Assembly: GCA_021773135.1 (NCBI GenBank)
Contig: JAJFKP010000036.1
Coordinates: 1 to 64,000, forward strand
Origin: Woeseiaceae bacterium
GTDB taxonomy: Bacteria; Pseudomonadota; Gammaproteobacteria; Steroidobacterales; Woeseiaceae
Length of the DNA: 64,000 bases
Direction: 5' to 3'
Every line of letters starts with the position of its first letter. The first letter of the stretch is position 1. Below are positions 1 to 64,000 of the stretch, piece by piece. Below the pieces are notes generated by a model that did not search any database, had not been told where the DNA came from, and worked only from the letters and a program-made list of their open reading frames with translations. Made by a program: the position numbers and the translations under genes.

Positions 1-1370
1 GGATTGCCGGCAAAAAAATCGCGATGTTTGTCGATAAATCGCCAATAGAGCCCGTCGACAATGTCGCACCAGTCACCTTTTGGATAATCACTCATTTTGC
101 GAAGATAGTTTGAACCACAGATGTAAGGTTTGGTTGCGAACAGTCCGCCGTCACTGAACAGCGCCATACCGTAAACATTAGGACCCATAACCCACTCCGA
201 TGAATCAACAAACATTTCCATGAACCAGCGATGGGCCGATTGCGGTCGAATTTCACACAGCGTCATCAGGTTGCCGAGCACCATTAGTCGCGGGATGTGG
301 TGTGCCCATCCCAGCTTTCGGACCGTGCTAATCGTATCGTCGAGCGGTGTGATACCGGTAGATCCGTCGTACCAGCTGTCCGTCAGCTCCCGATCATGCG
401 ACCAGAAGTTACTCGACTCCTGAGAATTACTATATTGCCTGTAGACACCACGAACGAACTCGCGCCAGCCGATGACCTGGCGAACGAATCCTTCGCGGCT
501 TTGCATGCACAGGTTCCTTCGGCCGTCAGTGGCTTTTCGAACAACTTCCTCCGGCGTCAGCAGACCCATATTCAGGTACGGGCTCAACAGACTGTGGAAA
601 ACCGTCTCCGACCGGGTGGTCATTGCATCTTCGAACGGACCAAACTGGTCCAGGCGTTCTTTAATGAACTCCTCAAGCCACTGCGTAACCTGAGCACGTG
701 TCGTCGGCCAGCGGAAATCCTCGGCCCGACCGGGATGATCCGGGAATTCGCGCTCGACTATGGCGATAACATCGACGACATGCCCGTCGGCCTGCGGCCA
801 TGAAATCTCCGGTGGCGACACATCTTTCGGCAAGCGCTTTCGATTCTCGGCATCAAAACTCCAGCGATCACCTTCAGGGTCACCATTATCGTCAACGAGG
901 ATCTTAAGCCGGCGGCGCTGCCACTTGTAAAAGTCCGCCATGCGCAGAGTTGACTTGCCGTCCGAGTAGTCCGCAAACGCTTCACGAGAACACATAAACA
1001 TCGGTGAGACCAGCTCGTTGCACGCCAGTTTACTGTCCGCCGCAAACCGCTTAAGGCGCTCCTCCATGGCTTTATCTTCAATTTCGAAAAACTGCAGCTC
1101 GGATGAGTCGGTATCTTCAATCGCATCTTTAAGCTTCTGCTCATAAGATCGGGAATCAGTTACATCTAACTCGGTGTAGTGAACCTCGTACGACGCCGAA
1201 CGCAGCTCGTCGGCATAGGCGCGCATGGCCGCAAGGAAAAGCACAATCTTTTGCTGGTGGTGTCTCTCATAGGTGCAAAGATCGAAGTCTTCTGCCATAA
1301 ATACCGGTGTCACGTCAGGCGGCGGCAGGTGCTGCAGTGGAAAAAGTTGATTGCCAAGAATTACAAGCAT
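1..1370 (-). CDS. Photolyase/cryptochrome-related flavoprotein (DPRP family), 3' end outside the window
   Basis: The 456 visible codons begin with MLVILGNQLFPLQHLPP, the usual start of deoxyribodipyrimidine photolyase-related proteins, and run open to the window edge. Family members are about 500 residues, so little is missing. The FAD-binding C-terminal half shows WAHHIPRLMVLGN near residue 350, HRWFMEMFVDSSEWV, and KPYICGSNYLRKMSDYPKG near 415. This family includes bacterial (6-4) photolyases and cryptochromes with a [4Fe-4S] cluster. The SDYCGGC-type segment that normally gives two cluster ligands reads SDYPKGD here, so the cluster may be absent or altered. Likely role: light-dependent DNA repair or light sensing with FAD. 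The start lies 9 bases after the DUF3429 stop, so the two genes are probably cotranscribed. Family is firm; substrate is not. Confidence 0.88.
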   Translation of the reverse strand, partial: MLVILGNQLFPLQHLPPPDVTPVFMAEDFDLCTYERHHQQKIVLFLAAMRAYADELRSASYEVHYTELDVTDSRSYEQKLKDAIEDTDSSELQFFEIEDKAMEERLKRFAADSKLACNELVSPMFMCSREAFADYSDGKSTLRMADFYKWQRRRLKILVDDNGDPEGDRWSFDAENRKRLPKDVSPPEISWPQADGHVVDVIAIVEREFPDHPGRAEDFRWPTTRAQVTQWLEEFIKERLDQFGPFEDAMTTRSETVFHSLLSPYLNMGLLTPEEVVRKATDGRRNLCMQSREGFVRQVIGWREFVRGVYRQYSNSQESSNFWSHDRELTDSWYDGSTGITPLDDTISTVRKLGWAHHIPRLMVLGNLMTLCEIRPQSAHRWFMEMFVDSSEWVMGPNVYGMALFSDGGLFATKPYICGSNYLRKMSDYPKGDWCDIVDGLYWRFIDKHRDFFAGN

Positions 1371-1379
1371 TGCTAGATC

Positions 1380-1814
1380 TCAGTGCAACGCAATTAAAGT
1401 GAGCGCGATCGCAGCGACTGCTGTCGCGAGGAATCGTGCCTTAAAGTAGGCGGCAGAAATTACTGCGGCCTTTTGCAGGTGCCAATCGATCAGCAGCAGA
1501 GTAAGCAGAACTACGATCTGAATGACCAGCGACCAGACGAGGCTGCCGGCCGCAAAAGTGAACCAGCTGACGAGGAACAGGATATTGCTGCCCACCATAA
1601 GATTGAACGGAAGCGGCTCCTGACGGTATAGATAGGTCGCCCAGTGTATTCCCGCCAGGAAACAAATTATCGCGAGGCCATAGCTCGTTGCCAGATGATC
1701 CAGAGGGCCGAACGGCCTGATCGAAACGACGCCGAACAGGGGCAGCAAAGCACAGGCCAGAAACGGCAAAGCCCCGGCCACCGAAAGTGATGTGAATAGT
1801 GATTTATCCTGCAT
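1380..1814 (-). CDS. DUF3429 family inner-membrane protein
   Basis: This 144-residue protein has four or five hydrophobic segments covering nearly its whole length. It carries the DUF3429-like stretch YGLAIICFLAGIHWATYL, where a glycine-histidine-tryptophan patch sits in a membrane helix. The function of the family is unknown. It lies directly upstream of the photolyase-related gene on the same strand with a 9-base gap, so an operon is likely. That pairing hints at a light or stress-response setting, but this is inference from position only. No catalytic motif is visible. Confidence 0.8.
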   Translation of the reverse strand: MQDKSLFTSLSVAGALPFLACALLPLFGVVSIRPFGPLDHLATSYGLAIICFLAGIHWATYLYRQEPLPFNLMVGSNILFLVSWFTFAAGSLVWSLVIQIVVLLTLLLIDWHLQKAAVISAAYFKARFLATAVAAIALTLIALH

Positions 1815-1922
1815 CCGATGAAGCTTAACGTCTCGCGAACACCGACTAACAGACGGATACCACTTGTTACAGTTTTATCGACGGCGGTCGACGCGAGTTT
1901 CGATGCCGGCGTGCGCAAATAG

Positions 1923-2141
1923 TCACGGCTCCTGTAACAGATCTGGCCGGTCAGGTTCGAGTAGCGGCTTTCTGATCGGCATCCTGGTATCTGTCGTCAC
2001 CGACGCACCTGCGGGATCAACATCCGAATTCCCGTTGATAAATAATGCAAGCACTGCGATCAATGTGGCAGCCAGCGCGAAAATAATCCTTCCTCGCGGA
2101 GTTGTTGCACGTTGCAATGTCACTTTCACAATTGAGGACAT
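1923..2141 (-). CDS. Possible small single-pass membrane protein
   Basis: This 72-codon frame starts with a short basic head (VKVTLQRATTPRGR), then one hydrophobic helix (IIFALAATLIAVLALFI), then a polar, proline-rich tail. That is the layout of a small bitopic protein with its C-terminus in the periplasm. I recognise no family. It is on the same strand as the DUF3429 gene, 108 bases upstream of it, and could lead that operon. There is no clear Shine-Dalgarno site before the ATG, and the frame is short enough to be chance. The clean membrane-helix pattern is the main support. Confidence 0.4.
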   Translation of the reverse strand: MSSIVKVTLQRATTPRGRIIFALAATLIAVLALFINGNSDVDPAGASVTTDTRMPIRKPLLEPDRPDLLQEP

Positions 2142-2343
2142 CCAACAATCTTACGCCAAATTAGCGCGACCTCGTAGCCACACCTGATACCGCTAATTAA
2201 CTGACTTTCGAAAAACCCGGCAAGGCACGCCGTCGCAAATTCAGGGCACCACATCTGCCTAGGTAGTTGTACGAATATTGTGCCCATCCGGGCGGCCGTA
2301 AAGTACCGTCCCTTAGCTAAAATTGAAGAGACAAACTGAAACT

Positions 2344-3183
2344 ATGAGCACTCAAAAAAGCCGCATCCTGGCGGTGATTGATCCAACACGAACTGAACAG
2401 TGGGCGCTAAAACAAGCACTCGCGATCGCGAGCGGACGCGACGACCTGGATGTTCTGGCCTTCCTGTGCGCGCACTCGAATGCGAAATGCGACGATCCGG
2501 ATCAGCTGCAGGCCGCGGAGCTGCAGAGGCAACAATTGTGGCTTGACACCATGCTCGCCGAATATGCGGACAGCGGTGTGATCACCGAGGGTCGGGTTGA
2601 GTGGAACGACGACTGGCGCGAAGCGATCTGCGTCGCTGGCGCCGCTGACGACATTGTGCTGGTGACAAAACGAGCGAGCGGCCGGCAAAATTCACTGGCC
2701 AGCTCGGATCGCAAGCTGATCCGCAAACTGGGGCGTGCATTGCTGCTGGTCAAGCATGAACCCAAGACTGAAGTGGGAAAGATTCTCATTGCAGTAGATT
2801 TCAATGCCGAGGACGAGAGCCATAAAGCGCTGAATCAGGCCATCATGTCGCTCGGCAAGCGCATGCGCGGCACGGTTAAGGATACGGAACTGCATGTCAT
2901 CAGCGCGTATCCGTCCTCGGACAGCTTTGTCCATCCGCCCGATGTCGCTAAAGCACTCGAAATCGATCGTTCGCATGCTCATGTTCGGCGCGGCTCGGCG
3001 GCAGATATCATTCCCGAGGTAGCCAAAGAACTCGGGGCAGATCTCGTGATTGTGGGTAATGTCGGGCGCGGCGGACTGTCGGGCATCACCATCGGTAACA
3101 CAGCCGAAAAAATTCTCAGTGATATTGCGGCCGACGTGCTGGTGATTGTGCGTGAGGAAGTGAAGGCTGACGCTGCGGCATAG
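2344..3183 (+). CDS. Tandem universal stress protein (UspE-like)
   Basis: The 279-residue product has two Usp domains. The first begins with RILAVIDPTRTEQWALKQAL and the second with KILIAVDFNAEDESHKAL near residue 150. The second ends in the nucleotide-loop pattern GNVGRGGLSGITIGNTAEK, matching the G-x2-G-x9-G form of ATP-binding Usp proteins, with GNT as in UspE. E. coli UspE is about 316 residues, so this is a slightly short member. Such proteins are cytosolic stress-survival factors. I take the ATG at 2344; a TTG seven codons upstream is in frame but has no better ribosome site. The gene stands alone and converges with the LuxR-type regulator. Confidence 0.88.
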   Translation: MSTQKSRILAVIDPTRTEQWALKQALAIASGRDDLDVLAFLCAHSNAKCDDPDQLQAAELQRQQLWLDTMLAEYADSGVITEGRVEWNDDWREAICVAGAADDIVLVTKRASGRQNSLASSDRKLIRKLGRALLLVKHEPKTEVGKILIAVDFNAEDESHKALNQAIMSLGKRMRGTVKDTELHVISAYPSSDSFVHPPDVAKALEIDRSHAHVRRGSAADIIPEVAKELGADLVIVGNVGRGGLSGITIGNTAEKILSDIAADVLVIVREEVKADAAA

Positions 3184-3217
3184 ATAACCGCGGCAAGTCC
3201 GGGAACTGCAGGAGGGG

Positions 3218-3238
3218 CCGCCGGCTATACGCTGGCGG
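3218..3238. terminator. Hairpin between convergent genes
   Basis: An 8-bp stem (CCGCCGGC pairing with GCTGGCGG, one G-T wobble) closes a five-base loop between the stops of the stress protein and the regulator. There is no true T tract on either side, so it may end transcription only weakly. Confidence 0.35.
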
Positions 3239-3249
3239 GCGCTCCCGTT

Positions 3250-3789
3250 CTATCTTTCGTTTTGGATGCGCCCAGAAACCGGTTGATCAGTCCGCGGCAG
3301 CAGAAGGTCTTCGAGAAAGAACGCAGACAGTGAAGACCTGCCCGACAAAGACGACTTTCGATAAAGTGCCCGGGATTGTTCGCGAACCGTGCGCTCACTG
3401 GTTTTGCGTAGATCTGCAATTTCTTTGTGGCTAAGTCCTTTTAACAACAACAGACCGATGTCAGCTTCAGCCGTGGTGAGGTTCCAGCGCTCGAACTGGC
3501 GCTCAATCGCCATGCCAAGACCCTCAATTATCTCGCGGCTCTCAGTCTTCCATTGCTCGGCCTCAACCAGCGCAACTTCCAGATCTGCTCGAGTCTGGTC
3601 GAGTTGCAGCCACATCAGGACCATGCCGCATACGGCTACAAAGAATATCAGGGACTCGAACAGCAAATGCCACAGACCGACACCCTCGCCGTAATCGACG
3701 TACAGGTCCCAGCCGATCAGTACAACGACCGTGGCGAACATAGCAACTGCCGCTCTTGTTACGCGATTCCTACGTACGTCATACGACAT
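3250..3789 (-). CDS. Membrane-anchored LuxR-type regulator
   Basis: The 179-residue protein has two transmembrane helices (about residues 13-32 and 40-62). A charged, coiled-coil-like linker follows (QTRADLEVALVEAEQWKTES). The C-terminal GerE/LuxR helix-turn-helix spans about residues 103-160, with LTTAEADIGLLLLKGLSHK as the family start and KEIADLRKTSERTVREQ as the recognition helix region. There is no receiver or autoinducer domain. Proteins of this design are widespread but mostly uncharacterised; the membrane part may sense the envelope. Its target is unknown. The divergently transcribed efflux operon starts about 200 bases away and is one candidate. Confidence 0.85.
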   Translation of the reverse strand: MSYDVRRNRVTRAAVAMFATVVVLIGWDLYVDYGEGVGLWHLLFESLIFFVAVCGMVLMWLQLDQTRADLEVALVEAEQWKTESREIIEGLGMAIERQFERWNLTTAEADIGLLLLKGLSHKEIADLRKTSERTVREQSRALYRKSSLSGRSSLSAFFLEDLLLPRTDQPVSGRIQNER

Positions 3790-3986
3790 ATACGGGCATC
3801 TCCCCGGAATAAAGCACGGTATAGGTCAATTGGCGGATTGTATCAGGAACTCTTCAAATTAAGATTGGGCAGGAATCGAGGTGATTCGGGATGTTCTGTG
3901 GGTAGTGTGAATAAGGATATGTTCAGATTATTTTTGCGGCCAAGATTGACCGCGGGTTTTCTCCATCAACGGCCGGATAAAACCTT

Positions 3987-5261
3987 GTGACCGTTCGATT
4001 GGCGGCAACGCTGGCGAAAGCCAGTGGTATGGCCATTGTTGGCATGCTTCTGATTACCTGCTTGGCTGTATCTGCAGCAGAGGCGCCCGCCCACCAGCAC
4101 GCCGCACTGCCGGTCGACGAGACATTCACACTGACCGAAGCGTTGGACGCCGCGTTCGATGCATACCCTGCGGCACTGGAGCTGACAGCCCGCTCCGCGC
4201 AGGCGGAGGCCTGGACCGAACGCGGGCAGAGCTGGCTTGCCGGCCGCCCTTCAGCGACGCTGCGTTACCAGACAGATCGTTGGGATTCGGACAAGAACCT
4301 CACCGAATATGAAGCAGGTGTCCTTCTGCCCCTTTGGAGCTGGGGCGGCAGAAGCGCTGTAAGACAGCTGGGAGACGCCTTGTCAGTTGAATCGAGCGCG
4401 GCAGACTCTGCGTTGCGCTGGGAAGTTGCGGGTCTCGTAAGAAGCGCTTTATGGACTATAGCGCTGGCCGAAAGTGACCATGAACTTGCGCAGCAGGTAG
4501 TGGATATGGCTGCGAGCCTCACCGCATCGGTGGAGAGGCGCCACGAACTTGGCGATGTGGCACTGGGCGACGTACTCCTCGCCCAGTCTGCACATCTGGA
4601 CGCCCAGACCAACCTGATCGAGGCGGCGGCAATGGTGCTGGACGCCGAGCGGGCATATCGTTCATTAACCGGCCTGGATCGGCGACCACCGTTTCGCGGT
4701 GAAGTGCTCAGCAAGAGCGAGGACATCGCGCCGGAGCACCCGGCACTGGTATTCGCGAATGCGGAGGTCACGCGGGCCGAAGCAGGGCTTGCTGTCGCAG
4801 AACAATCTGCCAAATCCGGAACGAGCCTGATGATTGGACCACGACGCGAACGGCCCGCATTTGGCGATGCATATGATGACAGCATCGGCGTCACCGTCAG
4901 TATCCCGTTCGGCGGCGCGTCCCACCGGCGCGTCCAAACCAGCGCAGCGGCGCGCGCAGCCGCAGTCGTCAGGGCCAACCGCGGAGCGAAGATTCGCGCA
5001 CTAACGCTTGCTATGCATGAGGCTGCGCATGGCCTGGATGTCGCTCATCAGAACCTTGCGGCCTCTTCTGCAAGACTCAAACTGGCCGAAAGCCACCTGG
5101 TTATGGCGGAGAGTGCTTATGAAAAGGGCGAACTTGAATTGATCGACTTACTAAAGGTGCAGACGAATGCAATTACCGCAACCCGTCAGGTCACGCGCCT
5201 GCAAATTGACGAGAAACGGCAAACCGCCTTTTACAACCAGGCCGTAGGAAAACTTCCATGA
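3987..5261 (+). CDS. TolC-family outer-membrane efflux protein
   Basis: This 424-residue protein is the outer-membrane channel of a tripartite efflux system. It has an N-terminal signal peptide ending near VSAAEA, and long alanine-rich helices with two outer-membrane efflux repeats. ESHLVMAESAYEKGELELI, followed by a LLKVQTNAITATRQ-like segment, is typical of the second repeat in CusC/CzcC-type proteins. I take the GTG at 3987 because it gives a basic signal-peptide head; an ATG at 4029 would leave the hydrophobic core without one. The stop overlaps the next start (ATGA), so the genes are translationally coupled. A histidine pair in AHQHAALP just after the signal peptide could bind metal. Confidence 0.88.
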   Translation: MTVRLAATLAKASGMAIVGMLLITCLAVSAAEAPAHQHAALPVDETFTLTEALDAAFDAYPAALELTARSAQAEAWTERGQSWLAGRPSATLRYQTDRWDSDKNLTEYEAGVLLPLWSWGGRSAVRQLGDALSVESSAADSALRWEVAGLVRSALWTIALAESDHELAQQVVDMAASLTASVERRHELGDVALGDVLLAQSAHLDAQTNLIEAAAMVLDAERAYRSLTGLDRRPPFRGEVLSKSEDIAPEHPALVFANAEVTRAEAGLAVAEQSAKSGTSLMIGPRRERPAFGDAYDDSIGVTVSIPFGGASHRRVQTSAAARAAAVVRANRGAKIRALTLAMHEAAHGLDVAHQNLAASSARLKLAESHLVMAESAYEKGELELIDLLKVQTNAITATRQVTRLQIDEKRQTAFYNQAVGKLP

Positions 5262-6376
5262 CCTATAAAAGCCTTTCCCTGGCGTCCTTGCTGGTGGCTA
5301 TTGTCTGGCAGACCTCCAGCGCCGAGGAAATCACAATCTCGCCGAATGAAATTACGAATCTTGGCATCGAGGTCGCCACGCCAACGCGGGCAAGCGAGGT
5401 CGCTGTACTCGAGGCCACGGCACGTGTGGTCATACCACCGATGGCCGATGCAATAGTGAGCGCACCGCAGGCAGGGCTGCTGGCCGGCCTTCACGTGTCA
5501 GTCGGTGACGAGGTTGCTCAGGGCCAGGTCATTGCCAGGTTACAAAGTTCTGAGTTTCTGTCGCTGCAACGCGAGTTCCTGGATGCGTTGAATACGAATC
5601 TCCTGACCAGGAATGAATACGAACGTGACCAGCAGCTGTTCGATGAGGGCATTATTTCCAACCGTCGGCTTCAGGAGACAACTACCCGGTCCAGGATCGC
5701 GGCAACCAGCCTCAACGAACATCGACAGTTGCTGCAGATCGCCGGTTTGTCAGAAGGTGATATTAGGCTGCTGGAAACCGAACAAAAACTAATTCAGGTG
5801 CTTGATATTCGTGCGCCCCTTGACAGTGTCATTCTGGACCGAATGGCGAGTGTCGGGGAGAGGCTTGATGCAATGGCACCTATATACCGGCTCGCCGATT
5901 TATCCTCGCTGTCGCTTGAGATAAATGTCCAGCAGGAAAACCTCGCCGCGGTTCAGCCCGGCATGAGCGTGGCCGTTGCGGATTCCCCGGTTGAGTATCC
6001 GGCACAGGTCACAACGATTGGCCGGTCTATTGACCCTGCGACTCAGTCGGTCATGGTCCGGGCGCTGTTGGGGGACGCAGACCACGGTCTGAAGCCGGGC
6101 CAGTTCGTATCTGCGCGCATCGTATCCGAACGCGGCATCGCGCCGACAGAATCGATTTGGCTGGTCCCTGCTGTTGCCGTAACCCGAAGCGGCGAGAGTT
6201 ACTTTGTATTTGTTCGGACAGCGAACGGATTCGATGTTCGGGAGGTACAAGTTGTCGGAGCCGCCGCAGGCAGTCTCTATCTCGTACTGGACATCGGTGC
6301 AGACGGACAGCTGGCCGTTAGTGGTGTCTCGGCCCTTAAAGCACTCTGGTCTGCAGAAACTGAATCAGAGTCCTGA
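5258..6376 (+). CDS. Periplasmic adaptor of a heavy-metal RND efflux system
   Basis: This 372-residue membrane-fusion protein has a signal peptide (LLVAIVWQTSSAEE). The lipoyl-like segment VSVGDEVAQGQVIARL lies near residue 85 and is followed by a helical hairpin (residues about 100-165). A beta-barrel domain and LKPGQFVSARI in the membrane-proximal part complete the CusB/CzcB pattern. It links the RND pump to the outer-membrane channel. I see no extra N-terminal metal-binding extension of the CzcB type. It overlaps the channel gene by four bases and ends on the first base of the pump's ATG, so all three genes form one operon. Confidence 0.9.
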   Translation: MTYKSLSLASLLVAIVWQTSSAEEITISPNEITNLGIEVATPTRASEVAVLEATARVVIPPMADAIVSAPQAGLLAGLHVSVGDEVAQGQVIARLQSSEFLSLQREFLDALNTNLLTRNEYERDQQLFDEGIISNRRLQETTTRSRIAATSLNEHRQLLQIAGLSEGDIRLLETEQKLIQVLDIRAPLDSVILDRMASVGERLDAMAPIYRLADLSSLSLEINVQQENLAAVQPGMSVAVADSPVEYPAQVTTIGRSIDPATQSVMVRALLGDADHGLKPGQFVSARIVSERGIAPTESIWLVPAVAVTRSGESYFVFVRTANGFDVREVQVVGAAAGSLYLVLDIGADGQLAVSGVSALKALWSAETESES

Positions 6377-9300
6377 TGTCGCCGCTAATTCAATTCGCCC
6401 TGACCCAGAGGATGTTGCTTGTTCTGATGACCGTGGTGCTTGCCGTTTTCGGGTACTACGCGTTTACGCAATTACCGATCGATGCATTTCCGGACGTATC
6501 ACCAACACAGGTTAAAGTCATCGTTAAAGCGCCGGGCATGACACCGGAAGAAGTCGAGAACCAGATTACGGCACCGATCGAGCTAGAGCTGCTTGGAATT
6601 CCCCGGCAGGTCATGCTGCGCTCCGTGGCAAAGTACGCACTGTCAGACATTACCGTCGACTTTGCGGAAGGAACAGACATCTACTGGGCACGGCAACAGG
6701 TGGCGGAGCGGCTTAGTGCGGTGTGGGACAGTCTTCCATCTGACATCGAGGGCGGCATTGCCCCCATGACCACGCCGCTGGGTGAAATGTTCATGTTTAC
6801 GGTGGAGGGTGATTTAAGCCTGAAGGAGCGCCGCACCGTACTTGACTGGATAATTCGACCGGCTTTGCGAACGGTACCCGGTGTTGCCGATGTCAATTCC
6901 CTGGGTGGATACGTACGCAGCTTCGAAGTCACGCCTGATGCCGTCCGCATGGCGGCTCGCGGTGTCGATCCGCTGCTGCTTGGCGACGCACTGGCCGCGA
7001 ACAATCGCAACGACGGCGCCGGCAGAATGAATGCAGGCGAAGAAACACTGCTGGTTCGATCAGCGGGCCGGATCCAGACGCTTGCCGATGTTCGCGCCAT
7101 TGTCGTCAAGGTCGACAATGGCGTGCCTATCAGGGTTAGTGATGTCGCAACGGTCGATTTCGGCGCAATGACTCGCTATGGCGCGGTCAGTCAAAATGGC
7201 GTCGGCGAGGCCGTGCAGGGCCTGGTGCTTGGACTTCGCGGCGCAAATGCGCGCGACGTCGTTGAAGGAGTGAAGCAAAAACTCGATGACATCGAGAGTG
7301 CACTGCCCGACGGTGTTTCGGTGGACATTTTCTATGATCGTGGAGAGCTGGTCGAACGGGCGGTAGGCACAGTCGCTAAAGCGCTTGCCGAGGCGACTGT
7401 CCTGGTGGTCATCCTGCTAGTGCTTTTCCTGGGCGATCTGCGAGCAGCATTATCGGTTGCGTTAGTTCTGCCGTTGGCGGCTTTGGCAACCTTCATCCTG
7501 ATGCGCCAGTTTGGCATGTCCGCAAACCTGATGAGCCTTGGCGGTCTGGCTATAGCCATCGGTATGCTGGTTGACGCTGCCGTTGTCGTGGTTGAGAACA
7601 TATCGACCCATCTCGGCAAATGGCAAAAGGAGCAGCGCCTGCCGCGCCTGCACGTTATTTACCGTGCCGTACGTGAGGTGTCTGTTCCCGTCGCGTCCGG
7701 TATTGGCATCATAATCATCGTTTTCCTGCCGCTCCTGACGCTGCAGGGTCTGGAAGGAAAACTGTTTACTCCGGTCGCGCTGACTATCGTGTTCGCGTTG
7801 GCCAGCTCACTATTGCTGTCCCTAACAGTCGTGCCCGTGATTACGTCATACCTCGTGACGCATGCATCCCATACGGAACCCTGGCTGCCACGAAAAATCG
7901 CGGCGATCTACGCACCGTCGCTGCGCTGGTGCCTGGCGCACACGAAGTGGGTCACCGTCGGCGCGATCGTAAGCCTGATACTGACCGGGGTCGTCTACCT
8001 TATGATTGGCAAGAGCTTCATGCCGACAATGGACGAGGGAGACATTATCGTCCAGCTCGAGAAACTACCTTCGATCACGCTCGATAAATCAGTCGATTTT
8101 GATTTGCGCGTCGAAAGGGCGATTCTCGAGAGAGTCCCGGAGGTCGAGCGACTCGTCGCGCGCGTCGGCTCTGACGAGATCGGAATGGATCCCATGGGCT
8201 TGAATGAAAGCGACATTTTCATGGTGCTGCGGCCCAAATCCGAATGGAGAATGCGCACCAAGAACGAATTGATCGAGGCGATTCGAGTCGTTCTTGAGGA
8301 GTTTCCTGGTGTGGCATACGGGTTTACGCAACCCATCGAAATGCGCGTTTCCGAAATGCTGACCGGTGTGCGAGGAGATGTTGCTGTCAAGCTATTCGGG
8401 CCGGATCTTGCCGTACTTGGCGAGTATGCCGGCGAGATTGCAAGCCTTCTCAGGGGAGTTGACGGCAGTGAAGACGTATTCGCCAGCCAGAATGAGGGCG
8501 TTCAGTACTTCGAGCTCGACATACAACGACTCGACGCGGGCAGGCTGGGGCTGGATGTCGTAAGTCTGCAGAGGATGTTGCGCGCACAGCTGGAAGGGCT
8601 GCCACTGGGTATTGTGCAGGAGGGCGCTCGCCGAACCCCGCTTGTTATGCGCGCAGACGTTAACGCCGCTGGGTCACCTGTCACCTTTTCGGCGCTCCCG
8701 ATCGCACTCCGGGATGGCAGCACCGTACCACTCAGCAGCCTGGCAAACATCGACAGGGTTGAGGGGGTTGTCGGGGTCGGCCGCGAGCGTGGGCAACGAT
8801 TTACAGTCGTTCGGACCAACGTAACGGGCCGAGATCTCGTCGGCTTCGTAGAGGAGGCAAGTGCAGCCGTGGCGTCGCAGATTGACTTCCCGGCGGGTTA
8901 CTACGTCGAATGGGGTGGTTCAATTCGAAAACCAGCAGCGCGCTGCGTCCCGGCTGGCAGTCGTTGTGCCGGCTGCTATCGGACTTATCTTTCTGTTGCT
9001 CTTCTCAACCTTTAGATCGGTTCGTCAGGCCCTGCTTGTACTAACCAACATTCCGTTCGCGCTCATTGGCGGCGTCTTTGCCCTGTGGTTAACGGGAGAG
9101 TATTTGTCAGTGCCGGCATCTGTCGGTTTTATCGCACTACTGGGTATAGCCGTCCTGAACGGAATTGTCATGGTTTCTTACTTCAATCAGCTGCGCGCGC
9201 GCGGTTTGCCTATTGCCGAGGTGGTCGTCGAAGGCGCACGGCGTCGGCTGCGCCCGGTCCTGATGACCGCCAGTATCGCTGCATTCGGCCTGGTGCCACT

Positions 9301-9445
9301 ATTATTTGCGTCAGGCCCCGGGTCGGAGATCCAACGTCCGCTTGCCATCGTGGTCATTGGCGGACTCATGTCGGCGACATTGCTAACGCTGTATATCCTG
9401 CCGATTCTTTACCGTCGATTTGAAACCGGAGAGGGTGCGGCATGA
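6376..9445 (+). pseudogene. CzcA/CusA-family RND efflux pump, interrupted by a one-base frameshift
   Basis: Read across the shift this would be about 1,020 residues, the normal length of a heavy-metal RND pump. The first frame (to 9015) carries FPDVSPTQVKVIVKAPGMTP, the helix-4 signature AIGMLVDAAVVVVEN with a membrane Asp near residue 400, and DPMGLNESD. It loses homology after EWGG. The family sequence resumes in the next frame with QFENQQRAASRL and continues to the end. One extra T at 8919-8920 explains this. The helix-4 motif with Ala-Ala after Asp resembles CusA-like monovalent-metal pumps more than CzcA, but I would not fix the substrate. The gene is either recently inactivated or carries a sequencing error; codon use on both sides looks intact. 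Confidence 0.85.
8917..8923 (+). other. Frameshift site in the RND pump gene
   Basis: The bases read GGT T CAA. Dropping one T restores the conserved family run WGGQFENQQRA. Without the correction, translation ends at 9015 after about 30 foreign residues. Confidence 0.8.
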
Positions 9446-9765
9446 CAGGGAGTCAGAGCGACCAGGCGCTCATTGTGTTGAATGTGCCGCCGAGCCTCGA
9501 AGAGTCAGTTATCGATTGGCTGCTGGTGCGAGATGATGGCACCGGGTTTACAAGCTTCCCGGTTTTCGGACACGGGGCAGGCCACAGTCGGCTGAGCGCA
9601 GCCGAGCAGGTCAGTGGCCGGGAGCGTCGTCAGCAATTCCAGGTTCAGATTGCTGCCACCGCTGTGGACAATTTCATGCACGACATCGAACAATCCTTCG
9701 GCGCGGCAGGCATACGCTTCTGGGTGCTGCCGTTGATGGCAAGCGGACACTTTATGACGCACTAG
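9442..9765 (+). CDS. DUF3240 family protein
   Basis: This is a 107-residue soluble protein of the DUF3240 type, a small family commonly found beside heavy-metal RND pump genes. It opens with a strand-like ALIVLNVPPSLEESVIDWLL and ends HFMTH, with several histidines (GHGAGHSR) that could bind metal. The family is thought to have a ferredoxin-like or PII-like fold, so a regulatory or metal-sensing role near the pump is plausible but unproven. The ATG overlaps the pump stop by four bases, which makes it the fourth gene of the efflux operon and argues that the operon was selected as a unit. Confidence 0.78.
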   Translation: MTGSQSDQALIVLNVPPSLEESVIDWLLVRDDGTGFTSFPVFGHGAGHSRLSAAEQVSGRERRQQFQVQIAATAVDNFMHDIEQSFGAAGIRFWVLPLMASGHFMTH

Positions 9766-9814
9766 TCGCGCCTGGTTAGTGTTGGCGCCTGTAACCGGTG
9801 CAGTGTTCTCCAAA

Positions 9815-11068
9815 CTACGGAACATCGACAATCCGATGTACGGAACCGCCATAGTCGATAACGTAGAGTTCGCCGTTGCTGTCTTCGGCAAATGCCGAGA
9901 TTCCGAATACGGTAATTAGCAGCTCTTCACCCACCACGCCCTGCTGGCTGGTTGCCGGAATCGCCCAAATCCTGCCGGACCCAAAGTCGCCGTAAACATA
10001 CGAACCCTGGAGTTCGGGTATTGCCGTGCCACGGTAAACGTAACCGCCGGTGACCGACTGCCCGAGCCCGCGGCCATATTCCGTGATCGGGTCTGTCAGG
10101 CCAGCCGTGCTGCAGCCTGATGTTGGCGGGCGGCAGTTGGCGCCTTCGCGGATTTTCCAGCCATAGTTGTTGCCGATCTCAATCTTGTCGATTTCTTCCC
10201 AGGCGTCCTGACCGACGTCACCGGCCCAGAGATCGCCCGTAGTTCTGTCGAAACTCCAGCGCCACGGATTGCGCATGCCGTGGGCAAAAATCTCGGGACA
10301 GTCTGCACCGCCAAACCCCTGTGTACATGGCGTAGCGGCATTGGCTGCGAAGGGATTGCCGGCCGGGATCGCATACGGAATCGCACTATCTACATCGATA
10401 CGTATGAAGGTGCCCAGCAGGTTCGTCGTGTCCTGTCCGCGATTATTCGGATCATCACGATCGCCGCCATCGCCCCAGCCTGCGTAGAGATTCCCGTCAG
10501 GTCCAAACTCGATCTGGCCGCCGTTATGATTTCCAAAATCCTGCGGAATGGTCAGGACGATGTCTTCCATGGTCGGGTCCAGAGTCAGGCCGTTATCGAT
10601 ACTGCGAAATCGTGAAATAACCGATTCGGTTCCCCCGTTATTGCGGGTGTACGACAGAAACACCTCGAAATTGCCGTTGCCAAAATCCGGATGAAATGCC
10701 AGCCCCAGCAGACCGCGTTCTCCGCCGCTTTGTACTCGTGTGCTCACATCGATGAATATGCTCGTATCGTTGTCAGTCGCGTTGGCCTGGTTCGGAAATA
10801 CCCGAACAATTCCCTGCTGTTCCACGACAAACCATCGACTCGAGTCGCCCGGTGCCTGGACCAGCGCAACCGGTTGCTGCAGCGTGACCTGATCGAATAC
10901 CGGCTCTGTAGAAATTGTGATTCCCGAGGGGGGAGGTGGCGGTGGTGGCGGAGGAGAAGGGGGTGGTGGCGAACTGGCAACCGTGGTTGACCCGCCGCGG
11001 CAAGACGACATTAATAGCATCGCTAAAAGCAAAGCGACCGTTCGGCAAACGTTGAATCGACTCAGCAT
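9815..11068 (-). CDS. PQQ-dependent sugar dehydrogenase-like lipoprotein (GSDH family)
   Basis: The 417-residue product starts with a lipoprotein signal (LLAMLLMSSC, Cys23). A proline-rich linker with nine consecutive prolines follows. The rest is a six-bladed glucose/sorbosone dehydrogenase propeller: VALVQAPGDSSRWFVVEQQG, GERGLLGLAFHPDFG, NHNGGQIEFGPDGNLYAGWG and AHGMRNPWRWSFDRTTGDLW are hallmark blades. Enzymes of this type oxidise aldoses with PQQ, although many members have unknown substrates. The frame extends farther upstream, but I place the start at 11068 because AGGGG lies 6 bases before that ATG and the signal peptide begins there. It is probably outer-membrane or periplasm anchored. 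It diverges from the cytochrome c' gene, a possible electron acceptor by position only. Confidence 0.88.
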   Translation of the reverse strand: MLSRFNVCRTVALLLAMLLMSSCRGGSTTVASSPPPPSPPPPPPPPPSGITISTEPVFDQVTLQQPVALVQAPGDSSRWFVVEQQGIVRVFPNQANATDNDTSIFIDVSTRVQSGGERGLLGLAFHPDFGNGNFEVFLSYTRNNGGTESVISRFRSIDNGLTLDPTMEDIVLTIPQDFGNHNGGQIEFGPDGNLYAGWGDGGDRDDPNNRGQDTTNLLGTFIRIDVDSAIPYAIPAGNPFAANAATPCTQGFGGADCPEIFAHGMRNPWRWSFDRTTGDLWAGDVGQDAWEEIDKIEIGNNYGWKIREGANCRPPTSGCSTAGLTDPITEYGRGLGQSVTGGYVYRGTAIPELQGSYVYGDFGSGRIWAIPATSQQGVVGEELLITVFGISAFAEDSNGELYVIDYGGSVHRIVDVP

Positions 11069-11301
11069 GAGCTGCCCCTGTCTCATTGGACTCGTTTGCA
11101 GCATAGCGTCGATCGATGCCGCTGTCACAGTGTCACCAGGGTGCGACACCTGACGGTGACGGGACCATCCACCATGGTTAACTGTTGACATATTGCCTAA
11201 ATCACCTGTCCGGGTTTTCTGCCGCATTTGGGTGGCTCAACCCGGCGTATCGGAGTATTTTATAAGCTGCAAAACATTCAATTCCGCGGCAGGGATATTT
11301 C

Positions 11302-11742
11302 ATGCAGGAAAGAATCAACATTACCTTTGTAGCTGTGTTTTTGGCATTGACTGTCGTACATGTAGCGACGGCCGATGAATCGAATCTGAAAGAAATCATG
11401 CAGGAATTGAGAGATGATTCGGTTGCCATCTTTGATGGTCTGCTGACGGATGACTTCAGCAAGGTTGCACGAGGTGCAGACAGGATTGCCAACCACCCAC
11501 AGATACCGCCGGCGCAGATCCAGCTTGTTGCGGCCGAACTGGGCCCGGAGATGGCCACGTTTAAACAATTCGATACTTCGGTGCACGATCTTGCTGTGTC
11601 CATCGGAGCCGCTGCAGAAGAGAAAGATCACGACAGGGCAGCGACAAACTATCAGCGTATGCTGGACGGGTGTTTCGGCTGTCATGCAGTCTATCGACAG
11701 CGCGTTGCGGCGGTGTTGGGTGGTGCCGCTGCTCAAGAATGA
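11302..11742 (+). CDS. Cytochrome c' family protein
   Basis: The 146-residue protein has a signal peptide (VFLALTVVHVATADE). The heme-attachment motif CFGCH is close to the C-terminus (Cys124, Cys127, His128), the hallmark of cytochrome c', a four-helix periplasmic bundle. MLDGCFGCHAVYRQRV is typical of that last helix. Cytochromes c' bind NO or act in electron transfer; no specific role can be assigned here. It is transcribed away from the sugar dehydrogenase gene, and its own promoter should lie in the 233-base gap between them. Confidence 0.85.
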   Translation: MQERINITFVAVFLALTVVHVATADESNLKEIMQELRDDSVAIFDGLLTDDFSKVARGADRIANHPQIPPAQIQLVAAELGPEMATFKQFDTSVHDLAVSIGAAAEEKDHDRAATNYQRMLDGCFGCHAVYRQRVAAVLGGAAAQE

Positions 11743-11858
11743 CGGGATCCCTGCTTCATATCAGTAGGTGCTAAAGGCGGCGGCGAGTTCCTGCAGTCGA
11801 TGCAGCAATCAAGCAATGGGTGTCGACCGGGTTTAACAACAGGCAACGGGAAAATCAG

Positions 11859-12371
11859 ATGACGACGGTTTTGCGCACAATCCTGACCATACTGTGCTTT
11901 TGTTTACCCAGCGCGGTGTTTGGCCAGTCCAGCGCCGGTTCTGCAACAGACGGTCCGTTGGGGCATGTTCTCTGGAGTGCTGCGGTCGTGGACGCTGCCG
12001 CTGATCGTCTCGAGCAGACGCTGGGTGACAAAGCGCTCGTCTGGGAAACCATAGGCAATTACCCCGGACACTCGGTGTACCTGGTTCTGCGTGGACGAAC
12101 CAGTCGTGCCGAAATTCATGAAACGGAGTCCGACGTGCAGATCAGTATTCGCGGCAAGGCCACCTCCATAGTCGGTGGCACTTTAGTCGACGCCGAATCC
12201 CTGCCACGAAAACAACGGCGGGGAACGTCCATTGAAGGCGGCGTGCGACAGGATCTGACACCGGGTGACATCATGCACATTCCGCCCGGTGCGCCACACC
12301 AACTGTTGCTTGGCCCCAACGAAGATTATCTTTATCTGTTGATTAAAATTGACGAAGAACCGCTGCAGTAA
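11859..12371 (+). CDS. Exported cupin-fold protein
   Basis: The 170-residue product has a signal peptide (TILTILCFCLPSAVFGQ). The C-terminal half looks like a cupin: GDIMHIPPGAPHQLLLG is a clear second cupin motif with its histidine, and RGKATSIVGGTLV precedes it. I use the ATG at 11859, which starts the signal peptide; a GTG 13 codons earlier is in frame but adds a polar head. Cupins of this kind bind metals or small ligands; no substrate is evident. It lies 83 bases upstream of the exported racemase-like gene on the same strand and may share its transcript. Confidence 0.72.
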   Translation: MTTVLRTILTILCFCLPSAVFGQSSAGSATDGPLGHVLWSAAVVDAAADRLEQTLGDKALVWETIGNYPGHSVYLVLRGRTSRAEIHETESDVQISIRGKATSIVGGTLVDAESLPRKQRRGTSIEGGVRQDLTPGDIMHIPPGAPHQLLLGPNEDYLYLLIKIDEEPLQ

Positions 12372-12454
12372 GGCGCCGCATTTGCAGCCTTCAGTCAGCT
12401 CTGAAAATATGCGCGGCGCACGCTGACGAAAGCAGGATTCCGGAGGTATAGCCA

Positions 12455-13657
12455 ATGGGTACAACACGACGTGAAATTGTTGGCGGACTCGCGTCCGCGC
12501 CACTGCTGGCTTCACTATCAACTGGGTCTGCGGCAGAGATTGCAACCATCGATGCGGACCGATTTGATCCGTGGCTAGAGGTCGACGCTGCCGCGCTGCA
12601 ATACAACGCCAGAACGGTCGCCAGGCTGGCCGGCGGTCGTCCAGTACTGGCAGTAGTCAAGAACAACGCCTACGGGCTTGGTCTGACATCCGTTGCGTCC
12701 GTGCTCGAGCCCATGTCGGAGATCCAGGGATTCGCAGTCGTCAAAGCGGCGGAAGCCATTGCTCTGCGCGATGCGGGCGTGCGCAAGCCCATCCTGTTAC
12801 TGGCTTTGTTTTCTGCGCAGGATGGTGAGGAGCTGGCGAGGCGGGACATTCAGTTCAGCCTGTGCACTAATGATGCGGCAGCGCGGGTCATGCAGGCTGC
12901 AAAACGAGCCGGCCGGCGCCCCGCGGCGCAGTTTTACCTGGACACGGGCATGAGCCGTATGGGTATTCCTTACCACAGAGCTATGCCGGTACTGGCCCAG
13001 GCGGCCAGGCTTGATATCGAGATCATGGGTACATTCACCGGCTTCACCGAGGAAACTGATTTTGATCGAGAGCAGCTCAGGCGCTTCGTGGAGTTCACGG
13101 ATGCGGCACGGAATAGCGGTGCCGAACTCGGCCCGCTGCATGCGGCCTCATCACATGCTGTATTCAACTTTGCCGATTCACATTTGGACCAGGTACGACC
13201 GGGCATCGCGCTGTTCGGTGCATATCCTTCCGATCATACGGCGGAAAGTGAAATCGCAAAACTGCAGGCGGCCGTTAGCCTGAAAGCGCGAATCGTCCGT
13301 ACGGAAAAGCTACGCACAGGCGACAGTGTCAGTTACGGAGGCCATTATGTAGCCGACAAGCCGGTATGGGTCGCCACCATTCCTGCGGGGCATACCGACG
13401 GTATTCCGCGCACGGCGGTCGATGGTTCACGGGTGCTCGTGAATGGCCGGCTTTACCCGGTCATTGGTGCGGTGAGTGCGAGTCATACCATCATCGAGAT
13501 CGGAGACGAACCCAGCGTCAATATCGGTGACGTCGCGACACTGATGGGCCCTGAGCATGATGCTATACACCCGAATGCAGTTGCATCAACGAGTAGCACA
13601 TCGGTCTATGACATTCTTATGCATCTGAACCCGGCACTGCCCAAGATACTCGTCTAG
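12455..13657 (+). CDS. Exported alanine-racemase-like PLP enzyme
   Basis: This 400-residue protein has the fold-III racemase layout. WLEVDAAALQYNARTVARL leads to the PLP lysine in VVKNNAYGLG (Lys68). DTGMSRMGI, QVRPGIALFGAYP and SVSYGGHY (catalytic-site Tyr294) follow. The N-terminus TTRREIVGGLASAPLLASLS is a twin-arginine signal, so it should be exported folded with its cofactor. Two usual alanine-racemase elements differ: GYADG reads GHTDG, and the ICMDQ segment reads VSASH. It is therefore likely a divergent or broad-specificity periplasmic amino-acid racemase rather than the housekeeping Alr. A ribosome site CGGAGG lies seven bases before the ATG. Confidence 0.85.
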   Translation: MGTTRREIVGGLASAPLLASLSTGSAAEIATIDADRFDPWLEVDAAALQYNARTVARLAGGRPVLAVVKNNAYGLGLTSVASVLEPMSEIQGFAVVKAAEAIALRDAGVRKPILLLALFSAQDGEELARRDIQFSLCTNDAAARVMQAAKRAGRRPAAQFYLDTGMSRMGIPYHRAMPVLAQAARLDIEIMGTFTGFTEETDFDREQLRRFVEFTDAARNSGAELGPLHAASSHAVFNFADSHLDQVRPGIALFGAYPSDHTAESEIAKLQAAVSLKARIVRTEKLRTGDSVSYGGHYVADKPVWVATIPAGHTDGIPRTAVDGSRVLVNGRLYPVIGAVSASHTIIEIGDEPSVNIGDVATLMGPEHDAIHPNAVASTSSTSVYDILMHLNPALPKILV

Positions 13658-13660
13658 ATC

Positions 13661-13718
13661 GACACGCCCTGTTAAAACCGGCCGGTCACAGCACCATGGC
13701 GCGCGAAACGGGCGTGTC
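13661..13718. repeat. 9-bp inverted repeat downstream of the racemase gene
   Basis: GACACGCCC at 13661 is matched by GGGCGTGTC at 13710-13718, with a 40-base loop that itself holds the palindrome CCGGCCGG. It lies just after the racemase stop. It lacks a T tract, so it is not a standard terminator, but the RNA would fold. Confidence 0.45.
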
Positions 13719-13724
13719 TACGCA

Positions 13725-13736
13725 AGGTGATCACCT
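13725..13736. promoter_or_regulatory. Perfect 12-bp palindrome, possible operator
   Basis: AGGTGATCACCT is fully self-complementary. It lies about 150 bases upstream of the GGDEF/EAL gene in an otherwise non-coding 226-base gap. The size and position suit a repressor site, but no regulator can be named. Confidence 0.35.
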
Positions 13737-13883
13737 GCAGCATTATCGACGCCTGCAGAAACGGTGAATAACGGCTTGTGAACAGCCACGACTTGCCTGG
13801 TCCAGCTTGATCAGTGGCGTTGTCGGTTCGACCTAGTGTGTTGAATTTTTAAAGAATTTCGACCGCAGGCCGATTATATCGCC

Positions 13884-16088
13884 ATGGTCGACAGCAATAG
13901 CGAAGTTGGCGAAGAACTGGTCCTGGATGATCAAGTCATCGCTGTGTATGCACGAGAAATCATCGAGTCTGTTGCAGGCGTCGTCAATCTGATTATTTTC
14001 GACCAGGCCGGAACGTTCCGATGGGGCCTGAGAAACCAAAGCAACCCCGTGTTGATGTCAGCTACTGACGCACCGGGAAGTATGGACCTGCGCCGGCCCT
14101 TGAAGCGCAGGCTGGAGCAGAACAAAGTTGCCTACGATTTTCCGCTTCTCCAGGAAGATACGCCGCCATTAGTGCTGCGCCTGATCGTAAACACGTTCGA
14201 CCCCCCGAGCCTGAGCTATATCAATGACGCTATCGCTCCAGCACTGGAGTGCCTGAGCCGCCAGATTCGAATCGATACATCTCTCACTATTAAAACGCTC
14301 ATTACCGCGGACAAGAGTCAAAGCCACAACCTGACCGCCAACCTGGATGCAGTCCGACTCAAGGGAAGTTACGACGAGAAAGTGAACACGTTGACCGACG
14401 TTTTTCGAGAAACAATCAAGTGTCCGGTTGTCTCGGTTTACATTCCCGAGAAGCGACTCCTGGTGAGTTCTTCAGCGGATCCCGGCCTGGCCGATTTTAT
14501 CAAAGCTCTTGCAGAGAAGTTGTTTACGGTACTGGAGATGAAGAATAAAGCGATCTCCGTAAACATCATTTTGCCCGGTGGCAAAGAACATGTCGCTACC
14601 TGCGTTCCCCTGAGCCGCAGCCAGCGGAAGCCAGGCGGACTGGTCGCCCTTATCGATCGCGCGAAAAAACCCGGGCACACCCGTGCCCTGAGGTCGCTTG
14701 GTGCCAAGGTCAATTCTTTGCCGGAGACAGATTGTGCAGCTTCATCTCTCGTCGGGCGCACCGATTTACTGACAACAATAGACACGACGATTGCAGTGCA
14801 GTCTCCTCTGTCGAATACACTGGCCTATTTTGATATCGACAAAATGCACGCCATCAATGACGCATTCGGCTACTCAAATGGTGACAGAGCCCTGGCAAAG
14901 CTGGGTGAAGTGCTTGTCGATTGTGTTGGTAGCAATGATGTAGCCGCACACCTGGGTGGCGATCGCTTCGCGCTGTTTATGCCCGGTGCCTCTGCCGATT
15001 CGGGTGTACTTAAAATAGAGCATATCCTGAGGCAGTTCTCGCATGAGTCGCTTGAGAACAACGACAAGTCACTTCGTTTTTCGGCCAGCGCGGGCATCGT
15101 GACGACGGATTCCTCCGCGCAGAGTGGCGAGGAGCTGCTAATTCTCGCCGAAGTTGCGGCACGGGGCGCCCAGGATCGGGGCGGCAATCAAAGTGCAATC
15201 TATCAGGGTACTGATGGCAGCATCATGCAGCGCCGTAGTGATGTCGATAAAGTCGGGTTCCTGCAAATGGCGCTCATTGAGAACCGATTTACGATATTTG
15301 CGCAGGAAATCGAACCGATAAATATCGAGGGCATGCAGAAATTCGAGCTGCTCATTCGACTGTTCGATGACAGCGTCGAGAACGGCAATGCGCACCAGTT
15401 CCTGCAGGCGGCTGAGCGTTACCAAATGATGGCAGCGCTGGATCGCTGGGTTGTAAACTCGGCGCTTGAAACACTGTCGAATGCCGACAATTCACTAGAA
15501 GTCAATTTAAGGTCTTTCTGTATCAACGTTTCGGCACAGTCGTTGCAGGACGATACCTTCGTGGACTACATCGAGGCCCGTATAGCGGAAACAAACATTC
15601 CGCCAGACATACTTTGTTTTGAAATAACCGAAACGTCGCTGGTGCGTTGCATCGACAGGGCGCAGCGCTTTATAAAGCGAATTCAGCGACTTGGCTGCCA
15701 GGTCGCATTGGATGATTTTGGCACCGGCTACAGTTCATTTGCCTACCTGAAAACATTGCCGGTCGATATCCTGAAAATTGACGGCTCTTTCGTTCGCGAC
15801 CTGCTGGAGTGCGAGCTGTCGAATACGATTGTGTCCTCTGCTGTCAGCATAGCGCACGTCATAGGCGCGACTACCGTTGCCGAGCATGTAGAGAACGCCC
15901 TTGTCAGGGCCCGGCTGAAAGAACTCGGTGTGAATTACGCTCAGGGATTCGCTGTACATCGCCCGGAGGCATTGCAAACGGTGCTTGAAAATTTCAGTGA
16001 GCAAGCCGACATTTCGAAGGACGCCATTGAGCGCGTCGACCTGCGGTCGGACACAATCGAAGAACTCCTGTCAGCAACGAAAGGCTAG
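13884..16088 (+). CDS. EAL-domain protein with degenerate GGDEF domain
   Basis: This 734-residue cytosolic protein has about 300 N-terminal residues of unclear fold, possibly including a GAF-like part (residues about 155-250, CPVVSVYIPEKRLLVSSSAD). A GGDEF domain with GGDRF at about residue 358 and an EAL domain from about 460 follow. The GGDEF signature lacks its catalytic Glu, so it is probably inactive or regulatory. The EAL domain reads FELLIR but keeps the other catalytic residues: Asn in INVS, Glu in FEITET, DDFGTG near 610, Lys in LKIDGSF, Glu in AEHVE and Gln in AQGF. c-di-GMP phosphodiesterase activity is plausible. No transmembrane helix is seen. The ATG at 13884 has no strong ribosome site. 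Confidence 0.85.
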   Translation: MVDSNSEVGEELVLDDQVIAVYAREIIESVAGVVNLIIFDQAGTFRWGLRNQSNPVLMSATDAPGSMDLRRPLKRRLEQNKVAYDFPLLQEDTPPLVLRLIVNTFDPPSLSYINDAIAPALECLSRQIRIDTSLTIKTLITADKSQSHNLTANLDAVRLKGSYDEKVNTLTDVFRETIKCPVVSVYIPEKRLLVSSSADPGLADFIKALAEKLFTVLEMKNKAISVNIILPGGKEHVATCVPLSRSQRKPGGLVALIDRAKKPGHTRALRSLGAKVNSLPETDCAASSLVGRTDLLTTIDTTIAVQSPLSNTLAYFDIDKMHAINDAFGYSNGDRALAKLGEVLVDCVGSNDVAAHLGGDRFALFMPGASADSGVLKIEHILRQFSHESLENNDKSLRFSASAGIVTTDSSAQSGEELLILAEVAARGAQDRGGNQSAIYQGTDGSIMQRRSDVDKVGFLQMALIENRFTIFAQEIEPINIEGMQKFELLIRLFDDSVENGNAHQFLQAAERYQMMAALDRWVVNSALETLSNADNSLEVNLRSFCINVSAQSLQDDTFVDYIEARIAETNIPPDILCFEITETSLVRCIDRAQRFIKRIQRLGCQVALDDFGTGYSSFAYLKTLPVDILKIDGSFVRDLLECELSNTIVSSAVSIAHVIGATTVAEHVENALVRARLKELGVNYAQGFAVHRPEALQTVLENFSEQADISKDAIERVDLRSDTIEELLSATKG

Positions 16089-16256
16089 TCGTCCAGCCTG
16101 GCAAAGCAATAAATAGACCGAGCAAACCGGTGATCACGCCAAATTCGCCCCTGGCAGCGCACAAGCCGCGATGACCGCGCATGGCGGAACCGGTAGCGCG
16201 TGTTCCTCAACGACGGATGTATCGATTTCTGCCCAAAGGCTGGCTAAGAAAACTGC

Positions 16257-17330
16257 CTATTGCGAGTGCAGATCCAGCGCGCTCCTGAGGAGCGCTTCCG
16301 CGATTTTTGCGGGGACTGCACTATCGGCGTTAGCCATGACAACGACCGCCATACCTGAATCAAGATCCAGCAGCAGGTGGGCTTTGTGGGCAGCAAACCA
16401 TCCGCTATGCCGTGCCACAGGGCGACCCATCAGCCTGTCGATCTTGATGCCCAGGCCCCATCCCGACGCTTGCGCCGACAGCATTTGCGACCGCATTGTG
16501 TCTGACAACACGGCACTGTCGCTGAATCCGAGTAGAGAGCGGGCAAGCCGACTCAGATCATTCGCTGTCGTGTAAATGCCGAATGCCGGCGTCATCGCTT
16601 TGGCATCGTGATACTCGCGGACGTAACGATCGCCAACCTGCCGGCCCAGTCCCGCAAATGGTCGTTCCCCGCTCGGAATGACACGATTGACGGGCGAATA
16701 GCCGACCGCAATGTCCGTAACGGGACCGGGAGATCCCGACGAATTCAGTCCAAGTGGCTGCAGCACGCGCTCGCGAAGCGCGTCATCATAACTTTTGCCA
16801 TGTGCCGTCGCAGCGATATTGCCGAGCGTCGCGTAGCCGATGTTTGAATAGTGGAATTTTTCTCCCGGCACCGAACGAAGCACGGTTTCCGCCAGGTATC
16901 CGGCAAGTGCTTGATCATCCGGAAACTTCGCAGAGAACCAATAGCCAAAATTCCCTTCCCTGTCAAGACCGGACGCGTGTGTCAGGAGATGTCGAACGGT
17001 AATGCCGCCATCACCTTGAGCCGGCGTCGCGCCAATGCCCACAACGCGGCCATCCAGCCGCAGTCTGCCTTCCTCGGCCAGATTCAGTGTCAGTATGCCG
17101 GTAAATATTTTAGACAAAGAACCAGCGTACAGAGGTGTGTCTGGCGTCATCGGCCGGGCTGTTTCCAGGTCAGCAAAGCCGCTCCCGCTGGCAAAGATCA
17201 CCTCTTCTCCCTGCGTGATGACAATACTCACGCCGGGAATCTGCTGGTCCACGCGGAACTGGTCTACAATCGCCTGCATATCTGCTGAACTCACAGCAGC
17301 AAGCGTGGCGAGGGTCAAAGCCGGAATCAT
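16257..17330 (-). CDS. Exported serine hydrolase (beta-lactamase/class C-like)
   Basis: The 357-residue product has a short signal peptide and the three serine-hydrolase motifs: SLSK (nucleophile Ser and Lys, near residue 91), YSN in FHYSNIGYATLG, and HSG in ARHSGWFAAHK. RHLLTHASGLDREG is typical of the beta-lactamase-related superfamily, which includes class C lactamases, esterases and D-aminopeptidases. The HSG triad in place of KTG suggests an esterase or peptidase more than a drug-resistance enzyme. It is probably periplasmic. It diverges from the rhodanese gene with a 173-base gap that should hold both promoters. Confidence 0.85.
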   Translation of the reverse strand: MIPALTLATLAAVSSADMQAIVDQFRVDQQIPGVSIVITQGEEVIFASGSGFADLETARPMTPDTPLYAGSLSKIFTGILTLNLAEEGRLRLDGRVVGIGATPAQGDGGITVRHLLTHASGLDREGNFGYWFSAKFPDDQALAGYLAETVLRSVPGEKFHYSNIGYATLGNIAATAHGKSYDDALRERVLQPLGLNSSGSPGPVTDIAVGYSPVNRVIPSGERPFAGLGRQVGDRYVREYHDAKAMTPAFGIYTTANDLSRLARSLLGFSDSAVLSDTMRSQMLSAQASGWGLGIKIDRLMGRPVARHSGWFAAHKAHLLLDLDSGMAVVVMANADSAVPAKIAEALLRSALDLHSQ

Positions 17331-17503
17331 GAAAGTACCTGGTCGCTATTGGAGACAGGCAGAGCATAGCATTCGCCTGTTGCCCTGTTTTGGCTTATGA
17401 CGAAATCCGCGGGTGTGGTTTTGATCGACACAATTGACGTTCCCGAAGTCGCGGTCGCCCTGATATATTCGTCCTTACAGTAATCGGCAGACCGGGAAGC
17501 ACT

Positions 17504-17950
17504 ATGAAAATAGCAGGATACATTTTGTCGCTGGGGCTGGTACTCGCTGGTAGCACCTGTTTCGCGCAGGTGGTCAAGAGCGTGGACGATTACAAGGCCG
17601 AAGCCGAAGCAGTCGTGTCCGCGATCAGTGTCACCGATGCGCGGCAACTCAGCGGCGATGAATCCGTCGTTTTTGTCGATGTGCGAGAAGAAGACGAGAT
17701 TGATCGACTCGGAAAAATCGAAAATTCGGTTCATGTTCCGCGCGGCGTGCTTGAGTTTTACGTCGATCCGAGAAGTTCGATGCATATGGATATATTCAGC
17801 TCCGGAAAACGGATCGTGTTCTATTGCGCCACCGGTGGTCGTTCGCTGCTGGCGGCAAAAGTTGCCAAAGATATGGGCGTGCACGATTCGCTATACCTGA
17901 GTGGCGGTTTCAAAGCGTGGCTGGAAGAAGCTGAACCGTTATCCCGGTGA
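17504..17950 (+). CDS. Exported rhodanese-domain protein
   Basis: This 148-residue single rhodanese domain has a signal peptide (SLGLVLAGSTCFAQV). It shows VVFVDVREEDEIDRLGKI, a HVPRG turn and the active-site loop CATGGRS with its catalytic Cys near residue 108. Such proteins move sulfane sulfur; the periplasmic location suggests thiosulfate or redox handling, but the acceptor is unknown. The ribosome site GGGAAG lies six bases before the ATG. Nothing nearby forms an obvious pathway with it. Confidence 0.88.
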   Translation: MKIAGYILSLGLVLAGSTCFAQVVKSVDDYKAEAEAVVSAISVTDARQLSGDESVVFVDVREEDEIDRLGKIENSVHVPRGVLEFYVDPRSSMHMDIFSSGKRIVFYCATGGRSLLAAKVAKDMGVHDSLYLSGGFKAWLEEAEPLSR

Positions 17951-18034
17951 TCCACCAGGCTGCCCGCTCTTGACCAGAGCGGAGTTACCCGCCTGTTTGA
18001 GTCCTGTCAAAGTACAAGTCTGGCTGCCGGTGCA

Positions 18035-18631
18035 ATGTCGTTGAAGCAACAGAACCACACTGAACCCCTGCAGGAAGAGCAGATCACCGAAACTGTGCGA
18101 AAGTGGGTTGCGTCGGTTGTTATCGGTCTGAACTGTTGTCCATTTGCCGAACGTGAACTGGACGCAGGTCGTATTCGATTTTCGACCACGGCCGGGCGAT
18201 CGGAAGAAGAGCTATTGGAAGCCCTGCAACTTGAGCTGAATTACCTTAGTGAAAACCCCGCTGTCGAAACGACGCTGCTGGTTCATCCGCTCGTGCTGCA
18301 GGACTTTTTCGACTACAACCAGTTTCTGGATATTGCAGACAGAGTGCTGGTTGAATTGAATCTGGAAGGCGTTTTTCAGATCGCAAGTTTTCACCCGGAT
18401 TACCAGTTTGGCGGAACCCGGGCGGAAGACGCAGAGAATTTCACTAACCGGTCTCCTTATCCCATGTTGCACCTTTTGCGGGAGGAAAGCATAGGACGAG
18501 CGATAGCCAGTTATCCGGATATTGCAGATGTCCCCAAACGCAACATTGCACTAATGAACAGCATGGGTAGCGACAAGCTCAGGGCATTGTTATCCGCCTG
18601 TCACGAGAACAACACAAAATCGACGCAATAG
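18035..18631 (+). CDS. DUF1415 family protein
   Basis: This 198-residue soluble protein matches the DUF1415 family, recognisable from WVASVVIGLNCCPFAEREL near the N-terminus and FHPDYQFGGTRAEDAENFT with NRSPYPMLHLLRE in the middle. The family is common in gammaproteobacteria and has no known biochemical role; the conserved Cys, His and Asp residues could form a metal site. It stands between the rhodanese gene and a convergent SDR gene. No strong ribosome site is visible before the ATG. Confidence 0.85.
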   Translation: MSLKQQNHTEPLQEEQITETVRKWVASVVIGLNCCPFAERELDAGRIRFSTTAGRSEEELLEALQLELNYLSENPAVETTLLVHPLVLQDFFDYNQFLDIADRVLVELNLEGVFQIASFHPDYQFGGTRAEDAENFTNRSPYPMLHLLREESIGRAIASYPDIADVPKRNIALMNSMGSDKLRALLSACHENNTKSTQ

Positions 18632-18660
18632 GTACCGCCGCGTCGGACCGATCAACCTGA

Positions 18661-19467
18661 CTACCAGTCGATGCGTGAGCCGTCGTTGTTCAGAAAGATC
18701 CCGGTCTCCGAGCCATCAATTGACGCAACCACATTCCTGATGCGCTGCGCGCTTTCAGCCGCGGTAATGGTCCCGGGACGGTCAAACTCGAATTCGGTCT
18801 GCCTGCTGGCCTCTTCCAGTGACATGCCACCAGCCTGGTACATCATTCGAGTGCGCACGATACCCGGCATCAACATTGCAACCGTAACGTCCTGGTCCTT
18901 CAGCTGCATCGCAACGGTACGCATTGCCATATTGACGGCCGCCTTACTCGTTGCAAGTATCGGAAAGGGGGTAGGGTTTTCCATTCGCGAAATTGAGCCG
19001 ATAGTGCTGGAGATGACGATTATTTTCTTCTGCTCACTGGCGGCCACGTTCGCGGCGAATGCCTCTGAGACCTTCATCGGTCCAAATACGTTCACCGCCA
19101 TCAGCCGGGCAAAAAGATCCGCGCTGAGGTTGCCCCAATCCTGCCCCGGCCTGCCGCCGAGCAAGCCGGCGTTATTGATCAGCACGTCGATCGGCGTACC
19201 CTCGAGTTTCTTTGCCAACGCAGCGATTTGCGCCATGTCAGTCACGTCCAGCGTTTCAATCGTGACATTCTTCTGTTTCTGCGCCAGTGCCAGAAGTTCC
19301 TCATCGTCGTGAGGGGAGCGACTGGTGGCGATAACATGCCAGCCTTCTGCGGCGTACTGGGTCACCAACTCAAGCCCGATGCCGCGATTGGAGCCGGTCA
19401 CGAGCACGGTTTCAGCGGCCGCGAGACCGCTTAAAGATAAGAGAAAAGCAATGAGAACCAAGCGCAT
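18661..19467 (-). CDS. Short-chain dehydrogenase-like protein with signal peptide and no catalytic Tyr
   Basis: The 268-residue product keeps the Rossmann marks of an SDR: TGSNRGIG near residue 22, NNAG, and VISSTIGSIS. The usual YxxxK reads LATSK (Leu171, Lys175), so the catalytic Tyr is missing. The N-terminus MRLVLIAFLLSLSGLAAAE is a convincing signal peptide. The start at 19467 is supported by AAAAGGAG ten bases upstream; a longer frame is possible but has no such site. An exported SDR is odd because NAD(P) is not expected in the periplasm. It may be a binding or structural protein, or be held at the inner membrane facing the cytoplasm. The lost Tyr argues against normal dehydrogenase activity. 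Confidence 0.82.
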   Translation of the reverse strand: MRLVLIAFLLSLSGLAAAETVLVTGSNRGIGLELVTQYAAEGWHVIATSRSPHDDEELLALAQKQKNVTIETLDVTDMAQIAALAKKLEGTPIDVLINNAGLLGGRPGQDWGNLSADLFARLMAVNVFGPMKVSEAFAANVAASEQKKIIVISSTIGSISRMENPTPFPILATSKAAVNMAMRTVAMQLKDQDVTVAMLMPGIVRTRMMYQAGGMSLEEASRQTEFEFDRPGTITAAESAQRIRNVVASIDGSETGIFLNNDGSRIDW

Positions 19468-19595
19468 TTTAGACGGACTCCTTTTGTACCAACGTAGCAA
19501 AGGAGTCTAGCGTACAGGAAACATCATGGACAGTTGCTGGCACTCCAACTGAGAACCAATGGCCGCCTCGGCGAAGGCACGCAGAGCAGCATCAG

Positions 19596-19778
19596 CTAGT
19601 GGCCCCGGTTCGAGGTCGCACTGTCGTATGGGTCGCAGTTTTCTTCAGTCACAAGTTCAAAAGGATGTGGCTCCACATCACCCATCCACAAATTATGCCC
19701 GATTTCGTCCGTCGTAATACGGGCAGGTCGGCGAATGCGTACGGTGTCACCACTACAGTTATTCGATTCAGTTTGCAT
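19596..19778 (-). CDS. Possible small acidic protein in the gap before the DMT gene
   Basis: The 380-base stretch 19468-19847 holds no clear gene apart from this frame. From the ATG at 19778 it gives 60 residues, with a basic patch RIRRPARITTDE followed by an acidic tail ending NCDPYDSATSNRGH. An upstream in-frame ATG at 19847 touches the DMT stop and would add 23 residues. The composition looks protein-like rather than random, and the frame could be the last gene of the DMT transcript, but I recognise no family and see no strong ribosome site. Confidence 0.4.
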   Translation of the reverse strand: MQTESNNCSGDTVRIRRPARITTDEIGHNLWMGDVEPHPFELVTEENCDPYDSATSNRGH

Positions 19779-19847
19779 GCTTGTGATATCGGCCGTGTGC
19801 CTTTGAGCTTTAACAACAAATTCACAAGACGGCAACGCCGACGGCAA

Positions 19848-20756
19848 TCATGCCTCGTTTGAAGTATTCGTCTTCTTCAAAAACAGACGCCCGTCGATAA
19901 CGACCAGCGCTATTGCGATGATTACCATGCCCGCAATTTCCAAAAGACGCACAGGTTCATCAAGCAAATATGTTCCCAGTAACAGTGCTGTTACCGGCAT
20001 CAGGAATGTCACCAGCATGAGATTCACAGATCCGGCCGAACTCAGGATGCTGAAATAGAGAATGTAAGCCACAGCAGTGGCCAAAACAGCGAGCCCGGTC
20101 ACGGCCAGCCAGGCGTTACCGCTGGCTGCTGCCAGGTGCCCCGGTCCATCGATCATCATGGCCGCAGGAAGCAGCACAACTGCCGACATCGTCACCTGGC
20201 CGGCGGCCGCCACGACTGGTGCGATTCCTGCTGTATGAAAGCGGCGCCCGTATATGCCTGCGAGCGCATACGACAAAGCGGCGAGAAGAATTGCAAGCTG
20301 GCCAACCACCAGGGAATTATTCGAATTCAGGGCTTCCGGGCCGAGCATAATTGCCACACCAACAAAGCCGATGACGAGCCCGGCAACCTTCAGTCCGCCA
20401 ACTTTTTCGGTGCGTATGAACAGCGCAACAACCAGCACGATAAACAATGGCGTAGTTGCATTGAGAATAGAAGCCAGGCCTGCCGTGATCGTCGTTTGCC
20501 CGAATACGATGAGTGAAAACGGTATCACGTTGTTCAAGACGCCCATGACCAGAAACCAGCGCCATGCCTTGATGTCCGAAGGAACCTCATACCCTGATGC
20601 CAGCGCGACAGACCACAAAACCACAGCGGCGATTACCACTCTCGCTGCGACCACGGAAAGAACCGGCAACTCTCGCAGTGCAATTTCATTGAAATAGAAA
20701 GAGCCACCCCATAAAAGCGACAGCACGATCAGCATGAACCAGTCAGATGATTTCAT
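19848..20756 (-). CDS. DMT-superfamily transporter (EamA)
   Basis: The product is about 302 residues with ten predicted transmembrane helices in two EamA repeats. Hallmarks are LSLLWGGSFYFNEIAL in helix 1, NATTPLFIVLVVALFI ending the first repeat and LVTFLMPVTALLLGTYLLDE in the second. The substrate is unknown; relatives export amino acids or metabolites. I place the start at 20756 because AGGG lies six bases before that ATG; a start 26 codons upstream would add a polar, non-membrane head. It follows the flavin oxidoreductase gene on the same strand by 84 bases. Confidence 0.86.
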   Translation of the reverse strand: MKSSDWFMLIVLSLLWGGSFYFNEIALRELPVLSVVAARVVIAAVVLWSVALASGYEVPSDIKAWRWFLVMGVLNNVIPFSLIVFGQTTITAGLASILNATTPLFIVLVVALFIRTEKVGGLKVAGLVIGFVGVAIMLGPEALNSNNSLVVGQLAILLAALSYALAGIYGRRFHTAGIAPVVAAAGQVTMSAVVLLPAAMMIDGPGHLAAASGNAWLAVTGLAVLATAVAYILYFSILSSAGSVNLMLVTFLMPVTALLLGTYLLDEPVRLLEIAGMVIIAIALVVIDGRLFLKKTNTSNEA

Positions 20757-20840
20757 GTTCATCCCTGCAGGCCTTTGAATGGTGCAGGATAGGCGATTCG
20801 CCGGCCGATAATAGCCACTATCGGACGTTGACATCGATGT

Positions 20841-22220
20841 TTACTGAAGCGGCTGCATCTCCTGCAGCACGGTTGGTACAAGTTCGGACACGGTCGGATG
20901 AATGTGCACCGCACGCGATATGACCGTGTAAGGCTTTTTCGCATACATGACATCCAGTAAGCCGTGAATCACCTCGTCGCCGTTCATGCCGAGCATTGCC
21001 GCGCCGAGTATTTCCTCGGTTTCAGCGTCGACCAGAATCTTCATGAAGCCGCGTGTATCACCAAATTCCCGTGCCCGGCCTACGCGAGTCATCATGCGTT
21101 TGCCAATGAGCGCCTTTCGTCCGGACTCACGAACCTCGCGTTCGGTCATGCCTATTCGCCCCAAGGGTGGGTCCGTGTACAGGCCGTAGCTAAGAATCCG
21201 ATCGGATACTTTGCGCGCATCGCCGTCAAACAGGTTGGCCGTGACAATTTCGAAATCGTTGTAGGCGGTATGGGTGAAAGCACCTCGGCCATTGACATCG
21301 CCAAGTGCCCAGATATTCTCCGCGCTTGTCTGCAAGCGGTCATCGACTTCGATGTGGCCGAAACGGTTTACATCGACGCCGGCTTCGTCCAGGCCAAGGT
21401 CATCGGTATTAGGAATACGTCCCACGGCGAACAACATGTGCGACCCTTCAACTTCCTCAAAGTGATCACCACAATCCGCGCGAACAGCAACTCCGGATTT
21501 TGTTTTACGAGCTTCAAGGCATTCAGCCCCCAATCGAAAATTGACGCCTTCGCCTTCCAGTATTTCCTGCACAGTCTTTGCTACATCCTCGTCGTCACGT
21601 CCGATGATGCGCTCGGCCATTTCGACAACAGTCACCTCGCTGCCGAAACGACGATACATCTGCGCGAATTCCAGGCCAATGTAACTGCCACCGATGATGA
21701 TCAGGTGCTGGGGCAGGAAATCAACATCCATAATGCTCGAATTGGTCAGATAGGGAACGGCTTCCAAACCTTCCCAGTCAGGAATCCGTGCCCTGGCGCC
21801 AACATTGATGAATATTCGGTCGGCGTGCAGCGTTTCGCCATTGACCTCAACAGCGGTGGCATGCAGGAAGCGGGCATGTCCCCTGATCAGATCGACGTTT
21901 TCCATGCCGCCAAGCCAATCTGTCACAGCCTGATTCGAGGACCCGGCGATCTCATCCTTACGAGCTTTGACCGCCTGCATATTGACAGCCACACTGCCGT
22001 CAAGTGAAAAGCCGAACGCTGCTCCCTGGCGCGCCATGTGTGCTGCCCTGGCGCTGCCGATAAGCGCTTTCGTCGGTATGCACCCTACATTGACGCAGGT
22101 GCCACCTATTCGAGCACGCTCGATAATCGCGGTCTTCAGGCCTTCGCTGTTCAGGCGCCCCGCAAGTGCCGGGCCCGCCTGGCCGGTACCGATGATAATG
22201 GCGTCAAATTGTTGCTGCAT
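20841..22220 (-). CDS. FAD-dependent pyridine nucleotide-disulfide oxidoreductase
   Basis: This 459-residue class I flavoprotein has IIIGTGQAGPALAGRL for FAD, the redox-active GGTCVNVGCIPTK, a second dinucleotide site in IIIGGSYIGLEFAQM, ALGDVNG for FAD, and the dimer-interface HIHPTVSELVPT with the catalytic His and Glu. It resembles the mercuric-reductase-like and RclA-like branch but lacks the N-terminal HMA domain and any C-terminal Cys pair, so mercury is not its substrate. The true electron acceptor is unknown. It is the first gene of a probable two-gene unit with the DMT transporter. Confidence 0.87.
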   Translation of the reverse strand: MQQQFDAIIIGTGQAGPALAGRLNSEGLKTAIIERARIGGTCVNVGCIPTKALIGSARAAHMARQGAAFGFSLDGSVAVNMQAVKARKDEIAGSSNQAVTDWLGGMENVDLIRGHARFLHATAVEVNGETLHADRIFINVGARARIPDWEGLEAVPYLTNSSIMDVDFLPQHLIIIGGSYIGLEFAQMYRRFGSEVTVVEMAERIIGRDDEDVAKTVQEILEGEGVNFRLGAECLEARKTKSGVAVRADCGDHFEEVEGSHMLFAVGRIPNTDDLGLDEAGVDVNRFGHIEVDDRLQTSAENIWALGDVNGRGAFTHTAYNDFEIVTANLFDGDARKVSDRILSYGLYTDPPLGRIGMTEREVRESGRKALIGKRMMTRVGRAREFGDTRGFMKILVDAETEEILGAAMLGMNGDEVIHGLLDVMYAKKPYTVISRAVHIHPTVSELVPTVLQEMQPLQ

Positions 22221-22301
22221 TTGAGAAACACTACGGCAAATTCAGAATGGTGCCAATGCTTGAACACTCCTGGCGCGGGTCCAGTCCTGGTAACAGTTAC
22301 G

Positions 22302-24503
22302 TCAGGATTTTTCAGCCAGGTTGTTGATGGCGGACTCGATTTCCGATTCCTCGAAAATTCCTATCTCGTTTTCGCCGTTTCTCGGCGGCCAGCCGGACCG
22401 CAGATGCAAATCACGCTGCGGGAATGGAATTTCAATGCCATGTTTTTTCAGCGCGGTTTCCAGCGCCCATAGATAAGCAGCCCTGGTTCGTGTCGGGCGC
22501 CTGGCACCCTGCCGGTTAACCCAGACCAGCAGCAGGAAGTTGAGGCTGTTGTCACCAAACTCAACCAGCCATACATCGGTTTCGCGACTCTTCATGTTGG
22601 TCAGCGTATAGGGAACTTCCTCAGCCGCTTCCATGGCCGCTTTCTTTACCACTTCCTTGTCGCTGCCGTAGGCGACGCCAAACGGGATCCTGACACGCAG
22701 TATGCGTTCACCGAGCGTCCAGTTCGTCAAACGCGTTGTTACGAATTCCGAGTTTGGCACCACGATATCAATATTGTCGTTCGTATTGATCAGCGTACTG
22801 CGAACGTTGATCGCCTTGACGGTTCCGGTGAGGCCCGTGTCGAGTTCGATGTAGTCACCCACTCGAAGCGAATGTTCGAACAGTATGATCAGGCCGGATA
22901 CGAAATTATTTACGATAGACTGCAGGCCAAAACCGATGCCGACACTGAGCGCACCGGCGACCAGTGCAAGATTACTGAAATCAAGACCGATCGACGTGAG
23001 TGCGATGAACAGCGCAAGAATGACGATGGTGTAGTGAGTAAGACGGCCCACTGTGTACATTGACGCCTGCGTGCCGCTGTATTCACTGGCGCTTACGCGA
23101 CGGATGGCCAACTGAATGCCTCGGGACAGCAGCATGGCCAGCGTCAGGATGATGATGACGCGCAGTATGTCGCCACCCGTTACAGGCGTCTCTCCTACAG
23201 AGAACAAGGTTGTGTCTGCGAGACCGGCGACGCGCAGGTAGGCGGTTTTTACAGCCCGACTCATGCTTGCCAGCCACGATCTGAATGCGCCGGAATAGTC
23301 CGCCACCGCGACGTCGACGACCTGCATGAGCAGTTCGAGATCGGCACTTGTTGCTTCCAGATCCGCTATCTTCGCGAGTGTCTGCCGCGCCAATTCGAGG
23401 CGCTGGTCGAGCAGGCGTTCTGCAGTCCGCTCAAGACCGTCGCGATTCTGGCTTTGAACCGCCAGCAACTCGGCTTCCGTATCGCTCTGCCACTCGGGCG
23501 CTCGTTGTTCGATGTCTCTTATCAGCTCCGACCACTCGAGCACCTGGGTTTCGAGCGTGGCAAGATCGACGTCGGTGCCTGTCTTTAATGCAGTCCACCA
23601 GTATTTCGCACTTGAGCGGGCGCGGCGTTCCGCGGCAAGAGCCAGATCTATCTCCGCGGCGATAAACCTTTGCTGCTGCAGCCGATTCTGGGATCGGCCC
23701 TGCGCGGTGTCGGTGTCCAGCGTGCTTGCAGCAACCTGGGCCGATGCCAGGGCTGCTCTCGCCGCCGTTACGGCCGTAGCATCTGCCGCCACGCGCTGTT
23801 CGAGATCGGCAAGTTCCGTGTCACTGCCCGTCGGTGCAAGGCGCTCACGGGCAAGTTCGACACGTTCCCCGGTCGCATCGGCGAAGTCAGTGCCCGCTTC
23901 ATACCGTTCGGTCAGCAACTCAAGGCGCAGAGCCGAGATGGCCTGTACGACGCGCGCCTGCACGAGGCGCAGCGCGAGTAACCAGCGTTCGTCGCCTTCG
24001 GCTGATGCCGTGTATTCCCTGAAGGCAGCGTCGCGTTGCCTCCTTGCACCCGCCAGCGTGCGCTCCTCGCGTTCAACCTCAAGTCGCTCTTCTGTGGCAC
24101 CCGTGCGCGCTTCACGCGCGACAGCAGCGAGCTCCAACAACTCCTCAAGCGAGTAACTGGGCGCCTCCGGCGGCTGGCCTGGCATCGCAACATCTGTAAT
24201 GTCCAGTACATTCAGATAGGCCACAAAATTGTCGCGGACCGTCGCCAGCAGCGACCTCGCGATTTCCTGGTTCTGTACTTCGAGATCTGCAATCTGCGCG
24301 CTGACGACCTCGTCAATTGCAGCAACGCGCGTTTCGACCTGTTCTCGCGGACCCTCGAAGTAGGTCCACCAATCGGATTGCAATGCCTGCAGGTCCGGCG
24401 TCAGAATTTCCTCGACTTCTTCCACGTCCTGGGCAAGCGCATCCGTAAACATGAGCGCACTTGCCAGCAGAATCGAAAATAGTGTCGATCGCCTAGTCAG
24501 CAT
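22302..24503 (-). CDS. Mechanosensitive channel of the MscS family, large form
   Basis: The 733-residue protein begins with a signal peptide (LLASALMFTDALAQD). A long helical, Arg/Glu-rich periplasmic region follows (to about residue 400). Then come membrane helices and the MscS core: GALSVGIGFGLQSIVNNF (pore helix TM3, near residue 520), FEHSLRVGDYIEL, and an alpha/beta C-terminal domain. This layout matches MscK/YbdG-like channels that release solutes on hypo-osmotic shock, with an extended sensor region. No partner gene is adjacent. Confidence 0.88.
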   Translation of the reverse strand: MLTRRSTLFSILLASALMFTDALAQDVEEVEEILTPDLQALQSDWWTYFEGPREQVETRVAAIDEVVSAQIADLEVQNQEIARSLLATVRDNFVAYLNVLDITDVAMPGQPPEAPSYSLEELLELAAVAREARTGATEERLEVEREERTLAGARRQRDAAFREYTASAEGDERWLLALRLVQARVVQAISALRLELLTERYEAGTDFADATGERVELARERLAPTGSDTELADLEQRVAADATAVTAARAALASAQVAASTLDTDTAQGRSQNRLQQQRFIAAEIDLALAAERRARSSAKYWWTALKTGTDVDLATLETQVLEWSELIRDIEQRAPEWQSDTEAELLAVQSQNRDGLERTAERLLDQRLELARQTLAKIADLEATSADLELLMQVVDVAVADYSGAFRSWLASMSRAVKTAYLRVAGLADTTLFSVGETPVTGGDILRVIIILTLAMLLSRGIQLAIRRVSASEYSGTQASMYTVGRLTHYTIVILALFIALTSIGLDFSNLALVAGALSVGIGFGLQSIVNNFVSGLIILFEHSLRVGDYIELDTGLTGTVKAINVRSTLINTNDNIDIVVPNSEFVTTRLTNWTLGERILRVRIPFGVAYGSDKEVVKKAAMEAAEEVPYTLTNMKSRETDVWLVEFGDNSLNFLLLVWVNRQGARRPTRTRAAYLWALETALKKHGIEIPFPQRDLHLRSGWPPRNGENEIGIFEESEIESAINNLAEKS

Positions 24504-24653
24504 TCGTCACCGGTCCCCTGGTGTGTCGGTATTTGTGCATGAATTGAACAAGTTTAAGCTAATAATACAGGCCAGAAGTATGACAACAGATGTCCGCAAA
24601 AAATAGAATGATTCCGGGAATACCGGCAAATGACCTCGGAGCGGGTGCTCCGC

Positions 24654-25229
24654 CTAGGGCAGCTTGTCCAGCATTTCCGTAGCCGACTGCCTTATCTCTG
24701 CGTCCGCACCCATCTGTACGGCATTCGTGAGCGCTGTGCGCGCTGCACCAGTGTTGCCCATCTGGCTGTTCACAAAGCCTAACGTAAGCCAGGTTCTCTG
24801 GTGGGTCGAATCTGCAGCAATACCCTCGTTGAGCCGCTTTAGTGCTTCATCGGAGCGGCCCAGGTAATGTAGCGTGAGGCCGAGATTGTTATAGGTATCC
24901 GCATTGTCGGGCCCGAATTCCAGCAATTTTTCGTACAGATCAGCAGCCTGCTCATACTGTCCATTGGCGAAATAATTGTTGGCCTGGCGTGATAGGTCGA
25001 CCGGGTCCCGCATGTCCGTCTGGCTGGGCACGGAAAGGTTGAACTGTTGCAGGTTCGCCGCAGTGATGTCTTCTGTCCAGCCAGGCCCGCTGTCGGTTAC
25101 CGCAACAGGGCTGCTGCTGATCGGTGTAGCCGGTTCCAGGTAATATTGTCGGGTCAGCGCAAATACTGCCAAACCAAAGGCGACCTGAAAAACCGCCATG
25201 CCAATCCAGAATTTGCTGTCACGAACCAT
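24654..25229 (-). CDS. Membrane-anchored TPR protein
   Basis: The 191-residue protein has one N-terminal transmembrane helix (FWIGMAVFQVAFGLAVFAL). Three TPR repeats follow at about residues 85-185 (ANNYFANGQYEQAADLYEKL, DTYNNLGLTLHYLGRSDEAL, and TWLTLGFVNSQMGNTGAARTA). The start at 25229 is chosen for TAAAGG about ten bases upstream and because the longer frame adds an arginine-rich head. It lies 16 bases after the TonB-receptor gene, so it is the last gene of the ECF/FecR/receptor operon. TPRs suggest a scaffold for that system in the periplasm, but no partner is known. Confidence 0.82.
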   Translation of the reverse strand: MVRDSKFWIGMAVFQVAFGLAVFALTRQYYLEPATPISSSPVAVTDSGPGWTEDITAANLQQFNLSVPSQTDMRDPVDLSRQANNYFANGQYEQAADLYEKLLEFGPDNADTYNNLGLTLHYLGRSDEALKRLNEGIAADSTHQRTWLTLGFVNSQMGNTGAARTALTNAVQMGADAEIRQSATEMLDKLP

Positions 25230-25245
25230 AGCGAGTGTACCTTTA

Positions 25246-27594
25246 CTAGAATTGCCAGATGATGCCAATCGAGGGTATAAGCGGCAACCAGTTTCCCGTA
25301 TTCCGCGAAAGTATCTGCTTGCCGTCACCGTCAGTGACCAGGCGATATTTCGCGCAGCATGGATTCTGCCGGTCATAAAGATTCGAGACTTCCAGAAATG
25401 CCGTTAATTCGCCTTTGGACACGTCGATGCGTCGACTTGCTCTTGCATCGAGTTTATGAAAAGGCGAATGCCTTAATCTGTTTCGCGGCGAAGTTGATGC
25501 CGTCAAACTGGTTGAACCATCCGGATTCGTGATGGAATTGACAAGCAGGTCTGTGCGCGGCCAGCCGGTGTGAACAACACCTGACGCGCTGAAGTTCCAT
25601 TTGTTCCAGTCCCAGCTAAGACCACCATTGATCGTGTTGGTCTGATCCCAGCTGCGCCTTACGTCACCGGCCAGCTGCTCGTCCTTTATTGACGACCAGG
25701 TATAGCTTAGCCACCACAATAATTCCGCTGACTCACTCTCGCCGGAAATTCTGAGTTCTGCACCTTTTGCGACAGCGCCGTCAGTGTCGATGCCCAGGCG
25801 GTCGATCTGCAATTCGGGAATGAGGACCAGCGGGTCGAAGGCGTTTTCGTAGTATGTCATCAGGGACCGATATTTTTTTCGATAGACCTCGACATAGATA
25901 TCAATACCTGTGGACAGTGCATGCGAAATACTGGAGACAAGGTGAGTTGCGCGCTGCGCGGGGAAGAATGACGTTACACCATCCGCTACCTGCAACTCGT
26001 TGATCTCCTGCGCCTGGTAATATCGCCCGCCGCCGAGACGGATCTCAGTGCGATCATTCAGGAAATACAGCAGATTGAAACGCAGACTCGTCTGGTCGTC
26101 ATTCTCCGCAGTGGTGTAGGTTTGCTGGTCCCAGCGAATTCCACCATCGAGTACCAACCGTTCGAAAGGGCGCCACCTGGTCTCAAAATACGCTGCGTAT
26201 TGCCCGCCCGACGGCGCAACCTGGATGTTATTGGCAAGCGTTGCCTGGTTATTCAGAATCTGATCGAATGGCGAAAAAATCTGTAACGACGAGTCGTAGT
26301 CATAGCGGGCGTCCAGGTGCTTCAGGTCCAGGCCAGACCTGACGACCAGCGCATCAGATACTGTCCACCGCCAGTCTTGCCTGAACGACATGTTGCGAAA
26401 CTTGCGTGTCTCCGTGACGTTTCCGGTCAGGACACCAGCAATATCCGCCGAACCAAGCCGGGCGTTGTCGATTGCTGTTGCCGACAAGATGGTTGAACTC
26501 GATAAGTCGCTGGTCCAATCCGTTTCAGCCTTGAGCCATGCGACGCGATTTCTGTATGTCGCGTTGGCTTGTTCGCTGCCATCGATTTCGTTTAGTGAAA
26601 CCTTGTCATACGAAAGCAGCGCGTTGGCACTAAGGTAGGTGTTGTCACCCAGCTCCCAGCCAACGTGTAGTAAGGAATCTTCAAAACTTGGTGATCCGTA
26701 ATCAGGGTTGACGATGTCGGCGACGAGATCGAGATTGCCGCGCCTGCCGGTGATCAGCCAGTCACCATGATCGCTGCCACCGAAACGTCCCATTGACAGC
26801 ACAGACGCACTGTAAAAATTCAGCGCGAGCTCGGTGATTGTTCCCGGCTCGGGCTGTCGCATTGACATATCGATTACGCCGCTCATGCGATCACCATAGC
26901 GCGCCTGATATCCGGCGCTATAGAAGTCAACGCCATCCACTGCATTTTGATCGACAATAGAAGACAGCGCCTGGAAATCTTTCAAGTGAAATGGTTCGTA
27001 CAGCCGCAATCCATCAAACAGGAACAGCTGTTCATTATCGATTCCCCCCCTGACGTGGCTGCGGGCAGAAACGCCGCCGCTGGCGATCCCGGGGAGCCGA
27101 TGAATAGCCCGAACCGCATCATCCGTAACGTCCGGTAACTGTGTGGTCAGCTGGCGTTCGAGGAAAGTATGTGAACCTGCCTGGTCGTACTCAAGGCTAT
27201 ACAAGCTCGAGCTCACGACGATTTCCGTCAATGGTAAATCGATTGCCACCGATTCAATGCCGGCTATCTTAGCTTCGCCGGGATCGGCGTCAGCGCCCTC
27301 GCGCAGCGATCGGATAATGAGGAAGCTTTCGTCGGGACCGTCGGCGAGCGTCAGGCGGTTGGCTTCGAGCGCTTTGCGTAAAGCCGCAATCGGCTTCTGG
27401 GTGTCGGGCTCAAATTCCAGGACGAGTTCGGGCCCGACAAGATCGTTGCTGTATATGATCCGGATATCCTGCTCGATGAGCCAGGCAATAAAGTCAGTGA
27501 CCTGCCTGCCCTGCCATTGGACTTCAGCGGCTGCGGCGCAATGGCAGCACAGCAGCAAAAAGAAAGTGGCCCGAAGACATGGTGGCAGTCGCAT
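25246..27594 (-). CDS. TonB-dependent receptor with N-terminal signalling (STN) domain
   Basis: This 782-residue outer-membrane receptor has a signal peptide, an STN domain at about residues 28-95 (VTDFIAWLIEQDIRIIYSND), a plug near residues 130-245 (ITELPLTEIVVSSSL-like segment then HVRGGIDNEQLFLFDGLRLY) and a beta-barrel ending in Phe. The STN domain is the part that contacts an anti-sigma factor in FecA-type cell-surface signalling. The FecR-like and ECF sigma genes lie just upstream on the same strand, so ligand uptake and gene control are probably linked. The ligand cannot be inferred; siderophore, vitamin or glycan are all open. Confidence 0.87.
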   Translation of the reverse strand: MRLPPCLRATFFLLLCCHCAAAAEVQWQGRQVTDFIAWLIEQDIRIIYSNDLVGPELVLEFEPDTQKPIAALRKALEANRLTLADGPDESFLIIRSLREGADADPGEAKIAGIESVAIDLPLTEIVVSSSLYSLEYDQAGSHTFLERQLTTQLPDVTDDAVRAIHRLPGIASGGVSARSHVRGGIDNEQLFLFDGLRLYEPFHLKDFQALSSIVDQNAVDGVDFYSAGYQARYGDRMSGVIDMSMRQPEPGTITELALNFYSASVLSMGRFGGSDHGDWLITGRRGNLDLVADIVNPDYGSPSFEDSLLHVGWELGDNTYLSANALLSYDKVSLNEIDGSEQANATYRNRVAWLKAETDWTSDLSSSTILSATAIDNARLGSADIAGVLTGNVTETRKFRNMSFRQDWRWTVSDALVVRSGLDLKHLDARYDYDSSLQIFSPFDQILNNQATLANNIQVAPSGGQYAAYFETRWRPFERLVLDGGIRWDQQTYTTAENDDQTSLRFNLLYFLNDRTEIRLGGGRYYQAQEINELQVADGVTSFFPAQRATHLVSSISHALSTGIDIYVEVYRKKYRSLMTYYENAFDPLVLIPELQIDRLGIDTDGAVAKGAELRISGESESAELLWWLSYTWSSIKDEQLAGDVRRSWDQTNTINGGLSWDWNKWNFSASGVVHTGWPRTDLLVNSITNPDGSTSLTASTSPRNRLRHSPFHKLDARASRRIDVSKGELTAFLEVSNLYDRQNPCCAKYRLVTDGDGKQILSRNTGNWLPLIPSIGIIWQF

Positions 27595-27663
27595 GGCGGC
27601 AGTTTAGAGCAACGCCTGCTAGCCACCAATACTTGGCTGCGCCGCTGCGGCCCGAATACTGAA

Positions 27664-28653
27664 CTACCTGTCGATCGTTATGCTCTTTTCATCGACCACA
27701 TAGGCAAATTGCGTTGTTGCCAGTATTGACGCCAGCGCCTCATCCGGCGTAAATCCTGTGATGGAGCCGAACCACTCGCTGCGCATTGTCGCCATGCGCA
27801 CCTCATCGCTCGAGAAGACAAGCGTTCTGCCCGTCTCACGGGCCGCCCATTTCAGGAATTCCAGCAGAGACTGACTGGCGCTGTCATATTCCGGCGCTAA
27901 CATCGTCGCCCATTGCCAGGATTCATCGTACGGAGTGACCGATTCGACAATAACGTCATTGCCATTCTGCACCAGCAGCTTTTCGCCAGCATTTGCGACA
28001 ATCGTCGTTTGCCCCTGAACAACATCGACTCTGCCTTCGCGCACGGCAACGCGCAATTCAGAATCACCGACGGAAACCGAAAACTGCGTTCCAATATCGG
28101 TTGCTGTGCCAAATTCAGTGTTTATCGTTAATTGTCGGTCACGATAAATGCGCTCACCGGAATCTGCGTAGACCTGGCCACTCACAAGCGTAATTTCGTC
28201 CGCCGCATCGAACTGCAAGGAGGTGTTTGCGTCAATCCTGAGTGATATATCTTCGGCCAGGGAAATGCTTATGCCGATCTGTGCGCCTGTCTCGAGTGTC
28301 TCACCGGCATACAGGGCGCGACCAATTGTTAAATCCTGATAGCTCGCCTGAGAGTCGCCGTAGACGTTCGCAATGGTTCCGATCTGCTGCAACGGCACGG
28401 CCGAATTCTGCACATTAAATGCAAATACAATCAATATTGTGGCTGCAAGCGCTGCCGGAACTGCCCATCGCAGCTTGCTTCTCCCCCGCGTTTCGCTCTG
28501 CCAGCGTTGCCGGACATTGTCGTGAACCCGCTTTTCAATATCGGCACGAATAACCGACCTCGGGCCGGCAAGATTCATAAGGGTTGAAACGGTGTCATCT
28601 GCATGATCATCGTCGGTTGAGTCCTGACCTTCGTTGCTCGTCTTTCTACTCAT
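27664..28653 (-). CDS. FecR-like anti-sigma/sigma regulator with C-terminal STN-like domain
   Basis: The 329-residue protein has a cytoplasmic head, one transmembrane helix (AVPAALAATILIVFAFNV, near residue 75), a FecR domain (TEFGTATDIGTQFSVSV, LRVAVREGRVDVVQG) and a C-terminal segment that looks like the receptor's STN domain (LLEFLKWAARETGRTLVFSS). The two STN-like parts share a clear W-x-x...R pattern and a similar strand layout. FecR proteins pass the signal from the receptor to the sigma factor across the inner membrane. It lies 38 bases after the sigma stop. Confidence 0.86.
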   Translation of the reverse strand: MSRKTSNEGQDSTDDDHADDTVSTLMNLAGPRSVIRADIEKRVHDNVRQRWQSETRGRSKLRWAVPAALAATILIVFAFNVQNSAVPLQQIGTIANVYGDSQASYQDLTIGRALYAGETLETGAQIGISISLAEDISLRIDANTSLQFDAADEITLVSGQVYADSGERIYRDRQLTINTEFGTATDIGTQFSVSVGDSELRVAVREGRVDVVQGQTTIVANAGEKLLVQNGNDVIVESVTPYDESWQWATMLAPEYDSASQSLLEFLKWAARETGRTLVFSSDEVRMATMRSEWFGSITGFTPDEALASILATTQFAYVVDEKSITIDR

Positions 28654-28691
28654 GTTGAAAAGCTCACTAAATAGTCGTAAATGCCCAAGTC

Positions 28692-29303
28692 CTAGTCCAG
28701 CAAAAAGTCGGGTTCAAAGTCCCAGAGCGATCGAAAACCTTCCTTGAACGCCACGCGCGCGCGCGTCAGCACGGATTCCGCAGCCTTCGAACTGATCTCG
28801 AGATGTTCGCCGATTTCGTCGACGCTACAGCCACGGATATATTTCAATTCCAGCGCAGTCGCATACTTGGTGGGCAGGTATTCCAGTGTTAATCTGACAA
28901 ACCTCGCCAGCTCCTCCTGGTTATGCGAATTCTCCGGCGTGTCTGCTTCGATAGAAATTGACTCCAGTGCAGCTCTGACTGCCGGATGATCTTCGATAGC
29001 CAGTGTCTGGCTTTCCTGCCTGCCACGCTGCCTGAATACGGTCGACATTTCACCGCGGCAAATCTGGCAAAGCCAGGTGAACAGCTGTGCTTCGCCTCGA
29101 TACGTTCCCATCTTGCCTACGACGCGACACATCGTTCGCTGCACAATTTCTTCCGCGAGTTCCTCGTCACCGTTGACACGGGTTAGCGTGAAACGAAAAA
29201 GACGTGGGAAGTACTCACGAAAAAACGTCTCGAAAGCCTCTGAATCGCCCTTCGCTACGCGCTTAGCCAGCGCGCGATCCTCATGCAGTTGCGAGAAATT
29301 CAC
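28692..29303 (-). CDS. ECF-type RNA polymerase sigma factor
   Basis: This 203-residue protein has region 2 (FETFFREYFPRLFRFTLTRV, EELAEEIVQRTMCRVVGKM) and region 4 (LEYLPTKYATALELKYIRG, SVDEIGEHLEISSKAAES, VLTRARVAFKEGFR). It lacks regions 1 and 3, as ECF factors do. The GTG at 29303 is used; TATAGG lies about eight bases upstream. It heads the operon sigma, FecR, TonB receptor, TPR, and should be released when the receptor binds its ligand. Its own promoter is probably in the 248-base gap shared with the BamA-like gene. Confidence 0.87.
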   Translation of the reverse strand: MNFSQLHEDRALAKRVAKGDSEAFETFFREYFPRLFRFTLTRVNGDEELAEEIVQRTMCRVVGKMGTYRGEAQLFTWLCQICRGEMSTVFRQRGRQESQTLAIEDHPAVRAALESISIEADTPENSHNQEELARFVRLTLEYLPTKYATALELKYIRGCSVDEIGEHLEISSKAAESVLTRARVAFKEGFRSLWDFEPDFLLD

Positions 29304-29419
29304 GTCAAAAACCTATACCCAGGCGATCACTAACCGTTAGACACGTGTCTGGCCGAAATCCTTCGCCGTACCCGGCAGAATCCCCGCCCCGTTGATATCG
29401 GGCATTTTATCACCCGGCA

Positions 29420-29516
29420 TATTTGCCGCTGGGCCAGGCGAAGGATTAATCCGCGCCGCGCGTCTAACGGAGGCAAATACGCAATTAATCAGTCGCAAGG
29501 CGTTTTATTAATGCCT
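29420..29516. promoter_or_regulatory. AT-rich inverted repeats in a divergent promoter region
   Basis: The gap between the ECF sigma and the BamA-like gene holds TATTTGCC at 29420 paired with GGCAAATA at 29472, the palindrome GGATTAATCC at 29443, and AGGCGTT/AATGCCT arms at 29498-29516. Several nested symmetries in a divergent promoter suggest a regulatory site; the regulator is unknown. Confidence 0.35.
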
Positions 29517-29551
29517 AAGCAGCTGAGTTAACTCTAAAAGGTGTGAAAACG

Positions 29552-31261
29552 ATGCACATGCCTGCGACCGCAATAACGGGCCGAGCAAACTCATTCCGCC
29601 TCGGCACGCACGGCATCTCCATCATCGTAACCCTGCTTCTGTCATCTAGACTCAGCGCCGAGGCTGCTCCTGACGCCGGGCCAGCAGCAGCACCGCCCGC
29701 TCAGTCCGCAGCGCTGGCGATCGCGACCTTCCCATCGTCCCAGGCAGTGATCGGTGCGGTCACTATCGTTAACGGCAGCATTTTTGACATCACTGATCCG
29801 GAGGAGAACAAGCCACTCTATCGATTGGCCAACAACGCCCACGTTACGACCCGTCCGTCGGTCATTCGGCAACAGCTGCTTTTCGATTCCGGTGACCCGT
29901 TCTCTATGCGTGAGCTGCAGGAGTCCGAACGAATCCTGCGAAGTAATCGCTTCATCCAGGATGCAAACATCGAGCCAGTACTCGGCGAAGACGGCGTTGT
30001 CGATATCAATGTCCGCACCAGCGATGTGTGGACCCTCGTGCCAAAGATTTCCCTGTCCCGTTCTGGCGGGGAAACCAATTCCGGCATCGGCGTTAAAGAA
30101 ATGAACCTTCTTGGCACCGGCGTCGATGTCGAGGCGCTCTATAAATCGAACGTTGACAGAGATTCAACGATCTTCAAGTTTTCAGACCGCAATCTTGGAT
30201 CATCCTGGTACCGGCTGGACGCGATTTACGCCAATAACAGCGATGGATATAACTACCAGGTCGACTTTGGCAAGCCATTCTATGCCCTGGACACCACTTC
30301 AGCATTCGGCGTTTCTTTCCTGACCAGTCGCCAGGTTGACTCACTTTACGATCGCGGTCAGGTGCTGGCGCAGTACGGCAATCAGGCTCGATCGCTTGCT
30401 GTTTTCAAAGGCTGGTCTGAAGGGCTGAAAAAAGGGTGGACACGCCGCTTTACAACCGGCCTGGTATTTGACGAGCATCGCTTTGCAGCCCTGGATTCCC
30501 CCGAACCGACGCTGGCCATTCTGCCGCATGATCGCAAACTGGTTTATCCCTTTGCAGGCATCGAGTTCATGCAGGACAAGTATGAAAAAGCCGCGAATCA
30601 CGACCAGATAAACCGGACCGAAGACCGTTACCTGGGCACCCGGCTCAGCGCCCGCGTGGGTGCAGCGCGGACAACTTTTGGCTCGGACCGAAATGCCTGG
30701 ATTCTCAATGCAGCCGCCCAGACCGGTTTTGGCAGCTCGGAGAAGCGGTCATTGATTCTTGCCAGCAATGTCACGACGCGGGTTGAAGACGACGGCCCAC
30801 AGGATCTGCTTCTCGACGTGTCCGCAAAGTACTACAGCAGGCACGCAGAAGGGCGACTTTTCTACGCCAGTCTGAGTGGCTCCTACGGACACAACCTGGA
30901 TATTGATAATCCGATGATGCTCGGTGGCGATAACGGGCTTCGCGGATATCCGCTGCGCTATCAAACCGGCGATAAACGAGCGCTGCTAACCCTCGAACAA
31001 CGCTTCTTTACGGACTGGTATCCGCTGCGACTCTTTCGTGTAGGCGGCGCGATCTTCTTTGACGCCGGTCGAACCTGGGGGCGTAGTCCGGTTTCAAATC
31101 GAGACAACGAACTACTAAAAGACGTCGGGTTTGGGCTTCGGATTGGCAACACGCGATCAGGCCAGGGCCGCATGACACATATCGATCTCGCTTTTCCATT
31201 GGACGGCGACCAGGGCATCAAGGACGTACAGCTGCTGGTCGAGACCCGAAAAAGTTTCTGA
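29552..31261 (+). CDS. BamA/TamA-like outer-membrane protein with POTRA and surface-antigen domains
   Basis: This protein is about 570 residues, with a signal peptide, a POTRA-like region (QQLLFDSGDPFSMRELQESE, VDINVRTSDVWTLVPKISLS, residues about 100-170) and a C-terminal 16-strand-type barrel. GGDNGLRGYPLRYQTGDKRA carries the (V/L)RG(F/Y) loop-6 element of Omp85 proteins, and the last residue is Phe. It is shorter than BamA and may insert or export one client. The ATG at 29552 is preferred to the GTG at 29543 because AAAAGG lies ten bases upstream of it. The LTA-synthase-like gene follows 43 bases later on the same strand. Confidence 0.85.
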   Translation: MHMPATAITGRANSFRLGTHGISIIVTLLLSSRLSAEAAPDAGPAAAPPAQSAALAIATFPSSQAVIGAVTIVNGSIFDITDPEENKPLYRLANNAHVTTRPSVIRQQLLFDSGDPFSMRELQESERILRSNRFIQDANIEPVLGEDGVVDINVRTSDVWTLVPKISLSRSGGETNSGIGVKEMNLLGTGVDVEALYKSNVDRDSTIFKFSDRNLGSSWYRLDAIYANNSDGYNYQVDFGKPFYALDTTSAFGVSFLTSRQVDSLYDRGQVLAQYGNQARSLAVFKGWSEGLKKGWTRRFTTGLVFDEHRFAALDSPEPTLAILPHDRKLVYPFAGIEFMQDKYEKAANHDQINRTEDRYLGTRLSARVGAARTTFGSDRNAWILNAAAQTGFGSSEKRSLILASNVTTRVEDDGPQDLLLDVSAKYYSRHAEGRLFYASLSGSYGHNLDIDNPMMLGGDNGLRGYPLRYQTGDKRALLTLEQRFFTDWYPLRLFRVGGAIFFDAGRTWGRSPVSNRDNELLKDVGFGLRIGNTRSGQGRMTHIDLAFPLDGDQGIKDVQLLVETRKSF

Positions 31262-31304
31262 CTCGCGCGAGCGATTTTCGACAAAATTCAAGGCAAATCA
31301 ATTC

Positions 31305-33266
31305 ATGAATACTTCGCAAACATCATTCGGCAAACTAATCGTTTCCTTAAGACCACTGTGGTCATTCGCGTGGCGCACGATTCTTACGCTAACGGTATGC
31401 CGCATGATATTCGTCACCTGGCAATGGCAGCGTGTTATCGACGCAGACATGCTTGGCTCGGTCCTGGTCCAGGGCCTCCGATTCGACTTTGTATTGCTCG
31501 GACTTTTCCTCGCAATTCCCGTGCTCCTGTTCCCGTTGCTTGCTTCCAACCGTATCCTGGTTCCCGCCTGGCGATCTTTGCTTAGCATTTGCCTGCCCGT
31601 TGCGCTGCTTCTGCTTTTATTCATGGAGTGCAGTACGCCCTCATTCGTGGATCAGTTCGACAGTCGCCCGAACATTCTCTTTTTCGAGTATCTCAATCAC
31701 CCGCGTGAGGTGGGTGCAACCTTGTGGGCGGCCTACAAGCTGCCAATAATCGTCGCGGTTTTCGTCGTGACGCTATTTACGTGGGTAAACGCAAAACAAA
31801 TCGGCAAGCTGGCGCGTCCCATTCAGCCAACCGGCATTTTGCCGGCACTGCTTGTCACGCCCTTATTGCTGCTGGTTTGTTTTGGCATCATTCGGTCCAC
31901 GACAGATCATCGCGCGGTCAATCCCAGTACTGTCGCACTTTCGAGCGATCCGTTAGTCAATGAACTCGCCTTGAGTTCTGCTTACACAGCACTTTATGCG
32001 CTCTATGAGACGCGTCACGAACAGGAGGGCGGATTTCGCTATGGCGAGATCGATGACGAAGAAGTATATGCAGCCATCACCGATTCCATGCTGATCGATG
32101 CAGCGGCGTTTACGTCTGATCGACTGCGAACTTTGCACAATCAGGCGCTCGCCGATCCGACCGTTACCAGGAAAAACCTCGTCATCATCGTTCAGGAGAG
32201 CCTGGGTGCCGAGTTTGTCGGCGCGCTTGCCGGACTGGGTGTGACGCCGAATCTCGACGAATTGTCCGACCAGGGCATCTGGTTCACGAATCTCTATGCG
32301 ACGGGTACTCGTTCAGTACGCGGGCTCGAAGCAGTCGTTAGCGGGTTTACGCCAACACCCGCCAGGAGCGTGGTCAAGCTGGGTCGGTCGCAGAGAAACT
32401 TCTTCACGCTGGCGGGTTTGCTCGCTAGATCAGGTTACGAGAGCAGCTTTATCTACGGCGGTGAGGCGCAGTTCGACAATATGCGTCGCTTCTTTATGAA
32501 TAACGGCTTTGATCGAGTGATCGATAAAAGCGACTACGAGCACCCGGACTTTGTGGGTTCCTGGGGAGTGTCCGACGAGGATCTTTTAGATAGGGCCCAT
32601 AAGGAATTTAGTGCCCCGCACGAAAAACCGTTCTTCAGCCTGGTATTTACGTCGTCCAATCATTCGCCGTTCCAGTTTCCGGATGGTCGAATTGAACTCT
32701 TCGATGAGGAAAAAAATACCGTTAACAACGCTGTGAAGTACGCTGATTTCGCGCTTGGCGAATTCATTGAGAAAGCACGCAATTCCAGTTACTGGGACGA
32801 TACGGTTTTCCTCATTGTTGCTGATCACAATTCACGTGTGTACGGAAATGAGGTTGTTCCCGTAAAACGATTTCATATCCCGGGCCTGATTCTGGGCGGG
32901 TCGATCATTCCTTCGGTCATTACAACGGTGGCCAGCCAGATCGATCTCGCGCCCACCCTGCTGTCTTTGATAGGTGTTGCCTGCGAGCACCCTATGATCG
33001 GTCGCGACCTGATGCAGCCGAAAATGCAGGCCTCGGCCGGCCGCGCAATCATGCAGTTTAACGGCTCGCAAGCCTACATGGAGGGCGAACGGGTAGCGAT
33101 ACTGCAAAAGAATCTGCCGGTGCAGCAGTACCTGTTCCGTGAAGGTCAGCTTGCGGAAGTAGCTGACGTTGATCCCGAGCTCGCAAAACGTGCACTGGCG
33201 CACTCGGCGTGGTCATCACTGGCCTATGAAAAGTCGCTCTATCGATTACGGGCGGATGGAGACTGA
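31305..33266 (+). CDS. LTA-synthase-like sulfatase (phosphoethanolamine/phosphoglycerol transferase type)
   Basis: The 653-residue protein has five transmembrane helices in the first 210 residues, then a sulfatase-fold catalytic domain. Likely nucleophile Thr is in ATGTRSVRGLEA near residue 335. LVIIVQESLG starts the domain; SNHSPFQFP and VADHNSR give metal ligands. Gram-negative relatives transfer phosphoglycerol or phosphoethanolamine to glucans or lipids in the periplasm. It sits just downstream of the BamA-like gene and may be cotranscribed with it, which points to envelope work. The exact donor and acceptor are not visible. Confidence 0.86.
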   Translation: MNTSQTSFGKLIVSLRPLWSFAWRTILTLTVCRMIFVTWQWQRVIDADMLGSVLVQGLRFDFVLLGLFLAIPVLLFPLLASNRILVPAWRSLLSICLPVALLLLLFMECSTPSFVDQFDSRPNILFFEYLNHPREVGATLWAAYKLPIIVAVFVVTLFTWVNAKQIGKLARPIQPTGILPALLVTPLLLLVCFGIIRSTTDHRAVNPSTVALSSDPLVNELALSSAYTALYALYETRHEQEGGFRYGEIDDEEVYAAITDSMLIDAAAFTSDRLRTLHNQALADPTVTRKNLVIIVQESLGAEFVGALAGLGVTPNLDELSDQGIWFTNLYATGTRSVRGLEAVVSGFTPTPARSVVKLGRSQRNFFTLAGLLARSGYESSFIYGGEAQFDNMRRFFMNNGFDRVIDKSDYEHPDFVGSWGVSDEDLLDRAHKEFSAPHEKPFFSLVFTSSNHSPFQFPDGRIELFDEEKNTVNNAVKYADFALGEFIEKARNSSYWDDTVFLIVADHNSRVYGNEVVPVKRFHIPGLILGGSIIPSVITTVASQIDLAPTLLSLIGVACEHPMIGRDLMQPKMQASAGRAIMQFNGSQAYMEGERVAILQKNLPVQQYLFREGQLAEVADVDPELAKRALAHSAWSSLAYEKSLYRLRADGD

Positions 33267-33277
33267 CTGGCCGGAAT

Positions 33278-33544
33278 TTATCTGAGCTGACTGTCCTTAC
33301 TGCCGCGCCGGTTGTAGCCACTAAACCGGGCCTCCTGCTTGTCGTATTCAGATTGGCAGGCCACGCACAGCCGCACGCCAGGTACGGCTTCCCGTCGCGC
33401 AGCGGGAATCGGTTTGTCACAGGCCTCACACTCCGCAGCGCTTTCGCCCTGCGGCAGTTTGTCCCGAGCTCGCTTGATCGCATCCTCGACTGTTGCGTCG
33501 ATCTGGTCCTGAACGGCCCCGTCTTTTGCAAACCCACCTGCCAC
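33278..33544 (-). CDS. DksA/TraR-type zinc-finger protein
   Basis: This 88-residue protein has the four-cysteine zinc finger CEACDKPIPAARREAVPG followed by CVACQSEYD, the YbiI/TraR pattern. It is shorter than DksA, like TraR or YbiI, and may act on RNA polymerase. It lies 17 bases after the NTF2-like gene on the same strand and converges with the sulfatase gene. Confidence 0.83.
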   Translation of the reverse strand: MAGGFAKDGAVQDQIDATVEDAIKRARDKLPQGESAAECEACDKPIPAARREAVPGVRLCVACQSEYDKQEARFSGYNRRGSKDSQLR

Positions 33545-33561
33545 GCCAATAACTCCTTACG

Positions 33562-34062
33562 CTACCTGGCCTTGTCTTTCTCGGCCTGAGCCTGCTTGGT
33601 TAGCTTGATTACGTCTTCCCAGATCTCGTTAAATACCAGAAAAGACATGGCGTAGTGAGCGATTTTCCATTCGCCCTGTTCAAGAACCAGCACGCCCGTG
33701 CCGCGGAATCTGCCATTGGTTTCCGAGAATACCACTTCGTCAAACCATGCCACATTGGAAAACTCTGACAGTCGCACGTTGCGTTCCACCGACCGGTAGT
33801 GCCAGCCGCTGCCATCTTTGAAGCGGCCGTCGACATAGTTGGTGAATTCCGGGTTCTTCGGCCAGCGCTCCCACTCGTCGGTACCCATGAAAACACCGTA
33901 ATCAGCCATGTGTCCCAGGTAGCGTGCCTTGTCCCCATGCGCTGCTGCGTCATGAAAATCGTCAAGTACAGCATCGATCGAATCGATCGTGGGATCGGAA
34001 TCCTGTGCGGCCGAGAACGCAGGTAGCAGGAGACTCAAAACCAGGAGGTGTCTTAGTGTCAT
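33562..34062 (-). CDS. Exported SnoaL/NTF2-like protein
   Basis: This 166-residue product has a signal peptide (LRHLLVLSLLLPAFSAAQ) and a cone-shaped SnoaL-like domain (DSIDAVLDDFHDAAAHGDKA, MADYGVFMGTDEWERWP, LVLEQGEWKIAHYAMSF). The family ranges from ketosteroid isomerases to ligand binders, and catalytic residues are not assigned. The start at 34062 has AGGAAAA about seven bases upstream. It precedes the zinc-finger gene and may share its transcript. Confidence 0.8.
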   Translation of the reverse strand: MTLRHLLVLSLLLPAFSAAQDSDPTIDSIDAVLDDFHDAAAHGDKARYLGHMADYGVFMGTDEWERWPKNPEFTNYVDGRFKDGSGWHYRSVERNVRLSEFSNVAWFDEVVFSETNGRFRGTGVLVLEQGEWKIAHYAMSFLVFNEIWEDVIKLTKQAQAEKDKAR

Positions 34063-34165
34063 AGGATTTTCCTGTTGGTGCACATTATGTATGCGGGGGC
34101 CGTGCGCCAATCGTAATGACGACGGCGGGATGGGTTACCGGGTGACCAAATGATAGTCTTCCGCC

Positions 34166-34927
34166 ATGAAGAAAACACTCCTAATACCCTTGCTGTTGCT
34201 GGTCCTGTTGGTCGCGTGTAGCAAAGATGCGGCCCCACCAAACTTGCGCATCGCGACTGACGCGACTTTTGCCCCCTTTCACCTGATCGATGCTGCAGGC
34301 CAAACGACGGGCTTTGATGTTGAGCTGGCGCGCGCTGTCGCAATCCACGCTGGCTACGAACCCGAAGTCATCGTGCTCCCATATGCCGATCTGTTCACCG
34401 GACTAACCGATGGTAGTCACGACCTGGTTGCGGCGACCACCGGCATTACGAGGAATCGCCAGCAGACCTATCGGTTTTCCATGCCATACTTTACAACCTG
34501 CCAGGTCGCAGTCGTGCGGCGCGGGTCATCAGAGCCGCAGGCGGTCGCAGAACTCAAGGGTAAACGCATTGGCGCGTCCGGCGCAGGTACTTCGTTTCAC
34601 GCGATGCAGTTGATTGACGGCGTGCACGTCTCGCTCGAGGACGGTGAAGGCATTAGCTCGCTGCAGAACGACGCCATCGATGCATGGATTGTGGATGAGT
34701 TTGATGGCGTAGGTGCCGCGAGGGCTTCAAACGGTGGCCTGGACGTTCTGGCGGAAGGCATTGCCAAAGAACAGTACGGTTTCGTCCTGGCACTGGATCA
34801 AACGGATCTTCAGGGCAAATTGAACAGCAGCCTGTCGGTACTCGAATCTGACGGAGTCGTCGCTGAGCTTATGCAACGTTTCGGCGTTGCCAGGGCGGCA
34901 GACTGGCCCGTGCGGTGCCCGCTCTGA
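34166..34927 (+). CDS. Amino-acid-type solute-binding lipoprotein (family 3)
   Basis: The 253-residue protein has a lipoprotein signal (LLLVLLVACSK). The family-3 solute-binding pattern is clear: RIATDATFAPFHLIDAAGQT, GFDVELARAVAIHAGY, DLFTGLTDGSHDLVAATTGI and LKGKRIGASGAGTS. It should bind a polar amino acid or similar ligand in the periplasm. No ABC permease or ATPase of that type is in the window, so it may serve a distant transporter or a sensor. It runs into the next gene with a 40-base gap. Confidence 0.85.
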   Translation: MKKTLLIPLLLLVLLVACSKDAAPPNLRIATDATFAPFHLIDAAGQTTGFDVELARAVAIHAGYEPEVIVLPYADLFTGLTDGSHDLVAATTGITRNRQQTYRFSMPYFTTCQVAVVRRGSSEPQAVAELKGKRIGASGAGTSFHAMQLIDGVHVSLEDGEGISSLQNDAIDAWIVDEFDGVGAARASNGGLDVLAEGIAKEQYGFVLALDQTDLQGKLNSSLSVLESDGVVAELMQRFGVARAADWPVRCPL

Positions 34928-34967
34928 ATCAGATCAAGACATAGTTAACAAAAATAAGGAGCTCGCA

Positions 34968-36587
34968 TTGAACAAGATTGAGATCGCGAAACTGGATGAG
35001 CTTGGTGACAGAGCGCCGCAACATGCGCTGGTGGGCAGCGTTGATTTGGTGATCATCCGTTTCGATGAGTCGGTGTCCGTGCTTTATGGGCGCTGCGCGC
35101 ACCGCGGTGCCCTGATGTCCGATGGTCACGTTGATGGCGAGAACCTGATTTGCGGTTTGCATGGCTGGGATTACAGGCTCGACACCGGCGTAAGCGAATA
35201 CAATCACTCGGAGACGCTGTCTAAATTTTCATCGTGGATTGAAAACGATGCCGTGCTAGTCGACGAGGACGAGATACAGGCCTGGTCGAAAAAACATCCA
35301 CAGCCTTACAAGCGCGATTCCTACCAGGGTGAATTCCAGGACCACACTGGCACAAAGGATGAGCCGCACGTCAAATTCATTCGCAAACTTGCCGATGACG
35401 GTTTGAGCAAGTTGGGCCACCATGGTCCTGCAGCCGCTATGGGCGTTTCGCGTGACTCGTTGCCGCACTGGGAGGATCTGCAATTCGTCGTGGGGCAACT
35501 GCACAAGTTACCGCTGCTCGATGACGAAGAAGTCGAAACCGGGCTGGTCATCGGTCCGCAGGCGGACAGACCGCTGCAGCTCGATGTTCCCCTCTTTGTG
35601 TCTGACATGAGTTTCGGGGCACTCTCGGAAGAGGCAAAAGTGGCGTTGTCTAAAGGTGCCGAATTGGCGGGAACCGGAATTTGCTCCGGAGAGGGCGGCA
35701 TGCTGCCGGAAGAGCAGGCGGCGAATTCCCGCTATTTCTATGAGCTCGCCTCTGCCCGTTTCGGATTTTCGTGGGACAAGGTGAAGAAGACGCAAGCTTT
35801 TCACTTCAAGGGCGGACAGGGCGCCAAGACGGGCACCGGCGGCCATTTGCCCGGGGCAAAAGTGCAGGGAAAGATTGCGGAAGTCAGAGAACTCGAAGCT
35901 GGTACGCCGGCCATTTCACCGGCTCGATTTCCGGACTGGACTGAACTCCGGCAATACCGCGATTTTGCAGCCGAAGTCCGCGAGAATACAGGCGGTATAC
36001 CGGTCGGATTCAAACTATCCGCGCAGCATATTGAAAAGGATATCGATGCGGCACTGGAAATCGGAGTCGACTACATCATTCTCGACGGCCGCGGTGGCGG
36101 CACCGGTGCAGCGCCGCTCATTTTTCGTGACAACATTTCCGTACCCACCATTCCGGCGCTGGCGCGCGCGCGCCGACATCTCGATAGCAGTAATGCAGCG
36201 GACGTCACGCTTATCATCACAGGCGGTCTGCGACACCCTGCCGACTTCGCTAAAGCCATGGCGCTGGGCGCGGACGGCATCGCGGTCTCCAATGCGGCCA
36301 TTCAGGCCATTGGCTGTCTTGGCATGCGGGCATGCCATACCAATAATTGCCCGGTGGGCATTGCTACACAAAAATCTCATTTGCGCGCGCGACTGCCGGT
36401 CGATATCGCCGCTGAACGCCTGGCACGGTTTTTTTCCGCGTCGGTGGAATTGATGGGCGTTCTTGCGCGGGCAGCAGGGCACAGGCGCCTGAGCGATTTC
36501 TCCATAGACGACCTCACGACCTATAAGACGGATATGGCGCAGTTGACGGGGGTCGCCTACGGTGGTGTCCGGGAACCATGGTCGTAA
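34968..36587 (+). CDS. Rieske domain fused to an FMN glutamate-synthase-like domain
   Basis: The 539-residue protein starts with a Rieske [2Fe-2S] domain (Cys43-x-His45, GRCAHRGALMS; Cys62-x2-His65, CGLHGW). A GltS FMN barrel follows: GALSEEAKVALSKGAELAG, FHFKGGQGAKTGTGGHLPG, DGRGGGTGAAP and CHTNNCPVGIATQ, the last giving the [3Fe-4S] cysteines. It lacks the glutaminase domain of GltB. The start is a TTG at 34968 with AAGGAG six bases before it. It sits right behind the amino-acid-binding lipoprotein, so an amino-acid-linked redox role is plausible. The substrate is unknown. Confidence 0.88.
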   Translation: MNKIEIAKLDELGDRAPQHALVGSVDLVIIRFDESVSVLYGRCAHRGALMSDGHVDGENLICGLHGWDYRLDTGVSEYNHSETLSKFSSWIENDAVLVDEDEIQAWSKKHPQPYKRDSYQGEFQDHTGTKDEPHVKFIRKLADDGLSKLGHHGPAAAMGVSRDSLPHWEDLQFVVGQLHKLPLLDDEEVETGLVIGPQADRPLQLDVPLFVSDMSFGALSEEAKVALSKGAELAGTGICSGEGGMLPEEQAANSRYFYELASARFGFSWDKVKKTQAFHFKGGQGAKTGTGGHLPGAKVQGKIAEVRELEAGTPAISPARFPDWTELRQYRDFAAEVRENTGGIPVGFKLSAQHIEKDIDAALEIGVDYIILDGRGGGTGAAPLIFRDNISVPTIPALARARRHLDSSNAADVTLIITGGLRHPADFAKAMALGADGIAVSNAAIQAIGCLGMRACHTNNCPVGIATQKSHLRARLPVDIAAERLARFFSASVELMGVLARAAGHRRLSDFSIDDLTTYKTDMAQLTGVAYGGVREPWS

Positions 36588-36617
36588 CAATCAGTCTCTG
36601 ACCTCTGTGGGAACCGG

Positions 36618-38138
36618 ATGATAAAACCTGAGACGCGCGCGTTGCTGCTGCCAGCGCTGCTGCTGTTGGCAATGTCGGAATCGAGTCGGTTGGCCGTGGC
36701 AGACGACAGGATCTTCGAGATTGATGAGTTGTCGGCTGCAGGTCGGGTCGTAACAACCCACTTTGCAGACTTCAATGGCGACGGTCGCGAAGACCTGATG
36801 TTGGCAACCCTGCAAGGCGTTCCGCCTGCAGAGACGCGTACCATCAGTGTCTACTTCCAGCGGGCTGATCGTTCGTTTCCCAGTGCTGCCAGCCGCACAA
36901 TCCCGATCCCGCGCTGGAGTGCGGTCTATGATGTCGCAGACCTGCAAGACACGCCCGGTGAGGAGCTGGTGCTGCTGCGGCCTGACAGTGTAACGGTCCT
37001 GTCATTTGCGAACGACACAGTCGCCCGCTGGGATCTGCCGGTCGATGGACCCAGTACAGTGGCTGCTGCGGACGACGAACGTGGCTTTGATCGATATCCG
37101 ATGGTGTATCGTGATTTCAGTCAAGATCCGTGGATTCTGGTGCCGCAAATTGGTGCGCTGACGGCGTTAACCGCCGACGGCAGCCTGGTCGCGCACATCG
37201 AAACAGGACGGCGCGCCAACTACTTTGTCGCCAGGGATTCAAGCCTGCTCTCGGTTGAAAGTGATATTCAGCTGTATCTGGATGTGCCGAAGCTAACTGT
37301 TGGCGATGTAGATGGTAACGGATCGGTCGACATTGTCGCGACCACGCGGCATGAGATCCGGGTCTTCCTGCGCGAAGACGATGGCGGATTCAAGCGCCAG
37401 CCAAGCTATGTTTTACCTATCGAACTTGTCAGCGAGGCGGATCATATGCGCGGCTCCGGAAGCGTCGTAACGACTGTTAAAGACGTCGACAACGACGGTC
37501 GCCTCGACCTGATGATTAGCCACGTGAAAGGAACCTTTTCCGACACGGTTTCAACGACCACCATTCATCTTAATCGGGGCGATCGCTGGAATATTGCGGA
37601 ACCCGACGACAAGTTCGTCAGCAAGGGGACACTGAGTTCGGATTTGCTTGTGCACGTTGACGAAGATGACACCCTTGAATTGCTGCGGATTCAGCTGAAA
37701 TTCAGCGTCTTCGAAATCGTTGAGCTGTTACTGACTCGCAAGGTCGATGTTCGCATGAACATTCATCGATTACAGGACAATGGACGCTACGATCCCAAGC
37801 CATGGTCAAGCAGAAAGGTAAGTACGGCAATCAGTTTCGATACATTTCGGCCCAAGGGATTCATGCCGGCTGGCGAAATCGACCTGAACGCGGACGGCTT
37901 GATGGATTTCGTTATGTCGGCAGGCGGGAAGGGAATCGAAGTCTATCTGGGTGGCCGCGATGGGCCGTTCGATAAACGCGCTGCGCTGCAGAAGCTGCCT
38001 ACTGAAGGCATCATCCGCTTTGCTGATTTTGACGCCGACGGACTTACAGATCTCGTCCTCTACAACCCCCAGTCATTCGACGCGCCGGTCAGGATTGGCC
38101 GCAACCTGGGCGCGCTACCTGGCTCGCCGAGCAACTGA
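36618..38138 (+). CDS. Exported VCBS/FG-GAP repeat protein
   Basis: This 506-residue protein has a signal peptide (LLPALLLLAMSESSRLAVA) and at least five calcium-loop motifs of the DxDxDG type: DFNGDGREDL, DVDGNGSVDI, DVDNDGRLDL, DLNADGLMDF and DFDADGLTDL. Together they suggest a beta-propeller of FG-GAP type. There is no catalytic motif. It is probably periplasmic or secreted and stabilised by Ca2+. It follows the Rieske fusion by 30 bases on the same strand, but a shared role is not evident. Confidence 0.82.
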   Translation: MIKPETRALLLPALLLLAMSESSRLAVADDRIFEIDELSAAGRVVTTHFADFNGDGREDLMLATLQGVPPAETRTISVYFQRADRSFPSAASRTIPIPRWSAVYDVADLQDTPGEELVLLRPDSVTVLSFANDTVARWDLPVDGPSTVAAADDERGFDRYPMVYRDFSQDPWILVPQIGALTALTADGSLVAHIETGRRANYFVARDSSLLSVESDIQLYLDVPKLTVGDVDGNGSVDIVATTRHEIRVFLREDDGGFKRQPSYVLPIELVSEADHMRGSGSVVTTVKDVDNDGRLDLMISHVKGTFSDTVSTTTIHLNRGDRWNIAEPDDKFVSKGTLSSDLLVHVDEDDTLELLRIQLKFSVFEIVELLLTRKVDVRMNIHRLQDNGRYDPKPWSSRKVSTAISFDTFRPKGFMPAGEIDLNADGLMDFVMSAGGKGIEVYLGGRDGPFDKRAALQKLPTEGIIRFADFDADGLTDLVLYNPQSFDAPVRIGRNLGALPGSPSN

Positions 38139-38151
38139 TTGGCAACGACAG

Positions 38152-39975
38152 TTATTGATAGCCCTGCGCCTGAAGTTTGAACAAACTGGCATATTGTCCG
38201 CCGAGTTTGAGCAGGCTGTCGTGATTACCCTGCTCAACGATCTCGCCTTCGTGGATAACGATGATGTGATCCGCTGCCCGCACGGTAGAGAACCTATGTG
38301 AAATCAGAATAGTGATTTTGTCGTCGCTCGCCGAGCGAAAGTGTTCGAACACGGCCGCCTCGGATGCGGCGTCCATTGCAGCGGTCGGTTCGTCGAGCAC
38401 GAGTATGTCGGCATCGGTCCGCATGAATGCTCGCGATAGCGCTATTTTCTGCCACTGCCCACCGGATAGTTCGCGCCCACCTTTGAACCAGCGGCCGAGC
38501 TGCGTTGCGTAGCCATCCGGCATGGCGTCAATAAATGGCGCTGCCATGCCGGTGTCTGCGGCCTGTGCCCAGCGATCTTCATCATCAATGTGCCGAACGT
38601 CGCCCGCGCCGATATTCTCGCCAACGGAAAACTGGTAGCGACCGAAGTCCTGAAAAATGACACCGGTGCGCTGTCGAAGTGCCTCGACATCCCAGTCCTG
38701 CAGTGGCAAACCATCGAGTAGTATGGTGCCTTCCGTTGGTTCATAAAGTCGCGTCAGCAGTTTGATCAGAGTGGTCTTGCCTGATCCGTTTTCGCCGACC
38801 AGTGCCAGGCTTTCGCCGGGCCGAATCTGCAGGGAGATGTTGCTGAGCGCATTCTCACCCGCGCCCGGGTAGGCAAACGAAACGTTCCGGAATTCGAGGC
38901 CACGATCGGGTTCGGGCCCGTGTTCGGCATCGCCGGAGCGGGCGATGACCGGTTGACCCAGGTAGTCATACAGGTTTGAAAGATACAGATTGTCCTCGTA
39001 CATGCCGCTGACCGAGGAAAGTATCGCTGCCACTGCCGACTGTCCCTGACGGAACAACAGCAGATACATCGTCATCGCGCCGAGCGTAATTTCGCCGTTC
39101 ACTGTCGCAATCACGATCCATGCATAGGCGCCATAAAATGCCGCGGTGGAAACCAGGCCCAGTACGAAGCCCCAGCCGTCACGTCGCAGCGTAAGCTTGC
39201 GATCCTCGACAAAAAGTTTGCTGAATATATCGCGGTAGCGTTGCAGCAGGCGTGGTCCGAGCTGAAATAACTTGACTTCTTTAACGCCGTCTTCGCGCGC
39301 GATCACGGTCTCCAGGTACATCTGCATGCGGGTTTCCGGTGATCGCCAGCGAAACAGCCTGAATGCGTCCCCAGAGAACTTTGCCTCGGCGAAGAAAGAC
39401 GGCAAACCTGCGCCGATGAGTATCACCACGGCCCATGGCGAGAACGCGAACAGCAGAACGGCGAAGCTTGAAAGCGAGATCAGGTTTTGCACCAGGCCGA
39501 ACGTCCTGTTGACCAGGCTGAGCGGCCTGCTGGAGGCTTCCCGCCGAGCCTGGTTCAACTTGTCATAGAACTCCGAGTCTTCGAAGTGTTCGAGCTGCAA
39601 GGTCAGCGCTTTTTCAAGAATCATGACGTTGACACGCTGCCCCAATAACGCGCGCAGCAGTGACTGACTTGCCGAAATGCCGCGCTGGCTGGCGGCAACC
39701 ATCACGACAATCAGTGCCTCCAGCGCGAGCAGCGATAGAACGGGTCCCGTGTCAGGAGAGTCCGCTGACATTGCGGCCACAACCCCGTCCACAATAAGCT
39801 GACCGACGTAGGCGATTGCCGCAGGCAAGATGCCGGCAATGATGGTCAATACGGCCAGGATCAGCGTTAGCGGTTTACTGGTGGTCCAGACCAGGCCCAG
39901 CGCCCGCCTGCTGTATCCAAATACGCCCAGTGCGCGACCGAAGAAGCCGGTTTCGGAAGGGTTGTCGTCAGGCAT
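38152..39975 (-). CDS. ABC exporter half-transporter (permease-ATPase fusion)
   Basis: The 607-residue protein has an N-terminal type-I exporter membrane domain (six helices, residues about 35-330) and a C-terminal ATPase with Walker A VGENGSGKTTL, signature LSGGQWQK, Walker B DILVLDEPTAA and the H-loop SHRFSTVRAADHI. It should work as a dimer. The substrate is unknown; related proteins export lipids, peptides or drugs. It ends 13 bases from the VCBS stop in a convergent arrangement. Confidence 0.88.
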   Translation of the reverse strand: MPDDNPSETGFFGRALGVFGYSRRALGLVWTTSKPLTLILAVLTIIAGILPAAIAYVGQLIVDGVVAAMSADSPDTGPVLSLLALEALIVVMVAASQRGISASQSLLRALLGQRVNVMILEKALTLQLEHFEDSEFYDKLNQARREASSRPLSLVNRTFGLVQNLISLSSFAVLLFAFSPWAVVILIGAGLPSFFAEAKFSGDAFRLFRWRSPETRMQMYLETVIAREDGVKEVKLFQLGPRLLQRYRDIFSKLFVEDRKLTLRRDGWGFVLGLVSTAAFYGAYAWIVIATVNGEITLGAMTMYLLLFRQGQSAVAAILSSVSGMYEDNLYLSNLYDYLGQPVIARSGDAEHGPEPDRGLEFRNVSFAYPGAGENALSNISLQIRPGESLALVGENGSGKTTLIKLLTRLYEPTEGTILLDGLPLQDWDVEALRQRTGVIFQDFGRYQFSVGENIGAGDVRHIDDEDRWAQAADTGMAAPFIDAMPDGYATQLGRWFKGGRELSGGQWQKIALSRAFMRTDADILVLDEPTAAMDAASEAAVFEHFRSASDDKITILISHRFSTVRAADHIIVIHEGEIVEQGNHDSLLKLGGQYASLFKLQAQGYQ

Positions 39976-40067
39976 CGAATAGCATTTCCGGATTCACGGG
40001 CGGGAGTGCGGAATTGGTGTCGCCGTACGATTATTCAACCGCGATGCGCATGGCGGAGCCCGGCGCA

Positions 40068-41996
40068 TCAGGTACCGTCGCCAGCAACTTCGATGGCTTC
40101 ACTCGCCTCCATCCAGTTCCATTCGAGCGTCTCGATTTCTGTTTTCAGTTCTGACTGCTTCCGGACCAGGTCGGCCAGCTCGCCGGTACGCTCTGCGTCC
40201 GTATACAGGGTCTCATCTGCAAGCTGCGACTCGAGTTTCTCAATTTCCATACGCCTGGCGGCAAGCTCAGATTCGACCTTGCGGACTTTGTCCATCAACG
40301 GCTTCAGCCGCTGCCGCCGTTCCGCTTCATGCCGGCGTTTCTCTTTCTTGCTCATTTGCCTGGCGGGTTTGTCGCTGGCCGCTACCCCGTTTTCGCCCGC
40401 GTCGTTGGCGGCCTGTTGTTCTTTGAGCCAGGCCGGATATTCGTCCAGGCTGCGATCGAAGCGATCCACAATACCGTCGTGCACGATCAGCAGTTCGTCG
40501 CAAACGCTGCGCAACAGGTGTCGATCATGGGAGATGACGACCAGTGCACCGGTGTACTCGATTAGCGCCACACTCAAGGCCTGGCGCATTTCCAGGTCCA
40601 GGTGATTTGTGGGCTCGTCCAGTAGCAACAGGTTGGGCGCCTGGCTGATCATCAGCGCCAGCACGAGGCGCGCTTTCTCCCCACCGGAAAACGGCGCGAC
40701 GGGTTCGAATATCCGTTCACCGCTGAAACCGAATCGGCCAAGGTACTTGCGATGGTCGGACTCCCGCATGTCGGGGCGATACTGCCGCAGATGATCAATC
40801 GGGCTTTGCTCCGGGTAGAGCAAATCGAGTTGATGCTGGGCGAAGTAGCCGATGTTCGTATCTTTGCTCAGCACGCGCTCGCCGGACAATAGCGTACTGC
40901 CGGTGGACAGCGCTTTGACAAGCGTAGACTTGCCTGCGCCGTTGACGCCAAGCAGGCCAATACGGTCACCGGCAGAAATGTTCAGGCGGATGTCAGTCAG
41001 CACCGGGCCGTCTTTGCTATCGGCGTAGCCAATCGCGGCGTCCATCAGATTCAACAGGTGCTGAGGCTGTTTTTTTGGCTCAGTAAAATGAAACCGGAAC
41101 GGTGAGTCGACGTGCGCAGGTGCAATGACGGTCATGCGCTCCAGCATTTTAAGGCGACTCTGCGCCTGGCGTGCTTTCGACGCCTTGTAACGAAACCGAT
41201 CGACGTAACTCTGGATATGTTTGATCTCTTTTTGCTGGCGAACGTGCAGGGACTGTTGTTGCGCGAGCTGTTCTGCTCGCTGTGCCTCGAACTGGCTATA
41301 GTTTCCTGTGTAGGTGTGCACTTCCTGGTTTTCGAGGTGTGCAATACGTGTGCAGATCTGATCGAGAAAATCGCGGTCGTGCGAGATGACCAGCAGGATG
41401 CCAGCATAGCGTTTTAGCCAGCGCTCCAGCCACAGGATTGCTGGCAAATCCAGGTGATTGGTGGGTTCGTCCAGAAGTAACAGGTCTGATCGACACATCA
41501 GGGCGCGCGCGAGATTGAGCCGCATTCGCCAGCCGCCGGAGAATTCGCGGACCGGTTTCCCGATTACGACCGTTGCAAATCCAAGTCCGTGTAAGAGTCG
41601 CGCGGCCCGGGATTCCGCACTGTAGCCGTCAATTGCCTCCAGGCGCTCATAAAGCGCATGCAATGTCGAGCTGTCGCTGCCGGCGTTTGCTTCGTGCTCG
41701 GCGATGGCACGCTGCACCTGCCGCAATTCGGCATCGCCGTCTAGAACGTAGTCGATGGCGCTAGCCGGACTGTTCGGGCTTTGCTGGGCCACATGCGCGA
41801 TTTCGATGCCCGCGGCCAGGCTGAGCTCGCCGTCATCCGCCTCAAGCTCTCCCAGCAACATGGCGAACAACGTCGTCTTGCCGCTGCCATTGGCGCCGAT
41901 CACACCCATACGTTGTCCGGCGTGAACCTGGAAACTTACGTCCCTTACAAGAAGCTTGCGGCCGCGACGGAGACTGATCTGGTTAAGTGTAAGCAA
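40068..41996 (-). CDS. ABC-F ATPase (YheS-like)
   Basis: This 642-residue soluble protein has two ABC domains: Walker A sites GANGSGKTTL and GVNGAGKSTL, signatures FSGGWRMRLN and FSGGEKARLV, and Walker B LLLDEPTNHLD twice. A linker joins the domains and a charged C-terminal coiled coil (residues about 560-630) follows. There are no membrane helices. ABC-F proteins bind the ribosome E site and relieve stalled translation. The length and tail fit YheS. It is separated from the exporter gene by 92 bases on the same strand. Confidence 0.88.
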   Translation of the reverse strand: MLTLNQISLRRGRKLLVRDVSFQVHAGQRMGVIGANGSGKTTLFAMLLGELEADDGELSLAAGIEIAHVAQQSPNSPASAIDYVLDGDAELRQVQRAIAEHEANAGSDSSTLHALYERLEAIDGYSAESRAARLLHGLGFATVVIGKPVREFSGGWRMRLNLARALMCRSDLLLLDEPTNHLDLPAILWLERWLKRYAGILLVISHDRDFLDQICTRIAHLENQEVHTYTGNYSQFEAQRAEQLAQQQSLHVRQQKEIKHIQSYVDRFRYKASKARQAQSRLKMLERMTVIAPAHVDSPFRFHFTEPKKQPQHLLNLMDAAIGYADSKDGPVLTDIRLNISAGDRIGLLGVNGAGKSTLVKALSTGSTLLSGERVLSKDTNIGYFAQHQLDLLYPEQSPIDHLRQYRPDMRESDHRKYLGRFGFSGERIFEPVAPFSGGEKARLVLALMISQAPNLLLLDEPTNHLDLEMRQALSVALIEYTGALVVISHDRHLLRSVCDELLIVHDGIVDRFDRSLDEYPAWLKEQQAANDAGENGVAASDKPARQMSKKEKRRHEAERRQRLKPLMDKVRKVESELAARRMEIEKLESQLADETLYTDAERTGELADLVRKQSELKTEIETLEWNWMEASEAIEVAGDGT

Positions 41997-42040
41997 GAGG
42001 TAGACTCTGAAACGGTGTTGCTGGCTCGGTCTGGAACCGG

Positions 42041-42700
42041 TTAAGCGTCCATTCCCAGTTTTTCCTTGACCAGGGCGAGCTCCGTTTCCAGCTGGCTCAA
42101 GCGACGCTCCAGGTCTGACGTGTTGCTCCGCGCCGACACGTTCTCAGGTCTGGAAGCCTTCGCCTGGGCGGCATACGCCTCAACGTCAACAGGTCCGCAA
42201 AACAGGTGCATATACTCTGAGTCTTTGCGACCCGCTGTGCGCGGCAGTTTGACGACAAGTGGCTCACGCTCGTGTTGCATGAGTTCATTCAGTGCTACAA
42301 CGACTGCGGAGTTGTCGTCGAAGGTATGCAGGCGACCGCTTCGCGAGCGAAGCTCACCCGGCGTTTGCGGGCCGCGCAGTAACAGCAAACATACGATTGC
42401 GAGCTGTGCGGGATCAAACTGGTACTCGCTGTAGCGCGTGTTACAGAAACGCTGCAGGTATTTTTCCGTCCTGCTCTTGAAGTTCTCGTCCGCGCGCACG
42501 AGATTCTGTGCTGCCAGGCTTCTCAGTGTCGCCTGCATCTCCCCCGATTTCAGCGCCATAACCGGATTGCGCCCCGATTTTTGATTACAGGCGCTGGTCA
42601 ACGCATTCAGCGTCATCGGGTATTGATTAGGCGTCACGACCGATTTTTCGATCAGGCTGCCAATAATTCGTGCTTCAACTGCGTCGAGCGTGAGTGCCAC
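42041..42700 (-). CDS. yceH: YceH family (DUF480) protein
   Basis: This 219-residue protein carries the DUF480 pattern: LDAVEARIIGSLIEKSVVTP, QYPMTLNALTSACNQKSGRN, and RGPQTPGELRSRSGRLHTF. It consists of two winged-helix-like domains and a short C-terminal coiled coil (DLERRLSQLETELALVKEKL). The family is widespread in gammaproteobacteria and its function is unknown. It is 44 bases from the ABC-F gene on the same strand. Confidence 0.88.
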   Translation of the reverse strand: MALTLDAVEARIIGSLIEKSVVTPNQYPMTLNALTSACNQKSGRNPVMALKSGEMQATLRSLAAQNLVRADENFKSRTEKYLQRFCNTRYSEYQFDPAQLAIVCLLLLRGPQTPGELRSRSGRLHTFDDNSAVVVALNELMQHEREPLVVKLPRTAGRKDSEYMHLFCGPVDVEAYAAQAKASRPENVSARSNTSDLERRLSQLETELALVKEKLGMDA

Positions 42701-42751
42701 TGCTGTTACTCATTTCCAGGAGGCAGGCAGCATATCAAAGTGCGCCGAAAA

Positions 42752-42769
42752 AGCCCGGTTTGCCGGGCT
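42752..42769 (-). terminator. Terminator-like hairpin upstream of yceH
   Basis: On the minus strand a 7-bp perfect stem (AGCCCGG with CCGGGCT around a CAAA loop) is followed by TTTTTC, the form of an intrinsic terminator. It lies about 50 bases before the yceH ATG, so it could act as an attenuator in the yceH leader or stop antisense reading from the neighbour. Confidence 0.5.
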
Positions 42770-42823
42770 GCGGAGCAACAGATGTGACCGCAGCAATCAG
42801 TGCTCATGGTAAGATCAAAGGAT

Positions 42824-42860
42824 AGCCCGGTCGCCGCAGAAGCGGCGATTTTCCGGGGCT
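42824..42860 (+). promoter_or_regulatory. Leader hairpin before the TPR gene
   Basis: CGCCGC at 42832 pairs with GCGGCG at 42842 and the stem is extended by AGCCCGG with CCGGGGCT (one bulge). It sits 38 bases before the TPR start and has no T tract, so it is more likely a leader structure than a terminator. Confidence 0.4.
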
Positions 42861-42898
42861 TTAGGGGCCAGATGCCCTGGTAACAAGGGGAACCAAAA

Positions 42899-44464
42899 AT
42901 GACAGCTCGCAGAACACTATTCTACTTCCTGGTTGCAATATTCATGCAATCCGGCATCGCCGCCGCCCAGGACGGGGCGCTCGGCAATATCAGCTTCCCG
43001 AATTCGGGTGCGAAAGCGGCCCAGGCGGACTTTCTGGATGGCGTGAAAGCGTTGCACAGCTTCCAGTTCGACGAGGCCCGTTTCGCCTTCGAAAGAGCGC
43101 AAAAGGTCGATCCTTCGTTCGCTTTGGCCTACTGGGGCCAGGCGATGAGCGACAATCACCCGCTTTGGGCGCAGCAGGATATGGACGCAGCCAGTGCAGC
43201 GTTGCAACGCCTGGCGCCGACTTATGCAGGTCGACTGGCCAAGGCCGGGACGGAAAAAGAAAAAGCGTTCCTGACCGCGATCGAGACTTTGTACTTCTCG
43301 CCGGGCGACAAGTTACAGCGAGACTTCGCTTATTCGGAACATATGGCTCGCATGCACGAGCGGTGGCCGGACGATGATGAGATATCCATCTTCTATGCTC
43401 TGTCACTGCTGGGTACGGTGCGACCGGGCGATCAGGGTTACCGGCGCCAGGCGTTGGCGGCGTCGATAAGCCAGTCGGTATTCGCGAAGAACGAACAGCA
43501 CCCGGGTGCTGCACATTTCATCATTCATTCGTTCGATGATCCTGATCACGCGATATTGGCCTTGCCGGCGGCCGAGGTTTATGCCGGAATTGCGCCGGCC
43601 GCTGCACATGCATTGCACATGCCGTCGCATATCTTCCTGCAGCTCGGCAAGTGGCAGAAAGTTGTCGACTCAAATATAGATGCCTACAACGCCGCAGTTG
43701 AAGTAAACAAAAAGTTCGGTCTGGCAGAAGGCCGGGAAGATTTTCATACGCTGTCGTGGCGTGCTTATGCCTACCTGATGCTGGGCCAGTTTGATGATGC
43801 GGAAGATGATCTGCAGCTGGCGAAAGCGACACTCGATCGCAATCCTGATTCTGCGATGGTGCACAATGGTTACCTGAATATTCGTGGTCGACACGTTCTC
43901 GAGTCACAGGAATGGGGTGATTTCGAACTCGCCGCGGCCGATTCAATGGAAGGCAGCAACGCAAACTGGGTGTCCGTGGTAGGGATGAGCGCCGCACATC
44001 GTGGCAATGATGGTCTTGCCAAAGAAGCGATTGCACGTCTCGCAATGCTGCGTCAAAAAGCCGAAACGGGCGGAAACGAGTACGCCGCGAAGCAGATCGC
44101 CATTCTTGAAAAGGAAAATATGGCTGTGCTGAGCCTGGCAAATGGTGACAAGGACAATGCTGTTGCGTATGCGCGTGAGGCGGCACAAATGGAAATGCGG
44201 GACATGAAGGCACCGTCAGGTCCGCCGGTTCCAATGAAACCTGCAGTCGAGTTGTATGCTGACATTCTTCTCGCGGCAGACCGTCCCGTTGAGGCGCTGG
44301 CCGCCTACGAGCGGTCGCTACAGTGGATACCGCTGCGCACACCGTCAATTTCCGGAATGGCGAAAGCCGCTGCCGGCGCGGGAGACAGTGCGACTGCGGA
44401 AGAAATGTTGACCAGGCTTAAAGAAATGCCCGGCATAAGCGCTGCCCGAACAACGATTCGATAG
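42899..44464 (+). CDS. Exported TPR-repeat protein
   Basis: The 521-residue product has a signal peptide (FYFLVAIFMQSGIAAAQ) and tetratricopeptide-like helices throughout (HSFQFDEARFAFERAQKVDP, WRAYAYLMLGQFDDAEDDL, YERSLQWIPLRTPS). A conserved central part, HPGAAHFIIHSFDDPDHA, APAAAHALHMPSHIF, carries several histidines that could bind a metal. Proteins of this family are common but uncharacterised. A good ribosome site AAGGGG lies before the ATG and a strong terminator follows the gene, so it is likely a single-gene transcript. Confidence 0.83.
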   Translation: MTARRTLFYFLVAIFMQSGIAAAQDGALGNISFPNSGAKAAQADFLDGVKALHSFQFDEARFAFERAQKVDPSFALAYWGQAMSDNHPLWAQQDMDAASAALQRLAPTYAGRLAKAGTEKEKAFLTAIETLYFSPGDKLQRDFAYSEHMARMHERWPDDDEISIFYALSLLGTVRPGDQGYRRQALAASISQSVFAKNEQHPGAAHFIIHSFDDPDHAILALPAAEVYAGIAPAAAHALHMPSHIFLQLGKWQKVVDSNIDAYNAAVEVNKKFGLAEGREDFHTLSWRAYAYLMLGQFDDAEDDLQLAKATLDRNPDSAMVHNGYLNIRGRHVLESQEWGDFELAAADSMEGSNANWVSVVGMSAAHRGNDGLAKEAIARLAMLRQKAETGGNEYAAKQIAILEKENMAVLSLANGDKDNAVAYAREAAQMEMRDMKAPSGPPVPMKPAVELYADILLAADRPVEALAAYERSLQWIPLRTPSISGMAKAAAGAGDSATAEEMLTRLKEMPGISAARTTIR

Positions 44465-44510
44465 GCGCCACAACGGAATTACTTGCCGGAGACATTGGCA
44501 GCTCAATCTC

Positions 44511-44556
44511 GGCGCGCCCCCGCCTGCTTTTACGGGCGGGGGCGCGCCGTTTTTTC
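44511..44556 (+). terminator. Strong rho-independent terminator after the TPR gene
   Basis: A 14-bp GC-only stem, GGCGCGCCCCCGCC with GGCGGGGGCGCGCC, closes a ten-base loop and is followed by a GTTTTTTC run. It reaches the stop codon of the convergent monooxygenase gene. Confidence 0.92.
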
Positions 44557-46018
44557 AGCCGTTAAACTCGAGTACGTCGTCGACCACGTCACTGTCTCGA
44601 ATCAACTTCTTTTCCATTGCGTAACTTTGCGTATTGAGCCAGGGTTGGCGATCGCCCTGTTTCGGTAGCAGGTGTTGCTTGCGCTGCAAATAGTTGGGTG
44701 AAAAGTTCTCTATCCACGGCTTCGCCGTCATGTGCCGATTCTGACTATGCAGACGTGGCGTGCATTGACGTGAATTTGACGCCGCCATGTGATTGAGCAG
44801 CCGGCAGGCATAGTCAGCGACCAAGTCGGCCCGCAGCGTCCAGGAAGCGTTTACGTAGCCGAAGATCGAAACCAGGTTGGGCACGTCGGAAAACATCATT
44901 GCCTTGTAGGAATACTTGTCAGCAAAGTTAACCGCTGCACCGTCGACGGTAACCTGCATGTCGCCAAGCACACACAGATTAAGGCCGGTGGCTGAAACAA
45001 TTATGTCTGCGCTGATCTCGCGTCCGCATTTCAGGCGAATGCCATTGGCGACAATTGCAGCAATCTCACCCGTAACAACGGAGGCTTTGCCGCTACGCAG
45101 GGATTCAAACAGGTCTCCATTGGGTACCAGGCAGAGTCGTTGCTCCCATGGATCATAGTGCGGCGTGAAATCCTTGCCGATATCGAAGCCTTGCCCCAGT
45201 TCCTTGCGCAGCCTCTTGAGCAGCAGTGACCGAAGCTTGTGCGGGGCCACCCGTGCCAGGTAATAGACGAACTGCTGCAACCTGATGTTCTTCCAGCGGG
45301 TTGCCGCGTAGGCCCAGTTCTCGGGCAACACGCTGCGCAGGAAGTTCGCAACGCGATCCGTGTCGGGCAGGGCCACCATGTAAGTGGGGGAACGCTGCAG
45401 CATCACTACGTGCTTCGCCTTCTCGGCAAGCGCCGGTATCAACGTCACTGCGGTAGCGCCTGAACCAATAACCACGACCTGTTTGTCACGGTAGTTCAGG
45501 TCTTCTGGCCATTCCTGTGGGTGTACGAAATCGCCCAGAAAGGATTCCCGGCCACTAAACTGTGGCTGGTAGCCTGACTTGTAGTCGAAGTAGCCGGAGC
45601 ACATCAGCAGGAAGTTACATTTAAATATCCTGGTTGTGCCGCCGGGGCCAACTGTCACTTCAAGCGTCCACAGGCGTTCGTCGCTGGACCATGCGGCCTT
45701 CCTGACCCGATGCCGAAAGCGGATATGATCCGCGACCCGGTGTTCAGCGGCGGCCTCTTTAATGTATGCCAGGATCGCAGGGCCATCGGCGATGGCCTTC
45801 TCTGCGCGCCATGGTTTGAAGCGATAGCCGAGTGTGTGCATATCGCTGTCGGAGCGCACACCCGGATAGCGAAACAGGTCCCACGTGCCACCGATCGAAT
45901 CGCGGCCCTCGAGAATCACGTAGCGTTTTGCGGGGCACTTATCGTGCAGATGGCAGGCCAATCCGATTCCGGACAGGCCCGCGCCGACGATGATGACGTC
46001 GGTGATATCCGCCGTCAC
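44555..46018 (-). CDS. EthA-like Baeyer-Villiger flavin monooxygenase
   Basis: This 487-residue FAD/NADPH monooxygenase has IIVGAGLSGIGLACHLHDKC for FAD, GGTWDLFRYPGVRSDSDMHT, the Baeyer-Villiger fingerprint FLGDFVHPQEWP, and VVIGSGATAVTLIPALAE for NADPH. Agreement with mycobacterial EthA runs along the whole chain (DPWEQRLCLVPNGDLF, NASWTLRADLV). It probably inserts oxygen into ketones or oxidises thio compounds. It follows the tryptophan dioxygenase gene by 49 bases on the same strand, so the two may be cotranscribed. Its natural substrate is not evident. Confidence 0.9.
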   Translation of the reverse strand: MTADITDVIIVGAGLSGIGLACHLHDKCPAKRYVILEGRDSIGGTWDLFRYPGVRSDSDMHTLGYRFKPWRAEKAIADGPAILAYIKEAAAEHRVADHIRFRHRVRKAAWSSDERLWTLEVTVGPGGTTRIFKCNFLLMCSGYFDYKSGYQPQFSGRESFLGDFVHPQEWPEDLNYRDKQVVVIGSGATAVTLIPALAEKAKHVVMLQRSPTYMVALPDTDRVANFLRSVLPENWAYAATRWKNIRLQQFVYYLARVAPHKLRSLLLKRLRKELGQGFDIGKDFTPHYDPWEQRLCLVPNGDLFESLRSGKASVVTGEIAAIVANGIRLKCGREISADIIVSATGLNLCVLGDMQVTVDGAAVNFADKYSYKAMMFSDVPNLVSIFGYVNASWTLRADLVADYACRLLNHMAASNSRQCTPRLHSQNRHMTAKPWIENFSPNYLQRKQHLLPKQGDRQPWLNTQSYAMEKKLIRDSDVVDDVLEFNG

Positions 46019-46067
46019 CTGTTGCTCGCCACAATGGGGGTCTCAGACAGGCCGATGTCGGTCGCTG

Positions 46068-46916
46068 TCAGGGAAGATCCGAACGCAGCGCGAGAAGTTC
46101 GGGAAAAAAGCTGATATCCAGCGCCTTTTTCAGGAAGTTGACGCCCGAAGATCCTCCGGTGCCAACCTGTTGGCCAATTATTCGCTGCACTGTGTACATG
46201 TGCTTGAAACGCCATTGCTGAAACGCATCCTCGATATCCACCAGTTTTTCCGCCAATTCATAGAGCTCGAAGTTGTTGTCCGAGTTCTTGTAGATCGATA
46301 GCCATGCCTGCTGCACAGAATCATTTGGCTCGTATGGCAGCGAGACGTCGCGCTCCAGTACCTCTGCATCGATCTCAAAACCACTCTCATGCAGTTTTCT
46401 GATCACTTCGTCGTATAGCGATGGTTCATGCAGAACCCGCTCAAGCTCTTCATAGGCGAATCCGGAATTCCGATGGACTTTTAAAATATCGGCATTCTTG
46501 TTGCCTAACAGAAATTCAAGTTTCCGATAACCGAATGATTGGAATCCGGAAGCACTGCCGAGGCGGTCACGAAAGCTGTGATAGTCGACCGGCGTCAGGG
46601 TCGAGAGGATGCCCCACGAATGGACCATTTGATTGAGAATCTGCTTGACCCGCGAGATGACCTTGAACGCTTGCCTGAAATTTGAGTTGCGAACGTAGCT
46701 GATAGCGGCACTGATTTCGAAACAGGCCTGCTTCAGCCAGAGTTCGCTGGCCTGATGAATGATAATAAAAAGCATTTCGTCATGTTCTGACGACAGCGGC
46801 TGTTGGGATTGCAGAATTTTGTCGAGCTGCAGGTAGTCCCCGTAGCGCATGCTGCCCTGCAGGTCAGTCCGAATGGATTCCTCCATCGGCCGGTAATTTT
46901 TTCCTTTGCCGGACAT
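46068..46916 (-). CDS. kynA: Tryptophan 2,3-dioxygenase
   Basis: This 282-residue heme enzyme has the full set of family motifs: GDYLQLDKIL, the substrate-side His in IIHQASELWLKQ, GFQSFGYRKLEFLLGNKN with Tyr and Arg for substrate binding, and the heme-ligand His in WRFKHMYTVQRIIG followed by GTGGSSG. It converts L-tryptophan to N-formylkynurenine in the cytosol. The start is uncertain: ATGs at 46916 and 46949 are both possible and neither has a clear ribosome site; a still longer frame adds a Cys-rich head unlike the family. No kynureninase or formamidase gene is in the window. Confidence 0.92.
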   Translation of the reverse strand: MSGKGKNYRPMEESIRTDLQGSMRYGDYLQLDKILQSQQPLSSEHDEMLFIIIHQASELWLKQACFEISAAISYVRNSNFRQAFKVISRVKQILNQMVHSWGILSTLTPVDYHSFRDRLGSASGFQSFGYRKLEFLLGNKNADILKVHRNSGFAYEELERVLHEPSLYDEVIRKLHESGFEIDAEVLERDVSLPYEPNDSVQQAWLSIYKNSDNNFELYELAEKLVDIEDAFQQWRFKHMYTVQRIIGQQVGTGGSSGVNFLKKALDISFFPELLALRSDLP

Positions 46917-47118
46917 GTTGTCACTTTCGTTGCGTTTCCCGGTCTCCATCGTATCGCAATTGCTCGACCTACAATAAAGTCCGCCGCAAGAATTCCCGCA
47001 TTTCACTGCGGGCGGCCAATTGGTCGTCCCACGGCTAAAACTTCGTTGCGTGAACTGCTTCATGAGCTTTGCGCGTTGCCGCGATATGCTTCCCGCCGGA
47101 CTCGAAACTACGAAAAAA

Positions 47119-48333
47119 ATGTCAAACCCGGATCTCCCGACCTATTTGTACGTATTGCCAATCCTGGGCATCGTGGCCTGGTATATCCGTCGCCATAATC
47201 GCCTGGAACGGACCAGCCTGGAGGCGGTTAAGGCGGCAATGGAAGCCGGCATGATTGGCAAGAAGGCACGTTTGATCGGGCCGTCAGACTGTATCGGACA
47301 CGGTGCCTGCAAGACGGTTCGTTCTGTCAATGCGATTACGCTCGTGTTCGGTACCGCGACCCGCGGCATCGATCTTCCCGTTGTCAAACCGAATTTCGAA
47401 ACCGACATGCCCGGTATCTTTATTGCGGGGGAGTTGGGCGGCATGGGACTCATTCGCAACGCGATCGAGCAAGGCCGCCAGGCGATGGAGTCGATCGGCC
47501 AATTGCTTGCCGACGGGCACAACAATGAGCTCGATCTGCTGATCGTCGGCGCCGGCCCCGCCGGGTTTTCGGCAACGCTTGCGGCCAAAGTCGACAACCT
47601 GAAAGTAGTTACCGTGGAACAGGAGGAACTGGGCGGTACGGTTGCGCATTTCCCGCGCCGCAAGCTCGTCATGACGCAGCCGGCGGAACTGCCGATCATT
47701 GGCAAAACAACGTTCAAGGAAGTGCAGAAAGAAGATCTCATCGATTTCTGGCGGGGCGTCGAGAAGAAGACTGGCATAGCGATCAACTATGATGAGCGCG
47801 TCGACGAAATCGTACCCGCAGAAGGCGGAGCCGGTTACCGGGTGACCACGAACAGGGCTCAATACGACACCCGGGCGGTCCTTCTTTCGATAGGGCGGCG
47901 CGGCTCGCCGCGACAACTCGGCGTACCTGGAGAGGACCTCCCGAAAGTGACTTATCGTCTCATTGATCCGGAGCAGTACCGCGATCTGCACGTACTGGTC
48001 GTCGGTGGCGGTGACAGTGCGCTGGAGGCGGCAACCAGTATTGCAGAAGAAGCGGGCACGACCGTCACATTGTCATACCGTTCCGGCGCATTCAGCAGGG
48101 CAAAGCAGAAGAACAGGGAAAAAATTGCGGCGATGAGTCGTGCGAAGCGCGTACAGGTTGTGCTTAATTCAAACGTCAGGGAAATTCTTGACGATTCGGT
48201 TGTCATTGCGCTGGGAGACAAGCTGGCCCGGATTCGCAATGACGCTGTCATTATCTCGGCGGGAGGCATTCTTCCCACCGGATTTCTGCAGAAAATCGGT
48301 ATAAAGGTCGAAACGAAGTGGGGCAGTGAGTAA
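47119..48333 (+). CDS. NAD(P)/FAD oxidoreductase with eroded N-terminal ferredoxin domain
   Basis: The 404-residue product has one N-terminal helix (YLYVLPILGIVAWYI), a remnant ferredoxin region and a thioredoxin-reductase-like flavoprotein part: LLIVGAGPAGFSATLAA for FAD, VLVVGGGDSALEAATSI for NAD(P), and AGELGGMGLIRNAIEQG. From memory, relatives carry two iron-sulfur motifs; here the first is missing between MEAGM and IGKKARL. The second reads CIGHGACKTVRSVNAI, with Arg-Ser where Cys-Pro is expected. The cluster is probably lost. It diverges from the dioxygenase gene. The start at 47119 is the one just before the membrane helix; longer in-frame starts exist. Confidence 0.8.
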   Translation: MSNPDLPTYLYVLPILGIVAWYIRRHNRLERTSLEAVKAAMEAGMIGKKARLIGPSDCIGHGACKTVRSVNAITLVFGTATRGIDLPVVKPNFETDMPGIFIAGELGGMGLIRNAIEQGRQAMESIGQLLADGHNNELDLLIVGAGPAGFSATLAAKVDNLKVVTVEQEELGGTVAHFPRRKLVMTQPAELPIIGKTTFKEVQKEDLIDFWRGVEKKTGIAINYDERVDEIVPAEGGAGYRVTTNRAQYDTRAVLLSIGRRGSPRQLGVPGEDLPKVTYRLIDPEQYRDLHVLVVGGGDSALEAATSIAEEAGTTVTLSYRSGAFSRAKQKNREKIAAMSRAKRVQVVLNSNVREILDDSVVIALGDKLARIRNDAVIISAGGILPTGFLQKIGIKVETKWGSE

Positions 48334-48416
48334 TATGTAAAATCGCGGCCAACGGTAATGCCAGCTGCGTGGTCGCTTCGGGCCCGCACTACGAATCCCC
48401 GGCAGTCCTTAAGTGG

Positions 48417-48441
48417 TTTGATGCTATTCTTGATCATCAAA
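48417..48441. promoter_or_regulatory. Inverted repeat upstream of the diguanylate cyclase
   Basis: TTTGATG and CATCAAA flank an 11-base spacer about 45 bases before the cyclase start, in a 150-base gap. The position suits an operator or promoter element; nothing more can be said. Confidence 0.3.
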
Positions 48442-48483
48442 TTACGCCAAAAAAAACAAGTTGTATCTCTAAAGGACTAGTGC

Positions 48484-49503
48484 GTGGCAAGACAGAAATC
48501 CGCAATTGAATCGTGGCACGAAATGACCCAGGTGCCAACGTCAAGAGAGACTCTTACCGGCTACCTGCCACTGATTCTGAGTGCCGCGGGAGCTCTGGGC
48601 GTGGCGCCGTTTGTCGTTGTTCGTTGGATGGACGGTGACTGGGTGGTCGCCGCAATCGATACCGTAATCGTTACCGGCCTGGTGTCGCTCGGCGTTTATA
48701 TTTATTACACACGCCGGGTTCGCGGGGCGAGCATTGCGATTGCGCTACTTGCGATAATGGGCGCACTCATTACGATCTATATGCGCGGTGTGGAGCAGGT
48801 CTACTGGGCTTTTCCGGCTGTAATGGCTTGTTTTTATCTATTAAAGCCATTTGAAGCAGTCATTCTTGCACTGACATTCAACGTCCTTATTACGCCCGTT
48901 GTATTCCAGAACCTGGAAACCTTTACGGCCGGCACGGTGGCGGTCACGATTTTCGTTACCACCGCATTTGCTTTCGCGTTTAATTTCATCAATAACCGGC
49001 AGCAGGAAAAACTCTTGCGTCTCGCGACCAAGGATCCACTGACCGGTGCCGGCAACCGGCGTGCACTGCAGGTCAAGTTGGCAGAAGTGATTGGCTCTTT
49101 TGAGCGCAGCGGATTGCCGACGTCAATTATTGTCCTCGACCTGGACCACTTCAAAAAAGTAAATGATATTCACGGGCACGCCGTTGGTGATCAGATTCTT
49201 TGTGAAGTGGTCGGCATCGTCAATCTGAGAACGAGACTGAATGACAGCCTGTTCCGCATTGGCGGCGAGGAATTCGTGGTTGTCGCTGACGGACAGTGCC
49301 TGGGAGACGCCTGTCACCTTGCTGAACAGCTTCGCACGCTTGTCGAAGTCAATGAACTGGTCCCTAATAGTGCCGTCACCATTTCGCTGGGGGTGGCAGA
49401 AATTCGTGGCGGTGAATCGGCACAAAGCTGGCTATCCAGGGCGGATGACGCACTGTACCGGGCCAAACGCGAGGGACGTAACGTCATGCGCAAGGCAAGC
49501 TAG
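48484..49503 (+). CDS. Membrane-bound diguanylate cyclase
   Basis: The 339-residue protein has six transmembrane helices in the first 175 residues, then a GGDEF domain with LVLDLDHFKKVNDIHGHAVG-like metal site (read as IVLDLDHFKKVNDIHGH) and an intact GGEEF. RLND lies five residues before GGEEF and forms the inhibitory I-site (RxxD). It should make c-di-GMP and be product-inhibited. The membrane part carries no named sensor domain. The GTG at 48484 has AAAGGA about eight bases upstream. Confidence 0.88.
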   Translation: MARQKSAIESWHEMTQVPTSRETLTGYLPLILSAAGALGVAPFVVVRWMDGDWVVAAIDTVIVTGLVSLGVYIYYTRRVRGASIAIALLAIMGALITIYMRGVEQVYWAFPAVMACFYLLKPFEAVILALTFNVLITPVVFQNLETFTAGTVAVTIFVTTAFAFAFNFINNRQQEKLLRLATKDPLTGAGNRRALQVKLAEVIGSFERSGLPTSIIVLDLDHFKKVNDIHGHAVGDQILCEVVGIVNLRTRLNDSLFRIGGEEFVVVADGQCLGDACHLAEQLRTLVEVNELVPNSAVTISLGVAEIRGGESAQSWLSRADDALYRAKREGRNVMRKAS

Positions 49504-49508
49504 GCCTT

Positions 49509-50876
49509 TCAGGATTCAGTGTTTCGTCCGAAATCCTTCTCAGTAAACATTCGCGGCATTGCCGGATCTGAATGCCTGTCTACCAGCGACCTGACTTTTC
49601 CCACGAGTTTGACCCTGGTCGCTCGCAGGTCGGCAACTTCAGCGTCCAGTCGTGCGAGCCTTGCCACCGACACAATTGAAACGAGAATGCCCGCTTCCGC
49701 TTCGATAATGCGGACCGACGCCGTAAAACTCACGGTCAGCCCGATGACCACAGCGATTGCCCACCACGCACCAAATGACGTTCCGACGACAACGGCGATC
49801 GCAACATACAATGCTGGCAGAAGCAGGATAGTGGCAAAAACCTTGAGCGTTGCGACATCATCCATTTCGTAACTGAACCGCTCTCCAACTGTTGCGGCGA
49901 TCCAGCCGACCGGCAAATGCAGGAGTGCCCCCGGGATTGCCAGCGGCAACAGCGCCAGCATCCACAGCGCCCGGCCGACGATTTTCCTGAAAGCGTGGCC
50001 AGGCGTTAACGGTTGTCGCAGCTGATAATCCTTGAGTCCCAGCATGTCCAGTTGCGCCTGGTAATTTTCAAGTTCGTTTTGCAATTCGCTCAATTCCTGA
50101 TCGCTCGATGCCAGTTCGTACTGATCCAGGAAACGCCGATTCAGTTCAACGTATTGTGCGGGGCTTAGTACGACCGAAGATGGCTTGTACAGGCGCCTGG
50201 CCGTCTGGATGAATCGCAGTGTGCGCCAGTCGGGTGCATTCAGGGTGACCCCCTGCAGCGCAGACGCGAGTTCGTCAGTTAGCCTTCTGATGGTAGCCAG
50301 CTCTTCTTTTTGAAAACGCTCGACCCAGTCGTCGTCAATTTCAATGGGCGCGCCAAATTCGATCAGCACCTGGCTCCTGAATCGATGCCGATGCATGTAA
50401 TTCAGCCCACAGGGAACAATGCTGACACGCGACTTGCCCCTGGCAGTCACGGTTAGCGCGATTCGGGCAGCGCCCGTCTTCAGCCTGGCCATTCTGGATT
50501 CGGTATGACTGACACCCTCCGGAAAAATGCCCATACAATTTCCCGCCTCCATGATTTCATAGAGCCTGGCGAAGGCCTTTTGGTTGTCCACTTCGCCCTC
50601 GTGCTCTTCACGGCGATAGACGGGTACGGCGCCAGATGCATTCAGCAGCGGCACGAGAAGCCGATAGTTCCAGAGCTTTGCATTGACAACGAAATAAAGC
50701 GGCCAGCGACCGCAGGTCGCCGTCAGCAGCCAACCGTCCATCAGCGCATTCGGATGGTTGCCGGCAAAAATGACGGCGCCGTCTGCCGGAATATTTTCTG
50801 TGCCGATAATGTCGATCCGACGAAAGAAAGTGTTGGTAACGATCCGGATGACTACAATTATCAGTCGCTGCAGCAT
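49509..50876 (-). CDS. PlsC-type glycerolipid acyltransferase with C-terminal membrane segment
   Basis: This 455-residue protein has an N-terminal helix, then the acyltransferase block: NHPNALMD (catalytic His and Asp), VPVYRREEHEGE, and GIFPEGVSHTESRMARLKTG. Its second half holds several more membrane helices and a coiled-coil-like stretch (ELSELQNELENYQAQLDML). Relatives acylate glycerol-phosphate or lysophospholipids, some with other acceptors. It is the last gene of the amidoligase operon (14 bases after the ligase stop), so its acceptor might be the product of that system. That link is inferred from position. Confidence 0.84.
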   Translation of the reverse strand: MLQRLIIVVIRIVTNTFFRRIDIIGTENIPADGAVIFAGNHPNALMDGWLLTATCGRWPLYFVVNAKLWNYRLLVPLLNASGAVPVYRREEHEGEVDNQKAFARLYEIMEAGNCMGIFPEGVSHTESRMARLKTGAARIALTVTARGKSRVSIVPCGLNYMHRHRFRSQVLIEFGAPIEIDDDWVERFQKEELATIRRLTDELASALQGVTLNAPDWRTLRFIQTARRLYKPSSVVLSPAQYVELNRRFLDQYELASSDQELSELQNELENYQAQLDMLGLKDYQLRQPLTPGHAFRKIVGRALWMLALLPLAIPGALLHLPVGWIAATVGERFSYEMDDVATLKVFATILLLPALYVAIAVVVGTSFGAWWAIAVVIGLTVSFTASVRIIEAEAGILVSIVSVARLARLDAEVADLRATRVKLVGKVRSLVDRHSDPAMPRMFTEKDFGRNTES

Positions 50877-50890
50877 TGGTAAAAATCAGG

Positions 50891-51838
50891 CTAGTCGAAC
50901 ATCGACATTGCGCGATCAACGCGCATTTTGGGCCCCTGGCGGAAGCAGGCTGGGGAGAGGTCATCGATGGCACGAACACGCGGCGCCAGGCCACAATTGT
51001 TCGCTAACTGAATCGCCAATCCGGGGCGGGCGTTTAACTCCAGGAGTAATGGCCCATAGCGACGATCGACGACGATATCGGAGCCAAGATAGCCAAGACC
51101 GGTCGCATCTGCAGAGCGTGCCGCAATTTCAAGCAGGTCCGGCCAGTCCGCAATCTGGATCGACATCAAATCCGCGCCGGAGTCGGGATGTTCCACAACA
51201 CGGCGATTGAACTGCGTCGCGTTGACTGGCCGCCCACCGGAAATTGTCAGGCCGACGCCGATTGCGCCCTGATGAAGATTGGCTTTGCCGTCAGATTCTC
51301 GCGTCGACAGTCGCATCATGGACATTATCGGAAAGCCGCGATATACGATGACGCGGATATCAGGGACTCCTTCGACCGACAGATTTTTGTAGGCGGCATG
51401 CGGTTTAATCAGTTCTTCGATCACCGCCACATCCGGCGCGCCGCCGAGGCTGAAGAGTCCGGACAGGATGTTTGACGCATGCCGACGAATTTCATCGATT
51501 GTCAATTCCTGTCCATTTGCTTTGACGAAGAATTCTTCCCGGCGGGCGGCGATTACCAGTATGCCCTTGCCACCGCTACCTTTCGCCGGTTTTATCGCAA
51601 AACCATCGTGGGGTTCAAGGAATGGCTCGAGACCCTGTACATCATGCTGCGTACGCAGTGCACCGATGAGCGCCGGAGTTGCCAACCCCTTTTCCGCTGC
51701 CAGAAGTTTCGTTTTGAGTTTGTTGTCGACCAGCGGGTAAAGGTGCCGGGGATTCAAATCTCCAATCAGGCTGATGTTCCGCTGGTTCATGCCGACGATG
51801 CCCAGCTCGCGCAATCGGCGTGGCGATACGAACATCAT
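50891..51838 (-). CDS. RimK-like ATP-grasp alpha-L-glutamate ligase-like protein
   Basis: The 315-residue protein has the ATP-grasp pattern: KTKLLAAEKGLATPALIG, the glycine-rich phosphate loop FAIKPAKGSGGKGI, DIRVIVYRGFPIMSMMRL, and the metal-binding ELNARPGL. It is the amidoligase type that joins an amino acid, often glutamate, to an amine or a peptide. It starts one base after the 7TM gene stop (TAGgATG). In the same operon lie an inactive transglutaminase-7TM protein and a retropepsin-like lipoprotein, a set that recurs in many proteobacteria. The acceptor is unknown. Confidence 0.86.
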   Translation of the reverse strand: MMFVSPRRLRELGIVGMNQRNISLIGDLNPRHLYPLVDNKLKTKLLAAEKGLATPALIGALRTQHDVQGLEPFLEPHDGFAIKPAKGSGGKGILVIAARREEFFVKANGQELTIDEIRRHASNILSGLFSLGGAPDVAVIEELIKPHAAYKNLSVEGVPDIRVIVYRGFPIMSMMRLSTRESDGKANLHQGAIGVGLTISGGRPVNATQFNRRVVEHPDSGADLMSIQIADWPDLLEIAARSADATGLGYLGSDIVVDRRYGPLLLELNARPGLAIQLANNCGLAPRVRAIDDLSPACFRQGPKMRVDRAMSMFD

Positions 51839-51839
51839 C

Positions 51840-53378
51840 CTAGCTGTTCTGCTCAGCCAGCGATTTGAAGCGAACCAGCTCCAGCAATCGATAGCCCGTA
51901 TAACTTCCGAGCATCATGATCAGCGCCAGAACCACAAACTGGAGTCCGATAAAGTTAAACGTCAAATGTCGCACCAGCAGGCTGGTCATGGCCAGGTACG
52001 CCACGACCGCCGTGGCCAGACTGCCGAAACCCTGGATGGCCACTTCTCGCCAGCCTTCTTCCTCCCACAGGATAGACATTCGCTCCACGGTCCAGGAGAG
52101 AATGATCATCGGGAAAAAAGTGATCTTCAATCCTTCGGTAAGGCCCACTCTGAAACTGAATACGCTGAACAACGCAATGATGGTAATAACCGTTATGATC
52201 ACTGCGGATATCCTCGCCACCAGCAACAGATTCAGATGTGACATGTAACTCCTGATCATCAGTCCCACAGCAACGACGAGGAGGAAGCCAACCAGTCCTG
52301 TCGTCAGGCTGGTTTCGATAAATGCGAGTGCAATCAACACTGGCATGAACGTGCCGGATGTTCTCAATCCGACAAAAATTCGCAGCAGGCAAACGACCAG
52401 TGCGCCGATCGGCAACAGCAGGATAGTTTTAAACAAAGCCTGCTCTTCGATTGGCAGCGAATGAATGGAGAAGCCGAGCCAGTCGTTAGCTTCGCCGAGG
52501 GTGCCGGCCAGCTGACCGTAATTGGTCAGCTCCGACCGAATCATCGAGAAGCGCAGTTCGGAGCCTGTTCCGCCCGTTACGTCCAGCACATACCCCTGAG
52601 TAGGCTGCCAGAGTAGCAGCGGCAGATCCTCTTCACCGGCCTCAATACCAAGCGGAAAGACCTCGTTCTGTTCATCCGACCAGACGCGCAGCAGCGGCCT
52701 TAATCGCTGGCGCCGTCGGCCGTCCTCAAGTAGCAGTCCGTAAACAGTGGCAGCCGGAATGCCACGACTCTGCAACATATTGGCGAGCAGGTCTGTCAGG
52801 TTTTGATCGCCAACGACGTCCATCAGGAGCTGTTCATTCTGCCCGCGATCGCTGGCACGAAACTGACTAATCAGTTGGCGTGTCAATGAGAACGGATCGG
52901 CAGACAGGCTTACCGCCTGATCGAGTACCGCCTCGACGACCGAGGCGTAGGGTTCTTCCCAGCTCGGTGAGCGGATTTCCGGAGGTGGCTCGTCGTCGAA
53001 TTCACCGGCATCCCGCTGCAGGACCTCGGCGCGATAGTAGAGGACCTGCTGCCCGTCCGCCTGGCGCACGGTCCACTGCGCGGTGGGCTGTCCGCCTACA
53101 TTGACAAAGCTTAAGCCGTATCCCGGAGATGCTCCGTTCTCGTCAAGAATCGCAAAACCGGACTGATCTTTTGGTCGTCGCAGGTTGACCGTGACCGGTT
53201 CACCGCGCGCGAAAAACTGCACGCTGGCTTCAATTGACCAGATCGGTTTCTCGGTGCCGGGAATCCAGGGAACGTCATACACATAGTGTCTGTGAATGGA
53301 TTGCCCAAGACCCAGAACCAGCAGTACGCCGACGATCGCAAACAGCGAAAACTGGCGAGCCCGGGCACGTGATTTCAT
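51840..53378 (-). CDS. Inactive transglutaminase fused to a seven-helix membrane domain
   Basis: The 512-residue protein starts with one membrane helix. A periplasmic transglutaminase-like region (residues about 120-250, LSADPFSLTRQLISQFRASD, QSRGIPAATVYGLLLED) follows, without the catalytic Cys-His pair. About seven further transmembrane helices run from about residue 320 to 500 (LLPIGALVVCLLRIFVGL, FMPVLIALAFIETSLTTGL). This is the 7TM-TG family, often found with ATP-grasp ligases and retropepsins. It probably binds a peptide substrate at the membrane. It lies four bases after the retropepsin gene. Confidence 0.85.
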   Translation of the reverse strand: MKSRARARQFSLFAIVGVLLVLGLGQSIHRHYVYDVPWIPGTEKPIWSIEASVQFFARGEPVTVNLRRPKDQSGFAILDENGASPGYGLSFVNVGGQPTAQWTVRQADGQQVLYYRAEVLQRDAGEFDDEPPPEIRSPSWEEPYASVVEAVLDQAVSLSADPFSLTRQLISQFRASDRGQNEQLLMDVVGDQNLTDLLANMLQSRGIPAATVYGLLLEDGRRRQRLRPLLRVWSDEQNEVFPLGIEAGEEDLPLLLWQPTQGYVLDVTGGTGSELRFSMIRSELTNYGQLAGTLGEANDWLGFSIHSLPIEEQALFKTILLLPIGALVVCLLRIFVGLRTSGTFMPVLIALAFIETSLTTGLVGFLLVVAVGLMIRSYMSHLNLLLVARISAVIITVITIIALFSVFSFRVGLTEGLKITFFPMIILSWTVERMSILWEEEGWREVAIQGFGSLATAVVAYLAMTSLLVRHLTFNFIGLQFVVLALIMMLGSYTGYRLLELVRFKSLAEQNS

Positions 53379-53382
53379 AAAT

Positions 53383-54177
53383 TCATGATGCTTCGTAGCG
53401 CTCGTGGGTATACGACCTGGAGACGTCCAGGACGTAAATATCCATCAGGAACGCCCGACCAAGCAGCATCGGATAGGTCATATGACTCCGGTCCGTTAAG
53501 GCAAATTCTACGGTTTGCAGCTCTTCGCCGAGGCGAATGTCGAACTCGACCACGACCCGTCGTTCGGCTTCAACGGTTGCGGGCTGCCTGATCAGGATGA
53601 CGCGCTTGACCGGCAGTTCAAGTTCGATCTGCTCTTCTTCGGTATTGTGTTGAAATGTAAATCGTACCCAGTCTTCACTGTCGCGTTCGAATTCGACTAT
53701 GTCGCTGGCACTCAGAGAGGACGTTTCGGCACCGCTATCGACTCGCGCCCTATAATGCCGGCCCGGCGGTTCCAGGTAGAGCCACTCGATTGCGCCGATG
53801 ATTTCCTTGTTGCCGATATCGCCGACTGAAACAGCGGGACACTCCTGAATCTGCGGCGGCGGCACTGGCCGCCGAATCTGATCCAGCGCCTCCTCGATTC
53901 GCGCCGCCTGACCCGCCAGCGTTTGGTCAAGATCACTCAACAGCGGATGCGTTTCATCCAGTCGGGTAAGCAGCAGTTCGCACGCATCCGGTACCGACTC
54001 TTTAAGGTCCTCAGGCGGTCCGACGACAACCGGGACGACTGGAACAATGTCGACCGCCGCCTCATCGTCGCCGGAATCCAAATTCGGACCCTGTGAGGCG
54101 CAGCCGGCAACTATTGCCATGGACAGCGGTACCAGCAAGCTGACAGATGTTCGAAGGGAGTTTTCCTGTGACTTCAT
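53383..54177 (-). CDS. Retropepsin-like lipoprotein (RimK-associated protease family)
   Basis: The 264-residue product has a lipoprotein signal (LVPLSMAIVAGCASQ), a linker with a coiled-coil part, and a C-terminal retropepsin-like domain. DSGAETSSL is the aspartic-protease signature and YPMLLGRAFLMDIYVLDV the matching psi-loop. Many such genes are annotated as zinc proteases, but the visible motif is aspartic. It heads the four-gene operon with spacings of 4, 1 and 14 bases. The likely job is to cut or trim the product of the downstream ligase in the periplasm. Confidence 0.84.
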   Translation of the reverse strand: MKSQENSLRTSVSLLVPLSMAIVAGCASQGPNLDSGDDEAAVDIVPVVPVVVGPPEDLKESVPDACELLLTRLDETHPLLSDLDQTLAGQAARIEEALDQIRRPVPPPQIQECPAVSVGDIGNKEIIGAIEWLYLEPPGRHYRARVDSGAETSSLSASDIVEFERDSEDWVRFTFQHNTEEEQIELELPVKRVILIRQPATVEAERRVVVEFDIRLGEELQTVEFALTDRSHMTYPMLLGRAFLMDIYVLDVSRSYTHERYEAS

Positions 54178-54457
54178 TCTTTAACCGGCATTGACCACCG
54201 CAGTGGATTTCGTATTCAGGATTGGATCTGGTAACCGCCAAGCGCAAACTTCATTCGCCGAGCAATGGGCGGTACAGGTGCTGTTTTTTTCGATTATGAC
54301 ACGATAAGTCCAAAAGACCGAGCGCAGACTTCACCGGCTGTCAGCCTGGATCCCTTTATTTCCAAGGCCTTCAGCCTGATCGCAAGCAAATAATTGCAGC
54401 AGGCCTGAATGCCGCTGGGGTCGGGCACCCGATTAGTCGACTCTGGCCGGCGGGTAA

Positions 54458-55807
54458 TCATCTGCTCTTTAGCAATTTTCCCTGTACCCAAACCTGTGCA
54501 ATGTTACGCCTGTCTGCGTTATAGATAATTTTTTGTAAAATGTCCTCCGCCGTATCCAGGTCATCCCAGGTCGTCAGGTTGCTATCCGGCAGTTCCGTGT
54601 CGACCACAATTGCGTCAAACCGGTAACCGGCCGAGATTTGACCAATCTGCAGATCAAGCGCCCTTGCGCCACCCACGGTGGCCATCCAGAACGCTTCGAG
54701 GTAGTCGATTCTTGAGTCCGGCATGCCGCGAGTGGCGGCGTCAGCATTGGCATCGACTCCCTCTTCAAGTGACCGCGAGGCGTTCACAGCCGCCTGGCAG
54801 TTGCTGAGAATGTCGGCGCGTGGCCCGCCCGAGATATCGGTGCCGAGGCCCACCGTTAGTCCAGCATCAAGGGCTTTTCGGGCGGGAAAGACCGCGTTGG
54901 AGAAATAGATGTTCGACAAAGGGCAGTGGGCGATGCCGCACTCCCTGTCCCTGATCGTGGTCATGTCCGCCGGGCTGATAAGATTTGCGTGCGCCAGAAC
55001 GGTTTTGTCGGTCAGCAAGCCGAATTGATCGAGGCTTTGGGTATCGTTTAAGCCGTGTCGATCGAGCACATAGTCGTGTTCCCAATCGCTCTCCGAACAA
55101 TGCGTCTGCACGTGACAGGCGTATTCCTGCGCGATATTCCCCAGTCCAAGCAGCGCTTCATCAGTGCAGCTGGGGATAAAGCGCGGCGTTACCGCCGGTA
55201 ACACCCGATCTGAATCCTTGCCGCCGATGCCGCTGACGTAATCTACAAACGCTCTCGTTTCATCGAGCGACACCGCGCATGATTCATCACGGTAGAAATC
55301 AGGGCATTGGTCGGGATTATCCATAACGACTTTGCCGACGATGGCACGCTGCCCCTGCTCCTGACAGACGTCGGCAAGTAACTTGGTTGCCTCAAGGTGA
55401 ATGGTGCCGAAATACATTACGGTCGTCGTGCCGTTTGCCAGCAGGTTTTCGACCAGGGATGTGTAAACGGTGCGCGCGAATCCAAGGTCCGCATAACGAG
55501 CTTCTAGCGGAAATGTGTATTGTTGCAGCCAGTCGTATAGCGGCAGGTGCAAAGCTTTGCCGAGCTGCGGCCACTGCGGCGCGTGAACGTGCAGATCAAC
55601 CAGTCCCGGCAGAAGGTATTGTCCCCGTTGCAGTTCGATAAGCTGATCATCGGCTCGAGCCGCAGCCAGGCAGGTTTCGTATTCACCCGATTCAGTTCGA
55701 TGAACATGCAAGATCTGCCCGTCGTCGTCGACAGCTACCAGGCCGTCATGGATGATTTCGACACTACCGAGAACCGGCGTGTGAATAATAGTGCCTTTAA
55801 CAATCAT
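54458..55807 (-). CDS. guaD: Guanine deaminase
   Basis: This 449-residue amidohydrolase has the metal-binding PGLVDLHVHAPQ near residue 70, HVQTHCSES, VLAHANLI, AHCPLSNIYFSN and the catalytic GLGTDISGG. The APQWPQLG segment after the HxH motif is typical of GuaD, and the length fits. It converts guanine to xanthine with release of ammonia, in the cytosol, with zinc. It is on the same strand as the ammonia-lyase gene, 84 bases downstream of it, suggesting joint nitrogen salvage. A non-coding gap of 280 bases separates it from the retropepsin operon; I see no gene or clear site there. Confidence 0.9.
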   Translation of the reverse strand: MIVKGTIIHTPVLGSVEIIHDGLVAVDDDGQILHVHRTESGEYETCLAAARADDQLIELQRGQYLLPGLVDLHVHAPQWPQLGKALHLPLYDWLQQYTFPLEARYADLGFARTVYTSLVENLLANGTTTVMYFGTIHLEATKLLADVCQEQGQRAIVGKVVMDNPDQCPDFYRDESCAVSLDETRAFVDYVSGIGGKDSDRVLPAVTPRFIPSCTDEALLGLGNIAQEYACHVQTHCSESDWEHDYVLDRHGLNDTQSLDQFGLLTDKTVLAHANLISPADMTTIRDRECGIAHCPLSNIYFSNAVFPARKALDAGLTVGLGTDISGGPRADILSNCQAAVNASRSLEEGVDANADAATRGMPDSRIDYLEAFWMATVGGARALDLQIGQISAGYRFDAIVVDTELPDSNLTTWDDLDTAEDILQKIIYNADRRNIAQVWVQGKLLKSR

Positions 55808-55891
55808 CGCATACGTCTAAACCGGCACAACAATTTCATCGCTATCGCAAGCTGGTTACCATTTGCCGGAAATATTAGCACGCGCATCTTT

Positions 55892-57055
55892 TTAAGCCGG
55901 AAAACCGGTCATGCGTTGGTAGACAGCAGGGTCTGTCGCACCTTCGGTTCCGAGAACCAGAACCCGGCTATCTGCCGTCAGGTTCAGCGCTTTCGACAGG
56001 CTGTCAATCTGTCGTGCGGCAATAAATGCCGCAAGGCCGGCAACCGCAGATTCGCCTGCCACGACCGCCGCATCTCCAAATGGTGAATCACGTAACATTG
56101 TCATTGTTGGTGCTACGATCGAATCTGCAATCGTTACAAAGTCATCCGCACGACGCTGCAGCACTGGCCACGCTACCGAGGACACTTCGCCGCAGGAAAG
56201 TCCCGCCATAAGCGTTTCTTGCGAAATCTCGACCTTTGTTGGCGTGTTGTTGCTGGCACTTACGAAAAGGCACGGTGCGAGTTCAGGCTCCACAACAATC
56301 ACCCGCGGTGCGCGATCTTCGCAGGCAAGTCGCAAGCACTCGCAAACCGTTGCCGCGAGGCCGCCAACACCGCCCTGGACGAATACGTGTGTTGGGATAT
56401 TATCCGCAAACTGCTCGACGAGCTCCGTAAGCATGACCGAATAGCCGAGCATTACAGTCCTCGCGACGTCACTACCTGAACCCGCATAGGTCGTGTCAGA
56501 GACGACGGTCCAGCCGTTCTCCCTTGCAGCCTGGTAACAAATGCGCACCGAATCATCGTAGTTACCGTCGACGCGCACGACCTCGGCGCCATGGTCCCGC
56601 AGCGCCTGTTCTCTGCCAGCGCTGACCTCAGCATGGATATAAATAACAGCACGATGACCGTGTTCCCTGGCACCCCAGGCGACGGAGCGCCCATGATTTC
56701 CGTCGGTTGCGGTCGTGACCGTCAGCGCTGCGGGCTTTGTGCCAGGTGCATGTGCCAATTGACTCACAGCGAATGCACCGCCAAGTGCTTTAAAACTGCC
56801 GAGTCCGAAACGATTCGCCTCGTCCTTATACAGAATGTCTTGCACGTGCAACGCTTTCGCGAGGCCTGGCAAATTCAGCAGCGGTGTCGGACAGTACCCA
56901 GGCCAGGCTGAAATGCACCTGTGACCATGTACTAACGCTTGTTTCGAAAAGAGAGGCGTGGTTTCGCTTTGCTCGTGCGCTATGCTCGTGCGCGACGAAT
57001 TACTCACGTGTTTCACCACGGGGCCAGAGAAAGCCACAAACGCGTCTTGAATCAC
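55892..57055 (-). CDS. dpaL: Diaminopropionate ammonia-lyase (YgeX-like)
   Basis: The 387-residue fold-II PLP enzyme has ETTPLFSKQAL near the N-terminus, YKDEANRFGLGSFKALGGA with the PLP Lys and active-site Asp nearby, TATDGNHGRSVAWGA, and FVQGGVGGLAATVCE for phosphate binding. These agree with E. coli DAPAL, which turns 2,3-diaminopropionate into pyruvate and two ammonia. I accept the GTG at 57055 because TGAGGA lies about five bases upstream. It forms a probable unit with guanine deaminase. Confidence 0.88.
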   Translation of the reverse strand: MIQDAFVAFSGPVVKHVSNSSRTSIAHEQSETTPLFSKQALVHGHRCISAWPGYCPTPLLNLPGLAKALHVQDILYKDEANRFGLGSFKALGGAFAVSQLAHAPGTKPAALTVTTATDGNHGRSVAWGAREHGHRAVIYIHAEVSAGREQALRDHGAEVVRVDGNYDDSVRICYQAARENGWTVVSDTTYAGSGSDVARTVMLGYSVMLTELVEQFADNIPTHVFVQGGVGGLAATVCECLRLACEDRAPRVIVVEPELAPCLFVSASNNTPTKVEISQETLMAGLSCGEVSSVAWPVLQRRADDFVTIADSIVAPTMTMLRDSPFGDAAVVAGESAVAGLAAFIAARQIDSLSKALNLTADSRVLVLGTEGATDPAVYQRMTGFPA

Positions 57056-57257
57056 TACTGTCCTCAGGATTTTTCAGGCAGTCATCTGTTGTGCATACGA
57101 CAGCCTGGCAGGCGCACAATGTTTAAGCTTAGCGCAAAATAGTCGACAACACCGATACCCTCAGAAGGGCGTTCGTCGACCGGTCGATCCAGATTCATAC
57201 GCAAATGCCGTCCCTCGGACTTCGAACAGACGGCCAGGAACAAGGAGTTTTCGCGAC

Positions 57258-58532
57258 ATGAACGTATTCGAGATAAGTTCGATTCTTATCGGGCTGTCCG
57301 CCTTGTTCGGCTTTATTAACTATCGCTATCTGCGGTTGCCGCACACCATCGGATTGGTGCTGATTGCGCTGGCAGCTTCGCTGGTGATCGTCGCAATCGA
57401 ATTTGTCAGTCCGGCGACCCAGATTGCAGAACAAATTACAGGCATGCTGAAACAAATCGATTTTCACGACGCCGTAATGAACGGAATGCTTAGCTTCCTC
57501 CTGTTCGCGGGCGCCCTGCACGTTGATTTTTCGGTGTTTCGATCGCAGTCCTACGCTATCGGCCTGATGGCAACGGTTGGCATTCTTATTTCGACTTTCC
57601 TGATCGGGACCGCCACGTGGTGGCTACTCAATCTGTTCGCAATTGACATGCCGTTTATCTGGGCGCTGGTTTTTGGCGCCCTGATTAGCCCCACTGATCC
57701 GGTCGCCGTGTTGGGACTGTTCAAAACGGTAGACGTGCCTGAATCCCTGGAAGCAAAAATGGCCGGAGAGTCGTTATTCAATGATGGCGTTGGCGTTGTG
57801 GTTTTCGCGGTTGTCGTCGCCATTGCCACCGGTGACGGGAGCCATGACGATGGCATGGGTGCGTTAACAATCGCTGAGCTGTTTCTGACTGAGGCAATGG
57901 GAGGCGGGTTGCTTGGGCTCCTGGCCGGTTATATCGGTTATCGTGCCCTGCACGTAGTTGATGAGCACAATCTCGAGGTATTGATAACGCTCGCAATGGT
58001 GATGGTCACCTATGTTGTCGCGCTCAAATTGCACATGAGTGGCCCGATCGCCATGGTGGTTGCCGGGCTGTTTATCGGCAATAAGGGCATGAAATTCGCT
58101 GTAAGCGACAACACAAAAGATTACGTGCAGAAGTTTTGGTCCCTCCTGGATGAAATTCTGAACTCCGTACTTTTCATGTTAATCGGATTGGAGGTGCTGA
58201 TCATTGCCCAGCGCGCAGACCACACAGGCGTCGCGTTGCTGCTGATTCCGATAACGCTGGCCGCGCGATGGTGCGCAGTCTTTGTGCCGATAACATTTTT
58301 GTCCCGCTGGCAGACATTCACCAAAGGCGCTATTCCGATTCTTACGTGGGGCGGGTTGCGTGGGGGGATAGCTGTTGCGCTGGCTTTATCTTTACCAAAC
58401 AACGAGTACAAACCAACCATACTGACAATTACCTACGCCGTAGTACTTTTTTCGATTATCGTGCAAGGATTAACAATCAAGAAGCTCGTGGAGAAGATGG
58501 TAGCGAAGCGGGTGATTGTCGAAGTGGAATAA
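57258..58532 (+). CDS. Sodium/proton antiporter (CPA1/NhaP type)
   Basis: This 424-residue membrane protein has about twelve helices. It carries the CPA1 marks FGALISPTDPVAVLGL and ESLFNDGVGVVVFAVV with the ND pair of the ion site, and a late helix WGGLRGGIAVALALSLP. It should exchange Na+ or K+ for H+. There is no large C-terminal regulatory domain. It is transcribed away from the ammonia-lyase gene across a 202-base gap, and is probably expressed alone. Confidence 0.88.
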   Translation: MNVFEISSILIGLSALFGFINYRYLRLPHTIGLVLIALAASLVIVAIEFVSPATQIAEQITGMLKQIDFHDAVMNGMLSFLLFAGALHVDFSVFRSQSYAIGLMATVGILISTFLIGTATWWLLNLFAIDMPFIWALVFGALISPTDPVAVLGLFKTVDVPESLEAKMAGESLFNDGVGVVVFAVVVAIATGDGSHDDGMGALTIAELFLTEAMGGGLLGLLAGYIGYRALHVVDEHNLEVLITLAMVMVTYVVALKLHMSGPIAMVVAGLFIGNKGMKFAVSDNTKDYVQKFWSLLDEILNSVLFMLIGLEVLIIAQRADHTGVALLLIPITLAARWCAVFVPITFLSRWQTFTKGAIPILTWGGLRGGIAVALALSLPNNEYKPTILTITYAVVLFSIIVQGLTIKKLVEKMVAKRVIVEVE

Positions 58533-58558
58533 AGGGCGCCGGACCGTGTGTGGCTTAC

Positions 58559-58879
58559 CTAGTATTCTTCCGCCTCGATTTCCGGATGGGCTCGTGGCAC
58601 AGCCACACGAAACCAGATAAACGGCAATAGTGGGTTGGGTAGCCAGTACATCCAGCCCAGATTTGCTACCGTGTTTCCGTCGTCCAGGTGCAGGTCGAGC
58701 CAGACATACAAGAACTTGTAGATACACAAACCGGGTATGTAGTTAATCTTGAAGCGACCGCCCCGCAGATACTTTTTGCGAATATAGAAATTGCCTTCGA
58801 ATGGTGTGATACCCCATCCCAGCGGACCGTCGGCAATTATCTGCCCGGTTGATTTGTGGCGAATACAAACGTTGGTCAA
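58559..58879 (-). CDS. Uncharacterised 106-residue protein
   Basis: I do not recognise this protein. It is rich in aromatic residues (FYIRKKYLRGGRFKIN, GWMYWLPNPLLPFIWFRV) and has no signal peptide or clear membrane helix. The only in-frame start is a TTG at 58879 with no strong ribosome site, which weakens it. The lack of stops and the protein-like composition support it. It is convergent with the antiporter, 26 bases from its stop. Confidence 0.6.
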   Translation of the reverse strand: MTNVCIRHKSTGQIIADGPLGWGITPFEGNFYIRKKYLRGGRFKINYIPGLCIYKFLYVWLDLHLDDGNTVANLGWMYWLPNPLLPFIWFRVAVPRAHPEIEAEEY

Positions 58880-59064
58880 AGCGCACTCGGGTAAGCTTTA
58901 GTACAGGCGTTACTGGGAACCATTGATGTCAGTAAGTTCGGCAATGATGGTGCCGCAACTGGGTTACGCTACCTGTATCGTAGATTCACTCTAGCAGACA
59001 GGACTGTTTTCTGTTTTATTACGCCATATCGAGACTGGTTTAGGTCTCCATTGAAATTACCTGG

Positions 59065-59835
59065 ATGTTCTCCGTGTTTACCTGGATTGGCAATCTGTTT
59101 GCGGGTCGTTCTGCCGTTGAGAAGCGACGCAAAGACCCGGTGCTGGCAACTGCGATTGAGCGATCGGCCATCGTCTACAGCCAGATTCCGCTGCATCAGT
59201 TCATAGATGAGCAGATGCGGAGCGAACTGGCGCGGGAGCTGTTCCTGGAAGTAAACGGGATCTGCAGGAATCGGGACCCCGTTGCAAGTTGCCGTGAGCG
59301 CTTTGCGGCCATCATGCTAAATTTCGCTGCAATCCAGGTTTTGCTCATTCCGCCGCCACCAGAGGAGGACAATTCCGGCCTGCGCGGGCAGCCGGGGATC
59401 AGCGGCATGCTTGGAGCACACCTGGAACGCCTGTTTGAGTGCAATGATGTGCTGCGGTCGGCGCTGTTCCGCGAAACGGAAGGTGACGACAAGGACGCCG
59501 ACCCACCTGACCTGTCGAATTTCGCGCAGCGTGAATACTGGAAAACGTTCTGGCACTTAGAGACGCTGGACGCACTGCGTGTAGGCCTGGGGGACGCGGA
59601 AGAGGGCGATGACTGGAAGCAGGCATTCCTGCATGCCGCGGCCGTAAACTGCGAACACCAGTATCGCTGGGAGCTGGAACTTCCGCCCGCATTCGATGAC
59701 TCAATTGCCAAAGAAGCCGCGACTGCATACTCGGTTTTTACAGATATCGTCGTATCAGGTGCAAAAAACCCGGCACAGGAGTGGCGCGACTATTATCATG
59801 ATAGCGACATTCCAATGCCGGATTTAGGAACCTGA
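59065..59835 (+). CDS. Uncharacterised 256-residue protein preceding the MFS gene
   Basis: I recognise no family. The protein is mostly helical and acidic, with a short amphipathic N-terminus (FSVFTWIGNLFAGRSAVEKR), a run of four prolines (LLIPPPPEED) and no catalytic motif. There is no true signal peptide. Its stop is four bases before the MFS start, so the two genes are almost certainly cotranscribed and coupled. It may help or regulate that carrier, but this is inference. Confidence 0.75.
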   Translation: MFSVFTWIGNLFAGRSAVEKRRKDPVLATAIERSAIVYSQIPLHQFIDEQMRSELARELFLEVNGICRNRDPVASCRERFAAIMLNFAAIQVLLIPPPPEEDNSGLRGQPGISGMLGAHLERLFECNDVLRSALFRETEGDDKDADPPDLSNFAQREYWKTFWHLETLDALRVGLGDAEEGDDWKQAFLHAAAVNCEHQYRWELELPPAFDDSIAKEAATAYSVFTDIVVSGAKNPAQEWRDYYHDSDIPMPDLGT

Positions 59836-59839
59836 TTTG

Positions 59840-61036
59840 ATGGTGTCCAAGCATAGATGGCAGTCTCCGACCATGCTGCTCGTTTTGATGAGCATCGCCA
59901 TGCCGGTCGCGTTCAACGCGTGGACGGCCCTGCTCAATAATTTTGTGTTTGAGCGAGCGGCGTTCACAGGCGTTGAAATCGGAATTCTACAAAGCCTGCG
60001 TGAAGTGCCCGGGTTTCTCGCCTTCACGACCGTATTCGTGCTCCTGATTCTCAAAGAACAGACCTTTGCAGTCGTCGCATTAGCATTGCTGGGTTTGGGT
60101 GTCGCTGCCACCGGGTTCTTTCCCACAACCTACGGCCTGTATTTCACGACTGTAGTCATGTCACTGGGCTTTCATTATTTCGAAGCGGTCAAACAATCGC
60201 TGGCTTTGCAATGGTTGAGTACTGACGAGGCCCCGCAGGTGCTGGGTCGTCTTATTTCAGTTGCGGCAATAACGTCGTTGGTTGTTTACGGCGTGCTCTG
60301 GGTCCTGCTCGAAATAGTCAAATTGGACTATGTCTGGAATTTCCTGATAGCAGGTGTGATCTGTGCCGCACTGGCAGTCGTAATGTGGATCGGATTTCCG
60401 CATTACAAAAGTGCAACGGAACAACATACGAAACTGATTCTGCGCAAACGGTATTGGCTCTATTACGGTTTGACGTTTCTCTCAGGGGCGCGGCGACAGA
60501 TTTTCATGGTCTTTGCCGCATTCCTGATGGTGGAAAAGTTCGGCTATTCAGCGTCACAGGTTACGCTGCTGTTTCTGATCAACTATACGTTCAACTGGCT
60601 GTTTGCTGAGAAAATCGGCGTTCTGATCAGGCGCATTGGTGAACGAAACTCGCTCAGCATTGAATACATCGGCCTCATTGTCGTGTTTACGTCTTACGCA
60701 TTCGTTGAGAATGCCTACGTCGCCGCAATTCTGTATGTCGTTGATCACATGTTCTTTGCTTTGTACATTGCCATGTCGACCTACTTTCAAAAAATTGCGG
60801 ACCCGGCGGATTTCGCCAGTAGTGCCGGTGTTTCGTTTACGATCAACCACATTGCAGCGGTTATTATTCCGGCTGCACTGGGCTTGGTGTGGATACACTC
60901 GAATGCCGCCGTTTTTCTCATTGGAACAGCCTTCGCTGTGTGCTCGCTGGCGCTGGCGCAAAATGTGCCGGACCGCCCGGCGCCCGGCAACGAAGTTCGT
61001 GTTGGCAGGGTGGCATTGGCCAAGAAACCTGCCTAG
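59840..61036 (+). CDS. MFS transporter
   Basis: The 398-residue protein has about twelve transmembrane helices with the usual MFS split near residue 195 (FPHYKSATEQHTKLILRKR is the central loop). It starts with LLVLMSIAMPVAFNAWTALL and has a short basic tail. No antibiotic-type signature is visible; the substrate is unknown. The ATG at 59840 directly follows the unknown 256-residue gene. A TSUP permease gene follows after 72 bases. Confidence 0.83.
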   Translation: MVSKHRWQSPTMLLVLMSIAMPVAFNAWTALLNNFVFERAAFTGVEIGILQSLREVPGFLAFTTVFVLLILKEQTFAVVALALLGLGVAATGFFPTTYGLYFTTVVMSLGFHYFEAVKQSLALQWLSTDEAPQVLGRLISVAAITSLVVYGVLWVLLEIVKLDYVWNFLIAGVICAALAVVMWIGFPHYKSATEQHTKLILRKRYWLYYGLTFLSGARRQIFMVFAAFLMVEKFGYSASQVTLLFLINYTFNWLFAEKIGVLIRRIGERNSLSIEYIGLIVVFTSYAFVENAYVAAILYVVDHMFFALYIAMSTYFQKIADPADFASSAGVSFTINHIAAVIIPAALGLVWIHSNAAVFLIGTAFAVCSLALAQNVPDRPAPGNEVRVGRVALAKKPA

Positions 61037-61108
61037 CAGTTACCGTGTTTCACAGATAGCGCTCGTTCCGCCGAATTCGTGAACCTGCGCACTGCATAGG
61101 ATGATCTC

Positions 61109-61852
61109 ATGGAGTTTTTCGCAACGGGAGCGGTTGCGTTCTTTCTGGCCGGGTTCGTCAAAGGCGTGGTGGGCTTCGGTTTTCCGATCATCGTGCTGGT
61201 TATTCTTACGCTGACAATCGGGCTTTTCGAAGCGCTGGCTATTCTTATCGTACCAACGCTGGTTACCAACATCTGGCAGGCGTTCTCCGGACCGTATTGG
61301 TCAGCGGTAATGCAACGCATGTGGCTTTACTTTGCCTGTGCTGTTGCCGGAATACTGGTCGCATCACGCTTTCTTACCGCGGTGAATGTCGATTTGCTGA
61401 CCGGGCTTCTCGGCGGCGTGCTGTTTTTTTTCGCACTATCGCGGCTGTTCAGCTTCCGGATTGCCGTGGATCGGGCCAAGGAGCCGTTCCTGTCTGTAGT
61501 TCTGGGCACGATCAACGGCGGTTTGACGGGCTTCACGGGATCATTCATGGTTCCGTCAGTGCTGTATATGCATGCACTGGGTTTTTCCAAGGATATGCTG
61601 GTGCAGGCGATGGGCATGTTCTTCGCAATATCGACGCTGACGCTGACAGTTTCACTGGGCAGCAACAGCCTGCTCGGCGTTGAGAACCTGAAGTTGTCTT
61701 TTGTGGCATTGTTACCGTCATTCGTCGGCATTTTCGCCGGCCGTCGGGCGCGGGACAAAGTCGACGAGGTACTTTTTCAAAAGATCTTCATGTCAGCTTT
61801 ACTGCTGCTCGGATCTTACCTGCTGTGGCGAGCTGCGATTGCGATTCCCTGA
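61109..61852 (+). CDS. TSUP (TauE/SafE) family permease
   Basis: This 247-residue membrane protein has about seven or eight helices and the family-type repeats: AVAFFLAGFVKGVVGFGFPI-like (read as GAVAFFLAGFVKGVVGFGF) at the N-terminus and LSVVLGTINGGLTGFTGSFM in the middle. TSUP proteins carry sulfite, sulfoacetate or other organic anions. No sulfur genes are adjacent, so the substrate is open. Confidence 0.85.
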   Translation: MEFFATGAVAFFLAGFVKGVVGFGFPIIVLVILTLTIGLFEALAILIVPTLVTNIWQAFSGPYWSAVMQRMWLYFACAVAGILVASRFLTAVNVDLLTGLLGGVLFFFALSRLFSFRIAVDRAKEPFLSVVLGTINGGLTGFTGSFMVPSVLYMHALGFSKDMLVQAMGMFFAISTLTLTVSLGSNSLLGVENLKLSFVALLPSFVGIFAGRRARDKVDEVLFQKIFMSALLLLGSYLLWRAAIAIP

Positions 61853-62046
61853 TGCGCATCGGCCCTGTGGCCGGAGTGTCGTGCGCTTGCAGACGGATAA
61901 GTTACCGACGTTGCCGCAACGAGCGCGATTGGCCGGCTGACAGCGCTGGACGGGCTGGGTAATTTATTGCTACTCATCCTGCCGATCTCGCCTATTCAGA
62001 ACGAATCACTGATAATGCAGGTTCCCACAACAAGAAGAAGATCCGC

Positions 62047-63282
62047 ATGTCGCTAGAAAACACGCCCGCGCGCGCGAATTCACCTGTCTCAGAGTGGCTT
62101 TTTGGCGGCAACCTGGTCTACCGAATTGCCGCTGGTATTGGCATCGGGATCGTACTGGCGTTGTTGTGGCCGGCCGCTGCAAAAGAAGCCATGCTGCTTG
62201 GCAATCTGTTCGTCCAGGCGCTGAAAGCGGTCGCGCCGGTACTGGTTCTGGTCCTGGTCGCGTCAGCGCTTGCGAATCAAAAGCAGGGCCAGCATGCACA
62301 GCTGCGACCCATTGTGGTGCTGTACCTGGTCGGTACTTTGAGTGCCGCCTTCCTGGCGGTAACGATGAGCAAGCTCTTTCCCACGGTACTCACACTGAGC
62401 GTCACCGACGTTGCAATGAATCCGCCGCAGGGAATTGGTGAGGTTCTCAACAATCTTCTGTTCAAGATTGTGGACAATCCCGTCAGCGCGGTGATGAATG
62501 GCAACTTTATCGGCATCCTGGTCTGGGGCGTTGCTCTCGGACTCGCGATGCGCCACGCGAGCGATGGTTCGCGGCTCATGTTGTCGGATCTTTCGCACGC
62601 TGTAACGTCGATTGTCCGTGTGGTGATTCGTCTTGCGCCCATCGGCATTTTCGGCCTGGTTGCTGGAAATATCGCAGAGTTCGGTTTTTCCGCCCTGCAG
62701 GGCTATGCGCGCATCCTGTCTGTGCTGCTTGGCGCGATGTTGATTATGGCGTTATTGATAAACCCGCTTATTGTATTCGTCAAGACGCGCCGAAACCCAT
62801 ACAGGATTGTCTTCACCGCATTGCGTGAAAGCGGCATAACGGCTTTTTTCACCCGCAGCTCAGCCGCAAACATTCCCGTCAATATGGCACTTTGTGAACG
62901 CCTGAAACTTGATGAAAATACCTATGCCGTTTCCATTCCTCTCGGAGCAACGATCAACATGGGCGGTGCGGCAATTACCATTACGGTTCTTACGCTGGCA
63001 GCCGCACATACGCTGGGCATCAATGTAGACCTGCCCACGGCACTATTGTTGTCGGTCGTAGCGGCACTGTCGGCCTGCGGTGCATCCGGAGTCGCTGGCG
63101 GTTCGTTACTGCTCATTCCTCTGAGCTGCGGCTTGTTTGGCATTCCCAATGAAATTGCCATGCAGGTCGTCGCGGTAGGATTTGTAATAAGCGTTTTGCA
63201 GGACTCAGCAGAAACGGCATTAAACAGTTCCACTGATGTCGTGTTTACTGCTGCCGTTTGCGGCATCCCGGAAAATCATTAG
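62047..63282 (+). CDS. sstT: Serine/threonine sodium symporter SstT
   Basis: This 411-residue protein of the dicarboxylate/amino acid:cation symporter family closely follows Sst[60 protein letters not shown] (re-entrant loop and ion site), [19 protein letters not shown] and [20 protein letters not shown]. It imports serine or threonine with Na+. It is a single gene with a purine-rich ribosome region (AAGAAGAAG) before the ATG. Confidence 0.93.
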
Positions 63283-63369
63283 CCGTCTTCCCCTGATTTG
63301 CGGGATGGCCGGACCAGGCAGTTAGCGCCCTTCTACCGTCAGTGCAGCGCTATTCTGAAATGTGACTTT

Positions 63370-63816
63370 TCAGGGGTAACGCAAATCGATGCCGTGCTCC
63401 AGCCAGCCTTTCAGGCACATCGCCATGTGCATCCAGCCGCCGCAGTTATCGTGTGATCCCTTCAGACCATCTGCGTCTGTCTTCCAGCCATCTTCACTGA
63501 TCGAGAGCAGGGTGCCGCCCTCATCGAGCTCTTCAAACTCGAAAATAACTGCAACGTCATATGATTCGTCTTTCGTCTTGTCCCATTCGAAGGAATCGAT
63601 GGTCAGCACGATCAGCTTATTTGTTTCAATCGTCTTGACTACTACCGCGTTTTCTCCGTAGTGATTCCATCGCCATTTGATAGTTGCACCTTCCCGCAGG
63701 TCTTCGCTGGCGCCGTCAACGAAGTATTTCATCATCTTCTCTTTGGAGACGATCGAGTTAAATACTTCCGCAACCGGCCGCATGATTCTTGTTTGTACCG
63801 TGTAATTCCGCGCCAT
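63370..63816 (-). CDS. SRPBCC/AHSA1-family protein
   Basis: This 148-residue protein has the START-like pattern of AHSA1 proteins: TVQTRIMRPVAEVFNSIVSK, MKYFVDGASEDLREGATI, and a C-terminal helix GGWMHMAMCLKGWLEHGID. It has no signal peptide. The start at 63816 is chosen for AGGAG eight bases before the ATG; the longer frame has no such site. It is divergent from the ArsR gene, a pairing common in proteobacteria. Confidence 0.85.
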   Translation of the reverse strand: MARNYTVQTRIMRPVAEVFNSIVSKEKMMKYFVDGASEDLREGATIKWRWNHYGENAVVVKTIETNKLIVLTIDSFEWDKTKDESYDVAVIFEFEELDEGGTLLSISEDGWKTDADGLKGSHDNCGGWMHMAMCLKGWLEHGIDLRYP

Positions 63817-63849
63817 ATTCGTGACTCCTCTGCATGCTTGCAAAACACG

Positions 63850-63863
63850 TTATAAAATTATAA
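63850..63863. promoter_or_regulatory. AT-rich inverted repeat, likely ArsR operator
   Basis: TTATAA AA TTATAA lies in the 59-base gap between the two divergent starts and overlaps any promoter there. ArsR regulators often bind such repeats next to their own gene. Confidence 0.55.
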
Positions 63864-63875
63864 CATATTTGTCAA

Positions 63876-64000
63876 ATGGCAAAATTGAAAGAATCGAATA
63901 ACAACAATTCAGATAATGATGACCTGGTGTTTAAGGCCCTCGCTGGCGCAGACAGGCGAAAAATACTCGATCTGTTGCGCGAGGCTCCGATGACAACGGG
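63876..64000 (+). CDS. ArsR-family regulator, cut by the window end
   Basis: Forty-one complete codons are visible. After a polar Asn-rich head (KESNNNNSDNDD) the winged-helix start LVFKALAGADRRKILDLLRE is plain, as in ArsR regulators of AHSA1 pairs. The DNA-binding helix and the rest lie outside the window, so ligand residues cannot be judged. Confidence 0.8.
   Translation, partial: MAKLKESNNNNSDNDDLVFKALAGADRRKILDLLREAPMTT

Follow-up and report, generated by a model that had tools for sequence, protein, structure and literature searches.

The closest described counterpart of the locus reported here is rloABC, an already known and poorly understood envelope-stress operon, of which a genetic description in Pseudomonas aeruginosa appeared in 2025 together with in vitro data on the protease (PMC12239564). 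In that bacterium the rlo genes have effects on biofilm and cell shape, on survival at low salt and on how sensitive the cells are to antibiotics that target the wall (PMC12239564). At low salt the loss of RloA does harm, but not when RloB or RloC is lost with it, and loss of either RloB or RloC suppresses the loss of all RloAs (PMC12239564). In vitro RloA cleaves runs of at least eight Glu, there are four pseudosymmetric Glu contacts (K46, R92, R114 and R137), and rescue in vivo depends on the glutamate-binding residues (PMC12239564).

RimB, which shares glutamate contacts with RloA (PMC12239564), belongs to the second comparable system, in which a cytosolic retropepsin is paired with the RpsF-glutamate ligase RimK; when both are present, free poly-alpha-L-glutamate is made by RimK (PMC11957791). 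The pairing of a retropepsin with an ATP-grasp protein is common to both systems, but RimB is cytosolic, RimK is of another ATP-grasp subfamily and RloB has no place in that system.

A divergent rloABC operon

The window, a stretch of 64,000 nucleotides from a Woeseiaceae bacterium, carries four open reading frames on the minus strand that encode proteins of 264, 512, 315 and 455 aa, with gaps of 4, 1 and 14 bases from gene 1 to gene 4. The single strand and gap sizes given in the preliminary description of this DNA agree exactly with the coordinates, and the motifs it had picked out, DSGAETSS and ELNARPGL, are both found in the translations. All Pfam matches are above cut-off, with PF05618 at 131 bits (cut-off 27) in the first protein, PF14400 at 175 (25) and PF14402 at 343 (25) in the second, PF14397 at 281 (31) in the third and PF01553 at 62 (23) in the fourth.

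The order rloA-rloB-rloC on one strand is present in the window, in all 80 named loci, chosen as those whose RloB matches were best, and in 58 of the 78 loci of the class sample, so the operon is not a matter of chance. By sequence comparison genes 1 to 3 are a divergent rloABC operon, a system that the preliminary description did not name, although its claim that the three families co-occur in one operon is confirmed by the locus survey. It had proposed an operon of four genes and had named a lack of co-occurrence in other genomes beforehand as an observation that would refute it; genes 1 to 3 pass this check, whilst the PlsC-like fourth gene fails it and is not a regular member.

The likeness to P. 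aeruginosa includes gene order, families, the active-site motif, the polyglutamate contact residues, the RloA export signal, the ATP-grasp protein and the inactive transglutaminase with its 7TM domain. The window differs in having plsC after rloC, and its genome has one RloA and one RimB-like protein where P. aeruginosa has three RloAs. The locus is not of the RimB-RimK type, as its RloA has a lipobox and its RloC scores only 17 of 331 bits against PRK10446 (RimK); a separate rimB-astE-rimK locus is found elsewhere in the genome.

The rloB-like gene (51840..53378, minus strand) encodes an N-terminal transmembrane segment, a periplasmic inactive transglutaminase fold and a 7TM domain. Both family domains are present, PF14400 at residues 29-187 and PF14402 at residues 264-507, the latter being the 7TM_transglut domain (51858..52589, minus strand), with the further N-terminal hydrophobic segment at residues 10-28 by hydropathy. 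A simple hydropathy scan at its threshold gives five segments in the 7TM part, seven being the number for the Pfam family. The only cysteine, C330, is in the membrane part, thus the transglutaminase domain is without cysteine, as had been claimed, and the reading of RloB as an active transglutaminase was rejected. The protein reaches only 282 of the 900 bits of NCBIfam NF052267, and so misses the RloB cut-off. In the structural model (pLDDT 78.5, pTM 0.53) the top Foldseek match is 3isr (E 1.3e-7), the matches at E<0.001 being three chains of this one cysteine-protease-type entry with a query TM-score of 0.3, and the membrane part has no Foldseek match at that threshold. A sequence search of solved structures gave weak matches only, the best being a bacterial transglutaminase (E 0.03).

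The rloC-like gene (50891..51838, minus strand) encodes an ATP-grasp, alpha-L-glutamate-ligase-like protein that passes TIGR02291 (389.5 bits, cut-off 314.2) and resembles RimK structures only weakly in sequence (E 0.007-0.02). By family, the parts of the system are distributed across the inner membrane, which agrees with the earlier suggestion of enzyme parts on either side of the membrane. PF14397, the best Pfam match of RloC, is labelled by Pfam as sugar-transfer associated, which would suit a different reading. RloC might ligate another amino acid or use a sugar-bound acceptor, the product being a decoration of envelope glycan or peptidoglycan and polyglutamate cleavage by RloA an in vitro property only. 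The wall-type defects of P. aeruginosa triple rloA mutants (PMC12239564) would fit such a product, as would the distant RloB relatives that adjoin a TPR protein and a gene that, judged by eye, resembles an outer-membrane barrel.

A lipoprotein-type retropepsin

The rloA-like gene (53383..54177, minus strand) encodes an exported retropepsin-like aspartic protease, recognised as such by PF05618, by D147-SGA (the D[TS]GA pattern) and by an export signal with a lipobox cysteine, Cys26. The protein is a lipoprotein by motif, with a lipobox-type VAGC at this cysteine (codon at 54100..54102, minus strand), which is conserved in 32 of 32 aligned rows, as is the catalytic Asp147 of the DSGAETSS motif (53716..53739, minus strand). 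The lipobox is followed by a helical arm at residues 55-101, also a helix in the AlphaFold model (mean pLDDT 81), and by a catalytic domain at about 122-260. Among the 32 aligned lipoprotein-type rows the residue after the lipobox cysteine is never Asp, and the window RloA probably has its lipid anchor in the outer membrane, an address that we infer.

Alignment to 9g58 and counting from the catalytic Asp place the counterparts of K46, R92, R114 and R137 at R145, R192, R207 and R230 of the window protein, each of which is Arg in all 32 lipoprotein-type rows. The P. aeruginosa K46 is thus replaced by Arg in the window RloA. Since rescue in vivo requires glutamate-binding residues (PMC12239564) and these positions are fixed in the lipoprotein-type RloAs, the alternative reading of RloC, with its glycan or peptidoglycan decoration, is, to us, rather unlikely. 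The differences from P. aeruginosa RloA lie in the lipobox, with 121 residues between its cysteine and the catalytic Asp, in the lack of cysteine in the catalytic domain, and in the NCBIfam cut-offs, which are missed for RloA3 (106.5 of 210 bits), RloA2 (88.1 of 250) and RloA1 (78.1 of 280). None of the 32 lipoprotein-type rows has a catalytic-domain cysteine, so the disulfide pair of the soluble form is absent; class-sample RloAs without a lipobox have at least two cysteines after the motif in 45 of 49 cases. A clade of lipoprotein RloAs that lacks this cysteine pair yet keeps all four polyglutamate contacts looks to be new.

A retropepsin does not appear to be a constant companion of RloB and RloC. 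No PF05618 match was found in 16 of 55 RloB-bearing relatives, hence RloA is not always needed, and the expectation that a retropepsin is indispensable to RloB and RloC was not upheld.

The adjacent acyltransferase gene

The plsC-like gene (49509..50876, minus strand) resembles the PlsC-type 1-acylglycerol-3-phosphate acyltransferases in its PF01553 domain (62 bits) and its HPNALMD and FPEG motifs, and differs from them in scoring 49.7 bits against TIGR00530 (cut-off 103) and in its 455 aa with C-terminal transmembrane segments. No solved structure matched it at E 0.1. If all four genes formed one lipid-modifying system, PlsC would acylate a glycerol or amino-acid headgroup, RloC would ligate glutamate, RloB would flip the product and RloA would trim it. 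Such a system would be in keeping with the tight spacing: the distance from rloC to the start of plsC is 14 bases in the window and 12 bases in three other genomes (G001, G007 and G011), and in G010 the two genes overlap by 4. RloB is also somewhat more frequent among the PlsC carriers of the order sample (17/22, p 0.03). However, the closeness of plsC to rloC is limited to seven genomes, all of one genus; in five the two genes are adjacent and in two a single unrelated gene separates them. The PlsC subfamily is found in none of 158 other rlo loci (80 named and 78 class-sample). Of 33 class-sample genes that lie close behind rloC on its strand, the Pfam table lists no second one with PF01553, and the stretches examined at 15 further plsC loci of relatives contain no rlo gene, though contig ends make some of these stretches short. 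In the class sample PlsC does not track RloB (6 of 17 carriers, p 0.22). The lipid system is therefore very improbable, PlsC is rejected as a core component on the locus survey and the class association, and it is most likely a co-transcribed neighbour outside the core.

An exported amidohydrolase that accompanies RloB

A further enzyme that may act with the rlo proteins is an exported member of the AstE/AspA amidohydrolases, the group of succinylglutamate desuccinylase and aspartoacylase. Known AstE and AspA enzymes have N-acyl acidic amino acids as substrates, which also speaks against the decoration of a glycan. The exported clade shares the PF24827 catalytic domain and keeps the HGDE, DxHTG and ExG residues, invariant in nine aligned exported proteins; it differs in tracking RloB and in an extended N-terminus that includes a hydrophobic segment, export being judged by hydropathy and by eye. 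Two members tried reached no NCBIfam cut-off. The clade was separated from other AstE relatives at gaps in score, from 376 to 286 and from 453 to 312 bits.

In the class sample all 20 carriers of exported AstE have RloB, against 79 of 369 genomes overall; the enzyme is found in 20 of the 79 RloB-positive genomes, which include one under the Pfam cut-off (G174), and in none of the 290 RloB-negative genomes. With nine profile-training genomes removed the figures are 11/70 and 0/290, and all 11 carriers have RloB. In the order sample, queried with the window genome's own copy, which is unlinked to rlo, exported AstE is present in 47 of 55 RloB-positive and 3 of 44 RloB-negative genomes (14/16 and 1/18 by genus), so that 47 of 50 carriers have RloB, with eight genomes having RloB without exported AstE and three the reverse. 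Fifteen of the 16 RloB-bearing relatives that lack a PF05618 match carry it. The enzyme is not obligatory, as 59 of the 79 RloB-positive class genomes and 18 of the 20 named rloABC genomes are without it. Marinibactrum halimedae, a marine bacterium, does carry rloABC together with exported AstE.

The co-occurrence is an association and not a function, and both samples are phylogenetically non-independent. Shared ancestry of the sampled lineages might alone account for it, with no common pathway, given that one family dominates the order sample and that exported AstE occurs in 14 families of the class sample yet in a quarter of RloB-positive genomes; within one family G250 and G360 carry exported AstE whilst the RloB-positive G455 does not. 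Other same-family contrasts agree with a link, G352 and G447 having both AstE and RloB and G240 neither, as is also the case for G082 against G069 and G125 against G270. Exported AstE directly follows rloC on the same strand in nine class loci, which, together with its absence from RloB-negative class genomes, makes ancestry alone a rather unlikely explanation. Where retropepsin genes are not just upstream of rloB, an AstE relative is within 2.5 kb at 39 of 46 places. The nesting of this exported enzyme in RloB-bearing genomes suggests that it belongs to the rlo pathway, a connection that appears to be new. Literature searches, whose coverage stopped short of the 2009 amidoligase survey (PMC3268129), found no paper that connects rlo with an acyltransferase or with an enzyme of the AstE family, and the words desuccinylase, aspartoacylase, carboxypeptidase, acyltransferase and lipoprotein do not occur in the main text of PMC12239564.

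On balance we lean towards reading the locus as a divergent rloABC, a two-sided system that writes and erases a glutamate-rich envelope product. Cytosolic RloC would most likely add glutamates to an acceptor or a free chain, RloB would present or move the product at the inner membrane, and RloA, which its lipid and long helical arm would hold at the outer membrane, would cleave it in the periplasm. A second eraser is probable in some genomes, that of the window included, namely the exported AstE/AspA-family Zn amidohydrolase, which could remove glutamates starting at the carboxyl end. The cytosolic rimK-rimB-astE set of the same genome would have its envelope twin in this arrangement. More tentatively, exported AstE may be an unrecognised Rlo component that takes glutamates, alone or with RloA, off a product that RloC makes and RloB displays, with Rlo as a trans-envelope cycle of glutamylation, the extracytoplasmic twin of rimK-rimB-astE, whose protease has soluble and outer-membrane-tethered forms.

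A partner enzyme almost confined to RloB-bearing genomes hints that the rlo product is an acidic amino acid, either N-acylated or bound in a peptide, and makes exported AstE a reagent for finding it. The single envelope retropepsin of the window genome sidesteps the threefold redundancy that masked the Pseudomonas phenotype, and its lipoprotein form suggests that cleavage takes place an arm's reach away from the outer membrane.

The rlo operon and its occurrence

Four open reading frames of 264, 512, 315 and 455 aa run on the minus strand from 54177 to 49509, with gaps of 4, 1 and 14 bases, and all score above the curated cut-offs of Pfam families: rloA matches PF05618 (retropepsin-like, Pfam name Zn_protease), rloB PF14400 and PF14402 (inactive transglutaminase and 7TM), rloC PF14397 (ATP-grasp) and plsC PF01553 (acyltransferase). 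The third also scores over the cut-off of TIGR02291, the NCBIfam model of alpha-L-glutamate ligase-like proteins, while matches of the operon's proteins to the NCBIfam RloA1-3, RimB and RloB models are far under their cut-offs. The sequence contains the motifs listed in a preliminary description, and RloB indeed has no Cys in its transglutaminase domain. Upstream of rloA, at 54458-57055, lie genes of the guanine deaminase and diaminopropionate ammonia-lyase types, the former also near rlo in fetched relatives with the window's operon type, and a GGDEF diguanylate cyclase gene (48484-49503), convergent to plsC, ends 5 bases from the plsC end.

The first three genes make up the rlo operon, which has been described in P. 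aeruginosa (PMC12239564), where salt-free growth requires three redundant RloAs, RloA cleaves glutamate runs of at least 8, its R114 and R137 have the greatest effect in vitro and are required in vivo, and the triple rloA mutant is suppressed by loss of rloB or rloC. An earlier suppressor screen is reported to have found the operon as PA1768-PA1766 (PMC7314104), and Shewanella reportedly releases more vesicles when it loses a gene whose annotation reads inactive transglutaminase with seven TM helices (PMC12096838). Poly-alpha-L-glutamate of up to 28 units is reported to be made by RimK with RimB (2025; PMC11957791).

Co-occurrence of the three families, for which a neighbourhood survey had been proposed, holds elsewhere. 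With profiles started from the window proteins, the order A-B-C was detected in 80/80 named loci, the best 80 of 581 confirmed RloB matches, and in 58 of 78 class loci. These 78 represent the 79 RloB-matching genomes among 369, except the window genome, G174 (under the cut-off) and G082 (already retrieved); G130 and G396 contribute two loci apiece. A distant RloB subfamily, scoring about 140-190 bits with PF14402, is found in L172-L179, where the genes downstream of it encode a TPR protein and a product that by eye resembles an outer-membrane barrel.

The place of plsC and the origin of rloABC

The operon had been described as one of four genes, and the spacing does make co-transcription of plsC with rlo likely, but membership of plsC is not upheld, as the window's PlsC subfamily occurs at 0/158 surveyed rlo loci (80 named and 78 class). 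Its association with RloB is weak in the order sample of relatives (17/22 carriers RloB-positive, p 0.03) and at class level 6/17 carriers have RloB (p 0.22), so plsC was rejected as a system member on the locus count and the class value. Full-length members were found in 22/99 order-sample genomes. Seven genomes, all with the window's operon type, have plsC near rlo, directly beside it in five (G000, which is the window genome, and G001, G007, G010 and G011) and with one gene of 428-459 aa between in G004 and G008; for the other 15, the stretch retrieved contains no rlo gene, some of these stretches being cut short by contig ends. Among 33 close same-strand genes after rloC, no second PF01553 member was found in the best 25 of 82 families, within which PF01553 would fall at the window's E-value. 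The plsC gene is best read as the neighbour beside which the operon landed. In two relatives, at L057:5646-6932 and L058:8247-9626, rloC and plsC are separated by a gene for a putative lipoprotein that is rich in proline and repeats a CATxGCH-type motif.

The full rloABC was most likely gained by transfer in the window's lineage, judging from RloB identities, the loci of the family's other RloB type and tree placement. An RloB match is present in 55/99 relatives' genomes, counting the window genome, which has a single RloB. Near-complete RloB of the window's type occurs in that genome and five more of the genus, those five 75-85% identical, with the gene in pieces in a seventh (G010), and complete RloBs elsewhere in the family have 36-39% identity to it. 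At 12 inspected family loci of the other type RloC was found in 11 and an adjacent RloA in none. In a quick tree of 126 RloBs (including 27 of the 80 named loci), with long branches outside the window's group, the window type lies beside Oceanobacter and Thalassolituus with support 99 and apart from the family's other type; the RloB of G009, a genome of the window's genus, clusters with that other type.

In several family loci (L068, L071, L074, L080 and others) the genes next to other-type RloB and RloC look by eye like pepP and ubiH. A retropepsin match lies about 1 kb after RloB in G047 (contig C3) and G055 (contig C15), with an AstE relative also after RloB on C3, an arrangement that is possibly a rim locus beside a rlo locus.

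A probable lipid-tethered form of RloA

The published P. aeruginosa RloA is disulfide-bearing, whereas the window's form is predicted by its lipobox to be lipid-tethered. A lipobox was found by pattern in 6/6 window-type, 70/80 named and 11/60 class-sample RloAs, and its Cys is present in 32/32 aligned sequences (the window and 31 of the 80 named RloAs), as is each of R145, D147, R192, R207 and R230, with a catalytic-domain Cys in 0/32. In E. coli a lipobox Cys that is not followed by Asp directs a lipoprotein to the outer membrane, and as Asp follows it in 0/32, the aligned RloAs are predicted by this rule to be sorted there. In 45/49 class-sample RloAs without a lipobox, at least two Cys follow the active-site motif, and in 9/10 with a lipobox fewer than two do; one further row, without the motif, stands outside these counts. 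The two forms look like alternative designs. In the AlphaFold model of the window RloA (mean pLDDT 81) a helix spans 55-101 and the catalytic domain is well predicted, the stretch after the lipobox poorly.

A putatively exported amidohydrolase and the proposed cycle

An AstE/AspA-type amidohydrolase is the commonest family beside rlo in class loci (13/78) and is found beside it in 0/80 named loci; PF24827 matches make up 8/33 of the close same-strand genes after rloC. By eye the N-terminus is signal-like or long in 12 of the 13, the other being a short relative beside rim genes, and nine are directly next after rloC on the same strand. Export is predicted from hydropathy near the start and from inspection of the N-terminus: in nine aligned putatively exported AstEs, including the window genome's copy unlinked to rlo, the most hydrophobic N-terminal 15 residues score 1.56-2.31, and the rimB-linked relative, without N-terminal extension, scores 1.34.

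With the unlinked copy as query, this putatively exported clade was found in 47/55 RloB-positive vs 3/44 RloB-negative relatives (by genus 14/16 vs 1/18). In the class sample 20 genomes in 14 families score >450 bits, the next score being 312, and 20/20 have RloB, with carriers among RloB-negative genomes at 0/290. As eight of the nine rows of the profile came from rlo neighbours, the nine training genomes were also removed, leaving 11/70 vs 0/290. The clade is absent from 59/79 RloB-positive class genomes and 18/20 named rloABC genomes and is therefore no general rule. A PF05618 match is absent in 16/55 RloB-positive relatives, 15 of which have the exported AstE, and neither RloB-adjacent RloA nor exported AstE was found in 2/55, G028 (67% complete) and G089 (90%).

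A parallel is found in the cytosolic rim genes. On contig C16 of the window genome (L279:4656-7426) rimB, an AstE relative and rimK adjoin, encoding 157, 341 and 393 aa, and a second RimK lies on contig C40 (L280). The 157-aa protein has no lipobox, and RimB is its best-matching model, under cut-off at 123 of 200 bits. Among relatives' retropepsin places not just upstream of RloB, 39/46 lie no more than 2.5 kb from an AstE relative. Together with this locus and the rlo-linked AstEs, this suggests that ligase, endoprotease and amidohydrolase recur together on either side of the membrane; a literature search found no published remark on such a two-sided set, and an earlier mention is possible.

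Anatomy, conservation and co-occurrence are observed directly, and we infer all catalytic steps save polyglutamate cleavage in vitro, shown for P. aeruginosa RloA. RloC would write glutamates, RloB may present or move the product at the inner membrane, and its removal in the periplasm would fall to RloA, joined by the exported AstE in genomes that have it. The balance of writing and erasing would affect wall integrity. The window operon is thus a known system in a new form, and gives a testable lead to a missing part.
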